A stretch of DNA of 64,000 nt from Caldithrix abyssi DSM 13497 (GTDB taxonomy: Bacteria > Calditrichota > Calditrichia > Calditrichales > Calditrichaceae), in contig NZ_CP018099.1 in assembly GCF_001886815.1 (NCBI RefSeq), forward strand, positions 4,834,501 through 4,898,500, written 5' to 3'. Below, piece after piece: positions 1 through 64,000 of the stretch. Each line of letters opens with the position of its first letter. The first letter of the stretch is position 1. The notes beneath the pieces were generated by a model, which was not told where the DNA came from, did no database searches, and saw only the letters and a list, made by a program, of their open reading frames with translations. Made by a program: the position numbers and the translations under genes.

Positions 1-821
1 GGAAAGGTAATATTAGCTCCCACGCGCAGATTTTGATTCAAGCGCCAGAGCCCGCCAAGTTTGAGTTCAATCCCCGAATAGTCTGTGGAGATCAGTTGTT
101 CGATCTGATAGTAGTTGTAGTAAAAATTTTCTATGAGCTGGCCGTCGGCATCGTAAATATCATAACTATTGGTTCCCCTGGCATCTTCCTGAAGATATTT
201 AAGTCGATAATCGCTTGAGCCGCCAATAAAATTAACGGTGGCGCCGGCTGAAAAATTGGGAGCCAGATCGATGGCGCCGCCAATGGACCACTGCGACAGA
301 TGACCGTCTTCTTTAATATTTTGTGAAAGATTCAGATCGGCATCGAATGGCAGAATTAATCCATCATAACCCAGATCATTGTAAATGGAAAAAGCCAGGT
401 CATTGCTGTTGGGGTTGAAACCGGAAAATTGCACAATTTTGTTCAAATCTTTCGTGCGCTGGTAGCCCAGGGCCAGAACCATGCTTCCACGCCGAACGGG
501 AAAAGGATAAACATAACCAAAGCTTTGAAACTTAGTGTAGCCCTGATCGAGGGTTGTTTTATTGCCTAAAAAGGTCGTTTCTGTATTCAACTTGAGATGG
601 TTGAGCGAGCCGTACATCTGCTGCATTTTAATCTGAGCCAGGCCGGCCGGGTTCCAATAAATGGCCGAATAATCATCGGCAATTGCCGTAAAGGCATTGC
701 CCAGCGCGGCGGCTTTTACGCCAAATCCGCTCTCGTTTTCAACGAGGAGGGTCGCCTCTTCCACCGTCTGGGCGAAAACGTTAACAGTAAAGAATAAAAT
801 CAATGCCACAATGCGCTTCAT
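1..821 (-). CDS. Outer-membrane FadL/PorV-like beta-barrel protein (3' end outside window)
   Basis: Reading the minus strand from the ATG at 819-821 gives an open frame that runs off the left edge, so only about the first 273 residues are visible. It opens with a signal peptide (MKRIVALILFFTVNVFAQ) and continues with the pattern GVKAAALGNAFTAIADDYSA followed by IYWNPAGLAQ. This 'A-x-A-D-D-x-S-A-x-x-W-N-P-A-G-L' motif is typical of the OMPP1/FadL/TodX and PorV outer-membrane families. The remainder alternates short beta-like strands with aromatic residues (GYVYPFPVRRGSMVLALGYQ). The likely role is an outer-membrane barrel for hydrophobic solutes or protein export; the exact substrate cannot be read. 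An AGG-rich stretch lies just upstream of the start. The downstream neighbour on the same strand is off-window. Family assignment is fairly sure; function is not. Confidence 0.75.
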   Translation of the reverse strand, partial: MKRIVALILFFTVNVFAQTVEEATLLVENESGFGVKAAALGNAFTAIADDYSAIYWNPAGLAQIKMQQMYGSLNHLKLNTETTFLGNKTTLDQGYTKFQSFGYVYPFPVRRGSMVLALGYQRTKDLNKIVQFSGFNPNSNDLAFSIYNDLGYDGLILPFDADLNLSQNIKEDGHLSQWSIGGAIDLAPNFSAGATVNFIGGSSDYRLKYLQEDARGTNSYDIYDADGQLIENFYYNYYQIEQLISTDYSGIELKLGGLWRLNQNLRVGANITF

Positions 822-849
822 AGTCGTTACCTTCCTTAGAATTCGTTAG

Positions 850-1869
850 TTATTTTCTACTTTTGCTTGTACGCGAAGAACTGCGCGTGGTAGTAGCCGA
901 GCGTGACGAACTGCGCGAAGAGCTGGAGCGAATGGTGCTCGTGGATCGATGGCTGCTGCTGCGCGACGGCGTACTGTACGTTGGACGGGGCGCCGAACTT
1001 CTGCGCGTGTTGGTGTAAGTCGAACGGCTGCTTCCGTAGGATTTATTCGTAGAGCGAGCTTGTGTTTTGATCATCTTACGCGAAGTGGCCTTTGGCTGTT
1101 TTACGGTTGTTTTTGGTTTGGTGGAACGAATTGTGGTGATGGGATAGTATTTCCGTTCGTTTCTTGTTTTTTTGCGAATCACCGTTGACTTTTTTGTTGT
1201 TCTTTCGGTCGTTCCTTTTCTTACAACCGTTCTATTCGACTCCGTACTACGCGTCGTTTTTCGAATATCCGTATTGCTAATGGTTTTACGAACACTTGTA
1301 CGGGAAGCGCTTTTCGAGGTCAGGCTACCGGAAGTTCGAGTCGGTAAAAAGGTTGCATCTCCGACGGAGCGGTCGTCCCCGCCAGTTTTAGATATTCGAA
1401 CGCGTTTACTGCCGCCGCCGCGTAAAAGGGAGCCGTCTTTAACAAAAGGGCGCGGTCCGTAAGGCGTGGTGTAAACAGGGCCTCTGTTCCATGCCCAGTA
1501 ATCATAATAATAATCCCAATAAAAAGGATCATAAACGATTAGCCCCGGATACATCCAGTATGGGCCAATTGGGCGGATGGGATAGAAAACGTGGGGCCAG
1601 TAACCGACGTAAGGATAATACCAATCACTCCACAACCACCAGCTATCATAAAATCCGATATGCATACCCATATTAAAGTCATACGGTACGTCGTTGTAGA
1701 AGTTTTGGACAATTACTGGCGATCCATCTGTGTAAATGGTATCGCCCGGCGGATAGTAGTAATCTTCGCTTTGATAGACTTCGCGCTCCACTAACGCTAA
1801 CTGCGTGTAACACGAGGTCATCAAAAAGATTCCGCCCAGCAACAGAGTTAATATTTTTATGGTTCTCAT
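850..1869 (-). CDS. Tyr/Trp-rich lipoprotein with Ser/Arg/Thr-rich tail, unknown function
   Basis: I chose the ATG at 1867-1869, which has AGGTGG just upstream, rather than the ATG 33 bases earlier. The protein then starts MRTIKILTLLLGGIFLMTSC, a signal peptide ending in a lipobox with Cys20. Residues about 35-140 are extraordinarily rich in Tyr, Trp and Pro (runs such as WWLWSDWYYPYVGYW). The second half (about 165-339) is a basic low-complexity segment of Ser, Arg, Thr and Lys (SSSRSSSRSATTTRSSSR). It is predicted to be an outer-membrane or periplasmic lipoprotein. The aromatic half resembles the style of envelope lipoproteins annotated only as hypothetical. The basic tail could bind nucleic acid, teichoic-like polymer or peptidoglycan, but nothing proves this. 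The gene lies 28 bases upstream of the FadL-like gene on the same strand and may be co-transcribed with it. Confidence 0.7.
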   Translation of the reverse strand: MRTIKILTLLLGGIFLMTSCYTQLALVEREVYQSEDYYYPPGDTIYTDGSPVIVQNFYNDVPYDFNMGMHIGFYDSWWLWSDWYYPYVGYWPHVFYPIRPIGPYWMYPGLIVYDPFYWDYYYDYWAWNRGPVYTTPYGPRPFVKDGSLLRGGGSKRVRISKTGGDDRSVGDATFLPTRTSGSLTSKSASRTSVRKTISNTDIRKTTRSTESNRTVVRKGTTERTTKKSTVIRKKTRNERKYYPITTIRSTKPKTTVKQPKATSRKMIKTQARSTNKSYGSSRSTYTNTRRSSAPRPTYSTPSRSSSHRSTSTIRSSSSRSSSRSATTTRSSSRTSKSRK

Positions 1870-2158
1870 GGCAACCACCTTTATTTTGTTTATTTCACCC
1901 ATTTATAATACAAACTTCATGCCATAACCAATATATGGCTAAAAGCCTTGTTCTTCAAACCTTTTTCTTATACGCCGGATACCTAAAATAGTTTACGCTG
2001 TTAACAACGGCCGCCCTATGTAAACAAGGTTTACAATGCAGCCTCGTGTGGCAGGTTAGTTTTAAGGAAAGAAGGATTATGACAGATAAGTAATGATATG
2101 GTGGGCGGGGGGAGGTATATTGGGCTCATCAAAAGTGAGACAGCTGAAAAGTGGAGAA

Positions 2159-2434
2159 TCAACGGAACGGATTGGATATTTTTGGTAACAATCCCGCCAC
2201 ATCATAATGGTTAACCGGAATATTCGCAACAAAGTTGTACGGCGACTGGTCGGGTGTCTGTAAATACAGAGGCTCCACCCGGTTCCAACGGCCTATTTCC
2301 GTATCGCTCCGAAAGGAGTCCCTTACGGGATACACACGTAAACCGTAATGGTATTTACTCAGGCTGCCCATGGTTTCCATTTCCTTGCCGCTGTATTTGT
2401 AGCGGTCGTTGGAATTGCCATCGTTATAGCACAT
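2159..2434 (-). pseudogene. Orphan Rhs core fragment
   Basis: The translation (YKYSGKEMETMGSLSKYHYGL, then EIGRWNRVEPLYLQTPDQSP) is a damaged copy of the Rhs-repeat-associated core found intact at 3038-4000 and 4488-5528. Here the normally invariant FREYDPEIGRWNRVDPLY has become LRVYPVRDSFRSDTEIGRWNRVEPLY, indicating a small insertion. The frame stops shortly after the hallmark YDVAGL, so no toxin tip remains. It has no plausible expression signals. It is the last of three tandem minus-strand Rhs tips. Confidence 0.7.
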
Positions 2435-2559
2435 ACCGGGCGTCTTTCTTGCTTAGTTTAATTTTTCCACTACATTCCAATAGACATTTCTGCTAAATAA
2501 ATCTTTCTAATAAAAAAGTAACGTTTACTAACTGCTTATTAAGCCAAATGTTATGCTAT

Positions 2560-3021
2560 TTATGGCGCTTTCATCACCTCAAATAGTTTTTCTTCTCTAT
2601 TCCAAAAAATGTATATGGGATCAGAAATATTTTTCCCTTTTTTATGTAGCGCATATAAAACCATATGATCATTTTTTAAAACAATAGCTTTGTATCCCCA
2701 AAAATCAATAGGATAAACTTCAACATCTATTCCCCCTTTGTTCTTTAGTACACAACTTTCAATAGAGTACAGTGTATCAATACCGTTTTTTGAATCAAAT
2801 ATATAAAGGGTGTCAAACACACCTTTTTCTTTATCAACAAAATGTACAAATACTTTTCCTAAAATTATAGAATCCATTTTAAATTCATGAATTAACAAAA
2901 AATTATTATCTAACTTTGATATGACGATTTGGTTATTATTATTTTCTTTTTCCGTTCTTTTGGTTTGACCTATACAAAAAGAAACAATCATAATTACTAA
3001 AATAAATATTTTCATTTTCAA
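2560..3021 (-). CDS. Secreted candidate immunity protein for the adjacent NlpC/P60 Rhs tip
   Basis: This is a 153-residue protein with an N-terminal signal peptide (MKMKIFILVIMIVSFCIGQ, hydrophobic 4-18) and a small beta-rich mature part. No family is recognised. It starts 16 bases downstream of the stop of the NlpC/P60-bearing Rhs tip (3038-4000) on the same strand, the usual position of an immunity gene. The export signal fits: a toxin that cuts peptidoglycan must be blocked outside the cytoplasm. The region is strongly AT-rich, like the toxin part of its neighbour and unlike the Rhs core, which fits exchange of tip plus immunity as one unit. The role is inferred from position and the export signal only. 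Confidence 0.6.
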   Translation of the reverse strand: MKMKIFILVIMIVSFCIGQTKRTEKENNNNQIVISKLDNNFLLIHEFKMDSIILGKVFVHFVDKEKGVFDTLYIFDSKNGIDTLYSIESCVLKNKGGIDVEVYPIDFWGYKAIVLKNDHMVLYALHKKGKNISDPIYIFWNREEKLFEVMKAP

Positions 3022-3037
3022 TCCCCCATTTAATTAT

Positions 3038-4000
3038 CTAATTTCCTAATATTTTTTTCCAATTCCAACTCCTTAGATATATTACTCCTCCTCTCCTAAA
3101 AGTATATCTGTTTAACCAAGTATGTGGTCTTAATTCAATTATCCTATTCTGCTGAGATGGGTGAACCATATTATATTGATCAATTATTGTAGTGACATGA
3201 TCTATTATACCATCATTTGTATAATCATAAAAGAATATATTGCCTCTTGAAACATAATTAGAAGGTTGTGAATAAAGATGGAATAATTGATCCGCCGTAT
3301 AATCTCCAAAATTTGGATTTATAGTTATTCTTAATCCATGACAAACTGCTCCAGAGCAGTCATAACTTTCGGGCCCATTTCCCCCCAATTTATATGGCTT
3401 ACCTACTAAGTTTAAAATTTCTAATGCAAATTTTTCATTAGCCCAGTCCCAATCATCATCAAAATTAATATGAAAATTTATTTTGCTTAATTGATCGCCT
3501 GGATCATCTATTATTTGAATTGCCTGCGAAGTTAATAAATTGTCATAAAAATCAATATATTGTTCAATCAATTGTACTGATATTTGATAATATGTTTCAG
3601 TTAATGCTCTAATAGATGCTTCTTTATATTCTCTCGACATAGCATCAGTGATTCCATTAAACGAGGCACTAAAATCTTTCCCTGATACTATTACTGTACC
3701 TTGGCCATCACCAAAAGCACGCACTCCACCTCCATCTACTGCAAAATCTCCTGTCACTCCCATCTGATACTCTGCACTCCAATTAAGAGTCCATTCAAGA
3801 TGCCAGATAAATTGTATATCATTGGTAAACAATCCCGCCACATCATACTGATTAACCGGATTATTGTACACAAAATTGTACGGCGACTGGCCGGGCGTCT
3901 GGTAATACAGGGGATCCACACGGTTCCATCTTCCAATTTCAGGATCGTATTCACGAAAGCCGTAATGGTATTTGCTTAGATTGTTCATGGTCACATTCAT
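3038..4000 (-). CDS. Rhs tip: Rhs core plus NlpC/P60 peptidase toxin domain (5'-truncated Rhs gene)
   Basis: Residues 8-57 are the end of the Rhs core (SKYHYGFREYDPEIGRWNRV and the terminal YDVAGL), after which composition turns AT-rich. Residues about 190-310 carry an NlpC/P60 signature: KPYKLGGNGPESYDCSGAVC with catalytic Cys215, then a RGNIFFYDY strand, IIDHVTTI with catalytic His268, and MVHP with His280 as the likely third polar residue. NlpC/P60 enzymes cleave peptide bonds in cell-wall peptides, so this is probably a peptidoglycan-hydrolysing contact-dependent toxin. The stretch from 58 to about 185 is a linker of unknown fold. The gene begins inside the core, with no YD repeats or secretion domain upstream, so it is an orphan tip rather than a functional Rhs. 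The exported protein at 2560-3021 follows immediately and is the likely immunity partner. Confidence 0.8.
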   Translation of the reverse strand: MNVTMNNLSKYHYGFREYDPEIGRWNRVDPLYYQTPGQSPYNFVYNNPVNQYDVAGLFTNDIQFIWHLEWTLNWSAEYQMGVTGDFAVDGGGVRAFGDGQGTVIVSGKDFSASFNGITDAMSREYKEASIRALTETYYQISVQLIEQYIDFYDNLLTSQAIQIIDDPGDQLSKINFHINFDDDWDWANEKFALEILNLVGKPYKLGGNGPESYDCSGAVCHGLRITINPNFGDYTADQLFHLYSQPSNYVSRGNIFFYDYTNDGIIDHVTTIIDQYNMVHPSQQNRIIELRPHTWLNRYTFRRGGVIYLRSWNWKKILGN

Positions 4001-4127
4001 TAGAACTGATATGGGAATTTTTGATTGAATTCATTTACTTTTTGTTAAAAAACTTTATATAACAATAAGGGCAGCAGGATTGGCCCTAAAATTGAAATAA
4101 ATAAATAAATTACTACCAACCACCCTT

Positions 4128-4469
4128 TTATTTTTTTTGTTTCACAGAGTCTTTTGCTAACATTGCCTTAAATTCTTTAAAGTTATTTTTTTTATAGATT
4201 TTTCTATACCTTAAATGATTAATCAATAAAAAAAATATTGCTAAAGGAATACCAATTATATATTTATTCGTGTGTAGTTCAAGGAAATTAAAAAGAGTTT
4301 CAAAAATATTAAATTTTTGGAAGATTAATAATAAATCTCCAACTAAAGTAATTTGCGACATAGCAGTAAGATTAATCGCATTTTCTAAAGGATCATCATT
4401 CTTCTTTTTTTTGAAAAAAATAAAAATTCTATAAAAAATATAATCATAGATTTTGAATATTTTGGTCAT
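4128..4469 (-). CDS. Small membrane protein, candidate immunity to the adjacent hydrophobic Rhs tip
   Basis: This is a 113-residue basic protein with at least two hydrophobic segments: ITLVGDLLLIFQKFNIFETL (about 40-60) and YIIGIPLAIFFLLINHL (about 69-86). It ends with a Lys-rich cytoplasmic-looking tail. It has no recognised family. It starts 19 bases after the stop of the Rhs tip 4488-5528 on the same strand, and its AT-rich composition matches that tip. Membrane immunity proteins typically protect against pore-forming or membrane-active toxins, which would fit the glycine-rich hydrophobic segments of the neighbouring tip. This is inference from position. There is little sequence between 4001 and 4127 beyond an AT-rich spacer. 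Confidence 0.55.
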   Translation of the reverse strand: MTKIFKIYDYIFYRIFIFFKKKKNDDPLENAINLTAMSQITLVGDLLLIFQKFNIFETLFNFLELHTNKYIIGIPLAIFFLLINHLRYRKIYKKNNFKEFKAMLAKDSVKQKK

Positions 4470-4487
4470 AAATATTTCCCTCTTTGA

Positions 4488-5528
4488 TTAATTCCAACTA
4501 AATTTTTTATTAACAAAATGATCTAAACGTTCTGATAACGATACTCCCGTAAGTACTTTGAAACCAATATCTGTAACAATATAAGCTCCAGCTACTAAAG
4601 ATCCCACTCCTGTTGTAACAGAAACCACACCTAAGCCTATATCTAAAATATTTGATGCTTTTAGTTCTCTTTTTAATATTACATCCCCTACTGTTAATGC
4701 AAGACCGCCCAATGTTAATCTCCTACTCAACTTTTTATAAGGTTCTAAAGCTTCACCAACTATTTTATAACTTCTGGCATAGCCGCCTGGTTTTTTTAAA
4801 TATGACCTTAAATAAATTTTTCCATTTTTTGCCTTCCAATACAATTCATTATGAAAAGCATTGCCTTTATAACCTAAATATGTACCTACAGTACCAACAC
4901 CTGAGATCAATGCCCCAATTATATTTTTATTATTATGATAGTTTCCATTATAGTTTTTAATTGAATAATCTAAAATTTCCCATTTTGTTGCAATAACGTC
5001 TGCATCATCCGATTGATAAGAAATGGCTTGCTCATCTGGATAATACCCGTAAATTACCACATATTGTCCATCATATAAGAAAGATACCATCTCAGAATAG
5101 TTATTTAAAATATCTCCCTTAATCCAGGCTTCATTAATCATAGCACGTAATTGGTCATCAGATATTGAACCACCGCCGATGACACCACCATAACTCTCAA
5201 CTTCACTATAATCGGGAGCTTGACTAAATTCAGCTCCCCATCCTGCAAACTTTAAGGTAAAAAAGGCTTTTAGTTCAGTATTTGTAACTAATCCCATCAC
5301 ATCGTATGAATTAACCGGATTATTGGAAACAAAGTTGTACGGAGACTGGCCGGGCGTCTGGTAATACAGGGGATCCACACGGTTCCATCGGCCTATTTCC
5401 GGATCATACTCACGAAAACCATAATGGTATTTGCTTAAGCTTCCAACAGTCTCTAATTCTTTGCTATTGTATTTGTAGCGGTCGTTGGAATTGCCTACAT
5501 TATAGTAAATACCGGGCATCTCGATCAA
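4488..5528 (-). CDS. Rhs tip: Rhs core plus glycine-rich hydrophobic C-terminal domain (5'-truncated)
   Basis: Residues about 1-80 are the Rhs core (NDRYKYNSKELETVGSLSKY, FREYDPEIGRWNRVDPLY, ending YDVMGL). The rest is a divergent tip. Residues about 200-345 contain hydrophobic, glycine-rich stretches: IIGALISGVGTVGTYLGY, LTLGGLALTVGDVIL, and LDIGLGVVSVTTGVGSLVAG followed by AYIVTDIGF. They end with a TGVSLSERLDHF motif. Similar tails (hydrophobic helices then 'TG-S-x-x-x-x-LD') recur at the ends of Rhs proteins of Bacteroidota. They may insert into membranes, but no enzymatic motif is visible. The start lies within the core, so the gene is an orphan tip. The two-segment membrane protein at 4128-4469 follows and may be its immunity protein. 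Confidence 0.7.
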   Translation of the reverse strand: MIEMPGIYYNVGNSNDRYKYNSKELETVGSLSKYHYGFREYDPEIGRWNRVDPLYYQTPGQSPYNFVSNNPVNSYDVMGLVTNTELKAFFTLKFAGWGAEFSQAPDYSEVESYGGVIGGGSISDDQLRAMINEAWIKGDILNNYSEMVSFLYDGQYVVIYGYYPDEQAISYQSDDADVIATKWEILDYSIKNYNGNYHNNKNIIGALISGVGTVGTYLGYKGNAFHNELYWKAKNGKIYLRSYLKKPGGYARSYKIVGEALEPYKKLSRRLTLGGLALTVGDVILKRELKASNILDIGLGVVSVTTGVGSLVAGAYIVTDIGFKVLTGVSLSERLDHFVNKKFSWN

Positions 5529-5627
5529 TTGGTTATTGGTTTCACTTCGATCTGCATGGCAAATGGATAACCACGAATGTGGTAGATTGAACTGTCGTTG
5601 GAAAAAGAGAAGGGAAGCGCGCTAAAA

Positions 5628-5993
5628 TTATTCGGTTTGCTCTTCCAGTTCACTTAAACTTTTCCCTAAATTCTCCCTATGTGTTATTTTATGTTTAAGA
5701 TTATTTTTTTGCAAATTTAATTCCCGCACCAGCGACTTATCGGCCTTAAAACGGATTTGTAAGGTGCCGTCCAGTTTAATGCTTGGACGAAAAATGCCGA
5801 TGCCTTCCAGCCTAACCGGACGAGCAATGGATAAATTATAGAGCAGTACATCACTTAAAGCATAAATAACCGCAATGATATCAGGAGGGCTTAATGTAGA
5901 ACGTTCAGCAATGTATTTAGCCATATCTCTTGTCTCAAGCGGCTTTTCCAGTTTCAAACGGGGAAAACGATCATTAACCTGTGATAAAGGCAT
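5628..5993 (-). CDS. HU-like (HU-HIG type) DNA-binding protein
   Basis: This is a 121-residue protein whose middle (about 22-90) follows the HU/IHF pattern. Two helices (TRDMAKYIAERSTLSPPDII and AVIYALSDVLLYNLS) are followed by a beta region (PVRLEGIGIFRPSIKLDGTL). The 'G-x-x-V-R-L-E-G-I-G-x-F' arm entry is characteristic of the HU-HIG group, common in Bacteroidota-related bacteria and often near mobile or polysaccharide loci. Such proteins bend DNA and act as nucleoid-associated factors. The C-terminal 30 residues are charged. An AAGGAAA motif precedes the ATG. It stands alone between the minus-strand Rhs tips and the plus-strand Rhs tips. Its link to Rhs recombination or expression is unknown. 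Confidence 0.7.
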   Translation of the reverse strand: MPLSQVNDRFPRLKLEKPLETRDMAKYIAERSTLSPPDIIAVIYALSDVLLYNLSIARPVRLEGIGIFRPSIKLDGTLQIRFKADKSLVRELNLQKNNLKHKITHRENLGKSLSELEEQTE

Positions 5994-6486
5994 GTTGTTT
6001 TCCTTTTCTTAAAACCTTTTTAAGAAAAGATACGTACAAATAATTAAAAATTCAATGAGTTTCTAATAATTTTCATTGGATATTTTTTTAAACTCAATGA
6101 GTTTTTATCGTATTATGGTAACATTTGTATAATAAGTTTAGGATACTTTTTTGAAAAGATCTATCTTGCAAGTGCAGGACGAAGTGAAGGCCAACACAGT
6201 AAATCCATGCCAAGTTGGATGGTTAAATGGGAATGGATGGCCTAAAACTCACCTGCCGTTTCTATGGTGGAAGAATTTGTTTCTCGCTAATCGCGCAGAT
6301 TTTTTTTATTTTTCTGAGAGTATCTGCGTAAAAAAGAATTGTGATTTAAAAATCTCTTTGCGGTTGATTATATTAAAAATTTTGGCTGCGGGTGTGCTGC
6401 CTTGGATTGTAATAAAACCATAAAAAATTTTTCACCTGATTAAATACATTTTTATTATTTCAGATATTATCGTTCTTTGAAATAGT
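5994..6486. other. Gene-free stretch with an interspersed repeat
   Basis: No convincing gene is visible. The part from about 6340 to 6425 (TTTGCGGTTGATTATATT...GGCTGC...GCTGCCTTGGATTGTAAT) matches, in broken form, sequences at about 27409-27462 and 57357-57420, so it belongs to a short interspersed repeat family. The segment TAGGATACTTTTTTGAAAA at about 6139 likewise resembles sequences right of the IS at 27049 and near 56900. The last 20 bases (ATCGTTCTTTGAAATAGTTT) are shared with the left edge of the DNRLRE copy at about 13350 and mark the breakpoint of a duplication. Confidence 0.5.
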
Positions 6487-6815
6487 TTAACAGTTTATCA
6501 ACACGGCGGCGGCAATAGCTACCGCGCTTCCCAATCTGCAACCTATTTAAGACGTGTAACAGAACCATGGGACGAACAAACCATTACCTGGAACAATCAA
6601 CCTTCTTCAACAATTGCCGATCAGGTAAGCGTTCCGGCTCCAGCCACTACAACTTCCGATTTTGAAATCGATGTGACCAATCTGGTACGGATAATGAACG
6701 ACGGACAAAGCAACCACGGCTTTTTGTGGATATTAAATCCTGAGCAAAAGTGGCGCAGCGTGTTTGCCGCCTCGTCCGATTACTCCTATCCGGCCAAACG
6801 CCCGAAGTTGGGGTT
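6487..6815 (+). pseudogene. DNRLRE-domain fragment of an Rhs gene, interrupted by IS1182-type element
   Basis: The frame reads YQHGGGNSYRASQSATYLRR, then VTEPWDEQTITWNNQP, FEIDVTNLVRIMNDGQSN and KRPKL. This is the DNRLRE/CBM96-like beta-sandwich domain found in front of the Rhs core in this region (compare 13370-13710). A TGA lies just upstream and there is no start codon, so the piece is 5'-truncated. The expected end 'LVVTY' is altered to LGLS, followed by a short rearranged stretch before the IS at 6848. Together with the core beyond the IS at 8571 it is the debris of one Rhs gene split by the insertion. Confidence 0.65.
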
Positions 6816-6847
6816 AAGTATCGGAGCGCAGCGGAGATCCCGCTCCG

Positions 6848-8554
6848 GAGGCTGTTGCATGGGGGGGAGGAATTAATGCTTATATTCTCCGATATTGATA
6901 ATTTTTTCTCATTCTTAAGCGTTGGGCAAAATATAGAATTAAAAACGCCAAAATATTCTTTGAAAATAAAATTAATAGATCATCTTTTTCTTGTGATGCT
7001 GTTATAAACGCTGCTAAACGTTTCCCTAACATATTTTTAAATAGAACATTAATATTATGCCCAATACACATTAACGTAAATTCACTACGAACATTATTAA
7101 GACCAGATAAGGAAAATCCACGATAGCCTAAATTATGCTTCAAGTTACCAAAAACAGGTTCAACTGTCACCGAACGCTTCTTTAGTCGTTCCTGCGCCGC
7201 TGAAGTTTGTAACTTTTTCGCCATACGTTCGCAATAACTCTCATTAACTGAACGATGGATTTGCTTAACTTTCTTTTTACTGGAAATACATAAATTAATT
7301 AAGGGACAGTCCTGACAATCATTGGAACGATATACGATCCGTTCGCTATTCCTCTCAACTGGAAAAAGCTTCTTACCCGTCGGACATTCATAGTAATCTC
7401 CCTGTTCATGATACACAAAATCACTTCGTTTTAGTTTTCTTTCTTCTTTTTGCAATTCTTCCTTGGAGGTTGGTGTCTCCTTTATCGAACGATTGGATAA
7501 CTGGGGATCGGCTATTACGGCATCAATCTGCTTTTCTTCCAATTCTTTTAGGTCTGTGCTATTGTGATAACCGGAATCGGCCGTGTAAGATCGCTTATCA
7601 TCTGAACCAAGATTCTTCTCTACTTGTTCTTGAATCGGTATGAATTGACCCTGGTCGTTGGGCTGGCTTACGACTTCATGAGCTACTATTAAATGACTGG
7701 ACATATCTACGCCTAATTGTGCGTTATAGCCCGGTCCATCCACCGAAGGCATCATGCGGGCATCCGGCTCTTTTACATTTATTTGATGTCTTGAACGGTG
7801 TTCTGATTTGAGCTGTTTCTTACGCTCTTTCAATTGGGCTTTACGTTCTAATATCTCTTTCTCTAAGCGCTCAAGCCGTTCTTTCTCCGCTCGAAGAGTT
7901 TCTAAATCTAATTCATCCGTGGCCCCCTGTTCTACAAAATTACAGCGCTGCATGTATTGCTTGATCTCTGCTCTTAACTTCTCTATACGTTTGTCTAATT
8001 GATCCTCAGTGTAGCCATGACGCTTACTGCTGTGCGCTTTGATTTTCGTGCCATCTATGGCTATCTGGTTGAAACTACTTATGCCTTCGGCCTGGGCAAT
8101 TAAAAGTATCTCTACAAAATATTGGTCTAATAAATCCAAATGTGCCTTGCGAAAACGACTTAATGTACTATGATCCGGATGCTGATTCCCAGTGATATAA
8201 ATGTAGCGCGTATCATATTTACACAATTCCTCCAGCTTACGGGTGCTGGTAATGCCGTTACTATAAGCATAAAACCATAAGGCAAGCATCATGTCTGGGG
8301 CATAAGAATCACCGCCTTGTGAACTATAACGGGAATAAAGTGCACTTAAATCAAGGCGCGAAACCAACTCCACTACAAATCGACTCTTTGGATCGTCTCT
8401 GGCAAAATCTTCCACACTATAGCCAAAGAGATTCATTTGTGAGCGATTATAAGTAATAAAACTCATGGAATTCCTTTGTTATTACTTGTTTTATCTGTCG
8501 CCCAGAATTTACAAATTTTTTGAATTTTACTCAAACTGAATTTGCAACAGCCTC
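6848..8554 (-). mobile_element. IS1182-type insertion sequence, copy 1 (1,707 bp)
   Basis: The ends are perfect 12-bp inverted repeats, GAGGCTGTTGCA at 6848-6859 and TGCAACAGCCTC at 8543-8554. They are flanked by the 4-bp direct repeat TCCG (6844-6847 and 8555-8558). The transposase is encoded on the minus strand. Length and ends match the copies at 17754-19460 and 58412-60118. Confidence 0.9.
6880..8466 (-). CDS. IS1182-family transposase
   Basis: This 528-residue DDE transposase is intact and nearly identical to those at 17786-19372 and 58500-60086. Family features are the N-terminal SYAPDMMLALWFYAYSNGIT segment, HPDHSTLSRFRK, and the first catalytic Asp in FNQIAIDGTKIKAHSS. A charged coiled-coil of about 80 residues rich in Glu, Arg and Lys is inserted after it. 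The second Asp is in YTADSGYHN, a Cys-containing segment (NDCQDCPLINLC) follows, and the catalytic Glu is in TVEPVFGNLKHNLGY. It would cut and paste its element; the shared length and clean target duplication suggest recent activity. The start ATG is preceded by AAAGGAATTCC. Confidence 0.92.
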   Translation of the reverse strand: MSFITYNRSQMNLFGYSVEDFARDDPKSRFVVELVSRLDLSALYSRYSSQGGDSYAPDMMLALWFYAYSNGITSTRKLEELCKYDTRYIYITGNQHPDHSTLSRFRKAHLDLLDQYFVEILLIAQAEGISSFNQIAIDGTKIKAHSSKRHGYTEDQLDKRIEKLRAEIKQYMQRCNFVEQGATDELDLETLRAEKERLERLEKEILERKAQLKERKKQLKSEHRSRHQINVKEPDARMMPSVDGPGYNAQLGVDMSSHLIVAHEVVSQPNDQGQFIPIQEQVEKNLGSDDKRSYTADSGYHNSTDLKELEEKQIDAVIADPQLSNRSIKETPTSKEELQKEERKLKRSDFVYHEQGDYYECPTGKKLFPVERNSERIVYRSNDCQDCPLINLCISSKKKVKQIHRSVNESYCERMAKKLQTSAAQERLKKRSVTVEPVFGNLKHNLGYRGFSLSGLNNVRSEFTLMCIGHNINVLFKNMLGKRLAAFITASQEKDDLLILFSKNILAFLILYFAQRLRMRKNYQYRRI

Positions 8555-8570
8555 TCCGGCGGGACAGCCG

Positions 8571-9893
8571 ATGAAGAAGTATTTCTATTTAAAGGATCAC
8601 CTCGGCAACATTCGTGTAACCGTTGATGAAAACGGAGATGTTGAGGGTTATAATGACTATTATCCATTCGGACTGCAAATGCCCGGTCGTTCCATGAACA
8701 ACGCTCTGGCCACGGATATGTACAAATACAGCAGTAAGGAATTAGATGAGGAAGGGCTTACGGGCTATACACCATTTAGTGTGCGGGTGATTTCCAAAGG
8801 TTATTTAGACGGAAATGCTGCTGCAATTTATGTGAACGATTCGTATATTAGCGGCAGTGGTTTATATGCCAGAGGTTATACGATTGTTGTGGTCGATGAA
8901 AACGGTACCGTTGTGGATAAAGCCCATTTTGACACCTATAGCTCCACAGCCGAAGCAGATGCCATGGCAGATTTCATTAATAACGTAGCGACTGGTCACT
9001 ATGTTATTGGCGTAATAAAAGATGACGGTAGTCAGAGTATGACAGAAAATGCCTATAATGCCTTAGCCAGCGTCGGCTGCCAGCACAGTCGGGAAGTGGG
9101 CTTTCGTTATTCGTATGCTTTTATAGGCAAAAAAGGCGAAAGTAGTTGCGGTTATGAAGCTTATGCTCCTGCGGGTCAGGGGTTTGTGGATAAAAGGATT
9201 GGAGAGTTGCAACCACTGGCCTTGTATTACTTTGGTGCCCGCTACTACGACCCGGCCATTGGGCGGTGGCTGAGTGTGGATCCGTTGGAAGAAAAATATC
9301 CTGGCATATCACCTTATGTATTTACTCTTAATAATCCAATAAAGTATTATGATCCGGATGGGAAGCAGGTTCGTACAGAGACTTTGCCTTATTATGAAAA
9401 ATATAAAAATAATTTAAATCAACCAATGCCAATTCAATTAAGGAATTTTTACAAAAAATTTTACACATTAACTTTTGATATAGGGGCAATGATTGCATTC
9501 CCTTCGAGTAGAGTATTAAGTAGTGAATTCTCTTTTGCAGGAGCAATGTTTAATTTTTTTACTAGTAACAATTCTACTGATAATATAATATCTTTTTCTA
9601 CTTTCATTATAGGTCTACCTATTAAAAAATCAATACCAGCATATTCTATTTTCGCCTTTCAATTGGCATATGACCTCAAAATAATTGATTTAAATTTCAA
9701 GGTTTCGAATAATAAAAATAATTTTAGTGATGGAACAGTTAAACAGGATAATACAAAGGTAGTAATAGATTGGAATTCTTATATTAAAAATAAGTTGGGA
9801 ATATATTATTCATCACCTTATGAATTATGGCAAGAAGTACAAGAAAAAGAAAAAAAGGAACAAAATGAGAAAAAAGAAAAAAATAATGATTAA
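8571..9893 (+). CDS. Rhs tip with ILEI/FAM3-like domain inserted in the Rhs core; unknown toxin tip
   Basis: Residues 1-60 are Rhs core (MKKYFYLKDHLGNIRVTVDE, then the PFGLQMPGRS stretch and YKYSSKELDE). Residues about 66-199 are a separate domain whose pattern matches ILEI/FAM3: RGYTIVVVDENGTVVDKAHF, DTYSSTAEADAMADFINNV, HYVIGVIKDDGS and FRYSYAFIGKKG. The core then resumes at 219 (YYFGARYYDPAIGRWLSVDP). Residues 266-440 are an AT-rich tip with no recognised motif and a Lys/Glu tail. The open frame extends upstream to 8520, reading in frame through the end of the IS, but 8571 matches the other copies. The gene lacks its N-terminal part, lost with the DNRLRE piece beyond the IS. A two-segment membrane protein begins 21 bases downstream. 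ILEI assignment is by pattern recognition. Confidence 0.75.
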   Translation: MKKYFYLKDHLGNIRVTVDENGDVEGYNDYYPFGLQMPGRSMNNALATDMYKYSSKELDEEGLTGYTPFSVRVISKGYLDGNAAAIYVNDSYISGSGLYARGYTIVVVDENGTVVDKAHFDTYSSTAEADAMADFINNVATGHYVIGVIKDDGSQSMTENAYNALASVGCQHSREVGFRYSYAFIGKKGESSCGYEAYAPAGQGFVDKRIGELQPLALYYFGARYYDPAIGRWLSVDPLEEKYPGISPYVFTLNNPIKYYDPDGKQVRTETLPYYEKYKNNLNQPMPIQLRNFYKKFYTLTFDIGAMIAFPSSRVLSSEFSFAGAMFNFFTSNNSTDNIISFSTFIIGLPIKKSIPAYSIFAFQLAYDLKIIDLNFKVSNNKNNFSDGTVKQDNTKVVIDWNSYIKNKLGIYYSSPYELWQEVQEKEKKEQNEKKEKNND

Positions 9894-9914
9894 GATGTTT
9901 TGGAGAGATTTAAA

Positions 9915-10127
9915 ATGAATTATGAATTATTTATATCAATTGTATTAATAATTGTTGGAGTATTATATACTTTTTTCAATGAAAAAATAACAAAACTTGA
10001 AGATAAACCACAAGAAAGAAAAAAATGGGAACTTAGTGTAGAAGAACAAAGGGCAAGGATGAAAATTGTTGGAATTGGTTGTTTAGTTATTGGTTCAATA
10101 TATTTAATAATTCAATTATTGAAATAA
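9915..10127 (+). CDS. Two-TM small protein, family A, candidate immunity
   Basis: The ATG at 9915 has TTTTGGAGA upstream, the same leader that precedes its paralog at 10430, so I prefer it to the ATG at 9900. The 70-residue product is MNYELFISIVLIIVGVLYTF (first membrane helix), a charged loop, and a second helix IVGIGCLVIGSIYLIIQLL. It is clearly paralogous to 10430-10657 and shows the same architecture as 15268-15474. It starts 21 bases after the Rhs tip 8571-9893. The repeated placement of this architecture behind Rhs tips suggests membrane immunity proteins. No known family was recognised. Confidence 0.6.
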   Translation: MNYELFISIVLIIVGVLYTFFNEKITKLEDKPQERKKWELSVEEQRARMKIVGIGCLVIGSIYLIIQLLK

Positions 10128-10429
10128 CGTTTTAAATTTGAATTTTTAGTTTATTAAATAGGCTTTAAAATTTTTTATTTTTCCAAAAATATATTAAGCT
10201 AAAAATTGTAGGTTTTTGGTGTTATTAAAGAATGAACAGTAATACTGTATTTTTTTATTGCTACTTCCAATTAAACCGATCCGAAAATTGAGCTGGAGTT
10301 TAGTGTGAATCTTAAAATATAAAATTCTGTTGAAGTGCCTCTTAATGTTTTAAATCTAAAAAATGTATATTATTTTAAGTAAGAAGGAGTAAAAAAGGAA
10401 CAAAAGGATTAATTTTTTGGAGATTTAAA
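10128..10429. other. AT-rich spacer with duplicated toxin-tail sequence
   Basis: There is no gene. The last 50 bases (GAAGGAGTAAAAAAGGAAC followed by a TTTTTTGGAG leader) repeat, imperfectly, the 3' end of the Rhs tip and leader found at about 9845-9914. It looks as if a second toxin tail plus immunity unit was duplicated or captured here and the toxin part deleted, leaving an orphan immunity gene at 10430. Confidence 0.45.
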
Positions 10430-10657
10430 ATGAATTATAAATTATTTATGTCAATAGTATTAATAATTGTTGGGATTTTATTTACTTTTTTCAATGAAAA
10501 AATGTTAGATATTATAGGTCGATCAGAGAATGGAAATAAATGGGAAATTAGTAATTACGAACGAAAAACTAGTATGAAAATCGGTGGAATAGGTAGTTTG
10601 TTTGTTGGATCATTATATTTATTCTTACAATTAATAAAAACTATTTTTAAAATTTAG
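10430..10657 (+). CDS. Two-TM small protein, family A paralog (orphan immunity candidate)
   Basis: This 75-residue protein begins MNYKLFMSIVLIIVGILFTF and ends with the second hydrophobic segment GGIGSLFVGSLYLFLQLI. It aligns along its whole length with the protein at 9915-10127, including the NEK- loop and KWE(I/L)S motif before the second helix. A TTTTTTGGAG leader precedes the ATG, as in the paralog. No toxin remains immediately upstream, so it is either an orphan immunity gene retained for protection against sibling toxins or a duplicate in decay. The frame is intact. Confidence 0.6.
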   Translation: MNYKLFMSIVLIIVGILFTFFNEKMLDIIGRSENGNKWEISNYERKTSMKIGGIGSLFVGSLYLFLQLIKTIFKI

Positions 10658-10795
10658 TTTTATTAAAGAAAAGTTAAAAATTGAAAATTTTGCTTAATAT
10701 TAAAGAGAAAAAAATACTACCGCAACGTGTTTGCCGCTTCGTCCGATTACTCCGATCCGGCCAAACGCCCGAAGCTAGTGGTAACGTATCAGCCA

Positions 10796-11704
10796 ATGAA
10801 GAAGTACTTTTATCTAAAGGATCATTTGGGAAACATCAGAGTGACCGTTGACGAAAACGGGGATGTGAAGGGGTATAACGACTATTATCCATTCGGACTT
10901 ACAATGCCCGGGCGTTCCATGAACACGGCTTTGAATTATGCGTTTTATAAGTTTAGTAGCAAAGAGCTTGATGAGGAAAACGATATTAACTGGTATTATT
11001 TCGGCGCCCGCTACTATGATCCGGAAATTGGGCGGTGGTGGAGTGTGGATCCGTTGGCAGAAAAAATAATATGGTTAACACCATACAACTATGCTCGAAA
11101 TAATCCAATTATTCGTTTTGATTTATATGGTTTAAGTGATTTAGTATTTAATAGATCTACTGGAAAATTAATACTTTGTTCTGGTAATGGTAATATTATT
11201 GGTATTTGGGAAGCTAGAAATAATGTCGCATCTTCATCAAATGGTAGATTTCCATTAGGCACATATAAGTTTGCTTATTTTGTAAATCACGCTGGAGAAG
11301 GCGTTAATAGTCCTTATGGAAATATTGGAAATTTTGTATTTGATGTACCAGGTAGATCAGGGATGGGGGTCCATGCAGGTAGGGAAAATGTCCCAGATAG
11401 ATTAGGACGTAAAGGGGTAAATCATTGTACAATGGGATGCATAAGAACCACAGATGAAGCTATGAAGAATATTTTAAATACTCATAATGAAGGAGATCCT
11501 CTTAAAACGATTACTGTAATGGAAGATAGCGAAGGCCATAATGAAGAAGGGGAGCATGACAATAAAGGCCTTCAATTAAAACAGATAAAATCAACTATGT
11601 ACAATTTATTGGGAATTGATGAATCAAAGTCTCCTGCCAATGTATGGAAATCATTTCATAAAGTGGAACAGGATAAAACAAAAGTTAAAGAAGAGGAGAA
11701 TTAA
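10796..11704 (+). CDS. Rhs tip with L,D-transpeptidase-like (YkuD/DUF2778-type) domain
   Basis: The frame enters at about 10719 with the end of a DNRLRE domain (FAASSDYSDPAKRPKLVVTY), then from the ATG at 10796 the Rhs core: MKKYFYLKDHLGNIRVTVDE, YKFSSKELDEEN, WYYFGARYYDPEIGRWWSVD. Here the core is uninterrupted, showing where the ILEI domain is inserted in its siblings. Residues about 112-235 form the tip: SNGRFPLGTYKFAYFVNHAG, then GMGVHAGRE with His193, and GVNHCTMGCIRTTDEA with Cys215. The His...(S/T)xGC(I/V)R arrangement is that of L,D-transpeptidases, which remodel peptidoglycan cross-links; related domains serve as secreted antibacterial effectors. The tail (about 260-302) is repeated in a second copy at 12525-12788. 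A secreted candidate immunity protein begins one base after the stop. Confidence 0.75.
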   Translation: MKKYFYLKDHLGNIRVTVDENGDVKGYNDYYPFGLTMPGRSMNTALNYAFYKFSSKELDEENDINWYYFGARYYDPEIGRWWSVDPLAEKIIWLTPYNYARNNPIIRFDLYGLSDLVFNRSTGKLILCSGNGNIIGIWEARNNVASSSNGRFPLGTYKFAYFVNHAGEGVNSPYGNIGNFVFDVPGRSGMGVHAGRENVPDRLGRKGVNHCTMGCIRTTDEAMKNILNTHNEGDPLKTITVMEDSEGHNEEGEHDNKGLQLKQIKSTMYNLLGIDESKSPANVWKSFHKVEQDKTKVKEEEN

Positions 11705-11705
11705 A

Positions 11706-12509
11706 ATGAAAAAGTTAATTTTAATTCTATTAATTGGGCTTTTTAGCATTGCAAATACTAAAAATGAATTAATTAAAATTAATACACATAAAGTAATTAA
11801 TAATTTTATTCAAACAAATATTTTAAAAATTAATGTTAAAGAATTAGATTATATTTTAAAAAATCCCGCTGAATTCAAAAATTCATTCCTGAAATATTTA
11901 ACAAAAAAGAGAAATTTTGAAAATTATAATGAATGGCCTTTAGATAAATTTTTTTATATTCTAGGAGTTACTCAAGATACAACTTATTTTGATTATTTAT
12001 TAAAATTTTTAGATCATGCTAATTTTTTAAATAATAACTGCAATTTAAATTGCGGTTTAATATTTGCTTTAATAATGACAAGTAATGATAAAAAAATAAA
12101 AAATTTAATGCTTTTAAAAAATCAAAATCCGTTTATTACAGATATTATTGATGGATATAAAAAATTAAAAAACAAGAAAAAGAAAACAATTTTAGAACGT
12201 AAAAAAGAATTGAATAAATCTTTGCAATTTTATGAAAAAGATAAATCCATTCTTTTTAAAAATATTCAAAGTAAAAATATTATTGAAGTAATAGCAATAG
12301 CAGATAACTCTCACAAAACATATTTGGAACGTCTAATGGCTATAAAAGTAGTAGAATATTTAGGCGAATCTGAAGAATTAATACCGTACCTACTAGATAT
12401 TTTAATCAATAAATCTATTAAAGATGATTCAGGAGAATTTATTTATTCGTGCCAAAATGCTTTAATTAAGATTATTAAGAGAATTAGATTAAATAAGGTA
12501 AGAAAATAG
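11706..12509 (+). CDS. Secreted candidate immunity protein for the L,D-transpeptidase-like tip
   Basis: The ATG at 11706 has GAGGAG upstream and gives a signal peptide (MKKLILILLIGLFSIANT). The mature part is a helical, Lys/Asn/Ile-rich protein of about 250 residues. Its C-terminal portion (YLERLMAIKVVEYLGESEEL, IPYLLDILINKSI) resembles alpha-helical HEAT-like repeats. No family was firmly recognised. It follows the toxin tip by one base. Export to the periplasm fits immunity against a peptidoglycan-acting toxin. Its signal peptide is nearly the same as that of the protein at 12790-13320, which sits behind a second copy of the same toxin tail. Function is inferred from this repeated arrangement. 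Confidence 0.6.
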   Translation: MKKLILILLIGLFSIANTKNELIKINTHKVINNFIQTNILKINVKELDYILKNPAEFKNSFLKYLTKKRNFENYNEWPLDKFFYILGVTQDTTYFDYLLKFLDHANFLNNNCNLNCGLIFALIMTSNDKKIKNLMLLKNQNPFITDIIDGYKKLKNKKKKTILERKKELNKSLQFYEKDKSILFKNIQSKNIIEVIAIADNSHKTYLERLMAIKVVEYLGESEELIPYLLDILINKSIKDDSGEFIYSCQNALIKIIKRIRLNKVRK

Positions 12510-12524
12510 ATATTTAAAATATCT

Positions 12525-12788
12525 AGTTGGTACGGTGAGAAAGTTACTTTTATTTTTAATATTGGTAAAGATAATAAAGTTACGAAAGCAAGTTTTGGTT
12601 TTAAAAAATCACAAATGCCAACGGCATTTATTTTAAATAAGGATCTGCAAAGTTTTCGTATGAGAGAAATGATATCAACCATGTACGATTTATTGGGAAT
12701 TAATGAATCAAAATCACCTGCCAATGTATGGAAATCATTTCATAAAGCAAATCAGGATAAAACAAAAGTGAAAGAGGAGGAAAATTAA
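12525..12788 (+). pseudogene. Displaced Rhs toxin tail fragment
   Basis: An 87-codon open stretch without its own start reads SWYGEKVTFIFNIGKDNKV and so on. Its last 40 codons (STMYDLLGINESKSPANVWK, SFHKANQDKTKVKEEEN) closely match the end of the tip at 10796-11704 (STMYNLLGIDESKSPANVWK). The upstream half differs, so this is the end of a different toxin that shares the same short tail. It is followed two bases later by its own secreted immunity candidate. This is the footprint expected when toxin tips are exchanged by recombination at short shared sequences. Confidence 0.6.
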
Positions 12789-12789
12789 C

Positions 12790-13320
12790 ATGAGAAAGCT
12801 AATTTTAATTCTACTAATCGGTATTTTTAGCATGGCAAATGCGCAGGAATTAAAAATATTATTTGGAAATTTTTTATATTATCATAATAAAGATAAAATC
12901 GTTGAAGTAAAAAGATTAAGCGACACAAATTATTTTTATGGATATGATATTATGGATAGTACAAAAATATTTATGGCGTATCAGAATGAATCAACTGGTG
13001 AAGCTGATGCCATAATATCTATTTATGACTTAAAAAAAAATCAAGAAATAAAATTAGGAGAATTAGGTGCAGTTGGTGAAACATCATTTGTTTATAATAA
13101 AAGGAATGGATATGTTGTTTTTAATTGGTATGATGGTGTATATGTTTTAATTTTAGATATAAAAAATAATACATTTAATAAAATAAAAATATACGATACT
13201 CAAACATGCTTTGCGCCATTTTGGTATGATGAGGATAAAATTATATTTCAAATTTATAAGGATGGAAAATTTGTAAATAAAATAATTAAAATAGATACTG
13301 AAAAATTGTTAAAACAATAA
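12790..13320 (+). CDS. Secreted beta-rich candidate immunity protein
   Basis: AGAGGAGGAAAATTAAC precedes the ATG. The 176-residue product starts with a signal peptide, MRKLILILLIGIFSMANAQ, almost the same as in the protein at 11706. The mature part is quite different: beta-rich with repeated blade-like strands (YVVFNWYDGVYVLILDI, PFWYDEDKIIFQIYKDGKF), possibly a small propeller-like fold. It directly follows the toxin-tail fragment 12525-12788. The shared signal peptide plus an unrelated mature domain suggests that immunity genes were swapped along with toxin tips. Function inferred. Confidence 0.6.
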   Translation: MRKLILILLIGIFSMANAQELKILFGNFLYYHNKDKIVEVKRLSDTNYFYGYDIMDSTKIFMAYQNESTGEADAIISIYDLKKNQEIKLGELGAVGETSFVYNKRNGYVVFNWYDGVYVLILDIKNNTFNKIKIYDTQTCFAPFWYDEDKIIFQIYKDGKFVNKIIKIDTEKLLKQ

Positions 13321-13572
13321 ATATCATCAAATACAAAGTAAATAATTATCGTTCTTTGAAATAGTTTAGCTATTTATCAACACGGCGGCGGCAATAGCTA
13401 CCGCGCTTCCCAATCTGCAACTTATTTAAGACGTGTAACAGAACCATGGGACGAACAAACCATTACCTGGAACAATCAACCTTCTTCAACAATTGCCGAT
13501 CAGGTAAGCGTTCCCGCTCCTGCTACTACCACCTCCTATTTTGAAATCGATGTAACCAATCTGGTACGGATA

Positions 13573-15042
13573 ATGAACGACGGACAAAGTAACTATGGTT
13601 TTTTATGGATTTTACAAAACGAGCAAAAGTGGCGCAGCGTATTTGCCGCTTCGTCCGATTACACCGATCCGGCCAAACGCCCGAAGTTGGTGGTAACTTA
13701 TGTTCGGATGAAGAAGTACTTCTACCTTAAGGATCATTTAGGAAACATCAGAGTAACCGTTGATGAAAACGGGGATGTTAAAGGCTATAATGATTACTTC
13801 CCGTTTGGATTGCAAATGCCCGGGCGTTCCATGAACAATGCTCTGGCCACTGACATGTACAAATACAGCAGTAAGGAATTAGATGAGGAAGGGCTTACGG
13901 GCTATACACCATTTAGTGTGCGGGTGATTTCCAAAGGTTATTTAGACGGAAATGCTGCTGCAATTTATGTGAACGATTCGTATATTAGCGGCAGCGGTTT
14001 ATATGCCAGAGGCTATACGATTGTTGTAATAGATGAAAACGGTACCGTTGTGGATAAAGCCCATTTTGACACCTATAGCTCCACAGCCGAAGCAGATGCC
14101 ATGGCAGATTTCATTAATAACGTAGCGACTGGTCACTATGTTATTGGCGTAATAAAAGATGACGGTAGCCAGAGTATGACAGAAAATGCCTATAATGCCT
14201 TAGCCAGTGTCGGTTGCCAGCACAGTCGTGAAGTGGGCTTTCGTTATTCTTATGCTTTTATAGGCAAAAAAGGTGCTAATAGCTGCGGTTATGAAGCTTA
14301 TGCGCTTGCCGGTCACGGCTTTGTGGATAAAATTATTGGAGATTTGCAATCACTGGCCTGGTATTATTTCGGCGCCCGCTACTATGATCCGTCCATTGGG
14401 CGGTGGTGGAGTGTGGATCCGATGGCAGATAAATATATTTCACTTTCACCTTATAACTATGTTGAAAACAATCCCATAAATCTTTTCGATCCAGATGGTA
14501 AAGGTTGGGAAAGGGATTTTAATAATTTTGTTTCTAAAGGCATAATAACTAAGGCTGCACAACACAATGCAAAAATATGGAGTGATAAAAAATTTGCTAT
14601 TACATTTACAAATTATGTTCCACCAGTACTTGATAAAATAAGTACAGGTTTAGCCCTTGCAGGTAGATATCCATCTCCATTATCACTTAAATTACTTTAT
14701 GCAAGTTCATTTATTAAAGCAACTTCAATTACACTAAAATATATAAATATGAAATTAGAAAACAATAAATATAAAAACGATATTCCAGGAGATATAATTG
14801 GCATAATAATTAGTTACAAAAATCCGATTACTGGTGAATTTATTGATTTTTTATTAGATCAAATGTTAAACAGCGATTATTCTAAGCAAACAAATACATT
14901 TTGGCAACCAGACAAAACAAATTTCAAATTGAATATTAACAACCATACTAATGAAAATAATAATAAAAGCAATGAGGACAAAAGTAATGGGAATTCTGGA
15001 AATTCTATAGGTTGGGAAGAATATGATCCAACTTATAGGTGA
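13573..15042 (+). CDS. Rhs tip with DNRLRE end, ILEI/FAM3-like insertion and unknown toxin tip
   Basis: The open frame actually begins just after a TGA near 13356 and includes DNRLRE residues (YLRRVTEPWDEQTITWNNQ) before the first ATG at 13573, so the gene is 5'-truncated like the others. From the ATG, residues 1-43 finish the DNRLRE domain and 46-106 are Rhs core. Residues about 111-244 are the ILEI/FAM3-like domain, nearly identical to that at 8571-9893. From about 262 the core resumes (WYYFGARYYDPSIGRWWSVD). The tip (about 310-489) has no recognised catalytic motif; it includes a helical stretch and an Asn/Lys/Ser-rich tail ending WEEYDPTYR. A small two-TM protein follows at 15268, beyond a MITE-like element. 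Confidence 0.75.
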   Translation: MNDGQSNYGFLWILQNEQKWRSVFAASSDYTDPAKRPKLVVTYVRMKKYFYLKDHLGNIRVTVDENGDVKGYNDYFPFGLQMPGRSMNNALATDMYKYSSKELDEEGLTGYTPFSVRVISKGYLDGNAAAIYVNDSYISGSGLYARGYTIVVIDENGTVVDKAHFDTYSSTAEADAMADFINNVATGHYVIGVIKDDGSQSMTENAYNALASVGCQHSREVGFRYSYAFIGKKGANSCGYEAYALAGHGFVDKIIGDLQSLAWYYFGARYYDPSIGRWWSVDPMADKYISLSPYNYVENNPINLFDPDGKGWERDFNNFVSKGIITKAAQHNAKIWSDKKFAITFTNYVPPVLDKISTGLALAGRYPSPLSLKLLYASSFIKATSITLKYINMKLENNKYKNDIPGDIIGIIISYKNPITGEFIDFLLDQMLNSDYSKQTNTFWQPDKTNFKLNINNHTNENNNKSNEDKSNGNSGNSIGWEEYDPTYR

Positions 15043-15048
15043 AAAATG

Positions 15049-15242
15049 GTAGTGTCAAAAGTTTCATTAAAAAAATGAAAATTTGAAAATAACATAAACG
15101 CCTTTATCCTTTGATTGACTTGACCTTGAGCTACGTTGTTAGCTCCTCTTAAGTCAGCCAAGAGAGGTGGAAAATAATGAGAGACAAATTTCACATAATC
15201 AATAAATTAATTGTTTATGTTTGTAAAAATTTTTGACACTAC
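15049..15242. mobile_element. MITE-like element (194 bp) with 12-bp terminal inverted repeats
   Basis: GTAGTGTCAAAA at 15049-15060 and TTTTGACACTAC at 15231-15242 are perfect inverted repeats. No transposase is inside. GTGTCAAAA-type ends are common in IS256-like elements, so it may be an internally deleted derivative; that is inference. It separates the Rhs tip from its following small gene. No clear target duplication is visible. Confidence 0.5.
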
Positions 15243-15267
15243 TTTAAAAATTTTAATGGAGAATAAA

Positions 15268-15474
15268 ATGAATGAAACGTTATTGTCATTAATATCAATA
15301 ATTGGTGGAATACTGGGTTTATTATTTCAAAAAAATATTGTGGAGCAGAATATTAGAGCTTTTTCAAAAAAATCAAAAAACAAAGAAGAAGATAAAAAAA
15401 TTGCGAAAATGAGGGTGTTAGTTATTTCGTTCATATTAATTATTTATGGAATTATTAATTTAATCTTTAAATAA
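15268..15474 (+). CDS. Two-TM small protein, candidate immunity
   Basis: The ATG at 15268 has ATGGAG eight bases upstream; an earlier in-frame ATG lies inside the MITE-like element and is rejected. The 68-residue product has a first hydrophobic segment (LLSLISIIGGILGLLF), a basic loop rich in Lys (KKSKNKEEDKK), and a second hydrophobic segment (VLVISFILIIYGIINLIF). The architecture matches the proteins at 9915 and 10430, although residue identity is low. It follows the Rhs tip 13573-15042, with the MITE-like insertion in between. Probably a membrane immunity protein; not proven. Confidence 0.5.
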   Translation: MNETLLSLISIIGGILGLLFQKNIVEQNIRAFSKKSKNKEEDKKIAKMRVLVISFILIIYGIINLIFK

Positions 15475-15611
15475 TTTTAAAATTTTGATATTAAAATTAT
15501 AAGTGTCCTTAATTCTGGGTAAAAGGGAAAAATATTAAAATTACAAAACAGGGATCGTTTGACTTTATATTGAAATATCTGAGTAACGCCGTTCAAGCAG
15601 ATTAAATCCCC

Positions 15612-17489
15612 AGTTTGACAGTTAACGCCAAATTTTTCAAAGCCAAATCAAAAAAAACATATAATTAAGTTTCTCTGTTTCAATTTCTTTGTAGTCTATG
15701 CAGGAGTGCTTTTTTATTTGCTATCAAATCGTTTTATTATTATATTCATTCTATGTTTGTTAAGGTGAGTCGATCCAAAAGAAATAACAAAGTCCATGAG
15801 ACTTTACAAATCGCTGAGTCCTACAGAGACTCAAATGGAAAAGTACGCCATCGAATCTTGCTGCATTTAGGCCCTACCGACAAATTCATCAAAAAAGACG
15901 TAGACACGCTTATCAACGGACTTTTAAGGGCTAAGGGGTTAACTTTACAGGACTTAGACAGCAATATTGATAATGTCAAGGCCTTCGGTCAAATCTGGGC
16001 GCTTGTCCATTTATGGAAAGAGCTTAAAATGAGCCAGATTATTGCCAGGCAAAAGGAAAAAAGCGGAATAAAGTTTGATCTTGAAGCTCATTTAAAAAGT
16101 CTGATATTTAACCGCCTTGATGATCCTTCTTCCAAGCTAAAACTACTCACCTGGTTAGAAACCGTTTATATTCCGGGTATCAACAAAGACGACATTCGTT
16201 ATGAGTATCTTTTAAGAGCGATGGATTTTCTAATAGCTCATAAAGAAAAGATTGAAACCCAACTTGCTAATCGTTTACTAGATCTGTTTAATCAGGATCT
16301 AAAGGTTTGTTTTTATGATTTAACATCAAGCTACTTTGAAGCCGAAAACTCATTGGTAGAAGGCGATATTCGTCAGTTTGGTTATAGTCGTGACCACCGC
16401 GGGGATAGAGAACAGATCGTAATTGGCGTAGTGATGACCGGAGATGGTATTCCTATAGCCCATTACGTCTTCCCTGGCAATAAGGCTGATCGCTCTACCT
16501 TGCAAGAGATGCTCAATGATATTCGCAGGCGATTTAAGGTAAAAGATATCCAGCTGGTGGCAGACAAAGGTTTATTAAGCAATGACAATCTCTGGCATTT
16601 AATCCAACAAGGTTATGAGTTTATTCTTGGAGAGAGTGTTCGTCAGAGCAAGGATGCCAAATCGGTTATAAAAGAAGCCAATGCGCATAAAGAGGCGACT
16701 GGTGAGACGATCTATGAGCGCCTAACGGAGCGTGAAATCAAGTCAAAAGATGGTAAAAAGGAAAAGATAAAACTTCGTTATGTGGCCAGTTACAATGCCG
16801 CTACGGCATTAAAGCGCTATAAAAATCGCATCAATCGTATTAATGAATTTTTAGAGCTGTCAGAAGAGATTAAGAAAAAGGGAATAAACACAGAAGATAA
16901 ATATCATCAAATAAAGAGTGTATTATCAAGAAAACGTTTAAGTCGTTTCTTTAATGTTGAATTAACAGAAGATACGATAGAGATTCATAAGCAAGATGAG
17001 GTATTATCAGAAGAAGAAAAGAGCGACGGTTGGTTTATAGTGATAAGCAATGCTCATGACCTGAGTAAATCAGAACTCATAGCGCGCTATAAAGATTTAA
17101 AATATGTGGAGCATGGTTTTTACGAATTAAAGCATAGTTTGAATTTACGTCCCAATTTTCATTGGACAGAGAAGCGTATCAGGGCTCATGTGATGGTATG
17201 TTTTCTTGCATTCCAGATGGCAGTATTGTTTGAGAAGCGTTTGAGTGGCATAAAATTAAGTTGGCAGCGTGCTATGGAGAGCCTGCGTCGAGTCGTGGTT
17301 GTAGAATGGGAAAATGAAGGGAGACGTCGTAAAGGATTATCCAGAGTGCATGGCGAACAATTGGAAATATTTCAGGAGATAGGCAGCAGCAAGCCAACGC
17401 TTTTATCTTTGTAGTGACAACTTAACGAAAATGAAATTAAACTAACTTAATAATAATAAAGGAATTATGTTCCATACAACTGTCAAACT
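15612..17489 (+). mobile_element. IS1634-type insertion sequence, single copy (about 1,878 bp)
   Basis: AGTTTGACAGTT at 15612-15623 and AACTGTCAAACT at 17478-17489 are perfect 12-bp inverted repeats around an intact transposase gene. The sequence to its right re-enters a DNRLRE fragment. No clear target duplication was seen, so the outer limits could be a few bases off. Confidence 0.7.
15753..17414 (+). CDS. IS1634-type (IS4 superfamily) DDE transposase
   Basis: This 553-residue protein begins MFVKVSRSKRNNKVHETLQI followed by AESYRDSNGKVRHRILLHLG, the N-terminal pattern of IS1634-like transposases. Catalytic residues appear as Asp in VCFYDLTSSYFEA, Asp in IQLVADKGLLSNDNL, and Glu in LKYVEHGFYELKHSLNLRPN. 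The YxxK-like 'GFYELK' sits next to the Glu, as in the IS4 superfamily. It is intact and differs clearly from the other IS1634-type transposase in the window (25091-26893). The element has inserted into Rhs debris. Confidence 0.85.
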   Translation: MFVKVSRSKRNNKVHETLQIAESYRDSNGKVRHRILLHLGPTDKFIKKDVDTLINGLLRAKGLTLQDLDSNIDNVKAFGQIWALVHLWKELKMSQIIARQKEKSGIKFDLEAHLKSLIFNRLDDPSSKLKLLTWLETVYIPGINKDDIRYEYLLRAMDFLIAHKEKIETQLANRLLDLFNQDLKVCFYDLTSSYFEAENSLVEGDIRQFGYSRDHRGDREQIVIGVVMTGDGIPIAHYVFPGNKADRSTLQEMLNDIRRRFKVKDIQLVADKGLLSNDNLWHLIQQGYEFILGESVRQSKDAKSVIKEANAHKEATGETIYERLTEREIKSKDGKKEKIKLRYVASYNAATALKRYKNRINRINEFLELSEEIKKKGINTEDKYHQIKSVLSRKRLSRFFNVELTEDTIEIHKQDEVLSEEEKSDGWFIVISNAHDLSKSELIARYKDLKYVEHGFYELKHSLNLRPNFHWTEKRIRAHVMVCFLAFQMAVLFEKRLSGIKLSWQRAMESLRRVVVVEWENEGRRRKGLSRVHGEQLEIFQEIGSSKPTLLSL

Positions 17490-17515
17490 CAAGTTAAATG
17501 AAAAAGTAAACCCTA

Positions 17516-17753
17516 CTGGGCTGGCCACCACCACTTCTGATTTTGTGATCGATGTGACCAATCTGGTACGGATAATGAACGACGGACAAAGTAACTATGG
17601 TTTTTTGTGGATATTAAATCCTGAGCAAAAGTGGCGCAGCGTATTTGCCGCCTCGTCCGATTACTCCGATCCTGCCAAACGCCCGAAGTTGGTGGTTAAG
17701 TATCGGAGCGTAGCGCCACGTAAGTGGCCACTCTTGTGGGAGATCCCGCTCCG
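17516..17753 (+). pseudogene. DNRLRE fragment between two insertion sequences
   Basis: The frame ATTTSDFVIDVTNLVRIMND through KRPKLVVKYR repeats the end of the DNRLRE domain seen at 6640-6815 and 13540-13710. The IS1634-type element lies at the left and the IS1182-type copy at the right. After KYR the sequence carries an insert of about 30 bases (GTAGCGCCACGTAAGTGGCC...), absent from the copy at 6815, then the same GAGATCCCGCTCCG entry into the IS. Confidence 0.6.
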
Positions 17754-19460
17754 GAGGCTGTTGCATGGGGGGGAGGAATTAATGCTTATATTCTCCGATA
17801 TTGATAATTTTTTCTCATTCTTAAGCGTTGGGCAAAATATAGAATTAAAAACGCCAAAATATTCTTTGAAAATAAAATTAATAGATCATCTTTTTCTTGT
17901 GATGCTGTTATAAACGCTGCTAAACGTTTCCCTAACATATTTTTAAATAGAACATTAATATTATGCCCAATACACATTAACGTAAATTCACTACGAACAT
18001 TATTAAGACCAGATAAGGAAAATCCACGATAGCCTAAATTATGCTTCAAGTTACCAAAAACAGGTTCAACTGTCACCGAACGCTTCTTTAGTCGTTCCTG
18101 CGCCGCTGAAGTTTGTAACTTTTTCGCCATACGTTCGCAATAACTCTCATTAACTGAACGATGGATTTGCTTAACTTTCTTTTTACTGGAAATGCATAAA
18201 TTAATTAAGGGACAATCCTGACAATCATTGGAACGATATACGATCCGTTCGCTATTTCTCTCAACTGGAAAAAGCTTCTTACCCGTCGGACATTCATAGT
18301 AATCTCCCTGTTCATGATACACAAAATCACTTCGTTTTAGTTTTCTTTCTTCTTTTTGCAATTCTTCCTTGGAGGTTGGTGTCTCCTTTATCGAACGATT
18401 GGATAACTGGGGATCGGCTATTACGGCATCAATCTGCTTTTCTTCCAATTCTTTTAGGTCTGTGCTATTGTGATAACCGGAATCGGCCGTGTAAGATCGC
18501 TTATCATCTGAACCAAGATTCTTCTCTACTTGTTCTTGAATCGGTATGAATTGACCCTGGTCGTTGGGCTGGCTTACGACTTCATGAGCTACTATTAAAT
18601 GACTGGACATATCTACGCCTAATTGTGCGTTATAGCCCGGTCCATCCACCGAAGGCATCATGCGGGCATCCGGCTCTTTTACATTTATTTGATGTCTTGA
18701 ACGGTGTTCTGATTTGAGCTGTTTCTTACGCTCTTTCAATTGGGCTTTACGTTCTAATATCTCTTTCTCTAAGCGCTCAAGCCGTTCTTTCTCCGCTCGA
18801 AGAGTTTCTAAATCTAATTCATCCGTGGCCCCCTGTTCTACAAAATTACAGCGCTGCATGTATTGCTTGATCTCTGCTCTTAACTTCTCTATACGTTTGT
18901 CTAATTGATCCTCAGTGTAGCCATGACGCTTACTGCTGTGCGCTTTGATTTTCGTGCCATCTATGGCTATCTGGTTGAAACTACTTATGCCTTCGGCCTG
19001 GGCAATTAAAAGTATCTCTACAAAATATTGGTCTAATAAATCCAAATGTGCCTTGCGAAAACGACTTAATGTACTATGATCCGGATGCTGATTCCCAGTG
19101 ATATAAATGTAGCGCGTATCATATTTACACAATTCCTCCAGCTTACGGGTGCTGGTAATGCCGTTACTATAAGCATAAAACCATAAGGCAAGCATCATGT
19201 CTGGGGCATAAGAATCACCGCCTTGTGAACTATAACGGGAATAAAGTGCACTTAAATCAAGGCGCGAAACCAACTCCACTACAAATCGACTCTTTGGATC
19301 GTCTCTGGCAAAATCTTCCACACTATAGCCAAAGAGATTCATTTGTGAGCGATTATAAGTAATAAAACTCATGGAATTCCTTTGTTATTACTTGTTTTAT
19401 CTGTCGCCCAGAATTTACAAATTTTTTGAATTTTACTCAAACTGAATTTGCAACAGCCTC
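17754..19460 (-). mobile_element. IS1182-type insertion sequence, copy 2 (1,707 bp)
   Basis: It has the same 12-bp ends (17754-17765 and 19449-19460) and the same TCCG flanks (17750-17753, 19461-19464) as copy 1. The flanking Rhs debris is also shared on both sides. The two copies therefore probably arose by duplication of a segment already carrying the IS, not by two transpositions. Confidence 0.9.
17786..19372 (-). CDS. IS1182-family transposase, copy 2
   Basis: This is a 528-residue intact transposase with the same protein sequence as copy 1 at 6880-8466. Only a few silent changes are visible (for example near 18191 and 18255). It carries the same DDE signature residues (IAIDGTKI, YTADSGYHN, VEPVFGNLKHNLG). 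Its presence in an identically flanked duplication points to segmental duplication of the Rhs region. Confidence 0.92.
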   Translation of the reverse strand: MSFITYNRSQMNLFGYSVEDFARDDPKSRFVVELVSRLDLSALYSRYSSQGGDSYAPDMMLALWFYAYSNGITSTRKLEELCKYDTRYIYITGNQHPDHSTLSRFRKAHLDLLDQYFVEILLIAQAEGISSFNQIAIDGTKIKAHSSKRHGYTEDQLDKRIEKLRAEIKQYMQRCNFVEQGATDELDLETLRAEKERLERLEKEILERKAQLKERKKQLKSEHRSRHQINVKEPDARMMPSVDGPGYNAQLGVDMSSHLIVAHEVVSQPNDQGQFIPIQEQVEKNLGSDDKRSYTADSGYHNSTDLKELEEKQIDAVIADPQLSNRSIKETPTSKEELQKEERKLKRSDFVYHEQGDYYECPTGKKLFPVERNSERIVYRSNDCQDCPLINLCISSKKKVKQIHRSVNESYCERMAKKLQTSAAQERLKKRSVTVEPVFGNLKHNLGYRGFSLSGLNNVRSEFTLMCIGHNINVLFKNMLGKRLAAFITASQEKDDLLILFSKNILAFLILYFAQRLRMRKNYQYRRI

Positions 19461-19464
19461 TCCG

Positions 19465-19600
19465 GCGGGACAGCCAATGAAGAAGTATATATATCTTGAT
19501 TAATTCCGGCAATATCCGTCTAACAAGATCGGCGTTGTAAAGAATTATAATCGTAAATTTGTTTAACTGAATTTGCAACAACCCAAAAATTTTAAGATGC
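19465..19600 (+). pseudogene. Decayed Rhs core start and degenerate IS end
   Basis: Right of the IS, ATGAAGAAGTAT at 19477 begins the Rhs core (MKKYIYLD) but hits TAA after eight codons. The following bases still echo 'GNIRVT' (GGCAATATCCGTCTAAC). About 19565-19582, ACTGAATTTGCAACAACC resembles the IS1182 right end with errors. This is debris. Confidence 0.5.
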
Positions 19601-19626
19601 CAAATCTAAATAATGTGGAAATAATA

Positions 19627-19950
19627 ATGAAAATACAAATAAAACCAATTATTAAACGTTTTTCCATAGATATTCAAGAAATCGTAAAAGATAATTTGTT
19701 TGGCCAATATCTATTTGGTTCGTATTCTCGCGACCAGGCCAATGATTTATCCGATATTGATACTCTTATTATCGTCAATCAATTTGATTTTAAATTAAGA
19801 GAACAATTAAGCGAATTAGCCTCAGAATTTTCGTTAAAATATGGAATAAATATTTCACCTATCGTAAAAAATATTGAAGTTTGGGAAAAGAATAAACAAT
19901 ATCGGACATTATTTTATCAAGAAATTACACGTGATGGCGTACAATTATGA
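19627..19950 (+). CDS. MNT-type nucleotidyltransferase (MntA-like antitoxin), partner lost
   Basis: This is a 107-residue protein beginning MKIQIKPIIKRFSIDIQ (the more upstream ATG at 19573 reads debris and is rejected). The signature LFGSYSRDQANDLSDIDTLI has the GSx(9)DxD arrangement of minimal nucleotidyltransferases. In MNT/HEPN (MntA-HepT type) toxin-antitoxin pairs, such enzymes AMPylate a HEPN toxin and so silence it. The stop overlaps an ATG (ATGA at 19947-19950), the usual coupling to the HEPN gene. That second frame ends after five codons at a remnant of an IS1634-type element, so the toxin is missing. The antitoxin is therefore an orphan. Confidence 0.75.
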   Translation: MKIQIKPIIKRFSIDIQEIVKDNLFGQYLFGSYSRDQANDLSDIDTLIIVNQFDFKLREQLSELASEFSLKYGINISPIVKNIEVWEKNKQYRTLFYQEITRDGVQL

Positions 19951-19956
19951 TAGAAA

Positions 19957-20046
19957 TAAGATAAGAATTTAAATATTGTAGTGGTAATAAAAAAGAACGG
20001 CATATTGTTTTTAAATAACTTAAGCCATTTTGGTGTTCAAGATGGG
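19957..20046 (+). mobile_element. Remnant of the IS1634-type element (terminal ~90 bp, inverted)
   Basis: The sequence is the reverse complement, with several changes, of the first ~90 bases of the element at 25017. It includes the last codons of the transposase (AAGATAAGAATTTAA) and the terminal GTTCAAGATGGG, followed by TTAA. It truncates the gene that started at 19947. Either a deletion or a one-ended event removed the rest of the element and the HEPN gene. Confidence 0.75.
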
Positions 20047-20082
20047 TTAAGCCTTGCTTTACGGTTGGATTTTTAGGGTGAA

Positions 20083-20110
20083 GAAAATAAAGCGGCGCAG
20101 GAGCGCCGCT
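20083..20110 (-). terminator. Rho-independent terminator of the cytochrome cluster
   Basis: AGCGGCGC-AGGA-GCGCCGCT (20091-20110) forms an 8-bp GC-rich stem. On the minus strand it is followed by TTTATTTT. It lies just after the stop codon of the P460-like gene at 20120. Confidence 0.8.
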
Positions 20111-20119
20111 CCACAGTCT

Positions 20120-20644
20120 TTATCTGGTAAAAACCCAATCCAGACCATTGTTGTTTACGTTTGCCGCAGAGTGGCAGCTGGCGCAATTTCCGTCGCCGGC
20201 CGTGGCGTTATCGCCCTGGGTTATCACCGTTGAGAAATCCGTACTAACCATGAACCATTCCCAGCCATTGCCATCGGGATTAAAGTTGCCGCCGCGTTTA
20301 ACCATTACGGTAAATGCCCCCTGCACATTGCCCTGATCGTCGGTCAATTCTTTTAAAATCATTGATCCGACAGGATACTCACCGTTGCTGGCTTTGGCGG
20401 TGGCGTTAAAGAAGATTTTGCGCGTAAAATTGTCGTTCACGCCATGGGCGGTTTTCAAAAATGGATCGGGGCCTGTTTCGGTTGCTTTAAGCGTCCAGTT
20501 TTTGTAGTCCTTAAAATCCTGGGTGGTAGCCACAAACTCCTGTTCTTCGTCGTTTGAATCTGTTGACTTTTTATCACACGCCAGGTTGACGGATAAAAGC
20601 AAAGCTAACGCCAAAACGTTAACCATTGTTAAAATTGTACGCAT
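20120..20644 (-). CDS. Cytochrome P460-family lipoprotein
   Basis: This 174-residue protein has a signal peptide and lipobox (LALALLLSVNLAC, Cys23). The mature part follows the P460 pattern: FKDYKNWTLKATETGPDPFL near the start, RKIFFNATAKASNGEYPVGS, MILKELTDDQG, a GWEWFMV strand, and the c-type heme motif CASCH near the C terminus. P460 hemoproteins oxidise hydroxylamine or related nitrogen compounds, or bind NO, but many members have no known substrate. It is the last gene of a four-gene minus-strand cluster and is followed by a strong terminator. The heme ligand motif is intact. The lipid anchor places it in the periplasm or envelope. Confidence 0.75.
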   Translation of the reverse strand: MRTILTMVNVLALALLLSVNLACDKKSTDSNDEEQEFVATTQDFKDYKNWTLKATETGPDPFLKTAHGVNDNFTRKIFFNATAKASNGEYPVGSMILKELTDDQGNVQGAFTVMVKRGGNFNPDGNGWEWFMVSTDFSTVITQGDNATAGDGNCASCHSAANVNNNGLDWVFTR

Positions 20645-20670
20645 TGGTACTCCTCCTGTTTTGATTGGTG

Positions 20671-21516
20671 TTAAAACTTTAATATTCTGGTGATGTTAAA
20701 TCCCAGTCGTAAATTGCCTGTTTTAAACTTGAGATCAGAGCCGGCCAAAAACTGCGAAGGATTAGGAGCCGCATTATTCCCTACAAAAATTTTAAAAAAG
20801 TGACCTCCCGTTTCCAGTTCAATGCCCACTAAAAGGGAATTGTACTGCCCCCTGTAACCGGACACCGTTGTATTGCTTTCCATGAAGACACTCCACATGG
20901 GGCTCACATAGTACTGCAGATTGGTTCCAATGGTAAAAGAGTATTGGGCGCTGGGGCAATAGATATGGCTGTTGTACAAATACGATGGCACAATGCCGAT
21001 GGCCAGCTTCTTTTTAAGCATGGTGTTTAGTATCAGGTGGGCATAATATTGCACATTTTTACTGTCCGCTGCGCTGCGATTTACCACCTCCGTATTCCAG
21101 CCGGCGCCTATATTGATGGCAATCAGTGTAGGCGCAGCGCCATTGCGCCAGGTGAGTAGTCGTTGTTTTAGTTGTACGTCTACATTGTCATTAAGATTGC
21201 TGCGCGCCAATGTCAACATGGTTTGTTCTGTTATTCCGTAGGCAAGTCCCATGCGAATGCGAGCGGGGCCGTCTATACCTAAAAAGGATTTTTCTGTGGA
21301 AATGGGCGGTAAAAAACGATGGGATATCTCATACTCGAATTCGCCCCTACGTAAAAAGGTTGCCGTGACAAAGTGAACGCTTTGCGTGGAATGAAACAGT
21401 TCCAGCTTTGGCTCCGTTTTAGCTTTTGGCTTCCACTTAACGCTCTGGGCCCGCAGGCCTGGAGCGATGAAAAGAATCAACAAACTTAATATTACTAATT
21501 TGTTACGCATACTCAT
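20671..21516 (-). CDS. DUF5777-family outer-membrane beta-barrel protein
   Basis: This 281-residue exported protein (signal peptide ending GLRAQ) has the DUF5777 pattern: STQSVHFVTATFLRRGEFEY, EISHRFLPP, RIRMGLAYGITEQTMLTLAR, and later paired strands ending GFNITRILKF, a typical barrel C terminus with terminal Phe. Family members usually sit beside YceI and c-type cytochrome genes, as here; their role is unknown. Its ATG overlaps the TGA of the YceI gene by four bases (ATGA), so translation is probably coupled. A second ATG lies two codons further in. Confidence 0.75.
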   Translation of the reverse strand: MSMRNKLVILSLLILFIAPGLRAQSVKWKPKAKTEPKLELFHSTQSVHFVTATFLRRGEFEYEISHRFLPPISTEKSFLGIDGPARIRMGLAYGITEQTMLTLARSNLNDNVDVQLKQRLLTWRNGAAPTLIAINIGAGWNTEVVNRSAADSKNVQYYAHLILNTMLKKKLAIGIVPSYLYNSHIYCPSAQYSFTIGTNLQYYVSPMWSVFMESNTTVSGYRGQYNSLLVGIELETGGHFFKIFVGNNAAPNPSQFLAGSDLKFKTGNLRLGFNITRILKF

Positions 21517-22085
21517 TCCTTTACAGCCTGTACGGTAAAATCAACTTGCACCTGCATATTTTCATCGATCTTAAAAAACATGATGGAGGGAATTTCGATT
21601 TGGTGATCGGAGAGTTTTACTTCGAACGCGCTTTTAATGCGCAACTGTTCGCCATTGACAAAAACTTCTCCCATGATTTTACGCTTTTGCTTTATGCCGT
21701 GGCAATAAAACCGGCCTTCTGTTTCCACCTGGTAATGATTTTCTGTTAGCTTTTTGACTTTGACGATCGTTCCCTCAAAAAATGCCTTTGGAAAGCGATC
21801 AGATTCCAGATAATTTTCGCGCATGTGTCGATTACGCAAACCGATACCCGTGTCCAGTGTGTTTAAATCAACTTCAAAATAGAATTTTGCGTTTTGCAGG
21901 TTTTCCGGCCCTTCCCAGATGATGTAGCCATCGATGTGGGATGTTACGCCTTCAAAATCCTCAATGGGCGCATCGGAAATAAACTTTACCAGATTTTGCG
22001 CTTCCGGATTTACATTATATTCTGTAGCCCAGATTGAGAAGAGGCTTAAGGCCATGATTAGAAAAAGGACGCGCTTTAATCGCAT
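21513..22085 (-). CDS. YceI-family periplasmic lipid-binding protein
   Basis: This 190-residue protein has a signal peptide (MRLKRVLFLIMALSLFSIWA). The body shows the YceI fold pattern: YNVNPEAQNLVKFISDAPIE, FYFEVDLNTLDTGIGLRNRH, then MRENYLESDRFPKAFFEG, and the C-terminal SDHQIEIPSIMFFKIDENMQ. YceI proteins are lipocalin-like and bind isoprenoid-type lipids in the periplasm. It sits second in the minus-strand cluster with cytochromes and DUF5777, with a 4-bp overlap to the next gene. A role in electron transfer or lipid carriage for that cluster is possible but not shown. Confidence 0.85.
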   Translation of the reverse strand: MRLKRVLFLIMALSLFSIWATEYNVNPEAQNLVKFISDAPIEDFEGVTSHIDGYIIWEGPENLQNAKFYFEVDLNTLDTGIGLRNRHMRENYLESDRFPKAFFEGTIVKVKKLTENHYQVETEGRFYCHGIKQKRKIMGEVFVNGEQLRIKSAFEVKLSDHQIEIPSIMFFKIDENMQVQVDFTVQAVKE

Positions 22086-22188
22086 ATTTGACTCCTTGCT
22101 TTATAAATAAAATGAATTGACTTAGAGCGCTCAGCAGGGATTGTCCCGCTCGCCTTAACTTTTTCTGGCATCCATGAACTTTCATTTT

Positions 22189-22599
22189 TCAATTATTCTT
22201 CGCTCCCTCATCAATCCATTGTTGAACGGCTTCTATGAAATTTTGCGGAAGCCTGCCTGCGGGCGGCATGATCAATTCTCCGTCTGCGCCGATGAGGCGT
22301 TTTATCAGATAGCTCTGGTCGCTGTTGCCGGGCAAAACGCGCATTAAAGAAGAAGCAGAAGACGGAACATTCACCAGGTTGGAATAGGCGCTGGCGGGCG
22401 AAAGGTCCAAATTACCTGATGCGGCCGCGCCCGAGTGGCAGCTAACACAATATCCGTTAAATACTTCGGTCTGAATGGAAGAGAGGGTCGGTTTGATCGT
22501 AGGCTGCACTTCACACTGTGTTGTGATGTTTTTTTCGCAATGCCAGAACAGAATCGACACAAAAAGCATGATGAAGATTTTGAAATACACCGTTTCCAT
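22189..22599 (-). CDS. Mono-heme c-type cytochrome lipoprotein
   Basis: This 136-residue protein has a hydrophobic leader and lipobox-like ILFWHC (Cys21). One heme motif, CVSCHS, stands at about residues 51-55 after FNGYCVSC. A distal LIMPPAG segment supplies the probable axial Met. The C-terminal helix (FIEAVQQWIDEGAKNN) is typical of small planctomycete-type cytochrome c domains. It is the first gene of the minus-strand cluster (cytochrome, YceI, DUF5777, P460) and is probably envelope-anchored. It faces divergently away from the membrane protein at 22709; the 109-bp gap between them should hold both promoters. Confidence 0.75.
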   Translation of the reverse strand: METVYFKIFIMLFVSILFWHCEKNITTQCEVQPTIKPTLSSIQTEVFNGYCVSCHSGAAASGNLDLSPASAYSNLVNVPSSASSLMRVLPGNSDQSYLIKRLIGADGELIMPPAGRLPQNFIEAVQQWIDEGAKNN

Positions 22600-22708
22600 T
22601 TCCTTTTGATTTGTTTAACCGCTCAACTTTTTTTAAGATAGAGATAAGAGTTCACAAAATTTTCAATCAATTATAACATTTTTGTCACAAAAGGACGGGA
22701 AAAGGATA

Positions 22709-24994
22709 ATGCCAGAAAAAACGAACTTTTCAAAGCGTTCTCTTCTTTTCATCTTTTTTTTGTACGGTTTTACATTAACCGTTTTGCAAATTGTTTATTT
22801 GCGTTTTTTTATTTCGATCTTTTACGGCAATGAACTGACCATTGGCCTGTTCTGGTTTAGCTGGATGTTGTGGACTGCCCTTGGTAGCTATTTTTTCGGC
22901 AGGGTTAGAAAAGTCCTGGAATATTTACCTTCGCACCACTTTCTTTTTGGTCTGGTTATACCTTTTACGTTACTTTTGATGCTTTTTATTCGAAGCCGAT
23001 TTTTACCGGTAGGCAGCGCGCTCCCGGATTTCAGCACAACTATTTTCACGGCTCTGGTTTCTCTTTTTCTGTTCGGCTTACTGTCGGGCGGGCTTTTCCC
23101 TCTCTATGCACGGTTATTAAATATAAACACGGCTCAGGAGATTGATACGGCCGGCGGTCAGGTTTATTTGTGGGAAACAGCCGGCTCTCTGGTGGGCGGT
23201 TTGTTGAGCGGCCTGGTTTTAATCCATTTTTTTCACTCCACGCAAATCGTTATTAAGGTAGCCATACTGCAATTTCTGCTGTCATTTTATTTCCTTTCTC
23301 GTACAGAAAAATCAAGAAAGAGTCTTATTATATCGATCTATTTTCTGATCGGCTTTTTTGCTCTTTCCAGCTTTTTGAGTAGCTATCAGCAACGTTTTAA
23401 ACAACTGTGGAGGGGGATGGATATTGTTGAAGAACGCAGTTCGCCTTATAGCGAGCTGGTTTTGACGCGTCTGGATCACAGTTTTACGCTTTATCAAGAC
23501 GGTGTGCCTCTGTTCACGATACCTGATCCGCAAACGGCTGAAGAAACGGTGCACTACGCATTGCTGCTACACGACAAACCACAAACGGTTTTACTAATCG
23601 GCGGTGGATTCTCCGGCGCTTTATTTGAAATCTTAAAGCATCCTTCTATTCGCGCCTTACATTATGTAGAACTGGATCCTGAGGTAATTGGAATTTACAA
23701 GGAGTTTTTTCCGGATAACTGGCGAAGATTAATCACAGATAAACGTGTGGCGATTCATCAAACCGACGGCCGTAATTTTTTGCAACACACACGGGAAAGT
23801 TTTGATTTAATCATAACCGCTTTGCCCGATCCTTACACGGTTCAACTCAATCGTTTTTACAGCCGGGAGTTTTTTGCCCTGTGTAAAAGTCGCTTACAAT
23901 CGGGTGGGATTCTTGCCTTTCAGGTGAGCGCTTCGGAAAATTATTTAAATGACGCTCAGAAACGCTACTTAAAGGCCATCGAACAATCTTTTGTTCCTCT
24001 GTTTAAAAACTGGGGTTTTTTGCCCGGCGAAAAAATGCAATTTTTTTTGATAAAAGACGTTCATCCTCCTGTTGTCAATAGCGATTCTTTGATTAAACGT
24101 CTGCGAGAACGTCGCCTGGAAACTTTGTTTGTTCAGGACTATTACATCCCTTTTAAATTGATGCCTGATCGGATCAGGCTTTTCCGGGAGGCTTTTGAAG
24201 AAACGCAATTTCCTTTTTACAATTCCGATTATCGTCCTCTGGCTTATTATTTTGACACCATTCTCTGGGCCGGGAAAACTTCCAGGATTTTGTCCGGTTT
24301 TTTAACACGGATGTTTTCTGTTTCTTTTGATGGTTTTCTTTTGATCGTTTTTTTACCTATTTTTCTTGGGCTTGGGCTCTCTTTTTTTCTAAGGAAAAGG
24401 CCATTACACTCCCTGGCTGCTGTGAGCGGGATGTTTTCTATTGGCTTTAGTGTGATCAGTCTGGAACTGCTTATTTTGCTTGCCTTTCAGGTGGCACATG
24501 GCTACCTCTATCAACAGGTGGCGATTTTTATTGCGTTGTTCATGGGCGGGATGGCCATTGGGAGCTATTTTTCCATTCGATATTCTTCAACAATTTATAA
24601 GAGCTTGCAAAAGCTGGCTATTTTTGTTCTGGCGGGCGTTTCACTGCTATCGTTTTTAATTGGCGCGCTGCTTCCTTTTATCGGGGCGATGTCTCATTCT
24701 CAGGCCACTTTTTATTTTCTGGCAATTGTCAGCGGATTTTGCGGCGGCTTTTCTTTTCCTCTTTTCAATCGCCTTTACCTAAGCCACAAAAAAGATACGA
24801 GTAAAAGTGGAATTATTTATGCCTGGGACCTGGTTGGTTCGCTGGCCGGCTCCATTCTTTGCAGTATTATTTTGATACCCATTTACGGATTAAAACTTAC
24901 AGGTGTATTTCTGGGAATTTTAAATCTGATCATTGGTCTGTTTATGGCGGCAGTTTATTGGGGTAAGAGCGATTGCGGGGCGGGAGGCGAATAA
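22709..24994 (+). CDS. Polytopic membrane protein with spermidine-synthase-like methyltransferase-fold domain
   Basis: I chose the ATG at 22709 (GGGAAAAGG upstream); an upstream TTG at 22682 is possible. The roughly 761-residue product has an N-terminal block of membrane helices (about 10-235). A soluble Rossmann domain follows: LYQDGVPLFTIPD, TVLLIGGGFSGALFEILKHP, LHYVELDPEVI, TDGRNFLQHT, DLIITALPDPYT. A second set of membrane helices (about 540-755) contains glycine-rich 'GFSVISLELLILLAFQ' and 'GGMAIGSYF' repeats. This is the fused MFS/spermidine-synthase architecture. Such proteins occur near cytochrome clusters and are of uncertain function; polyamine synthesis is doubtful without a precise active-site check. 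The adjacent divergent cytochrome cluster hints at an envelope redox role. Confidence 0.75.
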   Translation: MPEKTNFSKRSLLFIFFLYGFTLTVLQIVYLRFFISIFYGNELTIGLFWFSWMLWTALGSYFFGRVRKVLEYLPSHHFLFGLVIPFTLLLMLFIRSRFLPVGSALPDFSTTIFTALVSLFLFGLLSGGLFPLYARLLNINTAQEIDTAGGQVYLWETAGSLVGGLLSGLVLIHFFHSTQIVIKVAILQFLLSFYFLSRTEKSRKSLIISIYFLIGFFALSSFLSSYQQRFKQLWRGMDIVEERSSPYSELVLTRLDHSFTLYQDGVPLFTIPDPQTAEETVHYALLLHDKPQTVLLIGGGFSGALFEILKHPSIRALHYVELDPEVIGIYKEFFPDNWRRLITDKRVAIHQTDGRNFLQHTRESFDLIITALPDPYTVQLNRFYSREFFALCKSRLQSGGILAFQVSASENYLNDAQKRYLKAIEQSFVPLFKNWGFLPGEKMQFFLIKDVHPPVVNSDSLIKRLRERRLETLFVQDYYIPFKLMPDRIRLFREAFEETQFPFYNSDYRPLAYYFDTILWAGKTSRILSGFLTRMFSVSFDGFLLIVFLPIFLGLGLSFFLRKRPLHSLAAVSGMFSIGFSVISLELLILLAFQVAHGYLYQQVAIFIALFMGGMAIGSYFSIRYSSTIYKSLQKLAIFVLAGVSLLSFLIGALLPFIGAMSHSQATFYFLAIVSGFCGGFSFPLFNRLYLSHKKDTSKSGIIYAWDLVGSLAGSILCSIILIPIYGLKLTGVFLGILNLIIGLFMAAVYWGKSDCGAGGE

Positions 24995-25016
24995 TGTTGA
25001 AGGCGTGGGGTATTAG

Positions 25017-27048
25017 CCCATCTTGAACACTAAAACGATTTAAGTTATTTAAAAACAACATGTCGTTCTTTTTTATTACCACTACAATATTTAAATTCTT
25101 ATCTTTTTCATACCTAATGGCTTGGGCTTGATCTTAAATGCCTGCGCCATTAAATAATGAATCGCCTCCGGTTCGGTCGTATCTCTTATAACTAATAAAT
25201 CTCCTTTCTGAGTTTTCATCTCCACGCTTACTCGCTGCTGTACGGAAAGTAATTCACGAATGGTTGTCCAGCGATGATAAACGCCTGCATCATGTAATTG
25301 TTTTTGAAGACTTATCAATACATGAAAGGCTAAAATCGAAATGAAAATATGCCCTTCAATGCGTTTATCCTTCTGGTGAAAATTAGGCCTTAAGCCTAAT
25401 TCACTCTTCAACGAGCGAAATCCATCCTCCACATCCGTTAAACTGATGTAGAGCTGCCAAATCTCACGATCCGTTAAATCCAGACGACTCGTCCGTAAAT
25501 AATACGTGCCGGAAAATCGATCATCCATCTTTTGCTCATCTTTTATCTTCCAGCTGATCTCTGTCACGATACCATTGTGATGCTCAACCGTAATATCATA
25601 AAAATAGGCCACCTTTGCATGACGTTCCTTTATGCGGCCAATGCGTTCTAAAACCTTGGGATATTTCTTCGTGCCTCGTTTCTTGTGCAAACTCTCCGCC
25701 GCATATTTCAACTCCGCCTCAAAGCGCTGCTGATGAAATTGTCGAATGGCTTCCTCTTTCTTTTGCCTTGAGGCGCTGCGACAGTATAAATAAAGCTCTT
25801 TATCCTTACGGTAAAGATAGGCTTCCACTTTATGGCGTTGATCGTGATTAATCTCTTTAAAAGCATTTTCTTCGATCTCGATTTCCGGTTTACTGCGTGA
25901 GACAACCAGATAGTCGTGTCCACGCTTTGTGATCAGTTGCAAGTTCTCTTCTGTGGCAATCCCGGCATCTAAAATAATCAATTTCCTGACTTTGCCGCCT
26001 ATCGTATCCAGAATTTTAGACAAAGTCTCTGGTTCGGAAACATTGCCAGAGAAAAGACGACTCTCCTTGGGGAATCCATCCTCATCCAATACCAGGCCTA
26101 AAGTAACCAGGGGCATATCGTGACGCTTATCTTTACTACGTCCGCGAGCCTTGAGTTCACTGGTACGGCTACTCTCAAAATACGTATTGGTTAAATCGTA
26201 CAGGATGATCTTTTCCTGCAAGGAAAATAACAGACGCTCTTGCTCTACTAAACCATTCTCGATTTTGTCCTTATGTTCTAATAATTGATCCGTAATTCGA
26301 TAAAGTTTATTGTGAGAAAGTCTTGAAAGGTCTAACTCTAAAAGCTCATCGATGGCGCTTTGCTTTTTGACCCAGCGTAAGGTCGCCCATTCGCTTGAGG
26401 GGTGCACCAGGCGCCCAACGATCAACAGTTCGGCCAGTTTAATATCCTTCTCCTTAAAGCCCAGCTTTTTTAAAAGTTCATTGAACTTAAGCTTTCTTAA
26501 CATCATCAAACTGATGTATTCGCCTCCTATACTGCGAGCATCTCTGAATTTGACAGAGCCCGTAAAAATGGTCTCGGTTTCCTGTGGGCTTTCTTTTTTT
26601 TCTACCTTTTCTTGTTTTAGTTTGTTTTGAATTAAAAGCGAGGCATAGCGCTGGGCTAATTGTTCAATTTGCTCATCCACTTCGATCAGTGAAGTTTGTC
26701 CGCTTATGATCTCTTCGATGCGATTGGCAAGTGTTTTCCATTGGTCTTTAGGAATGGTAAGCTTGCCCAGGTTGAGCAATTTTCTTTGTCTTGGGCCTTT
26801 TTCAGTACGATAGGATTCGACCAATTGATGGTAAACGAAGGTTTTATCGTACCCTTTATTCTTTTTTGTGACTTCTTTAATAAACATGTTCAAATATAAT
26901 CATATCAGTCAATTAAGTCAAGGGGGAAACCAATATAGTATGGGGCACTACAACGACATCTCGAAAACTCGATCCAAAAAAACCAATAACTTACAAAAAC
27001 CGAAGGTGGAAATTTGGTGATTTGGGCTTAAATTTTGTTCAAGATGGG
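25017..27048 (-). mobile_element. IS1634-type insertion sequence, copy A (2,032 bp)
   Basis: The ends are CCCATCTTGAACA at 25017-25029 and its inverse TGTTCAAGATGGG ending at 27048. The duplicated target is TTAG (25013-25016 and 27049-27052). The transposase gene is intact. It has the same length as the copy at 54661-56692. Confidence 0.9.
25091..26893 (-). CDS. IS1634-family transposase, copy A
   Basis: This 600-residue DDE transposase begins MNMFIKEVTKKNKGYDKTFV followed by YHQLVESYRTEKGPRQRKLL, the usual N terminus of the family. The catalytic Asp residues lie in KIILYDLTNTYFES and RKLIILDAGIATEENL. The Glu lies in YISLTDVEDGFRSLKSELG, ahead of LRPNFHQKDKRIEGH. A coiled-coil of about 20-40 residues rich in Gln/Glu follows the N-terminal domain. 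Close copies are present at 35924-37590 (broken) and 54735-56537 (intact). Target choice TTAG or TTAA is visible at all three insertions. Confidence 0.9.
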   Translation of the reverse strand: MNMFIKEVTKKNKGYDKTFVYHQLVESYRTEKGPRQRKLLNLGKLTIPKDQWKTLANRIEEIISGQTSLIEVDEQIEQLAQRYASLLIQNKLKQEKVEKKESPQETETIFTGSVKFRDARSIGGEYISLMMLRKLKFNELLKKLGFKEKDIKLAELLIVGRLVHPSSEWATLRWVKKQSAIDELLELDLSRLSHNKLYRITDQLLEHKDKIENGLVEQERLLFSLQEKIILYDLTNTYFESSRTSELKARGRSKDKRHDMPLVTLGLVLDEDGFPKESRLFSGNVSEPETLSKILDTIGGKVRKLIILDAGIATEENLQLITKRGHDYLVVSRSKPEIEIEENAFKEINHDQRHKVEAYLYRKDKELYLYCRSASRQKKEEAIRQFHQQRFEAELKYAAESLHKKRGTKKYPKVLERIGRIKERHAKVAYFYDITVEHHNGIVTEISWKIKDEQKMDDRFSGTYYLRTSRLDLTDREIWQLYISLTDVEDGFRSLKSELGLRPNFHQKDKRIEGHIFISILAFHVLISLQKQLHDAGVYHRWTTIRELLSVQQRVSVEMKTQKGDLLVIRDTTEPEAIHYLMAQAFKIKPKPLGMKKIRI

Positions 27049-27514
27049 TTAGGATACTTCCTTCGAAAAATGTAATGCCTTAGCGTGCGAAAAATTTTGT
27101 GCTGTTTTAAAAACTCATCCCCCGTCCATGGATTGGTTGAATAGTTGATTAGTTGAATGGTTGAATAGTTAGTCTGCCATTTCAAACCTGTTTCTGCAAA
27201 TGTGGTGAATTCCTGCCACCGTTTATGTAGGGGCGAAGGATTTCCACAAACAATTCAGCGATGGTAAGCATTAATCTTTAGTCATATAAAAAAAGCGCTC
27301 TGGATAAAGTATGGTTGGAAATCCTTCGCCCTTACAAGTACGTTCATTCCTGATCTTTTGTCTGGGAGTGAGGATCGAGCGAGCAAGGGTAATTTAATTT
27401 AAAACATTCTTTGCGCACGTTGTAGTTGATTTTGGTTGCGGCTTCGCTGCCTTGGATAGGAGGAGGAGCAGGAACAAATGGGAGGGTTGGTGACTGGTGA
27501 ATGGCAGCGGCCCG
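27049..27514. repeat. Gene-free stretch of interspersed repeats
   Basis: It contains the TAGGATACTTCC segment followed by a GATTGGTTGAATAGTTGATT-type stretch (27124-27172), closely matched at 56900-57000. It also has a TCTGGGAGTGAGG piece near 27360, related to the tandem repeats at 60147-60906. About 27409-27462 there is TTTGCGCACGTTGTAG...GGCTTCGCTGCCTTGGAT, a copy of the repeats at 6358 and 57357. No gene is seen. Confidence 0.5.
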
Positions 27515-27532
27515 AAACCGTTTAAACGGTTT
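27515..27532. repeat. Perfect 18-bp palindrome before the TnpA-like gene
   Basis: AAACCGTTTAAACGGTTT is self-complementary. A related palindrome, AACTGTTAAAACAGTT (28021-28036), follows the gene, and both are followed by CCCC-type sequence. They may be hairpin ends recognised by the Y1 protein. Confidence 0.6.
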
Positions 27533-27574
27533 GCCCCATATCTTCCACTAATCAAAAATTAGGAGGTATTTACA

Positions 27575-28018
27575 ATGGCTAAAAAATCTCACATTCGTTG
27601 TTGGTTACACATCCTCTGGGGCACCAAAAATCACGAAAAAATATTGACAGAAAAAGCCCGACTTAAACTCTCCACATATTTCTACAACTATGCCCGTGAA
27701 AAAGGAATTCACATGAAAATTAACCATGTCAGTCCAGACCACTTCCATGCCCTCGTTGAACTGCCCCCCAAAATGACCATCGAAGAACTATTCCATCTTC
27801 TAAAAGGCAGTTCGTCCCATTGGGTCAATCAAAACGATATCATCCCTCAAAAATTCGCCTGGGACAGCGAAAACACCGCCTTTTCCGTATCCCATTCAAA
27901 ACTAAAAACAGTCGAAAACTTCATCGCCAAACAGGAACAATTCCACTGGAAAATGACCTTCCGGCAGGAGCTCGACCTCCTTTTACAAAAACACGAGCTT
28001 CTCCGTTTGAAAACCTGA
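27575..28018 (+). CDS. IS200/IS605-type Y1 transposase-like protein, catalytic Tyr apparently replaced by Phe
   Basis: AGGAGGTATTTACA precedes the ATG. The 147-residue protein has the TnpA fold pattern: RCWLHILWGTKNHEKILTEK, the HUH motif in NHVSPDHFHALVELP (His-Phe-His), and LLKGSSSHWVNQ. In the usual C-terminal helix the nucleophile is Tyr in 'YIxxQ'; here the matching place reads VENFIAKQEQFHWKMTF, with Phe in place of Tyr. If the alignment is right, the protein cannot form the DNA-phosphotyrosine link. It is flanked by two related palindromes, reminiscent of IS200 hairpins or REP-associated transposases. It may be a domesticated or inactive single-strand DNA-binding relative. No TnpB is present. 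Confidence 0.7.
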   Translation: MAKKSHIRCWLHILWGTKNHEKILTEKARLKLSTYFYNYAREKGIHMKINHVSPDHFHALVELPPKMTIEELFHLLKGSSSHWVNQNDIIPQKFAWDSENTAFSVSHSKLKTVENFIAKQEQFHWKMTFRQELDLLLQKHELLRLKT

Positions 28019-28020
28019 AA

Positions 28021-28036
28021 AACTGTTAAAACAGTT
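28021..28036. repeat. 16-bp palindrome after the TnpA-like gene
   Basis: AACTGTTAAAACAGTT has 7-bp arms and lies between the convergent TnpA-like and acyl-CoA synthetase genes. It resembles the palindrome at 27515-27532 and could also act as a weak bidirectional terminator. Confidence 0.5.
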
Positions 28037-28040
28037 CCCC

Positions 28041-29999
28041 CTACTTCTGCATCACCTGATCCGAAAGCTCATCCTCTCCCTTCACACTCATCCGCTTAAC
28101 TATCCGTTTATTCCATTCATTACATACATTCTTACCTTCAGCCGTGTACAAATAGTCAATACGATTCCTGTAATAATCCACAATCCTCGGACGCACCATC
28201 TTCAAAGTAGAATTCAACAACCGGTTCTGCTCCGTAAATCCCTCGCCCAGAATGGCAAATGTCGCCGGCAGCCAGCGCGAAGGAAACAATCCTGCATATT
28301 TGCCGCCCGGTTTAAACTTATCAATCTCTTCTTCTATTAATTTTATAACCGCACATTGCCCCTCTTCCGTCTGAAAATTCACATTATTTTCCCGCGCCCA
28401 TTCAATTACAGCCGCTTTATTAGGCACCACAAGCGCAATAGTATAAGGCGATTGATTGTTGTACAGCATAATCTGATCAATATAAGGAGAGTGATCCAGA
28501 ATCGCCTCTTCAATACCTTCCGGACTGTACTTCTCACCGTCGTTGCCAATCAACAAACTTTTCTCACGGCCAAGCACATACAAATATCCCTCTTCATCCA
28601 GATAGCCAAGGTCTCCCGTATGTAGCCAGCCGTCCCGCAAGGCATTTTCCGTGGCCGTCGGATTTTTCCAGTAACCGACCATCACATTCTCACCTTTAAC
28701 GCAAATCTCTCCCCTTTGACCGGTGGGCAATTCATTACCCCGTTCATCCACAATCTTAACCTCCATTCCCTTCAAAACCTTGCCAGAAGTACCCAGCTTA
28801 TGTTCGTGAGGTTTGTTGGATGAAATGACCGGCGCAGCTTCGGTTAATCCGTACCCCTGAAACATGGGAATTCCAATCGCGTAAAAGAAGCGCTGCATCT
28901 CGATATCCAGCAAAGCCCCGCCGCCAATAAAAAACTGCAGCCTTCCGCCAAAACTATCGCGAATTTTACGGAACAAAACCTTATCGTACAGCGCGTAAAG
29001 CGGTTTATAAACCTTGCGAAAGCCCTTGCCCTTATTCCAGCCCTCTCCATTGTAAAGGTAAGCAATCTTCAGGGCCTGCTGAAACAACCTTTCCGTGGCC
29101 TTCCCTTTATCTCGAATCGCTTTCTCAATATTCTTGCGGAAATTTTTTGCCAGAGCCGGAACACTCAATAAAAAATGCGGTCTGATTTCTTTTAAATTTT
29201 TAGGAATATTTTTAAGCGTTTCCAGCTGAGTCTTACCGCTTTGAACCGCCGCCATACTGGCGCCATTTTTTATCAACGTATAAAGACCAACCGTATGGGC
29301 AAAAGCATGATCCCACGGCAAAATCAATAGCGTAACAAAATATGGCGGGATATCCATCACCGTTAACGACTGTTCCGTATTTACCACATAATTTTTATGA
29401 GATAGAATGACGCCTTTTGGATCCGCGGTCGTCCCCGAAGAATACATTATCGTCGCGTAATCATCCTCTTCAATGGCCTGCCAGGTCTGATTCAACCGCT
29501 TCCGGCCATCCTCATTTTTCAAAAACTCCTTCCCACGAGCCAGAACCTCATCAACTAAAATTTCATCGCTTTCATAGCTCTCTCTTGCATCCAGTAAAAT
29601 AACCTTTTCCAGCTCAGGAAGGTCATTTTTAATTTTGTCAATTTTATGAGCTTGCTGACCGGAAACAATGACCACTCGACTCCCTGAATGCGCCAGTCGA
29701 AATTTCAAATCGGACAATTCATTTATTTTAACCGAAATGGGAACGCTGATCGCACCGCAATACAAAACGCCCAACTCGCTCATCAACCAGTAATTTCTGC
29801 CCTCAGAAATCAAGGCAATGCGTTCGCCCTTTTTAACGCCCATGCTCAACAGGCCCGCGGCAAATTGATGAACCAGCTCCTGCATTTGTCGATAGGTTAA
29901 ATAATGGTAGCTATCCGTCCGTTTTTCCCAGATCAAGGGATTTTGCGAAAACCTGTTTACGCTACTTTCAAACAGCCAGGGAATCGTTCGTTTTTGCAT
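28041..29999 (-). CDS. Long-chain fatty acid-CoA ligase (AMP-forming)
   Basis: This 652-residue adenylate-forming enzyme activates fatty acids to acyl-AMP and then acyl-CoA in the cytoplasm. Its N-terminal domain has LTYRQMQELVHQFAAGLL and GERIALISEGR. The AMP-binding P-loop is TIMYSSGTTADPKGVILSHK. YGLTEAAPVISSNKP follows at about residue 395, and GWLHTGDLGYLDEEGYLYVL with REKSLLIGNDGEKYSPEGIE forms the hinge and C-terminal domain. Length fits the 'FadD15-like' subgroup. It appears monocistronic and convergent with the TnpA-like gene. The start ATG at 29997-29999 follows AGAAAAAGAAAG. Confidence 0.88.
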   Translation of the reverse strand: MQKRTIPWLFESSVNRFSQNPLIWEKRTDSYHYLTYRQMQELVHQFAAGLLSMGVKKGERIALISEGRNYWLMSELGVLYCGAISVPISVKINELSDLKFRLAHSGSRVVIVSGQQAHKIDKIKNDLPELEKVILLDARESYESDEILVDEVLARGKEFLKNEDGRKRLNQTWQAIEEDDYATIMYSSGTTADPKGVILSHKNYVVNTEQSLTVMDIPPYFVTLLILPWDHAFAHTVGLYTLIKNGASMAAVQSGKTQLETLKNIPKNLKEIRPHFLLSVPALAKNFRKNIEKAIRDKGKATERLFQQALKIAYLYNGEGWNKGKGFRKVYKPLYALYDKVLFRKIRDSFGGRLQFFIGGGALLDIEMQRFFYAIGIPMFQGYGLTEAAPVISSNKPHEHKLGTSGKVLKGMEVKIVDERGNELPTGQRGEICVKGENVMVGYWKNPTATENALRDGWLHTGDLGYLDEEGYLYVLGREKSLLIGNDGEKYSPEGIEEAILDHSPYIDQIMLYNNQSPYTIALVVPNKAAVIEWARENNVNFQTEEGQCAVIKLIEEEIDKFKPGGKYAGLFPSRWLPATFAILGEGFTEQNRLLNSTLKMVRPRIVDYYRNRIDYLYTAEGKNVCNEWNKRIVKRMSVKGEDELSDQVMQK

Positions 30000-30330
30000 C
30001 TTTCTTTTTCTCCGTATTTTTCACATCAATACTTCTCTAATTTAAAGAATATTTACCTTTTAAAAAATAACTTTTTCACCCAAAAATTAATTGGGGTAAG
30101 ATAATGAGGTTCCTCTAAAAAGGCATTATTATCTAATTACATTTAAATGGGGCTATTGTTTTTATTTAAATTAAATAAAATATATTCGTGTCCATTCGTG
30201 AAATTCGTGGTTTTTATACTAAACTCATTAATGTCAATCAATGGCCGTGCGGTTGTGTAGAAGCATCATTTTTTGCTTGACAACTTCATTTTCATTTTTT
30301 ATACTATTTATGATTAATTATGAGATTCTG
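30000..30330. other. AT-rich intergenic region upstream of the integrase, with ATTCGTG repeats
   Basis: No gene is seen. At 30184-30210 the heptamer ATTCGTG occurs three times at 9-10 base spacing (ATTCGTGTCC, ATTCGTGAA, ATTCGTGG). Regularly spaced direct repeats before intI could be regulatory, but this short string also occurs as debris in other genomes, so the call is weak. Confidence 0.35.
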
Positions 30331-31323
30331 ATGATGCTCACAACTTCCACACATACTTCTCGAAGGCAACCTAAATTGCTCGACCAGGTAAGGGCAGGGT
30401 TACGTTTAAAACATTACAGCTATCGTACGGAGCAGGCTTATATCCATTGGATCAAGCGCTTTATCTTTTTTCACAACAAACGGCATCCGTTGGAGATGGG
30501 GAAGCAGGAAATCAACGAATTTTTGACACATCTGGCAGTGAATGAAAAGGTTGCCGCTTCGACGCAGAATCAAGCCTTATGTGCTATTGTTTTTTTGTAC
30601 AAACATATACTTAACATTGATTTGGGTGATATTGGAGAAATTTACTGGTCAAAAAAGCCCCAAAAGTTGCCGGTTGTATTTACCCATAATGAAGCGAAGG
30701 CTGTGCTGGAAAAGCTTAATGGCGCCACCTGGTTAATGGCCATGCTGCTTTATGGAGCGGGATTGAGATTAAACGAGTGTTTGCAACTGCGCGTGAAAGA
30801 TATCGATTTTGAGTATAAGCAGATCACAGTCTGAAGCGGCAAGGGCGAGAAGGACCGGGTAACGCTATTGCCAGAAAAACTCATCATTCCATTAAAAAAA
30901 CAGATCGAATATGTAAAGAAATTACATGAATACGACTTAAAAAATGGATATGGTTCTGTTTACCTTCCTTATGCACTGGAAAGGAAATATCCTTTTGCAG
31001 GCAAGGAGCCTGGTTGGCAATTTTTATTTCCTGCGGCAAAAATATCGACAGATCCAAGAACGGGTATTAAGAGAAGACATCATATCCATCAATCTGTTTT
31101 ACAAAAGGCTGTAAAAAGAGCTATTCGAGAAGCGGGTATTACGAAACATGCCGGATGTCATACATTTCGTCATTCCTTTGCTACACGGCTTTTGGAAAAC
31201 GGCTATGATATACGCACCATTCAGGAATTGATGGGGCATAAAAATATTCAAACAACGATGATTTATACTCATGTGATAAAAAAAGGTGGGCTGGGAGTAA
31301 AAAGTCCTGCAGATGAAATTTAA
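30331..31323 (+). pseudogene. intI: Integron integrase (IntI-type tyrosine recombinase) with in-frame TGA
   Basis: The sequence matches IntI along its length: PKLLDQVRAGLRLKHYSYRT, YIHWIKRFIFFHNKRHP, LMAMLLYGAGLRLNECLQLR (catalytic Arg), then VKDIDFEYKQITV. At 30832-30834 a TGA occurs where the family normally has Arg (ITVRxGKGxKDR), so one CGA to TGA transition would explain it. The same frame continues [16 protein letters not shown] with no other damage. The IntI-specific extra segment is present ([20 protein letters not shown] then RTGIKRRHH). It ends with [34 protein letters not shown] (His, Arg, His, Tyr). The start is placed at the ATG pair 30331/30334, where homologs begin. The gene lies upstream of the cassettes and points the same way, the reverse of the classical layout. 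Readthrough of TGA cannot be excluded. Confidence 0.85.
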
Positions 31324-31340
31324 AAAATTACATAATAGAA

Positions 31341-31718
31341 ATGAGAACAAAGAGGACATTATATCCAGGACAAGCGGGCACAAAAAAATGGGTACAGAAA
31401 TATGGAGATCAATTAATTTGTGTCCGATATAAATACGACGCGCAACTTTGTCAAAAAATGATCACCGTAGAACTTGTTGAAGAAAAAAGCGCATGGCATA
31501 AAAAAGAAAATTATATTCCGAAAAATAAAATTGTTATGTTAAGAATCGACTATGGAGAGATTGATCTGGCGATGAAGGTAAAATCATTTGGCGGTAAATG
31601 GAATAGAAAAGAAAGAGCATGGGAATTGCGATTTGACGCCGTTCAAGCATTGGGTTTAGAAGATAGAATAGTGGGAGAAAGAAGATTAAGAAATGAATCA
31701 AAGAAGCAGCCTTCTTGA
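31341..31718 (+). CDS. Conserved protein of unknown function next to the integrase
   Basis: This 125-residue protein starts 18 bases after the integrase stop in the same direction. It begins MRTKRTLYPGQAGTKKWVQK, continues QLICVRYKYDAQLCQKMITV, and ends with KVKSFGGKWNRKERAWELRF, DAVQALGLEDRIVGERRL. Proteins with this 'YPGQxGTKK ... VRYRYD ... GGKWNxxxxxWELRYDxVxxLGLxDRIV' pattern occur in many bacteria, often near recombinases and transposons, without an assigned role. I infer no function. Its last codons form a hairpin (AAGAAG-CAGC-CTTCTT) with the stop inside, followed by a TTTTC run, a possible terminator. Confidence 0.65.
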   Translation: MRTKRTLYPGQAGTKKWVQKYGDQLICVRYKYDAQLCQKMITVELVEEKSAWHKKENYIPKNKIVMLRIDYGEIDLAMKVKSFGGKWNRKERAWELRFDAVQALGLEDRIVGERRLRNESKKQPS

Positions 31719-31719
31719 G

Positions 31720-31811
31720 TTTTCTAATAATAGAAAAAAATGTCTATATTTAGAAAAGTTTTTCTAAATATAGAAAAATTTTTTAAATTAGGGAGACTTA
31801 TAAACTAATAT
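31720..31811. promoter_or_regulatory. attI candidate with nested palindromes
   Basis: Between the integrase-linked gene and the first cassette lies TTTTCTA-ATAA-TAGAAAA (31720-31737). It is followed by a near-perfect palindrome with 14-bp arms, CTATATTTAGAAAA (31744-31757) and TTTTCTAAATATAG (31760-31773), separated by two bases. Then come an AT-rich run and ACTAATAT before the first GTTAAAC at 31812. The unit TAGAAAA or its complement occurs at least five times. Position is that of attI; the palindromes could be integrase or regulator sites, or a terminator. Confidence 0.55.
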
Positions 31812-32181
31812 GTTAAACGTACATATTCGCCTTTATGGTCGCAGCAACTTAGATGAAATGTGAAACCTTTTTTGTTAAGATTAAATAACGGCACGGAGGA
31901 ACGGCAAAAAGTCCATTGAGTTGAAATAGCTTTTTTATTTAAGGTGTGGCCTTTTTGCCTTGTTCCAAAAACGTTGTAAAAAATTAGCGTTGCTGCTTGC
32001 CTGACGCAGGTTTGTTTGGTATTTTATCATCAAGCAGGTTAACGCATTTTGTTCAGGCGTTTAACCGGTCGCTCAACCAGACGCCAAAACGCGGGCGGCA
32101 ATTTGAAAGGGTGGTGTAGTTGTGCGCAATCCTGGTGGTTTGAAAATACAGTGAAATAATTTTGGCGCAGGTTAGCTCATC
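31812..32181 (+). repeat. Non-coding cassette 1 (370 bp), adjacent to attI
   Basis: It starts GTTAAACGTACATATTCGCC and ends at an attC from R'' GTTTAAC (32059) to R' (32182). Internal features are a 9-bp hairpin GGCAAAAAG/CTTTTTGCC (31903-31911, 31951-31959) and a possible promoter TTGCCT-N17-TATTTT (31997-32025). By eye it is identical to cassette 22 at 51304-51673, including private variants. No convincing ORF. Confidence 0.85.
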
Positions 32182-32551
32182 GTTAAACGTACATATTCGC
32201 CTTTATGGTCGCAGCAACTTAGAGGAAATGAAAAGCCTTTTTTGTTAAGATTAAATAACGGCACGTAAGAGCGGCAAAAAGTCCATTGAATTTGAAATAG
32301 CTTCTTTATTTAAGGTGTGGCCTTTTTGCCTTGTTCTGTAGACATTGTTAAAAATTAGCGTTGCTGCTTGCCTGACGCAGGATTGTTTGGTATTTTGTCA
32401 TCAAGCAGGGTAACGCATTTTGTTCAGGCGTTTAACCAGTCGCTCAACCAGACGCCAAAACGCGGGCATTGATTTGAAAGGTTGGTGTAGTTGTGCGCTG
32501 CCCTGCTGGTTTGAAAATACGGTGAAATAATTTGGCGCTGGTTAGCTCATC
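32182..32551 (+). repeat. Non-coding cassette 2 (370 bp)
   Basis: Diverged copy of cassette 1 with the same ends, hairpin and attC. It differs at many scattered bases, for example TGACGCAGGATTG and GGGCATTGATTTG. Confidence 0.85.
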
Positions 32552-32921
32552 GTTAAACGTACATATTCGCCTTTATGGCCGCAGCAACTTAGAGGAAATG
32601 AGAAACCTTTTTTGTTAATATCCAATTACGGCACGGAAGAGCGGCAAAAAGTCCATTGAATTTTAAATAGCTTCTTTATTTAAGGTGTGGCCTTTTTGCC
32701 TTGTTCTGAAGACGTTGTAAAAAAATAGCGTTGCTGCTTGCCTGGCGCAGGTTTGTTTGGTATTTTGTCATTAAGCAGGGTAACGCATTTTGTTCAGGCG
32801 TTTAACCAGTCGCTCAACCAGACGCCAAAACGCGGGCGGCAATTTAAAAGGTTGGTGTAGCTGTGCGCTGCCCTGCTGGCCGGGAAGTATGGTGAAATAA
32901 TTTGGCGCTGGTTAGCTTAAC
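32552..32921 (+). repeat. Non-coding cassette 3 (370 bp)
   Basis: Copy with the variant TTAATATCCAATTACGG in place of TTAAGATTAAATAACGG, a variant shared with cassette 25 (53533). Its attC ends GTTAGCTTAACG. Confidence 0.85.
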
Positions 32922-33290
32922 GTTAAACGTACATATTCGCCTTTATGGTCGCAGCAACTTAGAGGAAATGAGAAACCTTTTTTGTTAAGATTAAATAACG
33001 GCACGTAAGAGCGGCAAAAAGTCCATTGAGTTGAAATAGCTTCTTTATTTAAGGTGTGGTCTTTTTGCCTTGCTCTAAAGACGTTGTAAAAAATTAGCGT
33101 TGCTGCTTGCCTGGCGCAGGTTTGTTTGGTATTTTGTCACAGGCAGGTTAACGCAATTTGTTCAGGCGTTTAACCGGTCGCTCAACCAGACGCCAAAACG
33201 CGGGCGGTGCTTTGAAAGGTTTGTGTAGTTGTGCGCTGCCCTTCTGGTCTGAAAAATTGGTGAAATAATTTTGGCGCTGGTTAGCTTAAC
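32922..33290 (+). repeat. Non-coding cassette 4 (369 bp)
   Basis: Same cassette type; a small deletion is visible (TTGTCACAGGCAGG instead of TTGTCATCAAGCAGG). It directly precedes the ATPase cassette, whose start GTTAGCT is at 33291. Confidence 0.85.
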
Positions 33291-33338
33291 GTTAGCTGGT
33301 ATTTTATTATTTCTTAGACAATAATAAAAGAAAATAGT

Positions 33339-35711
33339 ATGAAAAAATCTCCAAAAAATATTTTTTTTGCATATGAAAGTGGACATCCTGAAAATAAGGA
33401 CGCGATTCATAAAGCAGTAAAAGAGTTTAACGCTCATCAAAAGAAATACAGAGCTAAGACATGGGAAGACCTTACTATTTCTGGAAAGGTTATTAACAAG
33501 ACAATATTTGATCAGATAGAAAAATGTGATATTTTTGCTTGTGATTTAACATATCTTAATCATAATGTACTTTTTGAACTTGGTTATGCGATTGGAAAAG
33601 GAAAAAAGTTATTAATATTTTTGAATAAAAATATACATAATGCTGTTGAACAATATCGAAGTTTTAAGATCTTAAGTAATATCGGATATGTCCATTTTGA
33701 AAACCATAAAGGTATTTTACGAGAACTACAAAATAAAGTAAATGTATATAATGTATTAATTTCTCAATTGGTAAATTTAAATCAAATTAAAAAGAATACT
33801 CATGATATTTTTTATATTTCTTCTAAAAGTAATACTCAAGCAGCCTTAGAGTTGTCAGATTATTTAAAATCGTTATCCTACAAAATAATAACTGATGATA
33901 CCAGCGAAGTAGAATATCAAACACTTATTTGGTATTTAACTAGCTTATTCAAGTCAAATCATATAATAATTCATCTTTTGCCAATTTCTTATATTAATAG
34001 TAATTATACAAATAGTGAATCTTCCTTTTTTGCAGGACTAGGACTTGGTTTAGGAAAGAAAACAATTCTAGTAGCTCAAAAGCCTTTTAAAGCTCCTATA
34101 GATTATTCTGATATTCTTATAGAATATGATGATGCAATAGATTGTTTAATTAAAATTGAAGATTGGATTAAAACTCATGTAGAACCTTTTAAAATTACTG
34201 GAAAAATAAAAAAACTTGATATACATAAGGAAGAAAAAAAACTAAATTTGATAAAATTAGGTATTGGTTGTGAAATCGCAGAAGAAGAAAAAAATGAATT
34301 ACTTAATTATTTTATCGAAATAGAGGCTTATAGAAAATCTTTAGAGAAGACAATATCAATTTTTGTTGGACAAAAAGGAACTGGTAAATCGGCTGTTTTT
34401 ATTAAATTATGTGATGATTTATCAAAGTATAATAAAAATTTTAACATTATTATTAAGCCAGATTCAGATGAGCTATTAGATAACGTAGAGCTTTCAAATT
34501 TATATAACAATGAAAGGTCCAAAAAATCATTTTTATTTACAGTTTGGGCATATGTAGTATATGCTAAACTAATAGAACTAATTTTTTCAAAAATAAAAAA
34601 TAAAAACAAACCATATTATTCTCCTTCTAAAGAAGAAAAGGCAATAATAGAATTTAGAAATAAATATAAAGATGAACTCCATCTAAATTTTTATGGCGCA
34701 ATTTTAAAATTAAGCAAAATTATTGGTGACGATAGTTTAATAAATAATCCTTCGTTGTTAAATCATATTTATGATTATTTTATAACAGAAGCTAAGAATA
34801 TAATCAGAGAATATTTTAAAAATGAAAAATATTTTTCTGTAAACATATTGGCCGATAATTTGGATAAAACTTGGGATTTTAAAAATGATCTTTCACTCCA
34901 ATCTGATATGATTTTAAGTCTTTTTGAATTTAGTAGTAAATTAGTAAAAGATATAAAAGCAAAAAATGAGTCAGAGATAAAAGTTAATATTACAATTTTC
35001 CTCAGGAAAGATATTTTTGATTTTATTCTAAAAAACTCACGTGAACCTGATAAATTAACAGTTAGAGCATACGAAATTAGTTGGGAAAAAAATGAAAAGA
35101 TTTTACGCAAGTTGATAGAAAAGAGATTTGAATATAATTTAAATCTTAAATCTAAAGAAGAAATTGAAAAAGTTTGGATTGATTATTTTGACTTTGGTAA
35201 TAATAGACATCCATATGATACAATAAGAAAGATAATTGTATCTAGACCACGTGATGCAATATTTTTTATGTCAAAATTATTTGAGTCCGCTGTTAATGAA
35301 GACCATTCAAAAGTTAATAAAAAGGATTTAGATTATGCCATTGATGCGTATTCTAATTTTTTACAAAAAAATATTGTAGCTGAAATGAAAGCTGAATTTC
35401 CAAGAATAGATGAACTTTTTAATAAATTATTTTTAGAATATATCAATGAAAAAATAGAATTTGAAAGATTTAAACAGTTGGTTCTGTCTCTAAATTATAC
35501 AAAAGAGAAATTTGAAAAACTAATAGAAATCTTGTTTAAAAAGAAATTTATTGTTTGTTTAGTAGATGGTGAAAAAGGGATTATCAATAATTTAAGCACA
35601 CTTAATTATAAATTATCAGAAAAAAAATACTTATTTTTTCCTAAAAATAAAATTTTTGTAATCCCAAACCCACAGGAATATTTATTAAAACAGTGGAAAA
35701 AAATAGAATAA
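33339..35711 (+). CDS. TIR-like/Sll1717-type P-loop ATPase, putative defence protein
   Basis: This 790-residue protein is the only gene of cassette 33291-35808. Residues 1-100 have a TIR-like or deoxyribosyltransferase-like fold: KNIFFAYESGHPENKDAI, ISGKVINKTIFDQIEKCDIF, CDLTYLNHNVLFELGYAIGK, with Glu80 in FELGY as candidate catalytic residue. A second similar but weaker domain spans about 155-265 (DIFYISSKSNTQAALELSDY ... SFFAGLGLGLGKKTILVAQK). A P-loop NTPase follows, with Walker A GQKGTGKS at 344-351 and a Walker-B-like VNILADNLD at 501-509, resembling the Sll1717 family. The C-terminal 200 residues are helical. This sensor-ATPase-effector layout is typical of abortive-infection ATPases; if TIR-like, the N terminus could cleave NAD. 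Ribosome-binding signal weak. AT-rich and clearly foreign. Confidence 0.7.
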   Translation: MKKSPKNIFFAYESGHPENKDAIHKAVKEFNAHQKKYRAKTWEDLTISGKVINKTIFDQIEKCDIFACDLTYLNHNVLFELGYAIGKGKKLLIFLNKNIHNAVEQYRSFKILSNIGYVHFENHKGILRELQNKVNVYNVLISQLVNLNQIKKNTHDIFYISSKSNTQAALELSDYLKSLSYKIITDDTSEVEYQTLIWYLTSLFKSNHIIIHLLPISYINSNYTNSESSFFAGLGLGLGKKTILVAQKPFKAPIDYSDILIEYDDAIDCLIKIEDWIKTHVEPFKITGKIKKLDIHKEEKKLNLIKLGIGCEIAEEEKNELLNYFIEIEAYRKSLEKTISIFVGQKGTGKSAVFIKLCDDLSKYNKNFNIIIKPDSDELLDNVELSNLYNNERSKKSFLFTVWAYVVYAKLIELIFSKIKNKNKPYYSPSKEEKAIIEFRNKYKDELHLNFYGAILKLSKIIGDDSLINNPSLLNHIYDYFITEAKNIIREYFKNEKYFSVNILADNLDKTWDFKNDLSLQSDMILSLFEFSSKLVKDIKAKNESEIKVNITIFLRKDIFDFILKNSREPDKLTVRAYEISWEKNEKILRKLIEKRFEYNLNLKSKEEIEKVWIDYFDFGNNRHPYDTIRKIIVSRPRDAIFFMSKLFESAVNEDHSKVNKKDLDYAIDAYSNFLQKNIVAEMKAEFPRIDELFNKLFLEYINEKIEFERFKQLVLSLNYTKEKFEKLIEILFKKKFIVCLVDGEKGIINNLSTLNYKLSEKKYLFFPKNKIFVIPNPQEYLLKQWKKIE

Positions 35712-35714
35712 ATC

Positions 35715-35815
35715 AGCTAACACCGGCTTCAACTCTGACGCGAGCACGCGGAACATGAATCGTTAAGTGTAAGTTTTTCAAGCGTGCTCGCGCAGGTTAA
35801 GCCTAATCGTTAAAC
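35715..35815 (+). other. attC of the ATPase cassette
   Basis: R'' AGCTAAC (35715) is the reverse complement of the cassette start GTTAGCT (33291). The arms ACGCGAGCACGCGG and AGCGTGCTCGCGCAGG pair with an extrahelical base. Confidence 0.8.
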
Positions 35816-35849
35816 GTACATATTCGCCTTTATGGTCGCAGCAACTTAG

Positions 35850-37745
35850 CCCATCTTGAACACTAAAACGATTTAAGTTATTTAAAAACAACATGTCGTT
35901 CTTTTTTATTACCACTACAATATTTAAATTCTTATCTTTTTCATACCTAATGGCTTTGGCTTGATCTTAAATGCCTGCGCCATTAAATAATGAATCGCCT
36001 CCGGTTCGGTCGTATCTCTTATAACTAATAAATCTCCTTTCTGAGTTTTCATCTCCACGCTTACTCGCTGCTGTACGGAAAGTAATTCACGAATGGTTGT
36101 CCAGCGATGATAAACGCCTGCATCATGTAATTGTTTTTGAAGACTTATCAATACATGAAAGGCTAAAATCGAAATGAAAATATGCCCTTCAATGCGTTTA
36201 TCCTTCTGGTGAAAATTAGGCCTTAAGCCTAATTCACTCTTCAACGAGCGAAATCCATCCTCCACATCCGTTAAACTGATGTAGAGCTGCCAAATCTCAC
36301 GATCCGTTAAATCCAGACGACTCGTCCGTAAATAATACGTGCCGGAAAATCGATCATCCATCTTTTGCTCATCTTTTATCTTCCAGCTGATCTCTGTCAC
36401 GATACCATTGTGATGCTTAACCGTAATATCATAAAAATAGGCCACTTTTGCATGGCGTTCCTTTATACGGCCAATGCGTTCTAAAACCTTGGGATATTTC
36501 TTCGTGCCTCGTTTCTTGTGCAAACTCTCCGCCGCATATTTCAACTCCGCCTCAAAGCGCTGCTGATGAAATTGTCGAATGGCTTCCTCTTTCTTTTGCC
36601 TTGAGGCGCTGCGACAGTATAAATAAAGCTCTTTATCCTTACGGTAAAGATAGGCTTCCACTTTATGGCGTTGATCGTGATTAATCTCTTTAAAAGCATT
36701 TTCTTCGATCTCGATTTCCGGTTTACTGCGTGAGACAACCAGATAGTCGTGTCCACGCTTTGTGATCAGTTGCAAGTTCTCTTCTGTGGCAATCCCGGCA
36801 TCTAAAATAATCAATTTCCTGACTTTGCCGCCTATCGTATCCAGAATTTTAGACAAAGTCTCTGGTTCGGAAACATTGCTAGAGAAAAGACGACTCTCCT
36901 TGGGGAATCCATCCTCATCCAATACCAGGCCTAAAGTAACCAGGGGCATATCGTGACGCTTATCTTTACTACGTCCGCGAGCCTTGAGTTCACTGGTACG
37001 ACTACTCTCAAAATACGTATTGGTTAAATCGTACAGGATGATCTTTTCCTGCAAGGAAAATAACAGACGCTCTTGCTCTACTAAACCATTCTCGATTTTG
37101 TCCTTATGTTCTAAACGATCAACAGTTCGGCCAGTTTAATATCCTTCTCCTTAAAGCCCAGCTTTTTTAAAAGTTCATTGAACTTAAGCTTTCTTAACAT
37201 CATCAAACTGATGTATTCGCCTCCTATACTGCTAGCATCTCTGAATTTGACAGAGCCCGTAAAAATGGTCTCGGTTTCCTGTGGGCTTTCTTTTTTTTCT
37301 ACCTTTTCTTGTTTTAGTTTGTTTTGAATTAAAAGCGAGGCATAGCGCTGGGCTAATTGTTCAATTTGCTCGTCCACTTCGATCAGTGAAGCTTGTCCGC
37401 TTATGATCTCTTCGATGCGATTGGCAAGTGTTTTCCATTGGTCTTTAGGAATGGTAAGCTTGCCCAGGTTGAGCAATTTTCTTTGTCTTGGGCCTTTTTC
37501 AGTACGATAGGATTCGACCAATTGATGGTAAACGAAGGTTTTATCGTACCCTTTATTCTTTTTTGTGACTTCTTTAATAAACATGTTCAAATATAATCAT
37601 ATCAGCCTATTAAGTCAAGGGAAAAACCAATATAGTATGGGGCACTACAACGACATCTCGAAAACTCGATCCAAAAAAACCAATAACTTACAAAAACCGA
37701 AGGTGGAAATTTGGTGATTTGGGCTTAAATTTTGTTCAAGATGGG
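35850..37745 (-). mobile_element. IS1634-type insertion sequence, copy B (1,896 bp, internally deleted)
   Basis: It has the same CCCATCTTGAACA ends as copies A and C and a TTAG duplication (35846-35849, 37746-37749). It is 136 bp shorter than its siblings because of a deletion within the transposase gene near 37113. Confidence 0.9.
35924..37590 (-). pseudogene. Broken IS1634-family transposase, copy B
   Basis: The reading frame is split. The N-terminal part (37590 down to 37111, 159 codons) and the C-terminal part (37054 down to 35924) match the 600-residue transposase at 25091-26893. Between them 136 bp are missing: the sequence goes directly from TTATGTTCTAA to ACGATCAACAGTTCGG. The loss is not a multiple of three, so the frame shifts. 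The catalytic Asp and Glu residues remain in the C-terminal part. The element could move only with a transposase from copies A or C. Confidence 0.9.
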
Positions 37746-38108
37746 TTAGAGGAAATGAAAAGCCTTTTTTGTTAAGATTAAATAACGGCACGTAGGAGCG
37801 GCAAAAAGTCCATTGAGTTGAAATAGCTTCTTTATTTAAGGTGTGGCCTTTTTGCCTTGTTCTGAAGACGTTGTAAAAAAATAGCGTTGCTGCTTGCCTG
37901 GCGCAGGTTTGTTTGGTATTTTGTCATCAAGCAGGGTAACGCATTTTGTTCAGGCGTTTAACCGGTCGCTCAACCAGACGCCAAAACGCTGGCAGCAATT
38001 TGAAAGGTTGGTGTAGTTGTGCACTGCCCTTCTGGTCTGAAAATACGGTGAAATAAGTTTGGCGCTGGTTAGCTAATCGTTATACCACGATAGAGTATTG
38101 GAAACTGT

Positions 38109-38930
38109 ATGAGTATCTTTTTTGCTTTCAGTGATGAAAATGGGCAATATCAGCAACAAAGAAGTAGAAGATTTCTTAGAACACACCCTTATTATATTAG
38201 GGCAACATTTTTAATTAATGGTTCCGAATGGAAATTATTGTCTAATGAATTTTTTAATCTAAAAATTCGTTTCAATCTACCTGTAGATAAAGAAATAAAA
38301 TGGTCATACTTGTGGTCTATACGTCATTATCAAATTAATAATAAACCTATTACAAGTGATTGTGATTTCTATTTTTTAAAAGATATAGATTATCATGTTT
38401 TAATAAATTTCGTAGAAAGTTCTTTGGCAATTTTAAATAGATTAAGTTTTGTAAAAATTATCTATACAGTTACTTTTAATAATCATTGTCCATCAATTAA
38501 TGAAACGAATTTTTATAAGATGCATCTACAAGACCATATGCAGAGAATAGAAATGGAATTACAAAATGAAGAAGAAAATCTAAGCATATTGTTTTTTGAC
38601 CCAATATCCAGAGAAAAAAATGAATTATTAAGAAATGCATATAATCTTTTGTATTTAGAAGGTGACTTTATTGAAAGATATAGTCATATTAAAGACAGTA
38701 TAAATTTTGAGAATTCACATCATAGTGTAGGAATCCAAATAGCAGATTACATTGCAGGTATTTTTTCTGGATTTTTAAAAAACTATTCAAGAAGCAAAGA
38801 AATATTTGACGAAAAAATAAAACCCTATATTAGAAAAAATTCTAACAATGATCCTTTTGGATTTGGGATAAGAGAAGTTCCAAGTAATCAAATTATACGA
38901 GAAAGAATTAGAAGTTTATATTTTGATTAA
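38109..38930 (+). CDS. DUF3800-family protein
   Basis: This 273-residue protein fills cassette 38079-39038. The N terminus MSIFFAFSDENGQYQQQRSR and the C-terminal HHSVGIQIADYIAGIFSGFL are the two acidic signatures of DUF3800, an RNase-H-like family with unknown but probably nucleic-acid-related activity. Conserved acidic positions are Asp9/Glu10 and the Asp in QIADYIAG. Members are frequent in defence islands and integron cassettes. The body is AT-rich with an unremarkable helical middle. A GGAAAC lies a few bases before the ATG. No partner gene is in the cassette. Confidence 0.75.
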   Translation: MSIFFAFSDENGQYQQQRSRRFLRTHPYYIRATFLINGSEWKLLSNEFFNLKIRFNLPVDKEIKWSYLWSIRHYQINNKPITSDCDFYFLKDIDYHVLINFVESSLAILNRLSFVKIIYTVTFNNHCPSINETNFYKMHLQDHMQRIEMELQNEEENLSILFFDPISREKNELLRNAYNLLYLEGDFIERYSHIKDSINFENSHHSVGIQIADYIAGIFSGFLKNYSRSKEIFDEKIKPYIRKNSNNDPFGFGIREVPSNQIIRERIRSLYFD

Positions 38931-38943
38931 TTAAAAAATTTTG

Positions 38944-39045
38944 GTATAACAACGGCTTCAACACGGACGCTGCCACGCGTGGCATTACAGCGTCCGATGG
39001 AAGTTCAGTGGGGCGTGGCAGCGCCGGTTAAGCAAATCGTTAGGG
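38944..39045 (+). other. attC of the DUF3800 cassette
   Basis: R'' GTATAAC (38944) complements the cassette start GTTATAC (38079). The arms GGACGCTGCCACGC and GCGTGGCAGCGCC pair with an extra A. It is the same attC type as that of cassette 15 (43567). Confidence 0.85.
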
Positions 39046-39066
39046 AAAAACCACTTTTAACTTATT

Positions 39067-40002
39067 ATGAGAAGACTTTGTCCTGAATATGGTCGTAAAT
39101 TAATTTTGTCTTTTGTGTTTTTTATTATATTAACTTTATCACTAATATTTATAATAATATATGATTCAAAATATGATTTCCAATTAATTATTAGCCTACT
39201 GTTATTATTTCCATTAATAATAAACGTTTTATTTTTTAAATTAATAAGATGTATTGAAATTAATGAAAAATCACAAACAGTAATATTTAAATACTATGTT
39301 AGGCCAAATAAAGTTGTACATTTCAATGAAATATTGGGCTTAACATCTAAAAATATTAAAACTAAAAAGGGAAATATCAATTATGAATTAATTAAAAATA
39401 AGTTTGAAGTCAGAAAACTGTTCATAGATAATTTTGGTAAAAAATTATTGACCACCTATAATGAAAATTTTGAAAATAATAATCCTGAAGAAATAATCAT
39501 TTATGACGGTAAAGAAAAACTCTCTGAAAAATTATTGGCATATTTTCTTTCAATTTTGTTTTTAATATTTATTTTATATGTATTGTTTGTGCTTCCCGCT
39601 TATTTCTTAATATTTATATTGATAAAGCCATTTTATTTAAAATATTTGATAGTAATAATTTATGAAATTATTGCAGTTTACTTTTTAATTATTAAAACGA
39701 ATTTAATTAAAATTATTGTTAATAAATTTAAATATAGACATTATTCTGAGAAAATTATTCCGCAAGGGATTTTAACAAATACTAATGGGGAAAATATACT
39801 ATTTACTTGGGATAAGATTGACAGGATAGATAGAATTCGTTTAAGTGATAACAAATATACAGAACATGAGCATGAATTTATCATATATTTAAAGAACGGT
39901 GATGAAATTTTCTGTTTTGATGACTACAGGTGGAGTAAGTATAAAAAGATTCTCAAATGGTCGCATAATACCATTAAAGAAAGTCGTATAATACAACAGT
40001 AG
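39067..40002 (+). CDS. Membrane protein with paired TM helices and PH-like domains, copy 1
   Basis: This 311-residue protein has two membrane hairpins: residues about 11-66 (LILSFVFFIILTLSLIFIII, then LIISLLLLFPLIINVLFF) and about 156-210 (LLAYFLSILFLIFILYVLFV, LPAYFLIFILI, YLIVIIYEIIAVYFLII). Each is followed by a soluble beta-rich module (CIEINEKSQTVIFKYYVRPN; NILFTWDKIDRIDRIRLSDN followed by EFIIYLKNGDEI) that resembles bacterial PH-like domains. No known family was identified. It is the only gene of cassette 39039-40123. An exact copy of the whole cassette is at 50219-51303. A membrane or envelope-stress role is possible but unsupported. Confidence 0.65.
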   Translation: MRRLCPEYGRKLILSFVFFIILTLSLIFIIIYDSKYDFQLIISLLLLFPLIINVLFFKLIRCIEINEKSQTVIFKYYVRPNKVVHFNEILGLTSKNIKTKKGNINYELIKNKFEVRKLFIDNFGKKLLTTYNENFENNNPEEIIIYDGKEKLSEKLLAYFLSILFLIFILYVLFVLPAYFLIFILIKPFYLKYLIVIIYEIIAVYFLIIKTNLIKIIVNKFKYRHYSEKIIPQGILTNTNGENILFTWDKIDRIDRIRLSDNKYTEHEHEFIIYLKNGDEIFCFDDYRWSKYKKILKWSHNTIKESRIIQQ

Positions 40003-40009
40003 TCATATT

Positions 40010-40130
40010 CCCTAACAAATCGCTCAACACGGAATTTGCCACGCGGGGCATGAATTTGCCCAGTGAGAGCGTTTTTGCCAAGTGAAAGTTTTTGTGCGCG
40101 TGGCAAATCCGGTTAGCTCCGTCGTTAAAC
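40010..40130 (+). other. attC of membrane-protein cassette, copy 1
   Basis: R'' CCCTAAC complements the start GTTAGGG (39039). The arms GGAATTTGCCACGC and GCGTGGCAAATCC pair with one extra A. This attC type is shared with the toxin-antitoxin (41557) and HNH-like (53419) cassettes. Confidence 0.85.
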
Positions 40131-40495
40131 GTACATATTCGCCTTTATGGTCGCAGCAACTTAGATGAAATGAGAAACCTTTTTTGTTAAGATCAAATAA
40201 CGGCATGGAGGAGCGGCAAAAAGTCCATTGATTTTGAAATAGGCTCTTTATTTAAGGTGTGGCCTTTTTGCCTTGTTCCAAAAACGTTGTAAAAAATTAG
40301 CGTTGCTGCTTGCCTGACGCAGGTTTGTTTGGTATTTTGTAATCAAGCAGGATAACGCATTTTGTTCAGTCGTTTAACCGGTCGCTCAACCAGACGCCAA
40401 AACGCTGGCGGCGATTTGAAAGGTTGGTTTAGTTGTGCGCAATCCTGCTGGTTTGAAAATACAGTGAAATAATTTTGGCGCTGGTTAGCTCAATC
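40124..40495 (+). repeat. Non-coding cassette 9 (372 bp)
   Basis: Copy with private changes (ATAGGCTCTTT, TTGTAATCAAGCAGGATAACG, TTCAGTCGTTTAACC). The attC ends GTTAGCTCAATC. Confidence 0.85.
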
Positions 40496-40865
40496 GTTAA
40501 ACGTACATATTCGCCTTTATGGTCGCAGCAACTTAGAGGAAATGAGAAACCTTTTTTGTTAAGATTAAATAACGGCACGTAGGAGCGGCAAAAAGTCCAT
40601 TGAGTTGAAATAGCTTTTTTATTTAATGTATGGCCTTTTTGCCTTGTTCTAAAGACGTTGTAAAAAATTAGCGTTGCTGCTTGCCTGACGCAGGATTGTT
40701 TGGTATTTTGTCATCAAGCAGGTTAAGGGATTTTGTTCAGGCGTTTAACCGGTCGCTCAACCAGACGCCAAAACGCGGGCGGCAATTTGAAAGGTTGGTG
40801 TAGTTGTGCGCTGCCCTGCTGGTTTGAAAACACGGTGAAATAATTTTGGCGCTGGTTAGCTCATC
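40496..40865 (+). repeat. Non-coding cassette 10 (370 bp)
   Basis: Copy with variants TTTAATGTATGGCC and GGTTAAGGGATTTTG. It directly precedes the toxin-antitoxin cassette. Confidence 0.85.
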
Positions 40866-40902
40866 GTTAGCAGGCCCAAAATATAACCACTATGTGGTGA
40901 AA

Positions 40903-40960
40903 TTGATTTTCCCGTGATAATATTGTATCTTATTTAGTACAAAATAAGAAACTAAATAAG
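40903..40960 (+). promoter_or_regulatory. Toxin-antitoxin promoter and operator
   Basis: TTGATT (40903-40908) and TATCTT (40926-40931) are spaced by 17 bases. Overlapping the -10 and beyond, CTTATTTAGT (40929-40938) and ACTAAATAAG (40951-40960) form a perfect 10-bp inverted repeat, a likely binding site for the antitoxin-toxin complex. So this cassette carries its own promoter. Confidence 0.6.
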
Positions 40961-40969
40961 GTGAATACT

Positions 40970-41248
40970 ATGAGAACAATAAATTTTGAACAAGATATAA
41001 AATCTTTATCTGAATTCAGAGCGAATGCTTCAAAACTATTAAAACAAATAAATAATACCCGTCGTCCTTTAATAATAACTCAACATGGAAAAAGTAAAGC
41101 CGTATTAATGGATGTAACTGATTATCAGAATCTAATTGAAAAATTAGAAATATTAGAAGATATTTATGTTTCAGAAAAACAGATAGCAGAAGGGAAAGGG
41201 ATTCCGCATAATCAAGTTAAGGAAGAATTGCTAAAAAGATTTAAATAA
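40970..41248 (+). CDS. Phd/YefM-family antitoxin
   Basis: AAGGTG stands 7 bases before the ATG at 40970; the GTG at 40961 is part of that signal and not preferred. The product (92 residues) begins MRTINFEQDIKSLSEFRANA and carries ITQHGKSKAVLMDVTDYQNL, the Phd/YefM DNA-binding fold pattern. The C-terminal helix with acidic and basic residues (EILEDIYVSEKQIAEGKGIP) would wrap around the toxin. It should neutralise the ParE/RelE-like protein encoded directly after it (the ATG overlaps the last base of its TAA) and repress the operon via the palindrome upstream. Confidence 0.88.
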   Translation: MRTINFEQDIKSLSEFRANASKLLKQINNTRRPLIITQHGKSKAVLMDVTDYQNLIEKLEILEDIYVSEKQIAEGKGIPHNQVKEELLKRFK

Positions 41249-41541
41249 TGAAAATTATCTGGTCACCGCGTTCAAAGGTTCAATTGATAGACATTGCGGA
41301 ATATATTTCTTTAGACAAGCCAGAAGCAGCTCATAGATGGTTAGAAAATGTATTTCAAGAAGTTGAAAAGCTAAAATTATTTCCAAAGTCAGGCCGTAAA
41401 GTACCAGAAATAAATCAAGAAGATATACGAGAAATTATATTTGGTAATTATAGGATAATCTACAAAATTGAAATAGATTTAATAATTATTGCTTCAGTTC
41501 GTCATGGTAAACAATTATTAGATAAGGATGAATTAAAATAA
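41248..41541 (+). CDS. RelE/ParE-superfamily toxin
   Basis: This 97-residue toxin begins MKIIWSPRSKVQLIDIAEYI and continues DKPEAAHRWLENVFQEVEKL, FPKSGRKVPEI, EIIFGNYRIIYKIE and IASVRHGKQLL. The arrangement (N-terminal helical hairpin, GRxVPE, YRIIYxI, V-R-H) is that of ParE-like members, which target gyrase, rather than ribosome-dependent RelE; this needs structural support. It overlaps the antitoxin stop by one base. Toxin-antitoxin cassettes are known stabilisers of sedentary integron arrays. Confidence 0.88.
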   Translation: MKIIWSPRSKVQLIDIAEYISLDKPEAAHRWLENVFQEVEKLKLFPKSGRKVPEINQEDIREIIFGNYRIIYKIEIDLIIIASVRHGKQLLDKDELK

Positions 41542-41556
41542 AAACACTAAAATGCC

Positions 41557-41693
41557 TGCTAACAACTCGCTCAACACGGAATTTGCCACGCCCCGAAAGG
41601 AGCAGGCAGAGGCATGAATTCGGCCGGTGAAAGAGTCGTCTCCAATTGTAAAATCTTGGCGCGTGGCAAATCCGGTTAGCTCAATCGTTAAAC
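41557..41693 (+). other. attC of the toxin-antitoxin cassette
   Basis: TGCTAAC (within CCTGCTAAC) complements GTTAGCAGG at the cassette start (40866). The arms are GGAATTTGCCACGC and GCGTGGCAAATCC. It contains a small insertion, CCCCGAAAGGAGCAGGCAGA, compared with related sites. Confidence 0.85.
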
Positions 41694-42056
41694 ATACATA
41701 TTCGCCTTTATTGCCGCAGCAACTTAGAGGAGATGAAAAGCCTTTTTTGTTAAGATTAAATAACGGCACGTAAGAGCGGCAAAAAGTCCATTGAGTTGAA
41801 ATAGGCTCTTTATTTAAGGTGTGGCCTTTTTGCCTTGTTTTAAAGATGTTGTAAAAAATTAGCGTTGCTGCTTGCCTGACGCAGGTTTGTTTGGTATTTT
41901 GTAGTAAAGTTGGTTAACGTAATTTGTTCAGGCGTTTAACCGGTCGCTTAACCAGACGCCAAAACGCTGGCGGCGATTTGAAAGGTTGGTGTAGTTGTGC
42001 GCTGCCTTGCTGGTCTGGAAATCAAGTGAAATAATTTTGGCGCTGGTTAGCTCATC
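41687..42056 (+). repeat. Non-coding cassette 12 (370 bp)
   Basis: Copy with variants GTTAAACATACATATTCG and TTATTGCCGCAGC near its start and GTAGTAAAGTTGGTTAACG near the attC; the latter is shared in part with cassette 18. Confidence 0.85.
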
Positions 42057-42426
42057 GTTAAACGTACATATTCGCCTTTATGGTCGCAGCAACTTAGAGG
42101 AAATGAGAAACCTTTTTTGTTAAGATCAAATAACGGCACGTAAGAGCGGTAAAAAGTCCATTGAATTTGAAATAGCTTCTTTATTTCAGGTGTGGCCTTT
42201 TTGCCTTGTTCCAAAAACGTTGTAAAAAATTAGCGTTGCTGCTTGCCTGGCGCAGGTTGTTTGGTATTTTGTCATCAAGCAGGGTAACGCATTTTGTTCA
42301 GGCGTTTAACCAGTCGCTCAACCAGACGCCAAAACGCGGGCGGCGGTTTGGAAAGTTTGTGGAGTTGTGCGCTTCCCTGCTGGTCTGAAAATATGGTAAA
42401 ATAATTTTGGCGCTGGTTAGCTCAAC
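42057..42426 (+). repeat. Non-coding cassette 13 (370 bp)
   Basis: Copy whose last ~140 bases are nearly identical to cassette 14 (GGGCGGCGGTTTGGAAAG, then TTTGTGGAGTTG). The first parts differ more. Confidence 0.85.
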
Positions 42427-42796
42427 GTTAAACGTACATATTCGCCTTTATGGTCGCAGCAACTTAGAGGAAATGAGAAACCTTTTTTGTTAAGATCAAA
42501 TAACGGCACGTAAGAGCGGCAAAAAGTCCATTGAGTTGAAATAGCTTCTTTATTTAAGGTGTGGCCTTTTTGCCTTGTTCTGAAGACGTTGTAAAAAATT
42601 ATCGTTGCTGCTTGCCTGACGCAGGTTTGTTTGGTATTTTGTCATCAAGCAGGGTAACGCATTTTGTTCAGGCGTTTAACCAGTCGCTCAACCAGACGCC
42701 AAAACGCGGGCGGCGGTTTGGAAAGTTTGTGGAGTTGTGCGCTTCCCTGCTGGTCTGAAAATATGGTGAAATAATTTTGGCGCTGGTTAGCTCAAC
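42427..42796 (+). repeat. Non-coding cassette 14 (370 bp)
   Basis: Near twin of cassette 13, consistent with tandem duplication. It precedes the cassette starting GTTATGTG at 42797. Confidence 0.85.
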
Positions 42797-42826
42797 GTTA
42801 TGTGTAAATAAAAATAGATTATCATT

Positions 42827-43564
42827 ATGGGAGTAAAAATTTATATTCAGCCACCAAGAGATGATATTTACAGTAATATTGAGCTCATCAAACTTCTTAA
42901 ACGAGAGCTAGAATTAATTTATAATTTGTTTTTAAAAAGATTAAATGAATTGAAAAAAGAAGATGTTTTTGAAAATGAAGATATTCCGAAACCAAATTTT
43001 TATTTTAGAAGTTTTGAACATGATTTTTCCGATGTTACTTTAAGTGTTCTATTTAAATCATACTTGTTTATTATAAGACAGACAATTGAAAAGATTTTTA
43101 GAGTAATCTATCAATCAAGAAAAATATTAGGATATGACAAAGTGCAAAATCCTATTCCTGATTTATCTAAATCAGGACACTTTGGAAGAAATTTTGAAAA
43201 ATTATTAAAAGACCAATATAATTATGATTACGATATTTTAAATTTATTAAAAAAATGGTCTGATTTAATAATTGTAACAAGGATTATAAGAAATGCATTA
43301 AAAACTCAAGCTTTATTTAAAGTTTGGATAATAAATATTGAAAATAAAAGGGAAGTAAAAATAATTTGTCCTTTACTCCCACGTGAAAGAAAGGATCCAA
43401 CATTAAAGTTGATTAAACAACCAATGTCAGCTTCAATAGAAGAAATTAAAAATTTTATATTAGAACCTTCAATTATGGGAACTGGTATTGAGATGATAAA
43501 AGAATTTTATAATTTATTTGTAAAAAAAATCCCTAAAAAACAAAATGGTAGTGATGATAATTAA
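42827..43564 (+). CDS. Unknown alpha-helical protein, possibly HEPN-like
   Basis: This is a 245-residue protein filling cassette 42797-43662. It is mostly helical with a Tyr-rich beginning (MGVKIYIQPPRDDIYSNIEL). The middle, LFKSYLFIIRQTIEKIFRVI and LLKKWSDLIIVTRIIRNALK, recalls helical bundles of HEPN proteins, where a helix ends in 'IRNxxxH'. Here the sequence is IRNALKTQ without the His, so nuclease activity would be doubtful. No family is recognised with certainty. The start ATG has no strong ribosome-binding signal, common among cassettes in this array. The neighbour cassette (43663) has a clearer HEPN-type motif, and both could belong to defence-related functions. Confidence 0.55.
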   Translation: MGVKIYIQPPRDDIYSNIELIKLLKRELELIYNLFLKRLNELKKEDVFENEDIPKPNFYFRSFEHDFSDVTLSVLFKSYLFIIRQTIEKIFRVIYQSRKILGYDKVQNPIPDLSKSGHFGRNFEKLLKDQYNYDYDILNLLKKWSDLIIVTRIIRNALKTQALFKVWIINIENKREVKIICPLLPRERKDPTLKLIKQPMSASIEEIKNFILEPSIMGTGIEMIKEFYNLFVKKIPKKQNGSDDN

Positions 43565-43566
43565 AC

Positions 43567-43669
43567 ACATAACCACGGCTTCAACACGGACGCTGCCACG
43601 CGCGGCGTGACATCGTCCATTGTAAGTTTATCGGTGCGTGGCAGCGCCGGTTAAGCCAAATCGTTATAT
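43567..43669 (+). other. attC of the 245-residue protein cassette
   Basis: ACATAAC complements GTTATGT at the cassette start (42797), extended to ACACATAAC/GTTATGTGT. The arms GGACGCTGCCACGC and GCGTGGCAGCGCC match the attC at 38944. Confidence 0.85.
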
Positions 43670-43697
43670 GTAAAGGTATTTAAGAGCGAATATAAGA

Positions 43698-44474
43698 ATG
43701 ATCAATCAATTTAAAAGTGACTTGAAAAAAGTTTTTCCCGACCAATTAGTAGAATCATTGCTAAATTCATATGTAGAAATTAAAACAAATTTCATATTGA
43801 ATAAGTGGGAGCCTTCTGAATTAAATGGTGGCAAATTTGTTGAAGCTGCATTAAGAATTCTGCAATATGTATGTTATAGTGGGAGATTTACTCCCATTGG
43901 CACAACAATTAGAAATATGTTTAATGAAATAAAAAACTTAGAACAATCACCAACAACCATTCACGACTCTTATAGAATACATATTCCAAGGTGCCTTGGA
44001 GCCATTTACAATATCAGAAATAGACGTGGCGTAGGTCATATAAGTGGTGACATAAATCCGAACAAAGCGGATGCCTATTTAATCATAACAATTGTAGAAT
44101 GGATACTGGCAGAATTGTATAGAATGAATTTTAATGTATCATTACCAGAAGCCCAAACAATAGTTGATAACTTGATTTCCAGAAAATTAGAATTAATTTT
44201 CGAGTTAAATGGAAAAAAGATAATTCTCAATCCAAAACTAAATATCAGAGACAAAATACTTTTGTTACTTTATTCTAGTGGCAGCATGGGTATGTTTATT
44301 AATGAAATGATGAAACATTTAAAATACAAAAATAAAAATTATCTAAAAAATAAAGTTTTGAAGAATTTAGATTCAGAAAAACTAATAGAATTGTCTGAAA
44401 ATGACTGTGTTTTTATCCTTCCACCTGGTGTTAAATATGTTGAAGATAACTATGATAATTGGAAAATAGATTAG
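43698..44474 (+). CDS. HEPN/abortive-infection-like protein
   Basis: This 258-residue protein is the first of two genes in cassette 43663-45126. Residues about 110-175 (IHIPRCLGAIYNIRNRRGVG, then HISGDINPNKADAYLIITIV, EWILAELYRM) contain R-R-G-V-G-H, an Rx4H arrangement like that of HEPN ribonucleases and of the Abi C-terminal domain ('RNxxGxGH ... Axxxx'). The C-terminal third (KILLLLYSSGSMGMFINEMM, KVLKNLDSEKLIELSENDCV) looks like a winged-helix domain, perhaps DNA-binding. It may be an RNA-cleaving abortive-infection protein controlled by its own DNA-binding domain. The next gene starts 12 bases later and is probably co-translated. Confidence 0.6.
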   Translation: MINQFKSDLKKVFPDQLVESLLNSYVEIKTNFILNKWEPSELNGGKFVEAALRILQYVCYSGRFTPIGTTIRNMFNEIKNLEQSPTTIHDSYRIHIPRCLGAIYNIRNRRGVGHISGDINPNKADAYLIITIVEWILAELYRMNFNVSLPEAQTIVDNLISRKLELIFELNGKKIILNPKLNIRDKILLLLYSSGSMGMFINEMMKHLKYKNKNYLKNKVLKNLDSEKLIELSENDCVFILPPGVKYVEDNYDNWKID

Positions 44475-44485
44475 GAGAATGAATA

Positions 44486-45001
44486 ATGGAAAACAACTAC
44501 AAATTTTCTTTAAGAATTGGTGAAATTGAAATTTCATTGGAAGGTAGTGCAGAATTTATTTCTGAACATTATAAAATAATCAAGGATGATATGATAGCAT
44601 ATTTGGAATTATTAAAAAAAATTCCCAAACCAACTGTTGATATTTCTAAAAAAGAATCTGAAACAGTTTCAACTGAAGATAATTTAGAAAATGAATTGCC
44701 AGAAACTTTTGGCGAATGGCTAACCCGTGTTCCAAAAGAAATTTCTGATACTGATAAAGCTTTATTGGCTGGATATTTTCATCAAATCAATTCTGAAAAT
44801 AACGTTTTTAAAGTTAGAGATTTAACAAAAACACTTAAAGATCACGGTATTAAATTATCTAATCCTTCAAATCTCATAAAACATGCAGCCAAATCTAAAA
44901 AATTCATTTTTCAGCAATCAAAAGAAGGCAATCAAATAAACTATAGATTTTCAAGAGAAGGTGAAGAATACATACAATCTCTTTTAAAAACAAGTAGTTA
45001 A
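44486..45001 (+). CDS. Unknown partner of the HEPN-like protein
   Basis: GGAGAATGAATA precedes the ATG. The 171-residue product starts with a beta-rich segment (NNYKFSLRIGEIEISLEGSA, EFISEHYKII). An acidic linker of about 30 residues follows. The C-terminal helical domain (TDKALLAGYFHQINSENNVF, KVRDLTKTLKDHGIKL, YRFSREGEEYIQSLL) resembles the winged-helix domains of small regulators found beside uncharacterised defence proteins. No family was recognised. The close spacing (12 bases) to the HEPN-like gene within one cassette suggests they work as a pair, for example effector and regulator. Confidence 0.55.
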   Translation: MENNYKFSLRIGEIEISLEGSAEFISEHYKIIKDDMIAYLELLKKIPKPTVDISKKESETVSTEDNLENELPETFGEWLTRVPKEISDTDKALLAGYFHQINSENNVFKVRDLTKTLKDHGIKLSNPSNLIKHAAKSKKFIFQQSKEGNQINYRFSREGEEYIQSLLKTSS

Positions 45002-45003
45002 AC

Positions 45004-45133
45004 ATATAACCATTGGCTCAACTTGACCGCAGTGGCTGTGCGGTTTTTCAAGTTTAGAAGCCCGCATAAAGTTTTCTGGTTATTCAAAGTCTGTGCCTCG
45101 CAATCCAGCGGCAAGTTAGCCAAAACGTTATGG
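45004..45133 (+). other. attC of the HEPN-pair cassette
   Basis: ATATAAC complements GTTATAT at 43663. The site differs in internal sequence from the common types (TTGACCGCAGTGGCTG... and GCAATCCAGCGGCAAG), indicating a different source. Confidence 0.7.
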
Positions 45134-45181
45134 GTATTGATTGAGAATCAAATTAAACTAACATTTCATAGGAGCTAAATC

Positions 45182-46045
45182 ATGAAAGGTTTAAAAGTTA
45201 TCTTAAGTTTTGTCTTCGTTTGTCTATTATTATTCTCTTGTGATAGCGATAGAAGCAAATCTAATTACTTAAAACAATCAAAAAGCACATACCAGAGAAT
45301 TTTGGAATCTGGTAAAATTAGGGTTGGATATATTTCATATCCACCGAGCTTTATCAAGGACCCTAATACTGGAAAATTTTCAGGTATATTTCACGAAGTG
45401 CTTCAGGAAATTGGCAAGAAACTACAATTGAAAATTGAATACACAGAAGAAGTGGGGTGGGGTTCAATGATTGAAGCAATCAATTCAGGAAGAGTTGATT
45501 TGATTTGCACAGGTGTTTGGCCTACAACTGAAAGGGGCAAACATGTTGATTTTACTAAGCCTCTTTATTACAGCACAGTAAGAGCTTACGTTAGGTTCAA
45601 CGATAATAGATTTGATGGAAATTTAACCAAAATAAATAATCCTGATATAAGAATTTCTTCTATCGATGGAGAAATGACATCCATAATTGCTAAATTTGAT
45701 TTTCCAAAAGCTAAAGAAGTTAGTTTGACCCAGATGAATGATGTTTCACAAGTGTTATTAGAAGTTTCAAGTGGAAAGGCTGACATAACTTTTGTTGAAC
45801 CTGCAATAGCATTAGAATATATGAGCAAAAATCCTGGTAAAATCAAAGAAGTTAAAAATGTTCCACCTTTAAGAGTTTTTCCAAATACTATGATTGTAGG
45901 CAAAGGTGAAGTCGAACTACTATCAACTATTAATATTGGTATTGACGAATTGGCTAATAATGGTTTTATCGACAAAATAGTCTCAAAGTATGAGAAGTTT
46001 CCTGGTTCTTTTCAGAAGATAGCTTTACCATTTAGAGAAGAATAA
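45182..46045 (+). CDS. Amino-acid-type ABC transporter substrate-binding lipoprotein
   Basis: AGGAGCTAAATC precedes the ATG. The 287-residue protein has a lipoprotein signal (LSFVFVCLLLFSCDS, Cys20). The class 3 solute-binding fold is evident: ILESGKIRVGYISYPPSFIK, FSGIFHEVLQEIGKKLQLKI, WGSMIEAINSGRVDLICTGV, WPTTERGKHVDFTKPLYYS. It should bind a polar amino acid or related compound outside the membrane and deliver it to the permease encoded next. It is the first gene of the four-gene cassette 45127-48673, with spacers of only 3-4 bases between genes. Gln/Arg-type ligands are typical, but the ligand cannot be predicted here. Confidence 0.85.
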   Translation: MKGLKVILSFVFVCLLLFSCDSDRSKSNYLKQSKSTYQRILESGKIRVGYISYPPSFIKDPNTGKFSGIFHEVLQEIGKKLQLKIEYTEEVGWGSMIEAINSGRVDLICTGVWPTTERGKHVDFTKPLYYSTVRAYVRFNDNRFDGNLTKINNPDIRISSIDGEMTSIIAKFDFPKAKEVSLTQMNDVSQVLLEVSSGKADITFVEPAIALEYMSKNPGKIKEVKNVPPLRVFPNTMIVGKGEVELLSTINIGIDELANNGFIDKIVSKYEKFPGSFQKIALPFREE

Positions 46046-46049
46046 ACAT

Positions 46050-46715
46050 ATGTCAGTATTCAAAATTATACAAGAATATCAAGAAGGTTTTATTAAAGGT
46101 ATTGGAGTTACCTTCCAATTATGTCTAATTATTTGGTTAAGCGGCTTCTTCATTGGTGGATTACTCGGCGTCTTGGGTTCTAAATATAAACTCGGAATTG
46201 GAATACCCTCAAAAATATTATCTTTTGTCCTTTCAGGTATTCCTATTTTAGTTTTTCTTTTTTGGTTACATTATCCAGCTCAGGAGTTGTTGCAAATTCA
46301 AATTGACCCATTCATAACAGCATCTGTCACTCTTTCAATTGTAAATATTTTTGCTGTAGCTGATATTGTTAGGAATGCAATGGAAAATTTACCAAACCAA
46401 TATATTGAAGTTGCAAAAGTCTGTGGTATTCCAATTACTAGGCGTCTTTGGAAAATCGATATTCCATTGATTTTTAGACATGCTATATCACCCTTTATTA
46501 TTGTTCAAGTGAATATGTTGCATATGACTTTATTTGCAAGTTTAATATCCGTTGATGAAATATTTAGAGTAACTCAACGTGTCAATGCTATTATCTATAA
46601 ACCAGTAGAAATTTATACAGCATTAGGTATATTCTTTTTGATGATATCATTACCATTAAATGGCTTAGCTCTGTGGTTAAAAAACAAATACGCTAGAGAT
46701 ATTTCTGAAAGATAG
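46050..46715 (+). CDS. Amino-acid ABC transporter permease (HisM/GlnP type)
   Basis: This 221-residue integral membrane protein has about five helices. It opens with FIKGIGVTFQLCLIIWLSGF and FIGGLLGVLG, typical of HisM/GlnP permeases. The cytoplasmic coupling loop reads NAMENLPNQYIEVAKVCGIP followed by ITRRLWKIDIPLIFRHAISP, which is the EAA-like motif region (E-V-A-K-x-x-G-I). It would form the channel with the ATPase encoded three bases downstream. A single permease gene implies a homodimer. The start follows the binding-protein stop by four bases. Confidence 0.85.
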   Translation: MSVFKIIQEYQEGFIKGIGVTFQLCLIIWLSGFFIGGLLGVLGSKYKLGIGIPSKILSFVLSGIPILVFLFWLHYPAQELLQIQIDPFITASVTLSIVNIFAVADIVRNAMENLPNQYIEVAKVCGIPITRRLWKIDIPLIFRHAISPFIIVQVNMLHMTLFASLISVDEIFRVTQRVNAIIYKPVEIYTALGIFFLMISLPLNGLALWLKNKYARDISER

Positions 46716-46718
46716 ATC

Positions 46719-47342
46719 ATGCTTAAAGGAATTAACATTTCAAAATCATTTGGCAAAAAAAAAGTTCTTGACAATATAAATATTGAAATAAATCAAGGAA
46801 AAGCAGCTATTATTTTGGGCCCAAGTGGTTGTGGGAAAACAACCTTATTGCGTTCTCTTTCATTACTTGATTATCCAGATAGCGGTAAATTAATAATTGA
46901 TGATTTAGAATATACATTCCCCTCACGAAATAACAATATTAAATTACCTTATCCCAGAGTAACAGTTGTTTACCAGCAATTGTTTTTGTGGCCGCATCTG
47001 ACCAATAAAGAAAATATAATACTTGCCGTAAAAGGAAAAGATTATCATGCTGATTTTGAAAGGCTAGTTGAATTTTTAGATATGCATGATTTTATAAATA
47101 ATTACCCTAATCAATCATCATTAGGTCAGAAACAAAGAATTGCTATTGCAAGAGCATTAATACTAAGACCTAAATATATTCTTTTTGATGAAATAACTTC
47201 ATCGCTAGATATTGTCCAAATAGAAAATATAATTGAAATAATTAATAATCTAAAAAAAGACAACATAGGGATTTTTTTAATAACCCATAATATGGATGTT
47301 GCAAATAAAGTTGGAGATAAGAAAATATATTTAAAGGGCTGA
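46719..47342 (+). CDS. ABC transporter ATPase (GlnQ/HisP type)
   Basis: This 207-residue ATPase is short for the family (usually about 240). Walker A is GPSGCGKTTLLRSL; the Q-loop region is VVYQQLFLWPHLT. The signature region is SSLGQKQRIAIARALI (LSGGQ replaced by SLGQK, as in part of the GlnQ group). Walker B is YILFDEITSSLD with Glu; the H-loop is ITHNMD. All motor elements are therefore present, but the region after the H-loop is shortened. It would power uptake of the amino-acid-type substrate. It starts 3 bases after the permease and is followed by the membrane-anchored binding-like protein. Confidence 0.85.
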   Translation: MLKGINISKSFGKKKVLDNINIEINQGKAAIILGPSGCGKTTLLRSLSLLDYPDSGKLIIDDLEYTFPSRNNNIKLPYPRVTVVYQQLFLWPHLTNKENIILAVKGKDYHADFERLVEFLDMHDFINNYPNQSSLGQKQRIAIARALILRPKYILFDEITSSLDIVQIENIIEIINNLKKDNIGIFLITHNMDVANKVGDKKIYLKG

Positions 47343-47346
47343 GTAT

Positions 47347-48570
47347 ATGGTCAGACTACAAGAAAAGGTTTTTTATCAAAAACTAGATTGGCAAATAGGA
47401 ATTGCGATTACTTTAGCTCTAACTGGGTTGGGTATTTGGGCTTCAATTGACAAACTGTCATTTGTAAGTTTTTTCAAATGGATCTACAAAAATATTTTTC
47501 TTTCAACATATTTTTGGTGGTTTCTTGTAACCTTGTTTGTCGTTTTGTTCAGAAGGCATAAAGTTTATAAACAAAAGGAAAAGATTGAGTCATTAGAAGA
47601 AGAATTAACAGAAGCAAAAGAAGAGATATTAATACTAAAATCTAAAACAACACCGTTTATTAAGCGCTGGGAAGAGATACTTGAAAATGGTATAAGGTTT
47701 GGTTCGCTTCATTATCCTCCAATGTTGGACTTTGATAATGATGGGGATCCAATTGGAATTGGTATAGATATATTAAAAATTATTTTTAACGGTAAAATTA
47801 ATAAGGAATATTATAGAGTTTCTTGGCAAAATCTAGTCAAAGTATTATACGAAAAAGATAATAACAATAAATTCATAATGGATATTATTGCTACACCAAT
47901 TTTTGAGACTAATGAACGTTCAAAACTTCTTTCTTTTTCACTGCCATTATTTTATTCAGAAATAGGCTTATACTACAATTGCGAAAACAAGTATTTTAAA
48001 AACTTAGAACCTAAAACATTCGAGCAAGCGATAGATTTCATTAATAATATAAACAACTTGAATGTTATTTGTATTGAAGGTGAATTATCTCATAGAATGA
48101 TTAAAAAGCATTTTGAAGGAAATATTTCAAGAATTGCTAGTAAAAACGAATTGTCTATTCAAGATTTATTGGCTACCGTAATTGATGATTCTATTAACTC
48201 TGATATTGTCTTTGCTGAAACTTACCAAGCAGAAAAATTGATTCAAAGTAAAGTAGCAAAAGGAGAAAACAGATTTGCAAAACTGAAAAATCTATTTAAA
48301 GAACGGCAATTACTATATCCAGTCGTATTTGCTATGCGTAGAGAAGATTATGTTCTTAAGAATTATATTAATCTAAAACTAATAGAACTTGACGGTCCAG
48401 GCTCAGGAATTATTAAATTAATTAAAGCAAGTCTTTCATCGCTAGGTGAGAACATTCATGATGAAGATTTGAAAAAATATTTTATACGAGAATACTCTAA
48501 TCTTACAAACTCACAAACAAAACAAATAAAAGCTCAGGTAGTGCAGCCCATAACAAAAGGTTCAACCTGA
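47347..48570 (+). CDS. Membrane-anchored substrate-binding-like protein, fourth gene of the ABC cassette
   Basis: This is a 407-residue protein. Residues about 17-32 and 50-68 are membrane helices (IGIAITLALTGLGIWASI; YFWWFLVTLFVVLFRRH). They are followed by a coiled coil (KQKEKIESLEEELTEAKEEI) of about 25 residues. From about 110 to 370 comes a class 3 binding-protein-like domain (GIRFGSLHYPPMLDFDND, IGIGIDILKIIF, RSKLLSFSLPLFYSEIGLYY). It could be a second ligand sensor acting on the transporter or a signalling partner without a known output domain; no kinase or GGDEF domain is present. Its last codons (AQVVQPITKGST) lie inside the attC: the R'' box is at 48548. This overlap is tight packing typical of cassettes. 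Confidence 0.6.
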   Translation: MVRLQEKVFYQKLDWQIGIAITLALTGLGIWASIDKLSFVSFFKWIYKNIFLSTYFWWFLVTLFVVLFRRHKVYKQKEKIESLEEELTEAKEEILILKSKTTPFIKRWEEILENGIRFGSLHYPPMLDFDNDGDPIGIGIDILKIIFNGKINKEYYRVSWQNLVKVLYEKDNNNKFIMDIIATPIFETNERSKLLSFSLPLFYSEIGLYYNCENKYFKNLEPKTFEQAIDFINNINNLNVICIEGELSHRMIKKHFEGNISRIASKNELSIQDLLATVIDDSINSDIVFAETYQAEKLIQSKVAKGENRFAKLKNLFKERQLLYPVVFAMRREDYVLKNYINLKLIELDGPGSGIIKLIKASLSSLGENIHDEDLKKYFIREYSNLTNSQTKQIKAQVVQPITKGST

Positions 48571-48680
48571 CCCGCCTCGCACCGGCGAGTTTCGGAAGTT
48601 ATGACGAGTAATCACGTTTTGTGCTATTCATAAGGTATTGTTTTTTAATGTCGGCGGGCAGGTTAACCTTGTCGTTAAAC
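48548..48680 (+). other. attC of the four-gene ABC transporter cassette
   Basis: CCATAAC (within CCCATAAC) complements the cassette start GTTATGGG (45127). The arms AACCTGACCCGCC and GGCGGGCAGGTT pair with an extra A. The site overlaps the end of the coding sequence. Confidence 0.85.
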
Positions 48681-49043
48681 GTACATATTCGCCTTTATGG
48701 TCGCATCAACTTAGAGGAAAAGAAAGACCTTTTTTGTTAAGATTAAATAACGGCACGTAGGAGCGGCAAAAAGTCCATTGAGTTGGAATAGCTTTTTTAT
48801 TTAAGGTGTGGCCTTTTTGCCTTGTTCTAAAGATGCTGTAAAAAATTAGCATTGCTGCTTGCATAGCGCAGGTTTGTTTGGTATTTTGTAGTAAAGTTGG
48901 GTAACGCATTTTGTTCAGGCGTTTAACCGGTCGCTTAACCAGACGCCAAAACGCGGGCGGTGCTTTGAAAGGTTGGTGTAGTTGTGCGCTGCCCTGCTGG
49001 TTTGAAAATACGGTGAAATAATTTTGGCGCTGGTTAGCTCATC
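48674..49043 (+). repeat. Non-coding cassette 18 (370 bp)
   Basis: Copy with variants TCGCATCAACTTAG, TTGCATAGCGCAGG and GTAGTAAAGTTGGGTAACG. It precedes a cassette starting GTTAGCCCGC. Confidence 0.85.
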
Positions 49044-49088
49044 GTTAGCCCGCTCGTGCAATAAGCAGTAGCGTTTTATGGAGAAAAT

Positions 49089-49697
49089 ATGAACGCTCAA
49101 GTAGAAGAAAACGTGTTCAAACGAGTTTTATGGCTTTATGGGCTGTATTCTCTTCTAAATCTGTTTTCTTTTTTGCTGGGCTATCATTTTTTACCTGAAG
49201 GATTCATGCGTGGTAGTCCATATTCGGCGATTGGCTCATTTGTTGCTTCAGCATCATCATTTTGGAGTGAGTTTAGTCTCACCTTGCTGTTCAATCTTAG
49301 TGTGGTCATTGTTGTTTGCATATTAACCAACCTTCAACAATTCAGGCATGTTCCCATAGGCTATATTGTCCCTGTTGTTTTGGGAATTGTTTCTGGGTTG
49401 GTGTCTGGCACTAATTCCTTTGCCGCATCTGATTTGAAACAATTTAATGCTTTAGATGGTATGGCACTTGGTATGGGCATTGGTGGAATTGAAATGCTTG
49501 CGTACGTGCTTGTCATTTCTGCTACCGCAAATATTGGGCTGTATAATTACGAAAGCCTGAAACAATGGCAAGGCAAAAGGCTTAAGAACATAAGACAAAT
49601 AAAATTGTCAGTGTCTGAAATGTTCTGTCTCGGTCTTGGAATATTGATGATTATTTTTGCCGCTTATCGAGAAACAGTCATGGCTTTCGCCCAATGA
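49089..49697 (+). CDS. Polytopic membrane protein, weakly SpoIIM-like
   Basis: ATGGAGAAAAT precedes the ATG. The 202-residue product has about five membrane helices: LWLYGLYSLLNLFSFLLGYH, LTLLFNLSVVIVVCILTNL, YIVPVVLGIVSGLVSGTNS, GMGIGGIEMLAYVLVISATA, FCLGLGILMIIFAAYRET. The succession of a small-residue GMGIGGIEM helix and a terminal helix resembles the stage II sporulation protein M/DUF95 membrane family, but the match is loose and I would not assign it. Base composition is more GC-rich than neighbouring cassettes, indicating a different donor. It is the sole gene of cassette 49044-49845. Confidence 0.55.
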   Translation: MNAQVEENVFKRVLWLYGLYSLLNLFSFLLGYHFLPEGFMRGSPYSAIGSFVASASSFWSEFSLTLLFNLSVVIVVCILTNLQQFRHVPIGYIVPVVLGIVSGLVSGTNSFAASDLKQFNALDGMALGMGIGGIEMLAYVLVISATANIGLYNYESLKQWQGKRLKNIRQIKLSVSEMFCLGLGILMIIFAAYRETVMAFAQ

Positions 49698-49722
49698 AAG
49701 AATACCTTTATGGCAACAAGCG

Positions 49723-49852
49723 GGCTAACAAAGCGTGCACCTGACGTGTGGGAGTCTGCGCGATTTATGAGCATTTTCCTAGCTTCGAGTTTTTCCTGCT
49801 TCCCAGGCCGAATCCACGCCCGCCCACACGCAGGTAACGCAAACCGTTAAAC
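49723..49852 (+). other. attC of the membrane-protein cassette at 49044
   Basis: GGCTAAC (within GCGGGCTAAC) complements the cassette start GTTAGCCCGC. The arms CACCTGACGTGTGGG and CCCACACGCAGGT pair with an extra A. It is of a different type from most sites here and GC-richer. Confidence 0.8.
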
Positions 49853-50218
49853 GTCCATATTCGCCTTTATGGTCGCAGCAACTTAGAGGAAATGAGAAAC
49901 CTTTTTTGTTAAGATTAAATAACGGCACGTAAGAGCGGCAAAAAGTCCATTGATTTTGAAATAGCTTTTTTTATTTAAGGTGTGGCCTTTTTGCCTTGCT
50001 CTAAAGACGTTGTAAAAAATTAGCGTTGCTGCTTGCCTGGCGCAGGTTTGTTTGGTATTTTGTCATCAAGCAGGGTAACGCATTTTGTTCAGGCGTTTAA
50101 CCAGTCGCTCAACCAGACGCCAAAACGCGGGCGGCAATTTGAAAGGTTGGTGTAGTTGTGCGCTGCCCTGCTGGTTGGAAAATACAGTGAAATAATTTTG
50201 GCGCCGGTTAAGCAAATC
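49846..50218 (+). repeat. Non-coding cassette 20 (373 bp) with hybrid attC end
   Basis: It starts GTTAAACGTCCATATTC. The last 19 bases before 50219 (GCCGGTTAAGCAAATC...) are those of the attC before the first copy of the membrane-protein cassette (39020-39038), not of other non-coding cassettes (GCTGGTTAGCTCATC). The junction is thus a recombinant inside the attC. Confidence 0.8.
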
Positions 50219-50246
50219 GTTAGGGAAAAACCACTTTTAACTTATT

Positions 50247-51182
50247 ATGAGAAGACTTTGTCCTGAATATGGTCGTAAATTAATTTTGTCTTTTGTGTTT
50301 TTTATTATATTAACTTTATCACTAATATTTATAATAATATATGATTCAAAATATGATTTCCAATTAATTATTAGCCTACTGTTATTATTTCCATTAATAA
50401 TAAACGTTTTATTTTTTAAATTAATAAGATGTATTGAAATTAATGAAAAATCACAAACAGTAATATTTAAATACTATGTTAGGCCAAATAAAGTTGTACA
50501 TTTCAATGAAATATTGGGCTTAACATCTAAAAATATTAAAACTAAAAAGGGAAATATCAATTATGAATTAATTAAAAATAAGTTTGAAGTCAGAAAACTG
50601 TTCATAGATAATTTTGGTAAAAAATTATTGACCACCTATAATGAAAATTTTGAAAATAATAATCCTGAAGAAATAATCATTTATGACGGTAAAGAAAAAC
50701 TCTCTGAAAAATTATTGGCATATTTTCTTTCAATTTTGTTTTTAATATTTATTTTATATGTATTGTTTGTGCTTCCCGCTTATTTCTTAATATTTATATT
50801 GATAAAGCCATTTTATTTAAAATATTTGATAGTAATAATTTATGAAATTATTGCAGTTTACTTTTTAATTATTAAAACGAATTTAATTAAAATTATTGTT
50901 AATAAATTTAAATATAGACATTATTCTGAGAAAATTATTCCGCAAGGGATTTTAACAAATACTAATGGGGAAAATATACTATTTACTTGGGATAAGATTG
51001 ACAGGATAGATAGAATTCGTTTAAGTGATAACAAATATACAGAACATGAGCATGAATTTATCATATATTTAAAGAACGGTGATGAAATTTTCTGTTTTGA
51101 TGACTACAGGTGGAGTAAGTATAAAAAGATTCTCAAATGGTCGCATAATACCATTAAAGAAAGTCGTATAATACAACAGTAG
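50247..51182 (+). CDS. Membrane protein with PH-like domains, copy 2
   Basis: Identical along all 311 codons, and apparently at every base, to 39067-40002. It again has membrane hairpins at about 11-66 and 156-210 and two soluble beta-rich modules. The whole cassette (50219-51303) repeats 39039-40123, including its attC, 11,180 bp further along. The identity in such AT-rich DNA implies a recent event. Function remains unknown; two doses of the gene may be expressed from different positions relative to promoters. Confidence 0.65.
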   Translation: MRRLCPEYGRKLILSFVFFIILTLSLIFIIIYDSKYDFQLIISLLLLFPLIINVLFFKLIRCIEINEKSQTVIFKYYVRPNKVVHFNEILGLTSKNIKTKKGNINYELIKNKFEVRKLFIDNFGKKLLTTYNENFENNNPEEIIIYDGKEKLSEKLLAYFLSILFLIFILYVLFVLPAYFLIFILIKPFYLKYLIVIIYEIIAVYFLIIKTNLIKIIVNKFKYRHYSEKIIPQGILTNTNGENILFTWDKIDRIDRIRLSDNKYTEHEHEFIIYLKNGDEIFCFDDYRWSKYKKILKWSHNTIKESRIIQQ

Positions 51183-51189
51183 TCATATT

Positions 51190-51310
51190 CCCTAACAAAT
51201 CGCTCAACACGGAATTTGCCACGCGGGGCATGAATTTGCCCAGTGAGAGCGTTTTTGCCAAGTGAAAGTTTTTGTGCGCGTGGCAAATCCGGTTAGCTCC
51301 GTCGTTAAAC
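51190..51310 (+). other. attC of membrane-protein cassette, copy 2
   Basis: Identical to the site at 40010-40130, with R'' CCCTAAC matching the cassette start GTTAGGG at 50219. Confidence 0.85.
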
Positions 51311-51673
51311 GTACATATTCGCCTTTATGGTCGCAGCAACTTAGATGAAATGTGAAACCTTTTTTGTTAAGATTAAATAACGGCACGGAGGAACGGCAAA
51401 AAGTCCATTGAGTTGAAATAGCTTTTTTATTTAAGGTGTGGCCTTTTTGCCTTGTTCCAAAAACGTTGTAAAAAATTAGCGTTGCTGCTTGCCTGACGCA
51501 GGTTTGTTTGGTATTTTATCATCAAGCAGGTTAACGCATTTTGTTCAGGCGTTTAACCGGTCGCTCAACCAGACGCCAAAACGCGGGCGGCAATTTGAAA
51601 GGGTGGTGTAGTTGTGCGCAATCCTGGTGGTTTGAAAATACAGTGAAATAATTTTGGCGCAGGTTAGCTCATC
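51304..51673 (+). repeat. Non-coding cassette 22 (370 bp), identical to cassette 1
   Basis: It shares every variant that distinguishes cassette 1 from other copies (GATGAAATGTGAAACC, GGAGGAACGGC, TTTTATCATCAAG, AAAGGGTGGTG, CCTGGTGG, GGCGCAGG). Confidence 0.88.
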
Positions 51674-51690
51674 GTTAGCAGGATAATTAA

Positions 51691-52590
51691 ATGCATGTTG
51701 ATAATGTAAAACAAATAAAAAAAGACCATATAAAAAATATCGCCTTTGTAGTAGGTAATGGAATAAATCGGTATGGCTTGATAGAAGGAAATTCATCTTG
51801 GGATCAATTACTCCTTGAATTATGGAGAAAAGTCATCGGCGAATATAAAAGCGATGTTCCATTGGGAATATCGTTGACCGAGTTTTATGATATTTTGGAA
51901 TTGAATAACACAAATAATGGTTCTACTATAAATTTACAAAAAGAATTCTGTAACCTAATGAATAAGTGGAGTTTTCAAAAACACCATGTAAATTTTATCA
52001 AATTTGCCATGCGATTTAACACTCCGGTATTAACAACTAATTTTGACAATACATTTCAAAAAGCAGGAAGATTAAATTTATACAGAACTTCAACTGGAGG
52101 ATTTACTGATTTTTATCCTTGGGAATCTTATTATAGTTTATCGAGATTGAACTATCCCACTGATGGATTTGGTGTCTGGCACATAAATGGGATGCAAAAA
52201 TATTTTCGTAGTATTCGACTTGGTCTAACTCATTATATGGGATCAGTAGAGCGTGCTCGTAGAATGATCCATAAAGGAAATGAAGAAAGATTATTTGCAG
52301 GTAAAAATGTACACAATTGGCCAGGAGCAAAAACTTGGCTTCATATTGTTTTCAATAAATCTCTTTTTATTTTTGGGCTTGGTTTAGAAGAAAATGAAGT
52401 ATTTTTAAGATGGCTGTTGATTGAGAGAGCAAAATATTTCAATAAGTTTAAAAAAAGAAGAATGCAAGGTTGGTACATTGCCAAAAATGGCAGCACAAGC
52501 CGTGGCAAAAAGTTATTCTTGAATCAAATTGGAATTAAAGTAATAGAACTTTCTAACTATAAGGATATTTATGAAAATCTTTGGAATTAA
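51691..52590 (+). CDS. SIR2-like NAD-binding defence protein
   Basis: AGGATAATTAA precedes the ATG. This 299-residue protein has SIR2 hallmarks: the NAD-binding GNGINR at residues 22-27 (in IAFVVGNGINRYG), TPVLTTNFDNTFQKAG with TTNFDN at 115-120, WHINGM with the candidate catalytic His164, and KSLFIFGLGLEENEVFLRWL. Bacterial SIR2-domain proteins of this type cleave NAD upon phage infection, alone or with partners such as Argonaute, HerA or STAND proteins; no partner is in the cassette. The length suggests the SIR2_2 type with little beyond the catalytic domain. It is one of several potential abortive-infection genes in the array. Confidence 0.8.
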   Translation: MHVDNVKQIKKDHIKNIAFVVGNGINRYGLIEGNSSWDQLLLELWRKVIGEYKSDVPLGISLTEFYDILELNNTNNGSTINLQKEFCNLMNKWSFQKHHVNFIKFAMRFNTPVLTTNFDNTFQKAGRLNLYRTSTGGFTDFYPWESYYSLSRLNYPTDGFGVWHINGMQKYFRSIRLGLTHYMGSVERARRMIHKGNEERLFAGKNVHNWPGAKTWLHIVFNKSLFIFGLGLEENEVFLRWLLIERAKYFNKFKKRRMQGWYIAKNGSTSRGKKLFLNQIGIKVIELSNYKDIYENLWN

Positions 52591-52593
52591 TTC

Positions 52594-52665
52594 TGCTACA
52601 AAGCGCTCCACCTGACCGCTATTCCGCTGGCGCTCCATAGCGGCAGGTGAGCTTGGGCGTTAGGA
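52594..52665 (+). other. attC of the SIR2 cassette, compact type with imperfect R''
   Basis: The R'' box reads TGCTAC where TGCTAAC is expected from the start GTTAGCA (51674): one A is missing. The arms CACCTGACCGCTAT and ATAGCGGCAGGTG are intact with an extra A. At 72 bp it is the shortest here and resembles attC sites of Proteobacteria. Confidence 0.75.
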
Positions 52666-52689
52666 GCAAAAAATAGAGTAAACATCTCC

Positions 52690-53412
52690 ATGAAATGTAA
52701 ATTATGTCATAATGATAAAGAATTAAGAAATTCGCATATAATACCTGAATTTTTTTATAAACCACTTTATGATAAAAGGCATAGATTTAATGTAATACCT
52801 TTGAATGAAGAACAAAAATTCAGATATGAACAAAAAGGTTTACGTGAAAGATTATTATGTGATGATTGCGAAAATAAATTAAGTAAATGGGAAGATTATG
52901 TAAGACGAATATTTTATGGTGGAAAAGAAATTTTAATTACAAATGGAAATCCTATTAAAATAGAAGGACTAGACTACGCTAAATTTAAATTTTTTCAGTT
53001 ATCATTACTATGGCGCGCATCTATTTCAGAACTGGATTTTTTTAAAGGCGTTAGTTTAGGCCCGCATGAAGAAAAAATTCGACAAATGTTACTAAATGAA
53101 GATCCTGGTAGTAAATTAAAATATCCTTGCCTTTTTATTATGGTTCTTATGGAACCAAATAAAGTATTAGACGATTTTATTTATCCACCAATTTTTTTAA
53201 GAATAAATGGCCATAGAACATATCGTTTTATTTTTGGTGGTGGATTTTGGATATATTTTGTTTCAAGTCATACAAAAATGTTAAATTCTTCAAAAATATC
53301 AAAATTTTTTTTGAATGAAAATGGACTATTGCTCATTCCATTAATACCAGCGAATCGTATTGATTTTTTTTTAAATTTGGCTAAAGATTTTGTAAAATAT
53401 AATAAAAATTAA
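52690..53412 (+). CDS. HNH-like protein with zinc-binding cysteines
   Basis: This 240-residue protein has the N-terminal CKLCHNDKELRNSHIIPEFF (Cys-x2-Cys followed by S-H-I-I-P) and RERLLCDDCENKLSKWE (Cys-x2-Cys). The four Cys and the His resemble a degenerate HNH/zinc-ribbon nuclease motif seen in hypothetical proteins often tagged 'HNH endonuclease'. The rest is AT-rich with FIFGGGFWIYFVSS near the end, without membrane helices. Whether it cuts DNA is uncertain; the usual second His/Asn of HNH is not evident. It is the sole gene of cassette 52659-53532. Confidence 0.6.
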   Translation: MKCKLCHNDKELRNSHIIPEFFYKPLYDKRHRFNVIPLNEEQKFRYEQKGLRERLLCDDCENKLSKWEDYVRRIFYGGKEILITNGNPIKIEGLDYAKFKFFQLSLLWRASISELDFFKGVSLGPHEEKIRQMLLNEDPGSKLKYPCLFIMVLMEPNKVLDDFIYPPIFLRINGHRTYRFIFGGGFWIYFVSSHTKMLNSSKISKFFLNENGLLLIPLIPANRIDFFLNLAKDFVKYNKN

Positions 53413-53418
53413 AATGGC

Positions 53419-53539
53419 TCCTAACAAAACGCTAAACACGGAATTTGCCACGCAGGCAACGAAATTGCCCAGTGAGATAGTCTTCGGCAAGTGAAAAGTT
53501 TTTGGCGCGTGGCAAATCCGGTTAGCTCAATCGTTAAAC
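53419..53539 (+). other. attC of the HNH-like cassette
   Basis: TCCTAAC (within GCTCCTAAC) complements the cassette start GTTAGGAGC (52659). The arms GGAATTTGCCACGC and GCGTGGCAAATCC are the shared type seen at 40010 and 41557. Confidence 0.85.
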
Positions 53540-53903
53540 GTACATATTCGCCTTTATGGTCGCAGCAACTTGGAGGAAATGAGAAACCTTTTTTGTTAAT
53601 ATCCAATTACGGCACGTAAGAGCGGCAAAAAGTCCATTGAATTGAAATAGCTTCTTTATTTAAGGTATGGCCTTTTTGCCTTGTTCTAAAGATGTTGAAA
53701 AAAAATAGCGTTGATGCTTGCCTGACGCAGGTTTGTTTGGTATTTTGTCATCAAGCAGGTTAACGTAATTTGTTCAGGCGTTTAACCGGTCGCTCAACCA
53801 GACGCCAAAACGCTGGCGGCAATTTGAAAGGTTGGTTTAGTTGTGCGCAATCCTGCTGGTTTGAAAATACGGTGAAATAATTTTGGCGCTGGTTAAGCCT
53901 ATC
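53533..53903 (+). repeat. Non-coding cassette 25 (371 bp)
   Basis: Copy with TTAATATCCAATTACGG, like cassette 3, plus GTTGATGCTTGCC. The attC ends GGTTAAGCCTATC. Confidence 0.85.
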
Positions 53904-54274
53904 GTTAAACGTACATATTCGCCTTTATGGTCGCAGCAACTTAGAGGAAATGTGAAACCTTTTTTGTTAAGATTAAATAACGGCACGTAAGAGCGGCAAA
54001 AAGTACATTGAATTTGAAATAGCTTCTTTCTTTAAGGTGTGGCCTTTTTGCCTTGTTTTAAAGACGTTGTAAAAAATTAGCGTTGCTGCTTGCCTGGCGC
54101 AGGTTTGTTTGGTATTTTGTCATCAAGCAGGTTAACGCATTTTGTTCAGGCGTTTAACCGGTCGCTCAACCAGACGCCAAAACGCGGGCGGCAATTTAAA
54201 AGGTTGGTGTAGTTGTGCGCAATCCTGCTGGTCTGAAAATATGGTGAAATAATTTTGGCGCTGGTTAGCTCAAC
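53904..54274 (+). repeat. Non-coding cassette 26 (371 bp)
   Basis: Copy with AAAAAGTACATTG and CTTCTTTCTTTAAGG variants; hairpin and attC conserved. Confidence 0.85.
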
Positions 54275-54378
54275 GTTAAACGTACATATTCGCCTTTATG
54301 GTCGCAGCAACTTAGAGGAAATGAAAAGCCTTTTTTGTTAAGATCAAATAACGGCACGTAGGAGCGGCAAAAAGTCCA
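54275..54378 (+). repeat. Non-coding cassette 27, truncated (104 bp)
   Basis: Copy that ends abruptly inside the internal hairpin (after AAAAAGTCCA); unrelated sequence follows. The attC and the start of the next cassette are missing, pointing to a deletion. Confidence 0.8.
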
Positions 54379-54464
54379 CCTCCCGCTGAGCCAATAAATT
54401 TGATACATATATTTCAACTCATGCCCCAGAAAATCAAACAGAATAATTAATGGAGATTAATGTA

Positions 54465-54635
54465 ATGAAAAAATATTTTATTTACTTCATTTTTACTTTT
54501 TTAATCGGATTATATTTAATTTTTAATTATTCTGGTTCTACTTCTTTGTATGGTGAGTTAATGTTGTATGGTAATTTGGTTTTCTTTATTTTTTTAGCCT
54601 TATTTTATTTTCTTAAAAACAAAAAATCAAATTAA
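54465..54635 (+). CDS. Small two-TM protein of the last cassette
   Basis: I chose the ATG at 54465 over the one at 54450; ATGGAGATTAATGTA stands just before it. The 56-residue product MKKYFIYFIFTFLIGLYLIF, then GELMLYGNLVFFIFLALFYF and a basic tail, forms two membrane helices. No family. It lies between the truncated non-coding cassette and an IS inserted in what looks like the cassette's own attC (continuing at 56697). The cassette's beginning has been lost by deletion, so its promoter context has changed. Confidence 0.45.
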   Translation: MKKYFIYFIFTFLIGLYLIFNYSGSTSLYGELMLYGNLVFFIFLALFYFLKNKKSN

Positions 54636-54660
54636 ACTAAATTAAACAACAAAAGCTTAA

Positions 54661-56692
54661 CCCATCTTGAACACTAAAACGATTTAAGTTATTTAAAAAC
54701 AACATGTCGTTCTTTTTTATTACCACTACAATATTCAAACTCTTATCTTTTTACTGCCTAATGGCTTGGGCTTGATCTTCAATGCCTGCGCCATTAAATA
54801 ATGGATCGCTTCCGGCTCGGTCGTATCTCTTATGACTAATAAATCTCCTTTCTGCGTTTTCATCTCAACGCTTACGCGCTGCTGTACGGAAAGTAATTCA
54901 CGAATGGTTGACCAGCGATGATAAACGCCGGCATCATGTAATTGTTTTTGAAGACTTATCAATACATGAAAGGCTAAAATCGAAATGAAAATATGCCCCT
55001 CAATGCGCTTATCCTTCTGGTGAAAATTAGGCCTTAAGCCTAACTCACTCTTCAACGAGCGAAATCCATCCTCCACATCCGTTAAACTGATGTAGAGTTG
55101 CCAGATCTGGCGATCTGTTAAATCCAGACGACTCGTCCGCAAATAATATGTGCCGGAAAATCGATCATCCATCTTTTGCTCGTCTTTTATCTTCCAGCTG
55201 ATCTCTGTTACGATACCATTATGGTGCTCAACCGTAATATCATAAAAATAGGCCACCTTTGCATGACGTTCCTTTATGCGGCCAATGCGTTCTAAAACCT
55301 TGGAATATTTCTTGGTGCCTCGTTTCTTGTGCAAACTCTCCGCCGCATATTTCAACTCCGCCTCAAAGCGCTGCTGATGAAATTGTCGAATGGCTTCCTC
55401 TTTCTTTTGCCTTGAGGCGCTGCGACAGTATAAATAAAGCTCTTTATCCTTACGGTAAAGATAGGCTTCCACTTTATGGCGTTGATCGTGATTAATCTCT
55501 TTAAAAGCATTTTCTTCGATCTCGATTTCCGGTTTACTGCGTGAGACAACCAGATAGTCGTGTCCACGCTTTGTGATCAGTTGCAAGTTCTCTTCTGTGG
55601 CAATCCCGGCATCTAAAATAATCAATTTCCTGACTTTGCCGCCTATCGTATCCAGAATTTTAGACAAAGTCTCTGGTTCGGAAACATTGCCAGAGAAAAG
55701 ACGACTCTCCTTGGGGAATCCATCCTCATCCAATACCAGGCCTAAAGTCACCAGGGGCATATCGTAACGCTTGTCTTTACTGCGTCCGCGAGCCTTGAGC
55801 TCGCTGGTACGGCTGCTCTCAAAATATGTATTGGTTAAATCGTACAGGATGATCTTTTCCTGCAAAGAAAATAACAGTCGTTCTTGCTCTACCAAACCAT
55901 TTTCGATTTTGTCCTTATGTTCTAATAATTGATCCGTAATTCGATAAAGTTTATTGTGAGAAAGTCTTGAAAGGTCTAACTCTAAAAGCTCATCGATGGC
56001 GCTTTGCTTTTTGACCCAGCGTAAGGTCGCCCATTCGCTTGAGGGGTGCACCAGGCGCCCAACGATCAACAGTTCGGCCAGTTTAATATCCTTCTCCTTA
56101 AAGCCCAGCTTTTTTAAAAGTTCATTGAACTTAAGCTTTCTTAACATCATCAAACTGATGTATTCGCCTCCTATACTGCGAGCATCTCTGAATTTGACAG
56201 AGCCCGTAAAAATGGTCTCGGTTTCCTGTGGGCTTTCTTTTTTTTCTACCTTTTCTTGTTTTAGTTTGTTTTGAATTAAAAGCGAGGCATAGCGCTGGGC
56301 TAATTGTTCAATTTGCTCATCCACTTCGATCAGTGAAGTTTGTCCGCTTATGATCTCTTCGATGCGATTGGCAAGTGTTTTCCATTGGTCTTTAGGAATG
56401 GTAAGCTTGCCCAGGTTGAGCAATTTTCTTTGTCTTGGGCCTTTTTCAGTACGATAGGATTCGACCAATTGATGGTAAACGAAGGTTTTATCGTACCCTT
56501 TATTCTTTTTTGTGACTTCTTTAATAAACATGTTCAAATATAATCATATCAGTCAATTAAGTCAAGGGGGAAACCAATATAGTATGGGGCACTACAACGA
56601 CATCTCGAAAACTCGATCCAAAAAAACCAATAACTTACAAAAACCGAAGGTGGAAATTTGGTGATTTGGGCTTAAATTTTGTTCAAGATGGG
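54661..56692 (-). mobile_element. IS1634-type insertion sequence, copy C (2,032 bp)
   Basis: Ends CCCATCTTGAACA (54661) and TGTTCAAGATGGG (to 56692); duplicated target TTAA (54657-54660, 56693-56696). It splits an attC: AAAAGCTTAA on the left, TTAAGCACGG on the right. Confidence 0.9.
54735..56537 (-). CDS. IS1634-family transposase, copy C
   Basis: This is a 600-residue intact transposase almost the same as that at 25091-26893. The few differences include KRYDMP for KRHDMP, TDRQIW for TDREIW, WSTIREL for WTTIREL and LGSKKIRV at the end. The catalytic region residues are unchanged (ILYDLTNTYFES, IILDAGIATEEN, TDVEDGFRSLKSE). More base differences than between IS1182 copies suggest it separated earlier or came from another lineage. 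Confidence 0.9.
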   Translation of the reverse strand: MNMFIKEVTKKNKGYDKTFVYHQLVESYRTEKGPRQRKLLNLGKLTIPKDQWKTLANRIEEIISGQTSLIEVDEQIEQLAQRYASLLIQNKLKQEKVEKKESPQETETIFTGSVKFRDARSIGGEYISLMMLRKLKFNELLKKLGFKEKDIKLAELLIVGRLVHPSSEWATLRWVKKQSAIDELLELDLSRLSHNKLYRITDQLLEHKDKIENGLVEQERLLFSLQEKIILYDLTNTYFESSRTSELKARGRSKDKRYDMPLVTLGLVLDEDGFPKESRLFSGNVSEPETLSKILDTIGGKVRKLIILDAGIATEENLQLITKRGHDYLVVSRSKPEIEIEENAFKEINHDQRHKVEAYLYRKDKELYLYCRSASRQKKEEAIRQFHQQRFEAELKYAAESLHKKRGTKKYSKVLERIGRIKERHAKVAYFYDITVEHHNGIVTEISWKIKDEQKMDDRFSGTYYLRTSRLDLTDRQIWQLYISLTDVEDGFRSLKSELGLRPNFHQKDKRIEGHIFISILAFHVLISLQKQLHDAGVYHRWSTIRELLSVQQRVSVEMKTQKGDLLVIRDTTEPEAIHYLMAQALKIKPKPLGSKKIRV

Positions 56693-56696
56693 TTAA

Positions 56697-56778
56697 GCAC
56701 GGCCTCGAGCACGCAGGGCATGAATCGATAATTCAAAGTTTTTTTGCGTGCTCGCGCCGGTTAACCCAATCGTTGCGC
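56697..56778 (+). other. Right half of the last attC (array end)
   Basis: The arms CTCGAGCACGCAGGGC and GCGTGCTCGCGCCGG pair, followed by GGTTAACCCAATCGTTGCGCGG with the final R'-like GTTGCGC at 56772. Its R'' half lies left of the IS. After this no further attC is seen. Confidence 0.65.
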
Positions 56779-57462
56779 GGTAATAGCAACCTTTCGTGTA
56801 ACAATTTCAAATGAACACGAAAGGAAATGCCCTTAAAAATAAATAAAAACCCACTTCATTTTTCCCTGTTTGTAAAATTGTTGGAAAGGTGAAGGGAATA
56901 GGATACTTCCTCTGAAAGATCTAGTCCCGCCCGGGCGGGATTTGAAAAACTTTGTGCTGTTGGATTGGTTGAATAGTTAATTAGTTGAATGGTTGAATAG
57001 AAATTTACAAATGCGCAAATATTGAACATCATTGGAGAAAAATTTCCAACGAACAGTTCTTCCCACTCTCCCAGACTCTTTTTCTTGGAAAGGGGGCGAT
57101 GGCAATTGAAACGATTTTTAATTTAAAACATTCTTTATGCCTTTTGTGAATTTTTTGTGCGCTCGGTGGTCGCTTAAATTCCTGCAGGAATATTTTTGTT
57201 TGCTGCTATGCTATAATAGAATTAAAAATTAAAAATTACGAATTATCACGCGGAGCGGGAGGCTGTGCCCGAATAGTAGAGCGCCAGTTTGCTAAGCTTT
57301 AGTCTTAAATGTTAAATATTTTTCTGCGATTATTGGCGTAATCTGCTAAAAAATTACTTTGCGCGCGTTGCGGTTGGTTTTGGCTGGGGCTATTCTGTCT
57401 TAGAGTAGAATCATAAATAAAAATATTTTATCTTAACACTTAAATCAAAATGAAAGAATTCT
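56779..57462. other. Gene-free region with inverted repeat and interspersed repeats
   Basis: CCTTTCGTGT (56790-56799) and ACACGAAAGG (56815-56824) form a perfect 10-bp stem. The region 56900-57000 repeats the TAGGATACTTCC and GAATAGTTAATTAGTTGAAT stretch of 27049-27172. About 57060-57105 there is a decayed copy of the hairpin unit of 60147-60906 (CTCTCCCAGACTC). About 57357-57420 there is the TTTGCGCGCGTTGCGGTTGG repeat. No gene is seen. Confidence 0.5.
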
Positions 57463-58191
57463 ATGAGTGAACTTCTTCTTTTCGCTGTTGTCTTTCTGAT
57501 TTCCTTTGTCGGCTCCATGCTGCAGGGTTCCATTGGCTTTGGTTTAGGCCCCTTTGCCGTTCCATTGTTGGTGTTGATTGATCCGGCCTTTGTGCCCGCG
57601 CCGCTTTTGTTAGTTGCGCTGGTCTTAACAAGCCTCATGTTTGTACGCGAGCGCTCCGCCGTTCGCTTTGAAGAATTTAGCTTTGCCGCCATCGGTAGAG
57701 TTATTGGCAGCATTATAGGCGCTTATTTCTTAACCATATTCCCGGCCCAACATCTAAAACCTCTTTTTGCCCTTCTGGTTATTATTGCCGTTATTTTGAG
57801 CGTGGCAGGCATCAAATTAGCGTTAAACCGTAAAAATTTAATCAGCGCCGGCGTGGTCTCCGGTTTTATGGCAACCGTTGCCGCCATTGGCGGAGCGCCC
57901 ATGGCCTTAGTCTTTCAACGTGAGAGCGGCCCAAAAATTCGCGGAACTTTAGCCGCTATCTTTATTCTCGGCACCATTGTGTCGTTAGTCTCTCTGGCTA
58001 TTGTCGGGAAATTTACCTTAGCCGATGTGCATCGTGCACTATGGCTTTTACCCGGTGTGCTGCTCGGCTTTTTCTTTTCTAAAAAAACCGCTCGCATCTT
58101 AGACAGAGGATACTTGCGTCCAGCTATTTTAACCCTCACCACTCTGGCGGCCATGGCCATCATCTTCGACCAGTGGTTTTTAAATAGATGA
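57463..58191 (+). CDS. TauE/SafE-family membrane permease
   Basis: This 242-residue protein has about eight membrane helices and the family's repeated halves: LLLFAVVFLISFVGSMLQGS, IGFGLGPFAVPLLVLIDPAF near the start and ISAGVVSGFMATVAAIGGAP, MALVFQRES after residue 120. The 'G-S-x-x-Q-G-S-I-G-F-G' and 'A-x-I-G-G-A-P' motifs are characteristic. Members export sulfite, sulfoacetate or other organic anions; the substrate here is unknown. It stands alone between repeats and the third IS1182 copy. GAAAGAATTCT precedes the ATG. Confidence 0.85.
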   Translation: MSELLLFAVVFLISFVGSMLQGSIGFGLGPFAVPLLVLIDPAFVPAPLLLVALVLTSLMFVRERSAVRFEEFSFAAIGRVIGSIIGAYFLTIFPAQHLKPLFALLVIIAVILSVAGIKLALNRKNLISAGVVSGFMATVAAIGGAPMALVFQRESGPKIRGTLAAIFILGTIVSLVSLAIVGKFTLADVHRALWLLPGVLLGFFFSKKTARILDRGYLRPAILTLTTLAAMAIIFDQWFLNR

Positions 58192-58411
58192 AATTATCCG
58201 TTTGTTGCCAATCAACAAAAGAGAGCTTTTTCTGTAAAAGTTTTACATGCGCAACTTTTTATGGTGCTGGAATGGCTCAATGGTTGATTAGTTTAATGGT
58301 GAATTGGGTACCGGCAGGCCCTGTCTGCTTCCGCCCTGGCGAGAGGAGGAGTGTAAAAGTTAAGTAGTTAGATGACTGGTCACAGGGCTGTAATTCATAA
58401 TTCCCGCACAG
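58192..58411. other. Intergenic debris between the permease and an IS
   Basis: No gene is seen. It contains short GGTTGATTAGTTTAATGGT-like sequence, related to the repeats at 27124 and 56957. Confidence 0.35.
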
Positions 58412-60118
58412 GAGGCTGTTGCAAATTCAGTTTGAGTAAAATTCAAAAAATTTGTAAATTCTGGGCGACAGATAAAACAAGTAATAACAAAGGAATTCCA
58501 TGAGTTTTATTACTTATAATCGCTCACAAATGAATCTCTTTGGCTATAGTGTGGAAGATTTTGCCAGAGACGATCCAAAGAGTCGATTTGTAGTGGAGTT
58601 GGTTTCGCGCCTTGATTTAAGTGCACTTTATTCCCGTTATAGTTCGCAAGGCGGTGATTCTTATGCCCCAGACATGATGCTTGCCTTATGGTTTTATGCT
58701 TATAGTAACGGCATTACCAGCACCCGTAAGCTGGAGGAATTGTGTAAATTTGATACGCGCTACATTTATATCACTGGGAATCAGCATCCGGATCATAGTA
58801 CATTAAGTCGTTTTCGCAAGGCACATTTGGATTTATTAGACCAATATTTTGTAGAGATACTTTTAATTGCCCAGGCCGAAGGCATAAGTAGTTTCAACCA
58901 GATAGCCATAGATGGCACGAAAATCAAAGCGCACAGCAGTAAGCGTCATGGCTACACTGAGGATCAATTAGACAAACGTATAGAGAAGTTAAGAGCAGAG
59001 ATCAAGCAATACATGCAGCGCTGTAATTTTGTAGAACAGGGGGCCACGGATGAATTAGATTTAGAAACTCTTCGAGCGGAGAAAGAACGGCTTGAGCGCT
59101 TAGAGAAAGAGATATTAGAACGTAAAGCCCAATTGAAAGAGCGTAAGAAACAGCTCAAATCAGAACATCGTTCAAGACATCAAATAAATGTAAAAGAGCC
59201 GGATGCCCGCATGATGCCTTCGGTGGATGGGCCGGGTTATAACGCACAATTAGGCGTAGATATGTCCAGTCATTTAATTGTAGCCCATGAAGTGGTAAGC
59301 CAGCCCAACGACCAGGGTCAATTCATACCGATCCAAGAACAAGTAGAGAAGAATCTTGGTTCAGATGATAAGCGATCTTACACAGCCGATTCCGGTTATC
59401 ACAATAGCGCAGACCTAAAAGAATTGGAAGAAAAGCAGATCGATGCCGTAATAGCCGATCCCCAGTTATCCAATCGTTCGATAAAGGAGACACCGACCTC
59501 CAAGGAAGAATTGCAAAAAGAAGAAAGAAAACTAAAACGAAGTGATTTTGTGTATCATGAACAGGGAGATTACTATGAATGTCCGGCGGGTAAGAAGCTT
59601 TTTCCAGTTGAGAGGAATAGCGAACGGATCGTATATCGTTCCAATGATTGTCAGGACTGTCCCTTAATTAATTTATGTATTTCCAGTAAAAAGAAAGTTA
59701 AGCAAATCCATCGTTCAGTTAATGAGAGTTATTGCGAACGTATGGCGAAAAAGTTACAAACTTCAGCGGCGCAGGAACGACTAAAAAAGCGTTCGGTGAC
59801 AGTTGAACCTGTTTTTGGTAACTTGAAGCATAATTTAGGCTATCGTGGATTTTCCTTATCTGGTCTTAATAATGTTCGTAGTGAATTTACGTTAATGTGT
59901 ATTGGGCATAATATTAATGTTCTATTTAAAAATATGTTAGGGAAACGTTTAGCAGCGTTTATAACAGCATCACAAGAAAAAGATGATCTATTAATTTTAT
60001 TTTCAAAGAATATTTTGGCGTTTTTAATTCTATATTTTGCCCAACGCTTAAGAATGAGAAAAAATTATCAATATCGGAGAATATAAGCATTAATTCCTCC
60101 CCCCCATGCAACAGCCTC
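58412..60118 (+). mobile_element. IS1182-type insertion sequence, copy 3 (1,707 bp)
   Basis: GAGGCTGTTGCA at 58412 and TGCAACAGCCTC to 60118; target duplication ACAG (58408-58411, 60119-60122). The site is different from copies 1 and 2, so this is an independent transposition. Confidence 0.92.
58500..60086 (+). CDS. IS1182-family transposase, copy 3
   Basis: This 528-residue intact transposase differs from copies 1 and 2 by only a few residues (CKFDTRY for CKYDTRY, HNSADLKEL for HNSTDLKEL, CPAGKK for CPTGKK). The catalytic motifs IAIDGTKI, TADSGYHN and VEPVFGNLKHNLG are present. The ATG is preceded by AAAGGAATTCC as in the others. The near identity of three copies within 54 kb argues for recent activity. 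Confidence 0.92.
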   Translation: MSFITYNRSQMNLFGYSVEDFARDDPKSRFVVELVSRLDLSALYSRYSSQGGDSYAPDMMLALWFYAYSNGITSTRKLEELCKFDTRYIYITGNQHPDHSTLSRFRKAHLDLLDQYFVEILLIAQAEGISSFNQIAIDGTKIKAHSSKRHGYTEDQLDKRIEKLRAEIKQYMQRCNFVEQGATDELDLETLRAEKERLERLEKEILERKAQLKERKKQLKSEHRSRHQINVKEPDARMMPSVDGPGYNAQLGVDMSSHLIVAHEVVSQPNDQGQFIPIQEQVEKNLGSDDKRSYTADSGYHNSADLKELEEKQIDAVIADPQLSNRSIKETPTSKEELQKEERKLKRSDFVYHEQGDYYECPAGKKLFPVERNSERIVYRSNDCQDCPLINLCISSKKKVKQIHRSVNESYCERMAKKLQTSAAQERLKKRSVTVEPVFGNLKHNLGYRGFSLSGLNNVRSEFTLMCIGHNINVLFKNMLGKRLAAFITASQEKDDLLILFSKNILAFLILYFAQRLRMRKNYQYRRI

Positions 60119-60146
60119 ACAGAAGGGATGAGGCTCAAGCCCGGGT

Positions 60147-60906
60147 GAATCCCATCCACTGTTGAGCAAAAAAAATGTATGAGTTAAAAAGTCGTTTAAG
60201 CGAATGGTTGATCAGAAATTTACCGGCGAAGACATCACGTACACCGTCGGCAGAAATTCTCCCCGGCAAGTTCTTCCCCCTCTCCCAGATTCTTGTTCTG
60301 GGAGAGGGGGAGTGAGGGGGTGAGGGCAAAAAATAAGAATCCCATCCACTGTTGAGCAAAAAAAGTGTATGAGTTAAAAAGTCGTTTAAGCGAATGGTTG
60401 AACAGAAATTTACCGGCGAAGGCATCACGTCCGCTGTCGGAAGAAATTCTCCCCGGCAAGTTCTTCCCCTCTCCCAGATTCTTGTTCTGGGAGAGGGGGA
60501 GTGAGGGGGTGAGGGCAAAAAATAAGAATCCTTTCCACTGTTGAGCAAAAAAAGTGTATGAGTTAAAAAGTCGTTTAAGCGAATGGTTGATCAGAAATTT
60601 ACCGGCGAAGGCATCACGTACACCGTCGGCAGAAATTCTCCCCGGCAAGTTCTTCCCCCTCTCCCAGATTCTTGTTCTGGGAGAGGGGGAGTGAGGGGGT
60701 GAGGGCAAAAAATAAGAATCCCATCCACTGTTGAGCAAAAAAAGTGTATGAGTTAAAAAGTCGTTTAAGCGAATGGTTGAACAGAATTTGGCCGACGAAG
60801 ACATCGCGCCCACCGTCGGAAGAAATTCTCCCCGGCAAGTTCCTCCCCCTCTCCCATATTTTTATTCTGGGAGAGGGAGATCGAGAAGGGTTGGGCAAGA
60901 AAGGTA
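60147..60906. repeat. Four tandem ~190-bp repeats with a strong hairpin
   Basis: Units begin at about 60147, 60337, 60526 and 60716 (GAATCCCATCCACTGTTGAG). Each holds CCCCTCTCCCAGA-TTCTTGT-TCTGGGAGAGGGG, a stem of about 13-14 bp, followed by a GTGAGGGGGTGAGGG run (units 1-3). Unit 4 is more diverged. The region runs from the IS copy to just before the glycosidase gene's end. Open frames through it are repeats of one another and are not believed. Confidence 0.85.
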
Positions 60907-60952
60907 AAGCCATTCCGCCTTAAAAGTACCTCCCTTCGCTTTGCAAAAATTT

Positions 60953-63883
60953 CTAATTCACCATAAGAACATCATAAACATTAGAAGAGTGCCTGCCGCG
61001 GGCGCCGCCGCCATGCCATTGACCGGCATTTTCTAATACAGCGCGAAAATCGCCCAGACCGGAGCCGCCATGATCATCCTGCAATCCACAAAGCACCGTA
61101 ATCTTGCTCTTACGATTCAGCCCTGGCAAAAACTCTTTGGGAATCTGAAAGCGAATCTGCTTGTGTTGGACATAACCTAACGGATGCTTTCCATCCACTG
61201 GCACAAACAGGGCAATGCGCCGATCTTTTCCATCCCGAATTTCCAGTCCGCCTCCGACATAAATAATCCGATTAAATTTACGACGATTCGGCAACCTGTA
61301 TTGCGCCAGATGCCCCACCTCCGTCGAATATACGCCGCCCAGCGTGGGATCGTTCACAGCGATGGCAACAAACGTTAATTGAAAACCATATTCCGGATGC
61401 CAGCCAGGGTCCACCAGATTCCGCAAATCAATCCGAAAGCCCCACGTCGAATCATTGTCATAAATCGTTAAACTTTTAAGATCAGTAATGCCCTCTTCAA
61501 AAACCTTGTTTTCTGGATAGGTAAACATTCCATTTTGACCGGTGTCATCATGCAGTTCATCCCTTTGGTAAATTACCGTTGGGCCATTTCGACCAATAGG
61601 GGAAAAGACCTGTTTGCCTCTTAATAACTTAAAAGGAATCTTGTAAATGGTCGCAAATTTAAGGCCTGAATCAATTTTTGCCAGATGCCAGCGGCGGGCA
61701 AGCTTAACGGAATCCGAAGTTGTGTCGGCGGCAATAAATTCATATTCAAAATCCCGTCCGGAATCCGGAATAAATATCTTTACCGGAATGGAATCCCCCG
61801 GAAACCGCACATAACCATCGATCCTCTGATGCGGAAAATTTGAATGCAAGCGAAACTTCATTCCGGTCGCTGTCTTTTGCAGGTGTACATCCAGATGGTC
61901 ATCTTTAAACGGAACCCGACAACGAATCTCTTCGATTCCGTCAATCAAATGGGGCTGAAACAAAACTCGATTTTCATGAGCAATCGGCTGATAACCAACC
62001 AGATCATGGTAAAAATTGCGCAAAAACTCCGCCAGGCTCCAGGCCTGAGAAATGGTTCCGGAAATTCTCGGCCGCTGTTCACCTTTCCGTAAAACCGGTT
62101 CCACCAACTCCGCAAAACTTCCGATCGCGTCAAAGTTCAATATCTGATCCACCTCATTCAAAAACAACTGCCCGGCGCTGCCTTCCTGATCAAATTTAAC
62201 CTGACCACTAATCGCCGGCCCGGCCAGCCAGCACCAGATCAGCCCGTTGTGATAGGCGGCATCCGGCACATAATACGGCAAATAATGGTGATAGGGATGG
62301 AAGTTCTCATCTTTGTACCACAATGAAAGCACCCCATAAGGCGTCGTTAAGTGGCTGGTAACAAAGCGGGCCACCGCCTCCTGCCGCTGGCGTGTAAGCA
62401 AAGGCTCAATCCCCGGTAAATCCGGAACGGTTACCGCGAACATTTGATTGGGACGAATTTGTTGATCGGCAGTGCCGTCTGCATTTAAATGATCGTACAG
62501 CGCTTGTCTTGTTTCATTCCAGTAGTAACGATTAAAATGATCTTTAACTTTGCGCGATAAGAGCAGCCACTTTTGCCCCTGGCTATCTTCTCCCTCGATA
62601 TTTTTGGCCATCTGCGCGCCAATCTGTAGGGCCGTGTACCACAAAGCCTGAATCTCCACGGCTCGATTGCCCCTCGGCGACCATGGCCCTTCTGAGCCCA
62701 CGGCGTCCATCCAGGTTTCGGCGTCCCTGTGCGTTAAAAAGCCGAGCTCATCTACTCGTTTGCCAATCGCGCCCTCAAGCGCTCGACGAACATAGGGAAA
62801 CATCTCCTGTAAAAACGATTGATCCCCTGTGTAAAGAAAATATTCGTAAATAGCCCGAATAAACCACCACGTGCCGTCTGCCGTGTTGTAAATCGTTTCA
62901 TTATTGGTAATGCGATTCGGAATCCGCCCCAGTTCCCGGCTGTTTTCATCTTTCATCTGAAAGCGGGCAAAATTGCGCAAAATACTTTTCGCTGTCTCAA
63001 ATTGGCCGTTAACTAATAACGCGCCGTGAAAAGAAATAAATGTGTCCCGTCCCCAGTAATTGTTGAACCACGGCAAACCGGCCCATATCCCCGCGCCTTT
63101 TTGCTGCGTGACCAAAGCGTCCAGCGAAAAAAGCGACCATTGTAAGGCCTTCATCACCTGCCGATTTCTAACAAAAAAGGGATATCTTTGCAGTAACTGC
63201 TCCATCCGCTCTTTACGCCTGGCCGCCGCCTTTTCAAAGTTTTCAATCTCTCTTACAGAGATCGAATCATCCGCGCTAAACTTGCCGTACCTCAGAATAA
63301 AGTAATGCTGTCCGTCATTTGCCTTAAAATAGTTGGCCTTCAATTGCAAGCCGTTGAAAGAGCGGCGTTTTACAACCACTTCCGGCGTTTTTGCAGAAAC
63401 ATCCTTTTTATAGTCGGTTAAATTCAATACAATCCGATCGCCCTTATCCGCTTTAATTTTAATGAACAAGGCATCGACAGAATCAAGCGGCACAAACGAT
63501 TCTACCGTTCCGTTCGCATAAATTCTTTCAAAGCCGTACGGTCGTAACACAAATGCACGCAGCCGGTCGCGTTTCAGCTCGCGCCCGTTTTGAAACAACC
63601 GGTAGTCCTTTAACAGATGCACTTCATTAACGGTCCATCCTTCAAAATTCGTGCTGTTATATCGATGCGTATGGCCGGTAAAGAAGCCTGCAATTTTGTT
63701 GGAAAAAACAAATTGACGATCGCTATCGTCTTTAAGCCTGATCTCCGGCAACGGCCGAAACCGATCAACCAGTATGGGCTGCTTTTTTATCGCTCTTTTC
63801 CTTTCCGGGAAAGAGCAGGCATTAATCAACATGAAAAACAAAACAACAAAAATGATTCCGATTTTGATTTTAAAACCATACAT
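60953..63883 (-). CDS. Glycogen-debranching-type glycosidase lipoprotein with glucodextranase-like C-terminal domain
   Basis: This is a 976-residue protein. Residues 1-25 are a lipoprotein signal (IIFVVLFFMLINAC, Cys23). Residues about 230-640 form an (alpha/alpha)6 barrel like amylo-alpha-1,6-glucosidases (GDE_C/GH133-GH15 type): LPWFNNYWGRDTFISFHGAL, IPNRITNNETIYNTADGTWW, LTHRDAETWMDAVGSEGPWS, YYVPDAAYHNGLIWCWLAGP. The Asp/Glu in NYWGRDT and HRDAETW are probable sugar-binding or catalytic positions. The last ~200 residues (NGMFTYPENKVFEEGITDLK, WGFRIDLRNLVDPGW) resemble the glucodextranase C-terminal surface-binding domain. It should act on branched alpha-glucan or dextrin outside the cytoplasm, anchored by lipid. 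It is alone on its strand; the start ATG is near 63881-63883. Confidence 0.8.
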   Translation of the reverse strand: MYGFKIKIGIIFVVLFFMLINACSFPERKRAIKKQPILVDRFRPLPEIRLKDDSDRQFVFSNKIAGFFTGHTHRYNSTNFEGWTVNEVHLLKDYRLFQNGRELKRDRLRAFVLRPYGFERIYANGTVESFVPLDSVDALFIKIKADKGDRIVLNLTDYKKDVSAKTPEVVVKRRSFNGLQLKANYFKANDGQHYFILRYGKFSADDSISVREIENFEKAAARRKERMEQLLQRYPFFVRNRQVMKALQWSLFSLDALVTQQKGAGIWAGLPWFNNYWGRDTFISFHGALLVNGQFETAKSILRNFARFQMKDENSRELGRIPNRITNNETIYNTADGTWWFIRAIYEYFLYTGDQSFLQEMFPYVRRALEGAIGKRVDELGFLTHRDAETWMDAVGSEGPWSPRGNRAVEIQALWYTALQIGAQMAKNIEGEDSQGQKWLLLSRKVKDHFNRYYWNETRQALYDHLNADGTADQQIRPNQMFAVTVPDLPGIEPLLTRQRQEAVARFVTSHLTTPYGVLSLWYKDENFHPYHHYLPYYVPDAAYHNGLIWCWLAGPAISGQVKFDQEGSAGQLFLNEVDQILNFDAIGSFAELVEPVLRKGEQRPRISGTISQAWSLAEFLRNFYHDLVGYQPIAHENRVLFQPHLIDGIEEIRCRVPFKDDHLDVHLQKTATGMKFRLHSNFPHQRIDGYVRFPGDSIPVKIFIPDSGRDFEYEFIAADTTSDSVKLARRWHLAKIDSGLKFATIYKIPFKLLRGKQVFSPIGRNGPTVIYQRDELHDDTGQNGMFTYPENKVFEEGITDLKSLTIYDNDSTWGFRIDLRNLVDPGWHPEYGFQLTFVAIAVNDPTLGGVYSTEVGHLAQYRLPNRRKFNRIIYVGGGLEIRDGKDRRIALFVPVDGKHPLGYVQHKQIRFQIPKEFLPGLNRKSKITVLCGLQDDHGGSGLGDFRAVLENAGQWHGGGARGRHSSNVYDVLMVN

Positions 63884-64000
63884 ATCTGAACTTCTAATAA
63901 ATGATTGCCATTATTTTTAGACTGTTTGAATTTAATCAACTCAAGCTGCTAAAACCAGTAAAAGAAAAAATAACACAGATCAACATGAAATCAGGCAAAA
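63884..64000. other. Upstream region of the glycosidase gene (window edge)
   Basis: Only an AT-rich leader is seen. It presumably contains the promoter of the minus-strand gene, but no clear boxes were identified before the window ends. Confidence 0.3.

Follow-up and report, generated by a model that had tools for sequence, protein, structure and literature searches.

What function is served by the palindromes that lie between the integrase-linked gene and the first cassette of the Caldithrix abyssi DSM 13497 integron? A first-pass annotation described them as nested palindromes in the attI position, which could be recognized by the integrase, by a neighboring protein of 125 residues or by a regulator. 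The window, that is, the whole 64,000-nucleotide stretch of DNA analyzed here, comes from a genome that consists of a single contig of 4.98 Mb. The repeats are best read as iterons, binding sites for the protein encoded by the adjoining frame (orf125), and this protein most likely acts as an integron-encoded accessory factor of attI; we put the probability of this reading at roughly 0.55.

On one strand of the window, the integron integrase gene (IntI; 30337-31323) is followed by orf125 (31341-31718), the palindromic stretch and the cassettes, whose boundary lies at 31812. The placement of the palindromes in the first-pass annotation is thus borne out by the coordinates. The features of the locus are the following:

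30277..30305, + strand: promoter-like site TTGACA-17-TATACT upstream of intI, from a consensus scan (11/12) that says nothing of function.
30337..31323, + strand: integron integrase gene (IntI) from its putative start, by match to TIGR02249, with an in-frame TGA.
31341..31718, + strand: orf125, 125 codons, proposed dyad-binding protein, from residue-base covariation and predicted structure.
31721..31736, no strand: iteron 1, TTTCTA-ATAA-TAGAAA, centered at 31728.5.
31741..31756, no strand: iteron 2, TGTCTA-TATT-TAGAAA, centered at 31748.5.
31761..31776, no strand: iteron 3, TTTCTA-AATA-TAGAAA, centered at 31768.5.
31796..31818, + strand: predicted attI simple site with core GTTAAAC (31812-31818) and a left box that is inferred, at the first of 16 cassette starts.
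31812..32181, + strand: first cassette, a unit of ~370 bp with no long ORF, 16 copies of which start between 31812 and 54275.

The integrase gene is split by an in-frame TGA (30832-30834), with IntI-like sequence to either side. Read through this stop, the product scores 467 bits against TIGR02249 (cut-off 265) and aligns from residue 14 onward to positions 1-314 of 315. The integron system of the window may therefore be decaying, although the orf125 frame is open and the dyads are well formed despite the interrupted IntI. At two related loci (L051 and L052), the integrases adjoining orf125 are likewise broken or truncated; 5′ of the truncated integrase of L052 (reverse complement 750-1005) lie direct repeats of ~50 bp with TTTAGA and CGGAATGC motifs. 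In class 1 integrons, the integrase is divergent from the cassettes, whereas integrase and cassettes are co-oriented in the window. Upstream of the integron is a Y1 transposase-like (IS200-like) gene (27575-28018).

The GTTAAAC at 31812 is the sole GTTRRRY in 31641-31830, conforms to the attI core pattern and stands on the integrase side of the first cassette, 43.5 bp from the center of iteron 3. The segment 31796-31818 is therefore the predicted attI, and recombination by IntI at this place is predicted from the sequence. An attC site was rejected for the palindromic stretch, since the + strand of 31641-31830 holds no RYYYAAC; a strict attC scan of the + strand from 28000 to 60000 gave nine attC-like sites, none of them within the stretch. 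Among the copies of the ~370-bp cassette (31812-54600), some 300-nt stretches are 100% alike. The longest open stretch in one unit examined is 48 codons and the cassette has no Rfam match; it is possibly a non-coding RNA or a spacer cassette. At the boundary of attI and the first cassette opens a 17-codon frame (31810-31863) with AGGGAG upstream, which presumably resembles the short ORF-11 of attI1. A cassette protein of 790 residues (33339-35711) has a weak TIR-like N-terminus, below Pfam cut-offs, and is a possible defense gene. Two pieces, 35845-37413 inside the array and 54656-56360 at its end, have 300-nt matched pairs (94% and 99%) at their ends, the first carrying a DDE transposase gene (35924-37054), and 60147-60877 is a tandem array with a period of 190 bp (3.9 copies, 94% matches).

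The palindromic stretch is more aptly described as a tandem run of three 16-bp dyads, TCTA-N4-TAGA, with an exact 20-bp period, beginning 2 bp past orf125 and finishing 35 bp short of the boundary at 31812. Both elements of the first-pass annotation exist: a palindrome with 14-bp arms (31744-31757 and 31760-31773) that are fully complementary with 2 nt between them, and a second pair, TTTTCTA...TAGAAAA, at 31720-31737. Their nesting gives way to the dyad repeated every 20 bp as the real unit. The perfect arm is actually 15 nt and extends to 24 nt at 88% (31734-31757 and 31760-31783), and this long palindrome is simply iterons 2 and 3 facing each other. The annotation had also counted at least five copies of TAGAAAA or its complement, and five are found in 31720-31777, with another at 31604. 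Over the whole window, the motif is not enriched (30 copies against 29.1 expected), and only its clustering is unusual.

Could such symmetry arise by chance in AT-rich intergenic DNA? The stretch is indeed very AT-rich, and when 31719-31811 was shuffled 5000 times with dinucleotides preserved, three N4 dyads with at least 5/6 pairs arose in 751 shuffles; the dyad count alone is therefore not special in such DNA. A perfect arm of at least 15 nt, in contrast, arose in 2/5000 shuffles, and three TCTA-N4-TAGA in 0/5000, which agrees with the first-pass judgment that the arrangement is more regular than a chance AT-rich run. Only four TCTA-N4-TAGA occur in the 64-kb window, three of them here and exactly 20 bp apart. 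In the whole genome, an 18-mer pattern allowing up to two mismatches has seven matches, four of them in the array; the reversed control pattern has three. As the same layout also recurs after orf125 in other phyla, chance is refuted in the main and its probability is negligible.

This recurrence was found with an orf125 profile scan of species genomes, which gave 290 relatives. The best 80 of the 290 come from Calditrichota, KSB1, Chloroflexi, Acidobacteria, Rokubacteria, several proteobacterial groups and others. These genes are often followed by dyads, which are alike within a locus, differ between loci and are mostly 20 bp apart. The nearest comparison is with a second species of the genus, in which neither the integrase nor orf125 is intact; its contig (G002:C159, L051), which is contained in JAJRSN010000254.1 of a Calditrichota bacterium (L061), has a decayed orf125 followed by TTTCCTAATATTTGGAAA and TTTCCTAATATTGGAAA. 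A contig of the same class carries four or five GTTTCTGATATAAGAAAC-like repeats in the same position, and another contig of the phylum search carries five TTTATGGTATCATAAA-like repeats. In the phylum of G058, repeats of another type, resembling GTTACTTATATAGGTAAC, follow orf125 relatives (L290, L291, L292, L297 and L300) and were missed by the caller.

Within 150 bp past orf125 (77 loci), N4 dyads with 6/6 pairs reach 5.4 per kb (61 in 11.3 kb), compared with 1.2 per kb for odd centers there (13), 1.0 at the gene's end (12 in 12.1 kb), 0.8 upstream (10 in 12.2 kb) and 0.2 further down (2 in 8.4 kb). Two or more looser dyads (spacer 0-6) stand within 150 bp at 33/74 loci, against 5/74 upstream and 1/53 further down, with a mean of 1.47 against 0.43 in shuffles. 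Consensus-based calling among the best 80 of 290 relatives finds chains of two to seven dyads past the stop codon at 58 of the 75 testable loci, the window included. The controls give such chains at 9/81 (upstream), 17/53 (further down), 15/81 (in the gene) and 32/75 (reversed sequence), the last of which makes chains of two weak evidence in AT-rich DNA. Chains of at least three occur at 35/75 loci after orf125 and at 4/81 upstream, 7/53 further down, 1/81 inside the gene and 15/75 in reversed sequence. Calling free of a consensus gives an iteron family at 58/85 loci, with wrong registers or noise in some, and several orf125 loci show no dyads (L055/L013, L193, L200, L094 and others).

Many of the called chains are followed by an attI-like core, putative and assigned by pattern. 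After removal of rows with near-identical first 60 bases, the spacing between dyads is 20 bp in 46 of 121 intervals and 25 bp in 14, and the last dyad center stands 28.5-35.5 bp from the first attI-like core at 21/44 loci, 39.5-46.5 bp at nine (43.5 in the window), 13.5-25.5 bp at eight and over 50 bp at six. The strict scan places attC-like structures downstream at 12/51 loci and upstream at 1/51, with a sensitivity to be judged from the nine that it found on the + strand of the window's array region, where at least 16 cassettes start.

A protein that reads these dyads can be proposed because their half-sites covary with a residue of orf125. When the alignment columns examined were ranked by half-site sharing, residue 5 came first and residue 4 second. 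Of the 58 loci with an iteron family from consensus-free calling, 16 were dropped by eye (noise, wrong register or near-duplicates), which left 42 for training. All 24 training loci with Leu5 have A at half-site position 2 (CATCTA, TATCTA, TATCTT, CATATA, CATCCA or TATATA), compared with 0/11 of those with Arg5 or Lys5. The seven Arg5 loci have TTTCTA, TTTCTG or TGTCTA, the four Lys5 loci TTCCTA, TGTCTA or TTTCCA, the two Val5 loci TTTATA or TTTATG, the one Ser5 locus TTTGTA and the one Thr5 locus TTTCTA; the three Ala5 loci are mixed.

The Leu5 rule was fixed in writing first; only then was a caller that is neutral at half-site positions 1 and 2 applied to further loci. From 106 non-training loci, 29 whose protein had at least 90% identity with one of the training set and a further 19 that matched one another at this level were removed, leaving a test set of 58. 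Iterons were callable at 19 of these and uncallable at 39, ten of the latter being Leu5. All ten callable Leu5 loci have A; five of them (L164, L167, L279, L282 and L287) were first looked at after the rule was fixed, and the other five (L091, L096, L110, L113 and L132) came from the orf125 profile scan, their sequence or dyads being known beforehand; L091, L110 and L113 were among the 16 loci dropped from training. Arg5 or Lys5 goes with T in 3/3 and with A in 0/3, with two ties (L054, T with G; L090, T with A). For other residues, the test gave T at one Ser5 locus, A at two and T at one Ala5 locus, and A at one Glu5 and one Thr5 locus; with Ala, Glu or Thr as residue 5, the base is not predictable.

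With all loci pooled (62), Leu5 has A in 34/34 and other residues in 6/28 (Fisher 1e-11, ignoring kinship); in this table, test states were entered by hand, L107 and L166 (one dyad each) were added, and 62 of 63 rows were used, L099 (Leu5, TATCTA) being left out for its short alignment. An orf125 tree that leaves out the first 12 residues has 14 independent pairs, with ~9.9 changes the same way and 0 opposite (p ~0.002), and well-supported branches alone give five pairs, with three to four the same way and 0 opposite (p 0.125). More than 350 bp separate the residue-5 codon from the dyads, and local sequence overlap therefore does not account for the covariation. Overall half-site distance follows orf125 distance weakly (rho 0.23, 42 loci, p 0.002), and at the 17 loci with a full IntI, it shows no significant correlation with the distance of either orf125 (rho 0.10, p 0.20) or IntI (rho -0.08, p 0.75). 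These data are sequence-based, include draft genomes and contain a by-eye step in the training set.

Since the half-site covaries with residue 5, orf125 very probably encodes the dyad-binding protein, which makes the 125-residue neighbor the best of the binders proposed at first pass. That annotation had also counted rapid divergence of the palindromes among strains with a conserved integron against its reading. Between loci, the outcome is one that it did not foresee: the sequence changes, yet the dyads recur with the same position, symmetry, spacing and likeness within a locus, and the changes of half-site letters track one residue of orf125.

The predicted structure of orf125 (pLDDT 87.7 for the whole model and 92.0 for the domain) begins with a domain of beta-alpha-beta-beta topology at the N-terminus, and residue 5 falls in its first strand (2-7). 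Foldseek searches with the whole model and with this domain gave nothing at E <= 0.001, the best VIA-align results were Z 3.8 (rmsd 2.8, 54 aligned) and Z 3.1 (rmsd 8.5, 50 aligned), and comparison with the sequences of solved structures gave two matches only (best E 0.72). Thus, these structure searches recognized no known DNA-binding fold, which does not show the fold to be new. Similarity to DUF5710 (PF18974) appears in 23 of 74 scanned relatives at E <= 0.1, an E threshold and not Pfam's cut-off (best 4.4e-6). It covers the C-terminal part; the window's protein has no DUF5710 match, and the N-terminal half could be assigned to no family. Plasmids gave no match to orf125, no function was found for its protein family, and, judged by title and opening of the abstract, the CC-licensed PubMed Central papers brought up by the literature searches include no description of such an array or protein.

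Does the array belong to orf125 or to IntI? Among the best 80 of 290 relatives, an IntI match lies within 3 kb of orf125 at 36/80 loci: on the 5′ side and the same strand at 12, divergent at 22 and on the 3′ side at two (L084 and L094), where no dyad chain was called. As IntI lies on its 5′ side in 34/36, orf125 stands on the array side. A sample based on IntI was taken to escape the bias of searching with orf125. It comprises 20 loci from Calditrichota, 13 from Chloroflexi and 30 each from Acidobacteria, Deltaproteobacteria and Betaproteobacteria among the matches listed; outside Calditrichota, the phyla are those of named records. An orf125 relative stands near IntI at 16 of the 123 loci (5, 3, 6, 2 and 0 by group, among the matches listed), one of them being a fragment at a contig end. 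The other 107 do without it, as do most integrons. Strict chains occur at 5/16 IntI loci with orf125 and at 5/107 without among the matches listed, and by eye, the latter five chains consist of members that do not resemble one another. Of the 16 with orf125, six have clear dyads by eye (L005, L184, L189, L192, L228 and L234), three have weak or single dyads (L004, L021 and L175), six have none (L013, L172, L173, L193, L200 and L206), and L008 is cut off. A similarity-based scan of longer Calditrichota contigs finds a five-member cluster at one of four IntI loci with orf125 and pairs at 4/16 without it.

Conversely, 22 orf125 loci have no full IntI nearby, namely 21 of the 44 lacking any IntI match together with L106 (a fragment). 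An IntI over the cut-off is present elsewhere in twelve of their genomes; the other ten, all drafts, show none. In eight of these ten, orf125 is followed by two or more dyads, which would require a role that does not depend on an IntI nearby. Six genomes (G045, G050, G054, G056, G057 and G061) have three to six orf125-like matches each, some on contigs without a listed full IntI, and may possibly hold arrays without integrase. The IntI-based samples and the arrays without a detected full IntI thus show that the array goes with orf125. On a tree of 144 IntI, 41 of them with orf125, the state changes 17 times, so the association comes and goes; the IntI-based subset (118 IntI, 15 with orf125) has ten changes.

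These comparisons bear on the idea that the dyads are extra IntI sites, like DR1 and DR2 of attI1. The dyads do occupy the equivalent position, 5′ of the attI simple site. The unequal share of strict chains with and without orf125 speaks against it and disfavors the recognition by the integrase suggested at first pass, and attI1-type DR sites, which should be present with IntI whatever its neighbors, were rejected on the same counts. Half-sites fail to follow IntI distance and track orf125 residue 5 instead, and arrays persist in draft genomes without a detected full IntI, so this idea is improbable.

Still less probable is that the repeats act as RNA, either as hairpins or as a terminator after orf125. 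A 6-bp stem with a 4-nt loop would also suit an RNA hairpin, and 31700-31815 folds well (z -5.0). Against this, no intrinsic terminator (G+C-rich stem and T run) is called in 31718-31812 and the window has no Rfam match at the gathering score. Over 1110 pair positions in 185 iterons, including loci later dropped, G-T mismatches (63) are not clearly above A-C (51), although RNA would favor G-U. RNA would also explain neither the 20-bp period nor why the half-sites vary with a protein residue, whereas sequence-specific half-sites with a 20-bp period fit a protein on duplex DNA.

If the orf125 protein binds the dyads, it could instead control transcription by silencing, insulating or road-blocking read-through into the cassettes from an intI-orf125 transcript or a Pc promoter. 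The covariation and the array evidence fit this equally well, the dyads stand between the intI-orf125 unit and the cassettes, and arrays are kept in eight of the ten draft genomes without a detected full IntI. We nevertheless consider it unlikely as the main role, though it deserves weight. No promoter-like site is found in 31718-31812, and the core distances cluster near 32 and 42 bp (30/44 loci), which a mere silencer would not need. Dyads are also rare upstream of orf125, where an autoregulated operator is expected; arrays at attI but seldom upstream of orf125 argue against simple autoregulation.

For the orf125 protein, we infer a role as attI accessory factor first and in control of array transcription second. 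Each 16-bp dyad (a 6-bp half-site, a 4-bp center and the inverted half-site) would hold one orf125 dimer, whose N-terminal beta-strand would read the outer half-site bases in the groove, with residue 5 setting the base at position 2. Dimers placed every 20 bp, or about two helical turns, would line one face of the duplex, forming a nucleoprotein block that would stop three to four turns before the attI crossover. In this way, the protein may bend or mark attI and help or gate IntI in attI x attC insertion, a part played in other systems by arm-type sites or the IntI1 direct repeats, though here through a separate protein. Because the IntI frame is interrupted by a stop, the array of the window may now be a relic or serve transcription only.

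Known systems offer partial parallels. Lambda-like integrases have an arm-binding domain within the integrase and arm-type sites beside the core site. The dyads likewise form an array of accessory sites beside the core of a tyrosine recombinase, but the arm-binding domain is fused to the integrase in lambda-like systems, whereas orf125 is a separate frame of ~110-125 residues with no recognized fold. DUF5710 is a possible further link, for some relatives though not for the window protein. DR1 and DR2 of attI1 are, like the window dyads, repeated sites adjoining the attI simple site, and they are reported to favor attI1 x attC (PMC8946536). They differ in being direct repeats bound by IntI1, whereas the orf125 dyads often number more than two, go with a separate gene and covary with its residue 5. 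Such direct repeats are absent from most attI sites, according to two papers, in which the IntIA integrase of Vibrio cholerae is also believed to rely on as yet unidentified accessory proteins for attIA x attC (PMC8946536; PMC8191803). These proposed host factors resemble the proposed role of orf125 in being an extra protein for attI x attC; orf125 differs in being integron-encoded and matched to sites at attI.

Integrons are defined by the insertion of cassettes at attI, and in those that carry it, the orf125 protein is a concrete accessory-factor candidate. This matters because unknown accessory proteins have been proposed for chromosomal integrons (PMC8946536; PMC8191803). The residue-5 rule makes the matching of orf125 to its dyads cheaply testable. 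On this evidence, some integrons seem to encode a helper protein of their own at the site where new genes insert. A broader and more tentative reading, possible though we would not yet bet on it, is that integrons of a split arm type exist in several phyla, in which a dedicated new-fold protein on phased iterons would control IntI insertion through a residue-to-base code. If so, orf125-iteron modules away from IntI would offer additional docking sites, served in trans.

Follow-up and report, generated by a model that had tools for sequence, protein, structure and literature searches.

Organization of the Four-Gene Operon

Four open reading frames are arranged consecutively on the forward strand of the Caldithrix abyssi window, the whole 64,000-nucleotide stretch of DNA that was analyzed, with gaps of 4, 3, and 4 bases (Table 1). 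The motif AGGAG, a good ribosome-binding site, is located 5′ of gene 1. The original prediction of a tightly packed transporter operon with its own ribosome-binding signal agrees exactly with these reading frames, and Pfam matches confirmed the gene content.

Table 1. Features of the importer cassette and its surroundings (window coordinates).
Feature	Position	Strand	Evidence or sequence
Integron integrase intI of the array, interrupted by TGA at 30832-30834	30331-31323	+	TIGR02249, 464 bits
attC of the preceding cassette; its R′ opens the importer cassette	45001-45133	+	R″ ACATATAAC; L box TTGACCGC..GCGGCAAGTT
R′ core site, left cassette boundary	45127-45134	+	GTTATGGG, G|TTATGGG; sequence
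Gene 1, family-3 solute-binding lipoprotein, 287 aa	45182-46045	+	PF00497 SBP_bac_3, E 2.2e-25
Gene 2, permease of probable HisM/GlnP (PAAT) type, five hydrophobic segments	46050-46715	+	PF00528 BPD_transp_1, E 4.3e-11
Gene 3, ABC ATPase, 207 aa	46719-47342	+	PF00005 ABC_tran, E 3.4e-29; ArtP/GlnQ-like
Gene 4, two predicted membrane helices, Lys/Arg cluster, coiled coil, second SBP_bac_3-like domain	47347-48570	+	
attC of the importer cassette	48547-48680	+	R″ CCCATAAC, L″ GGTTCAACCTGACCCGCC, L′ GGCGGGCAGGTTAACC, R′ GTTAAAC
Following cassette; its 370-bp sequence has no ORF and occurs in 15 copies	48674-49044	+	

The gene 1 product is a family-3 binding protein with a predicted export signal that comprises a hydrophobic stretch and the lipobox LFSC with Asp at position +2. 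Its best relatives in the PDB are AncCDT-1, cyclohexadienyl dehydratase, AncQR, and the amino acid-binding protein 4ymx. The ligand-contacting Arg is conserved, and the residue contacting the alpha-amino group, usually Asp, is Glu, so that the ligand could be something other than a standard amino acid. The gene 2 permease matches GlnP (E 5e-16) and scores 35.3 bits with TIGR01726 for which the cut-off is 42.2; as there is one permease gene, the protein presumably forms a homodimer. In the gene 3 ATPase the Walker A (GPSGCGKTT), Walker B (LFDE), and H-loop (TH) motifs are intact, and the signature SSLGQ replaces LSGGQ.

The combination of an SBP_bac_3 receptor, a BPD_transp_1 permease with a GlnP-like N-terminal part, and an ArtP/GlnQ-like ATPase is shared with the polar-amino-acid-type (PAAT) importers GlnHPQ, ArtPIQM, and EhuABCD (TCDB 3.A.1.3). 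However, the cassette differs from these systems in that all three components are far under equivalog cut-offs, the permease and ATPase falling below every one in NCBIfam, as well as in the SSLGQ signature, the short ATPase C-terminus, the Glu at the alpha-amino contact, and the additional gene 4. An anti-phage defense function was considered and rejected: the PADLOC models gave no match to genes 1, 2, or 4, and only generic P-loop matches to gene 3.

Boundaries of the Cassette

The operon occupies one integron gene cassette, 3,547 bp long (45127-48674, forward strand) and the largest among the 25 cassettes in the boundary table of the array. Each end is an R′ site, GTTATGGG at 45127 and GTTAAAC at 48674, and further cassettes adjoin on both sides. 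In 24 of the 25 array cassettes R″ is complementary to the first 7–11 bases of the same cassette, as befits circle closure, and the R″ of the importer cassette mirrors its own first 8 bases. The exception, at 51674-53533, pairs over 5 nt only and resembles a fusion of cassettes.

Sites were sought across the whole window with an R″/L″/L′/R′ scan at a cut-off of 34. This L-box scan replaced an earlier attC search in which R″ had to be the reverse complement of R′, and which missed true sites and reported AT-rich chance matches inside the operon; the change was made since R′ forms part of the following cassette. All sites that scored at least 34 lie within the array (33168-54281) and none elsewhere in the window, and the cut-off missed one true array site, 45001-45133, which scored below it. 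The latter mirrors the head of the preceding cassette over 9 nt and its L box is paired in the bottom-strand centroid fold. The attC of the importer cassette scored 39, and its bottom-strand DNA fold has a z value of -2.1 and leaves two bases of the L box extrahelical. R″ lies within gene 4, whose stop codon (48568-48570) is inside L″.

These results bear out the original prediction of an R′ at 45127 with its complement in the last gene (GTTATGGG at 45127-45134 and CCCATAAC at 48547-48554), and by sequence the attC predicted at 48548-48680 is present. Further attC sites within the operon, named at that stage as contrary evidence, were looked for by the scan and none was detected, the best internal score being 16. 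The scan, the own-head mirror rule, and the limits of homology with an independent genome described below all support the proposal that the operon is one cassette.

The apparent length of a cassette is doubled when an attC is missed (PMC5371416), and the unit might be the product of at least two cassettes, for example genes 1–3 and gene 4, fused through loss of an internal attC, as the cassette at 51674-53533 that breaks the mirror rule resembles. This origin is very improbable as fusion would break the mirror between the far-end R″ and the head of the importer cassette, which is intact, and the low internal scores reveal no residual attC. Moreover, the same gene order with short gaps in contig JAADFW010000163.1 places any fusion before the two copies split.

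A Close Copy in a Second Genome

JAADFW010000163.1, a 3.8-kb contig of a metagenome-assembled genome (MAG) binned as Chlorobiota, bears the four genes in identical order with gaps of 3–7 bases and 91.4% DNA identity. Homology extends from 45131, inside the R′ site, to 48538, compared with cassette limits of 45127 on the left and R″ at 48547 on the right, and thus ends 8 bp short of R″. On the left of the copy the 3′ end of a group II intron is positioned at the R′ site (RF00029, 221-297, E 3e-12). On the right, unrelated sequence with the 11-bp repeat TTGACCGGCAA begins 8 bp before the R″ position; searches with this sequence gave no identification, and no attC is visible in the 3.8-kb contig.

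The dN/dS values between the two copies are 0.076, 0.049, 0.068, and 0.206 for genes 1 to 4, respectively, with synonymous divergence of 0.16–0.44. All four genes are under purifying selection (dN/dS 0.05–0.21). The 91% identical copy suggests that the four-gene unit travels as a block.

The junctions of the copy raise the alternative that the unit was mobilized without an integron in that lineage, for instance by a bounding insertion element or the group II intron, and gained its attC later in the C. abyssi lineage. The intron end exactly at the left boundary, the unrelated sequence and repeat on the right, and the lack of a visible attC fit this route, and group IIC-attC introns have been proposed as helpers in cassette formation (PMC7923331). 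Nevertheless, intron insertion at attC is known from the literature, and one of the documented cases is on the top strand in the same orientation (PMC7923331). The left end thus has a simple explanation if the intron entered a cassette boundary that already existed, and the contig is only 3.8 kb. Non-integron mobilization is therefore considered improbable. The favored reading, to which a probability of roughly 0.8 is assigned, is that a complete PAAT-type ABC importer operon spread as a block in one integron cassette. Capture would involve the action of the integron integrase on folded bottom-strand attC, with the unit moved as a block between unrelated bacteria.

Relatives of the Importer

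The GC content of the cassette is 31% and that of C. abyssi is reported as 45.1% (PMC5317091). Relatives of the permease and of gene 4 were found neither elsewhere in this genome nor in 39 further genomes from its phylum, among which gene 1 had one weak match. On this distribution the importer looks foreign to C. abyssi.

A database search for the four-gene set outside integrons, as advocated in the original prediction, succeeded in part: relatives of genes 1–3 are chromosomal in the alphaproteobacterial MAG JAEUKP010000004.1, in which no homologue of gene 4 was seen. The homologues there are 34–42% (gene 1), 54% (permease), and 50–52% (ATPase) identical, and the SSxGQ signature is common to both ATPases (SSVGQ in a 51% identical relative). 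Unlike in the cassette, the binding proteins of this transporter are in tandem arrays of four and three copies beside sdh genes, the ATPase and permease are in separate clusters, and no attC was seen. In plasmid searches, tblastn with gene 4 gave no match and the whole-cassette DNA gave ATPase motif matches only; scans of viral contigs with the proteins of genes 1, 2, and 4 one at a time gave no match.

As the family resides in normal chromosomal loci elsewhere, the operon might be an ordinary chromosomal transporter that lies beside attC-like repeats by chance. However, cassettes flank the operon on both sides, the head/R″ rule is obeyed, the same ends recur in JAADFW010000163.1, and the phylum has no other member of the family save the weak binding protein match. 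Accordingly, this explanation has almost no probability, and the single mobile cassette continues to be preferred.

Gene 4

Gene 4 exceeds the PF00497 gathering threshold (31.3 bits versus 26.4; E 2e-7) and is 28% identical to gene 1 (E 5e-12), with Arg191 and Glu291 at ligand-binding positions as in gene 1. Helices are predicted at residues ~16–34 and 50–68. The stretch that follows the second helix has six Lys/Arg residues, conserved in JAADFW010000163.1, compared with two to three on the N-terminal tail and inter-helix loop. The gene 4 product in that contig has an additional coiled-coil repeat and a different C-terminus. Two AlphaFold models were of low confidence (pLDDT 50 in one), and only the helical N-terminus was used; in Foldseek searches with the gene 4 model the top matches were family-3 binding proteins that were not significant (best E 0.016). 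No close relatives were found outside the C. abyssi and JAADFW010000163.1 loci in what was searched.

The original description of gene 4 as a membrane-anchored, binding-like protein holds insofar as membrane helices and a binding domain are predicted. It is refined in that two helices followed by a Lys/Arg cluster make a cytoplasmic location of the domain more likely than a periplasmic one. By this charge count the binding domain may lie in the cytoplasm and act as a sensor.

Alternatively, gene 4 might specify a second, periplasmic membrane-anchored receptor that feeds the same permease, a reading with somewhat less than an even chance. The tandem binding domains of GlnPQ deliver ligand likewise, relatives of the transporter hold several binding proteins (in one MAG, the tandem arrays of four and of three), Arg191 and Glu291 are retained, and the coiled coil could act as a spacer. 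In contrast, the two predicted helices leave both ends of the protein on the same side, and by the positive-inside rule the charge distribution places the domain in the cytoplasm.

In the proposed explanation, the gene 1 lipoprotein, tethered to the periplasmic face of the inner membrane, would bind an amino acid or a related carboxylate and pass it to the permease homodimer, with transport driven by an ATPase homodimer. Gene 4 would have arisen by duplication and divergence of a binding protein of this kind, joined to a two-helix membrane anchor and coil; its product most likely responds to the ligand of the importer, probably on the cytoplasmic side, and adjusts transporter activity. The fuller proposal, that gene 4 represents a novel type of accessory subunit for ABC importers, whose anchored domain senses imported ligand on the cytoplasmic side and gates the transporter, and that importer and regulator move between phyla as a single cassette, is speculative and rather unlikely.

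Array Context and Significance

An integron cassette typically contains one short gene. Amino acid transport is among the most under-represented integron-associated functions, with an odds ratio of 0.18 (PMC7370490). A complete co-adapted importer under purifying selection in two copies implies that integrons are able to transfer a metabolic system of several proteins in a single step, and gene 4 adds a binding-domain architecture without close relative beyond two loci in what was searched.

A promoter scan of the importer cassette gave 21 sites compared with 18.5 expected, and no clear promoter was seen in the 55-bp leader before gene 1; from this leader, expression of the importer would have to come from upstream. 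The integrase gene is on the same strand as the cassettes and has one in-frame TGA inside the TIGR02249 match. Hence, excision by the strain's own enzyme is not expected, and PCR may fail to detect excised circles although the cassette is genuine. The cassette is probably now fixed in this strain, barring the action of an enzyme in trans or readthrough of the TGA.

As in sedentary chromosomal integrons of the Treponema type and those with promoter cassettes in Vibrio (PMC11014356), many ORF-less cassettes are interspersed between gene cassettes, and intI is on the cassette strand as in the Treponema type. The C. abyssi array differs from both in that its ORF-less cassette is one sequence repeated 15 times and its integrase gene includes a stop codon.

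A four-gene operon within one integron cassette

The original prediction held that a complete ABC transporter operon is carried as a single cassette, and the positions it gave for the four genes, for the gaps of 3-4 bases between them and for both core-site sequences are all exactly right. Three independent lines of sequence evidence identify the operon as one integron cassette. First, in 24 of 25 cassettes the terminal R'' complements the opening 7-11 bases of its own cassette, as predicted by closure of the cassette circle, and the operon cassette follows this pattern over 8 bases (GTTATGGG/CCCATAAC). Second, the whole window was scanned for R''/L''/L'/R' signatures and high scores were confined to the array. 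The attC site expected at the operon end is present with a score of 39 and its bottom strand is predicted to fold with the usual two extrahelical bases; no further attC was detected within the operon, where the best score was 16 in a scan that is imperfect, as the true upstream site scored under the cut-off. Third, homology with a copy on contig L013 begins inside the R' core and stops 8 bases short of R''. The component parts of the cassette are of known kinds, and no described cassette with a complete ABC importer was found in partial coverage of the literature.

Coordinates of features (window positions unless prefixed: G000, whole genome; L013, Chlorobiota-labelled contig JAADFW010000163.1; L014, alphaproteobacterial contig JAEUKP010000004.1)
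Feature	Position	Details
Integron integrase	30331-31323	same strand as cassettes; TIGR02249, 464 bits; otherwise full length
In-frame TGA	30832-30834	one, interrupting the integrase
Cassettes placed	31812-54275	25
TIR-like and SIR2-like cassette genes	33339-35711; 51691-52590	weak matches
ORF-less cassette split by insertion sequence	35809-38079	one
Transposase ORF	35924-37054	DDE_Tnp_1
1,085-bp cassette	39039-40124; 50219-51304	present twice
Phd/ParE toxin-antitoxin pair	40961-41541	one cassette
Upstream attC	45001-45133	under cut-off
Operon cassette	45127-48674	3,547 bp
Homology with L013	45131-48538	
Gene 1, lipoprotein	45182-46045	SBP_bac_3
Gene 2, permease	46050-46715	
Gene 3, ABC ATPase	46719-47342	
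Gene 4	47347-48570	SBP_bac_3-like
attC of operon cassette	48547-48680	
Cassette without R''/head match	51674-53533	5 nt
Truncated ORF-less copy	54275	sixteenth
Second cassette locus	G000:C1:1104598-1112931	
Group II intron 3' end	L013:221-297	RF00029, E 3e-12
Tandem family-3 binding proteins	L014:5893-9263	four, between sdhC/sdhD-like and sdhA-like genes (names by sequence reading)

Predicted importer and the gene 4 product

Gene 1 encodes a lipobox with Asp at +2, a residue that in E. coli retains lipoproteins in the inner membrane. Its nearest solved structures are amino-acid receptors and cyclohexadienyl dehydratases derived from such receptors. A homodimeric permease and a homodimeric ATPase would complete a PAAT-type importer with gene 1. 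On the basis of 28% identity with gene 1 (E 5e-12), gene 4 represents a duplicated and diverged receptor of the gene 1 type; in both, the family's carboxylate-binding arginine is retained and glutamate replaces the usual aspartate. Two helices are predicted at the N-terminus of gene 4, which also has a strongly positive segment and a coiled coil. By the positive-inside rule this layout suggests a cytoplasmic receptor domain, which in turn suggests that gene 4 would sense the imported ligand from the cytoplasm. A second receptor that faces outward is a serious rival, and AlphaFold models of gene 4 did not resolve the side on which the domain lies.

Relatives and origin of the cargo

The same four genes, with 91.4% DNA identity, occur on L013 (3,829 bp), a contig of a MAG labelled Chlorobiota, which likely belongs to another phylum, the contig being too short for sure bin assignment. 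Synonymous divergence between the copies is 0.16-0.44 and dN/dS is 0.08, 0.05, 0.07 and 0.21 for genes 1 to 4, respectively, which shows that selection has maintained all four proteins in both lineages. A group II intron 3' end, accompanied by the truncated N-terminal part of a reverse transcriptase (PF13655, E 8e-5, under the gathering score), lies directly left of the L013 unit, thus placing the intron inside the counterpart of the R' core. Introns inserting into attC are documented, mostly in the opposite orientation, with one top-strand case in cassette orientation (PMC7923331). The unrelated sequence to the right bears an 11-bp direct repeat and searches gave no identification for it.

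Across 40 genomes of the phylum, neither the permease nor gene 4 occurs beyond this locus, and gene 1 has one weak match outside it. The G+C content of the cassette is 31%; that reported for the genome is 45.1% (PMC5317091). An alphaproteobacterial MAG carries four homologues of gene 1 in tandem, at 37-42% identity, and a permease 54% identical to gene 2, clustered with sdh genes. Elsewhere, on a contig of the same length (65,905 bases) of this MAG, are three more receptors and an ATPase 50-52% identical to gene 3. Both ATPases have the signature SSxGQ in place of LSGGQ; the variant is thus a family trait, not decay. Remoter relatives are plasmid-borne permease-ATPase-receptor operons adjoining arginase and amidase genes.

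Integron array and genome setting

The host genome is a single contig of 4,978,541 bp (published as 4.98 Mb; PMC5317091), of which the window occupies 4,834,501-4,898,500. The AACCGTTGAAACGGTT palindrome described for Caldithrix abyssi (PMC5317091) has 29 exact copies in the genome; a search of the same paper's text gave no match for the word 'integron'.

The cassettes begin beyond the 3' end of the integrase. Ten contain genes and fifteen are ORF-less copies of one ~370-bp sequence, 89-100% identical, interspersed among the gene cassettes; an insertion sequence splits one of the fifteen, and a further, truncated copy comes after them. In Vibrio and Treponema, gene-less cassettes have promoter activity (PMC11014356) and, by analogy, the ~370-bp sequence may serve as a promoter or spacer cassette of home-grown origin. 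As the integrase is interrupted and no further match above the integrase cut-off was found anywhere in the genome, ongoing excision in this strain is doubtful, unless translation continues past the stop codon, the stop reflects a sequencing error, or an enzyme is active in trans. The second cassette locus, far from the main array, is apparently a relic with pieces of the ~370-bp cassette and a truncated integrase.

The two 1,085-bp cassettes are identical over the first 300 bases compared. The TIR-like and SIR2-like genes are possible anti-phage defence cargo. The sole cassette of the array that departs from R''/head complementarity is probably two cassettes joined through loss of an attC.
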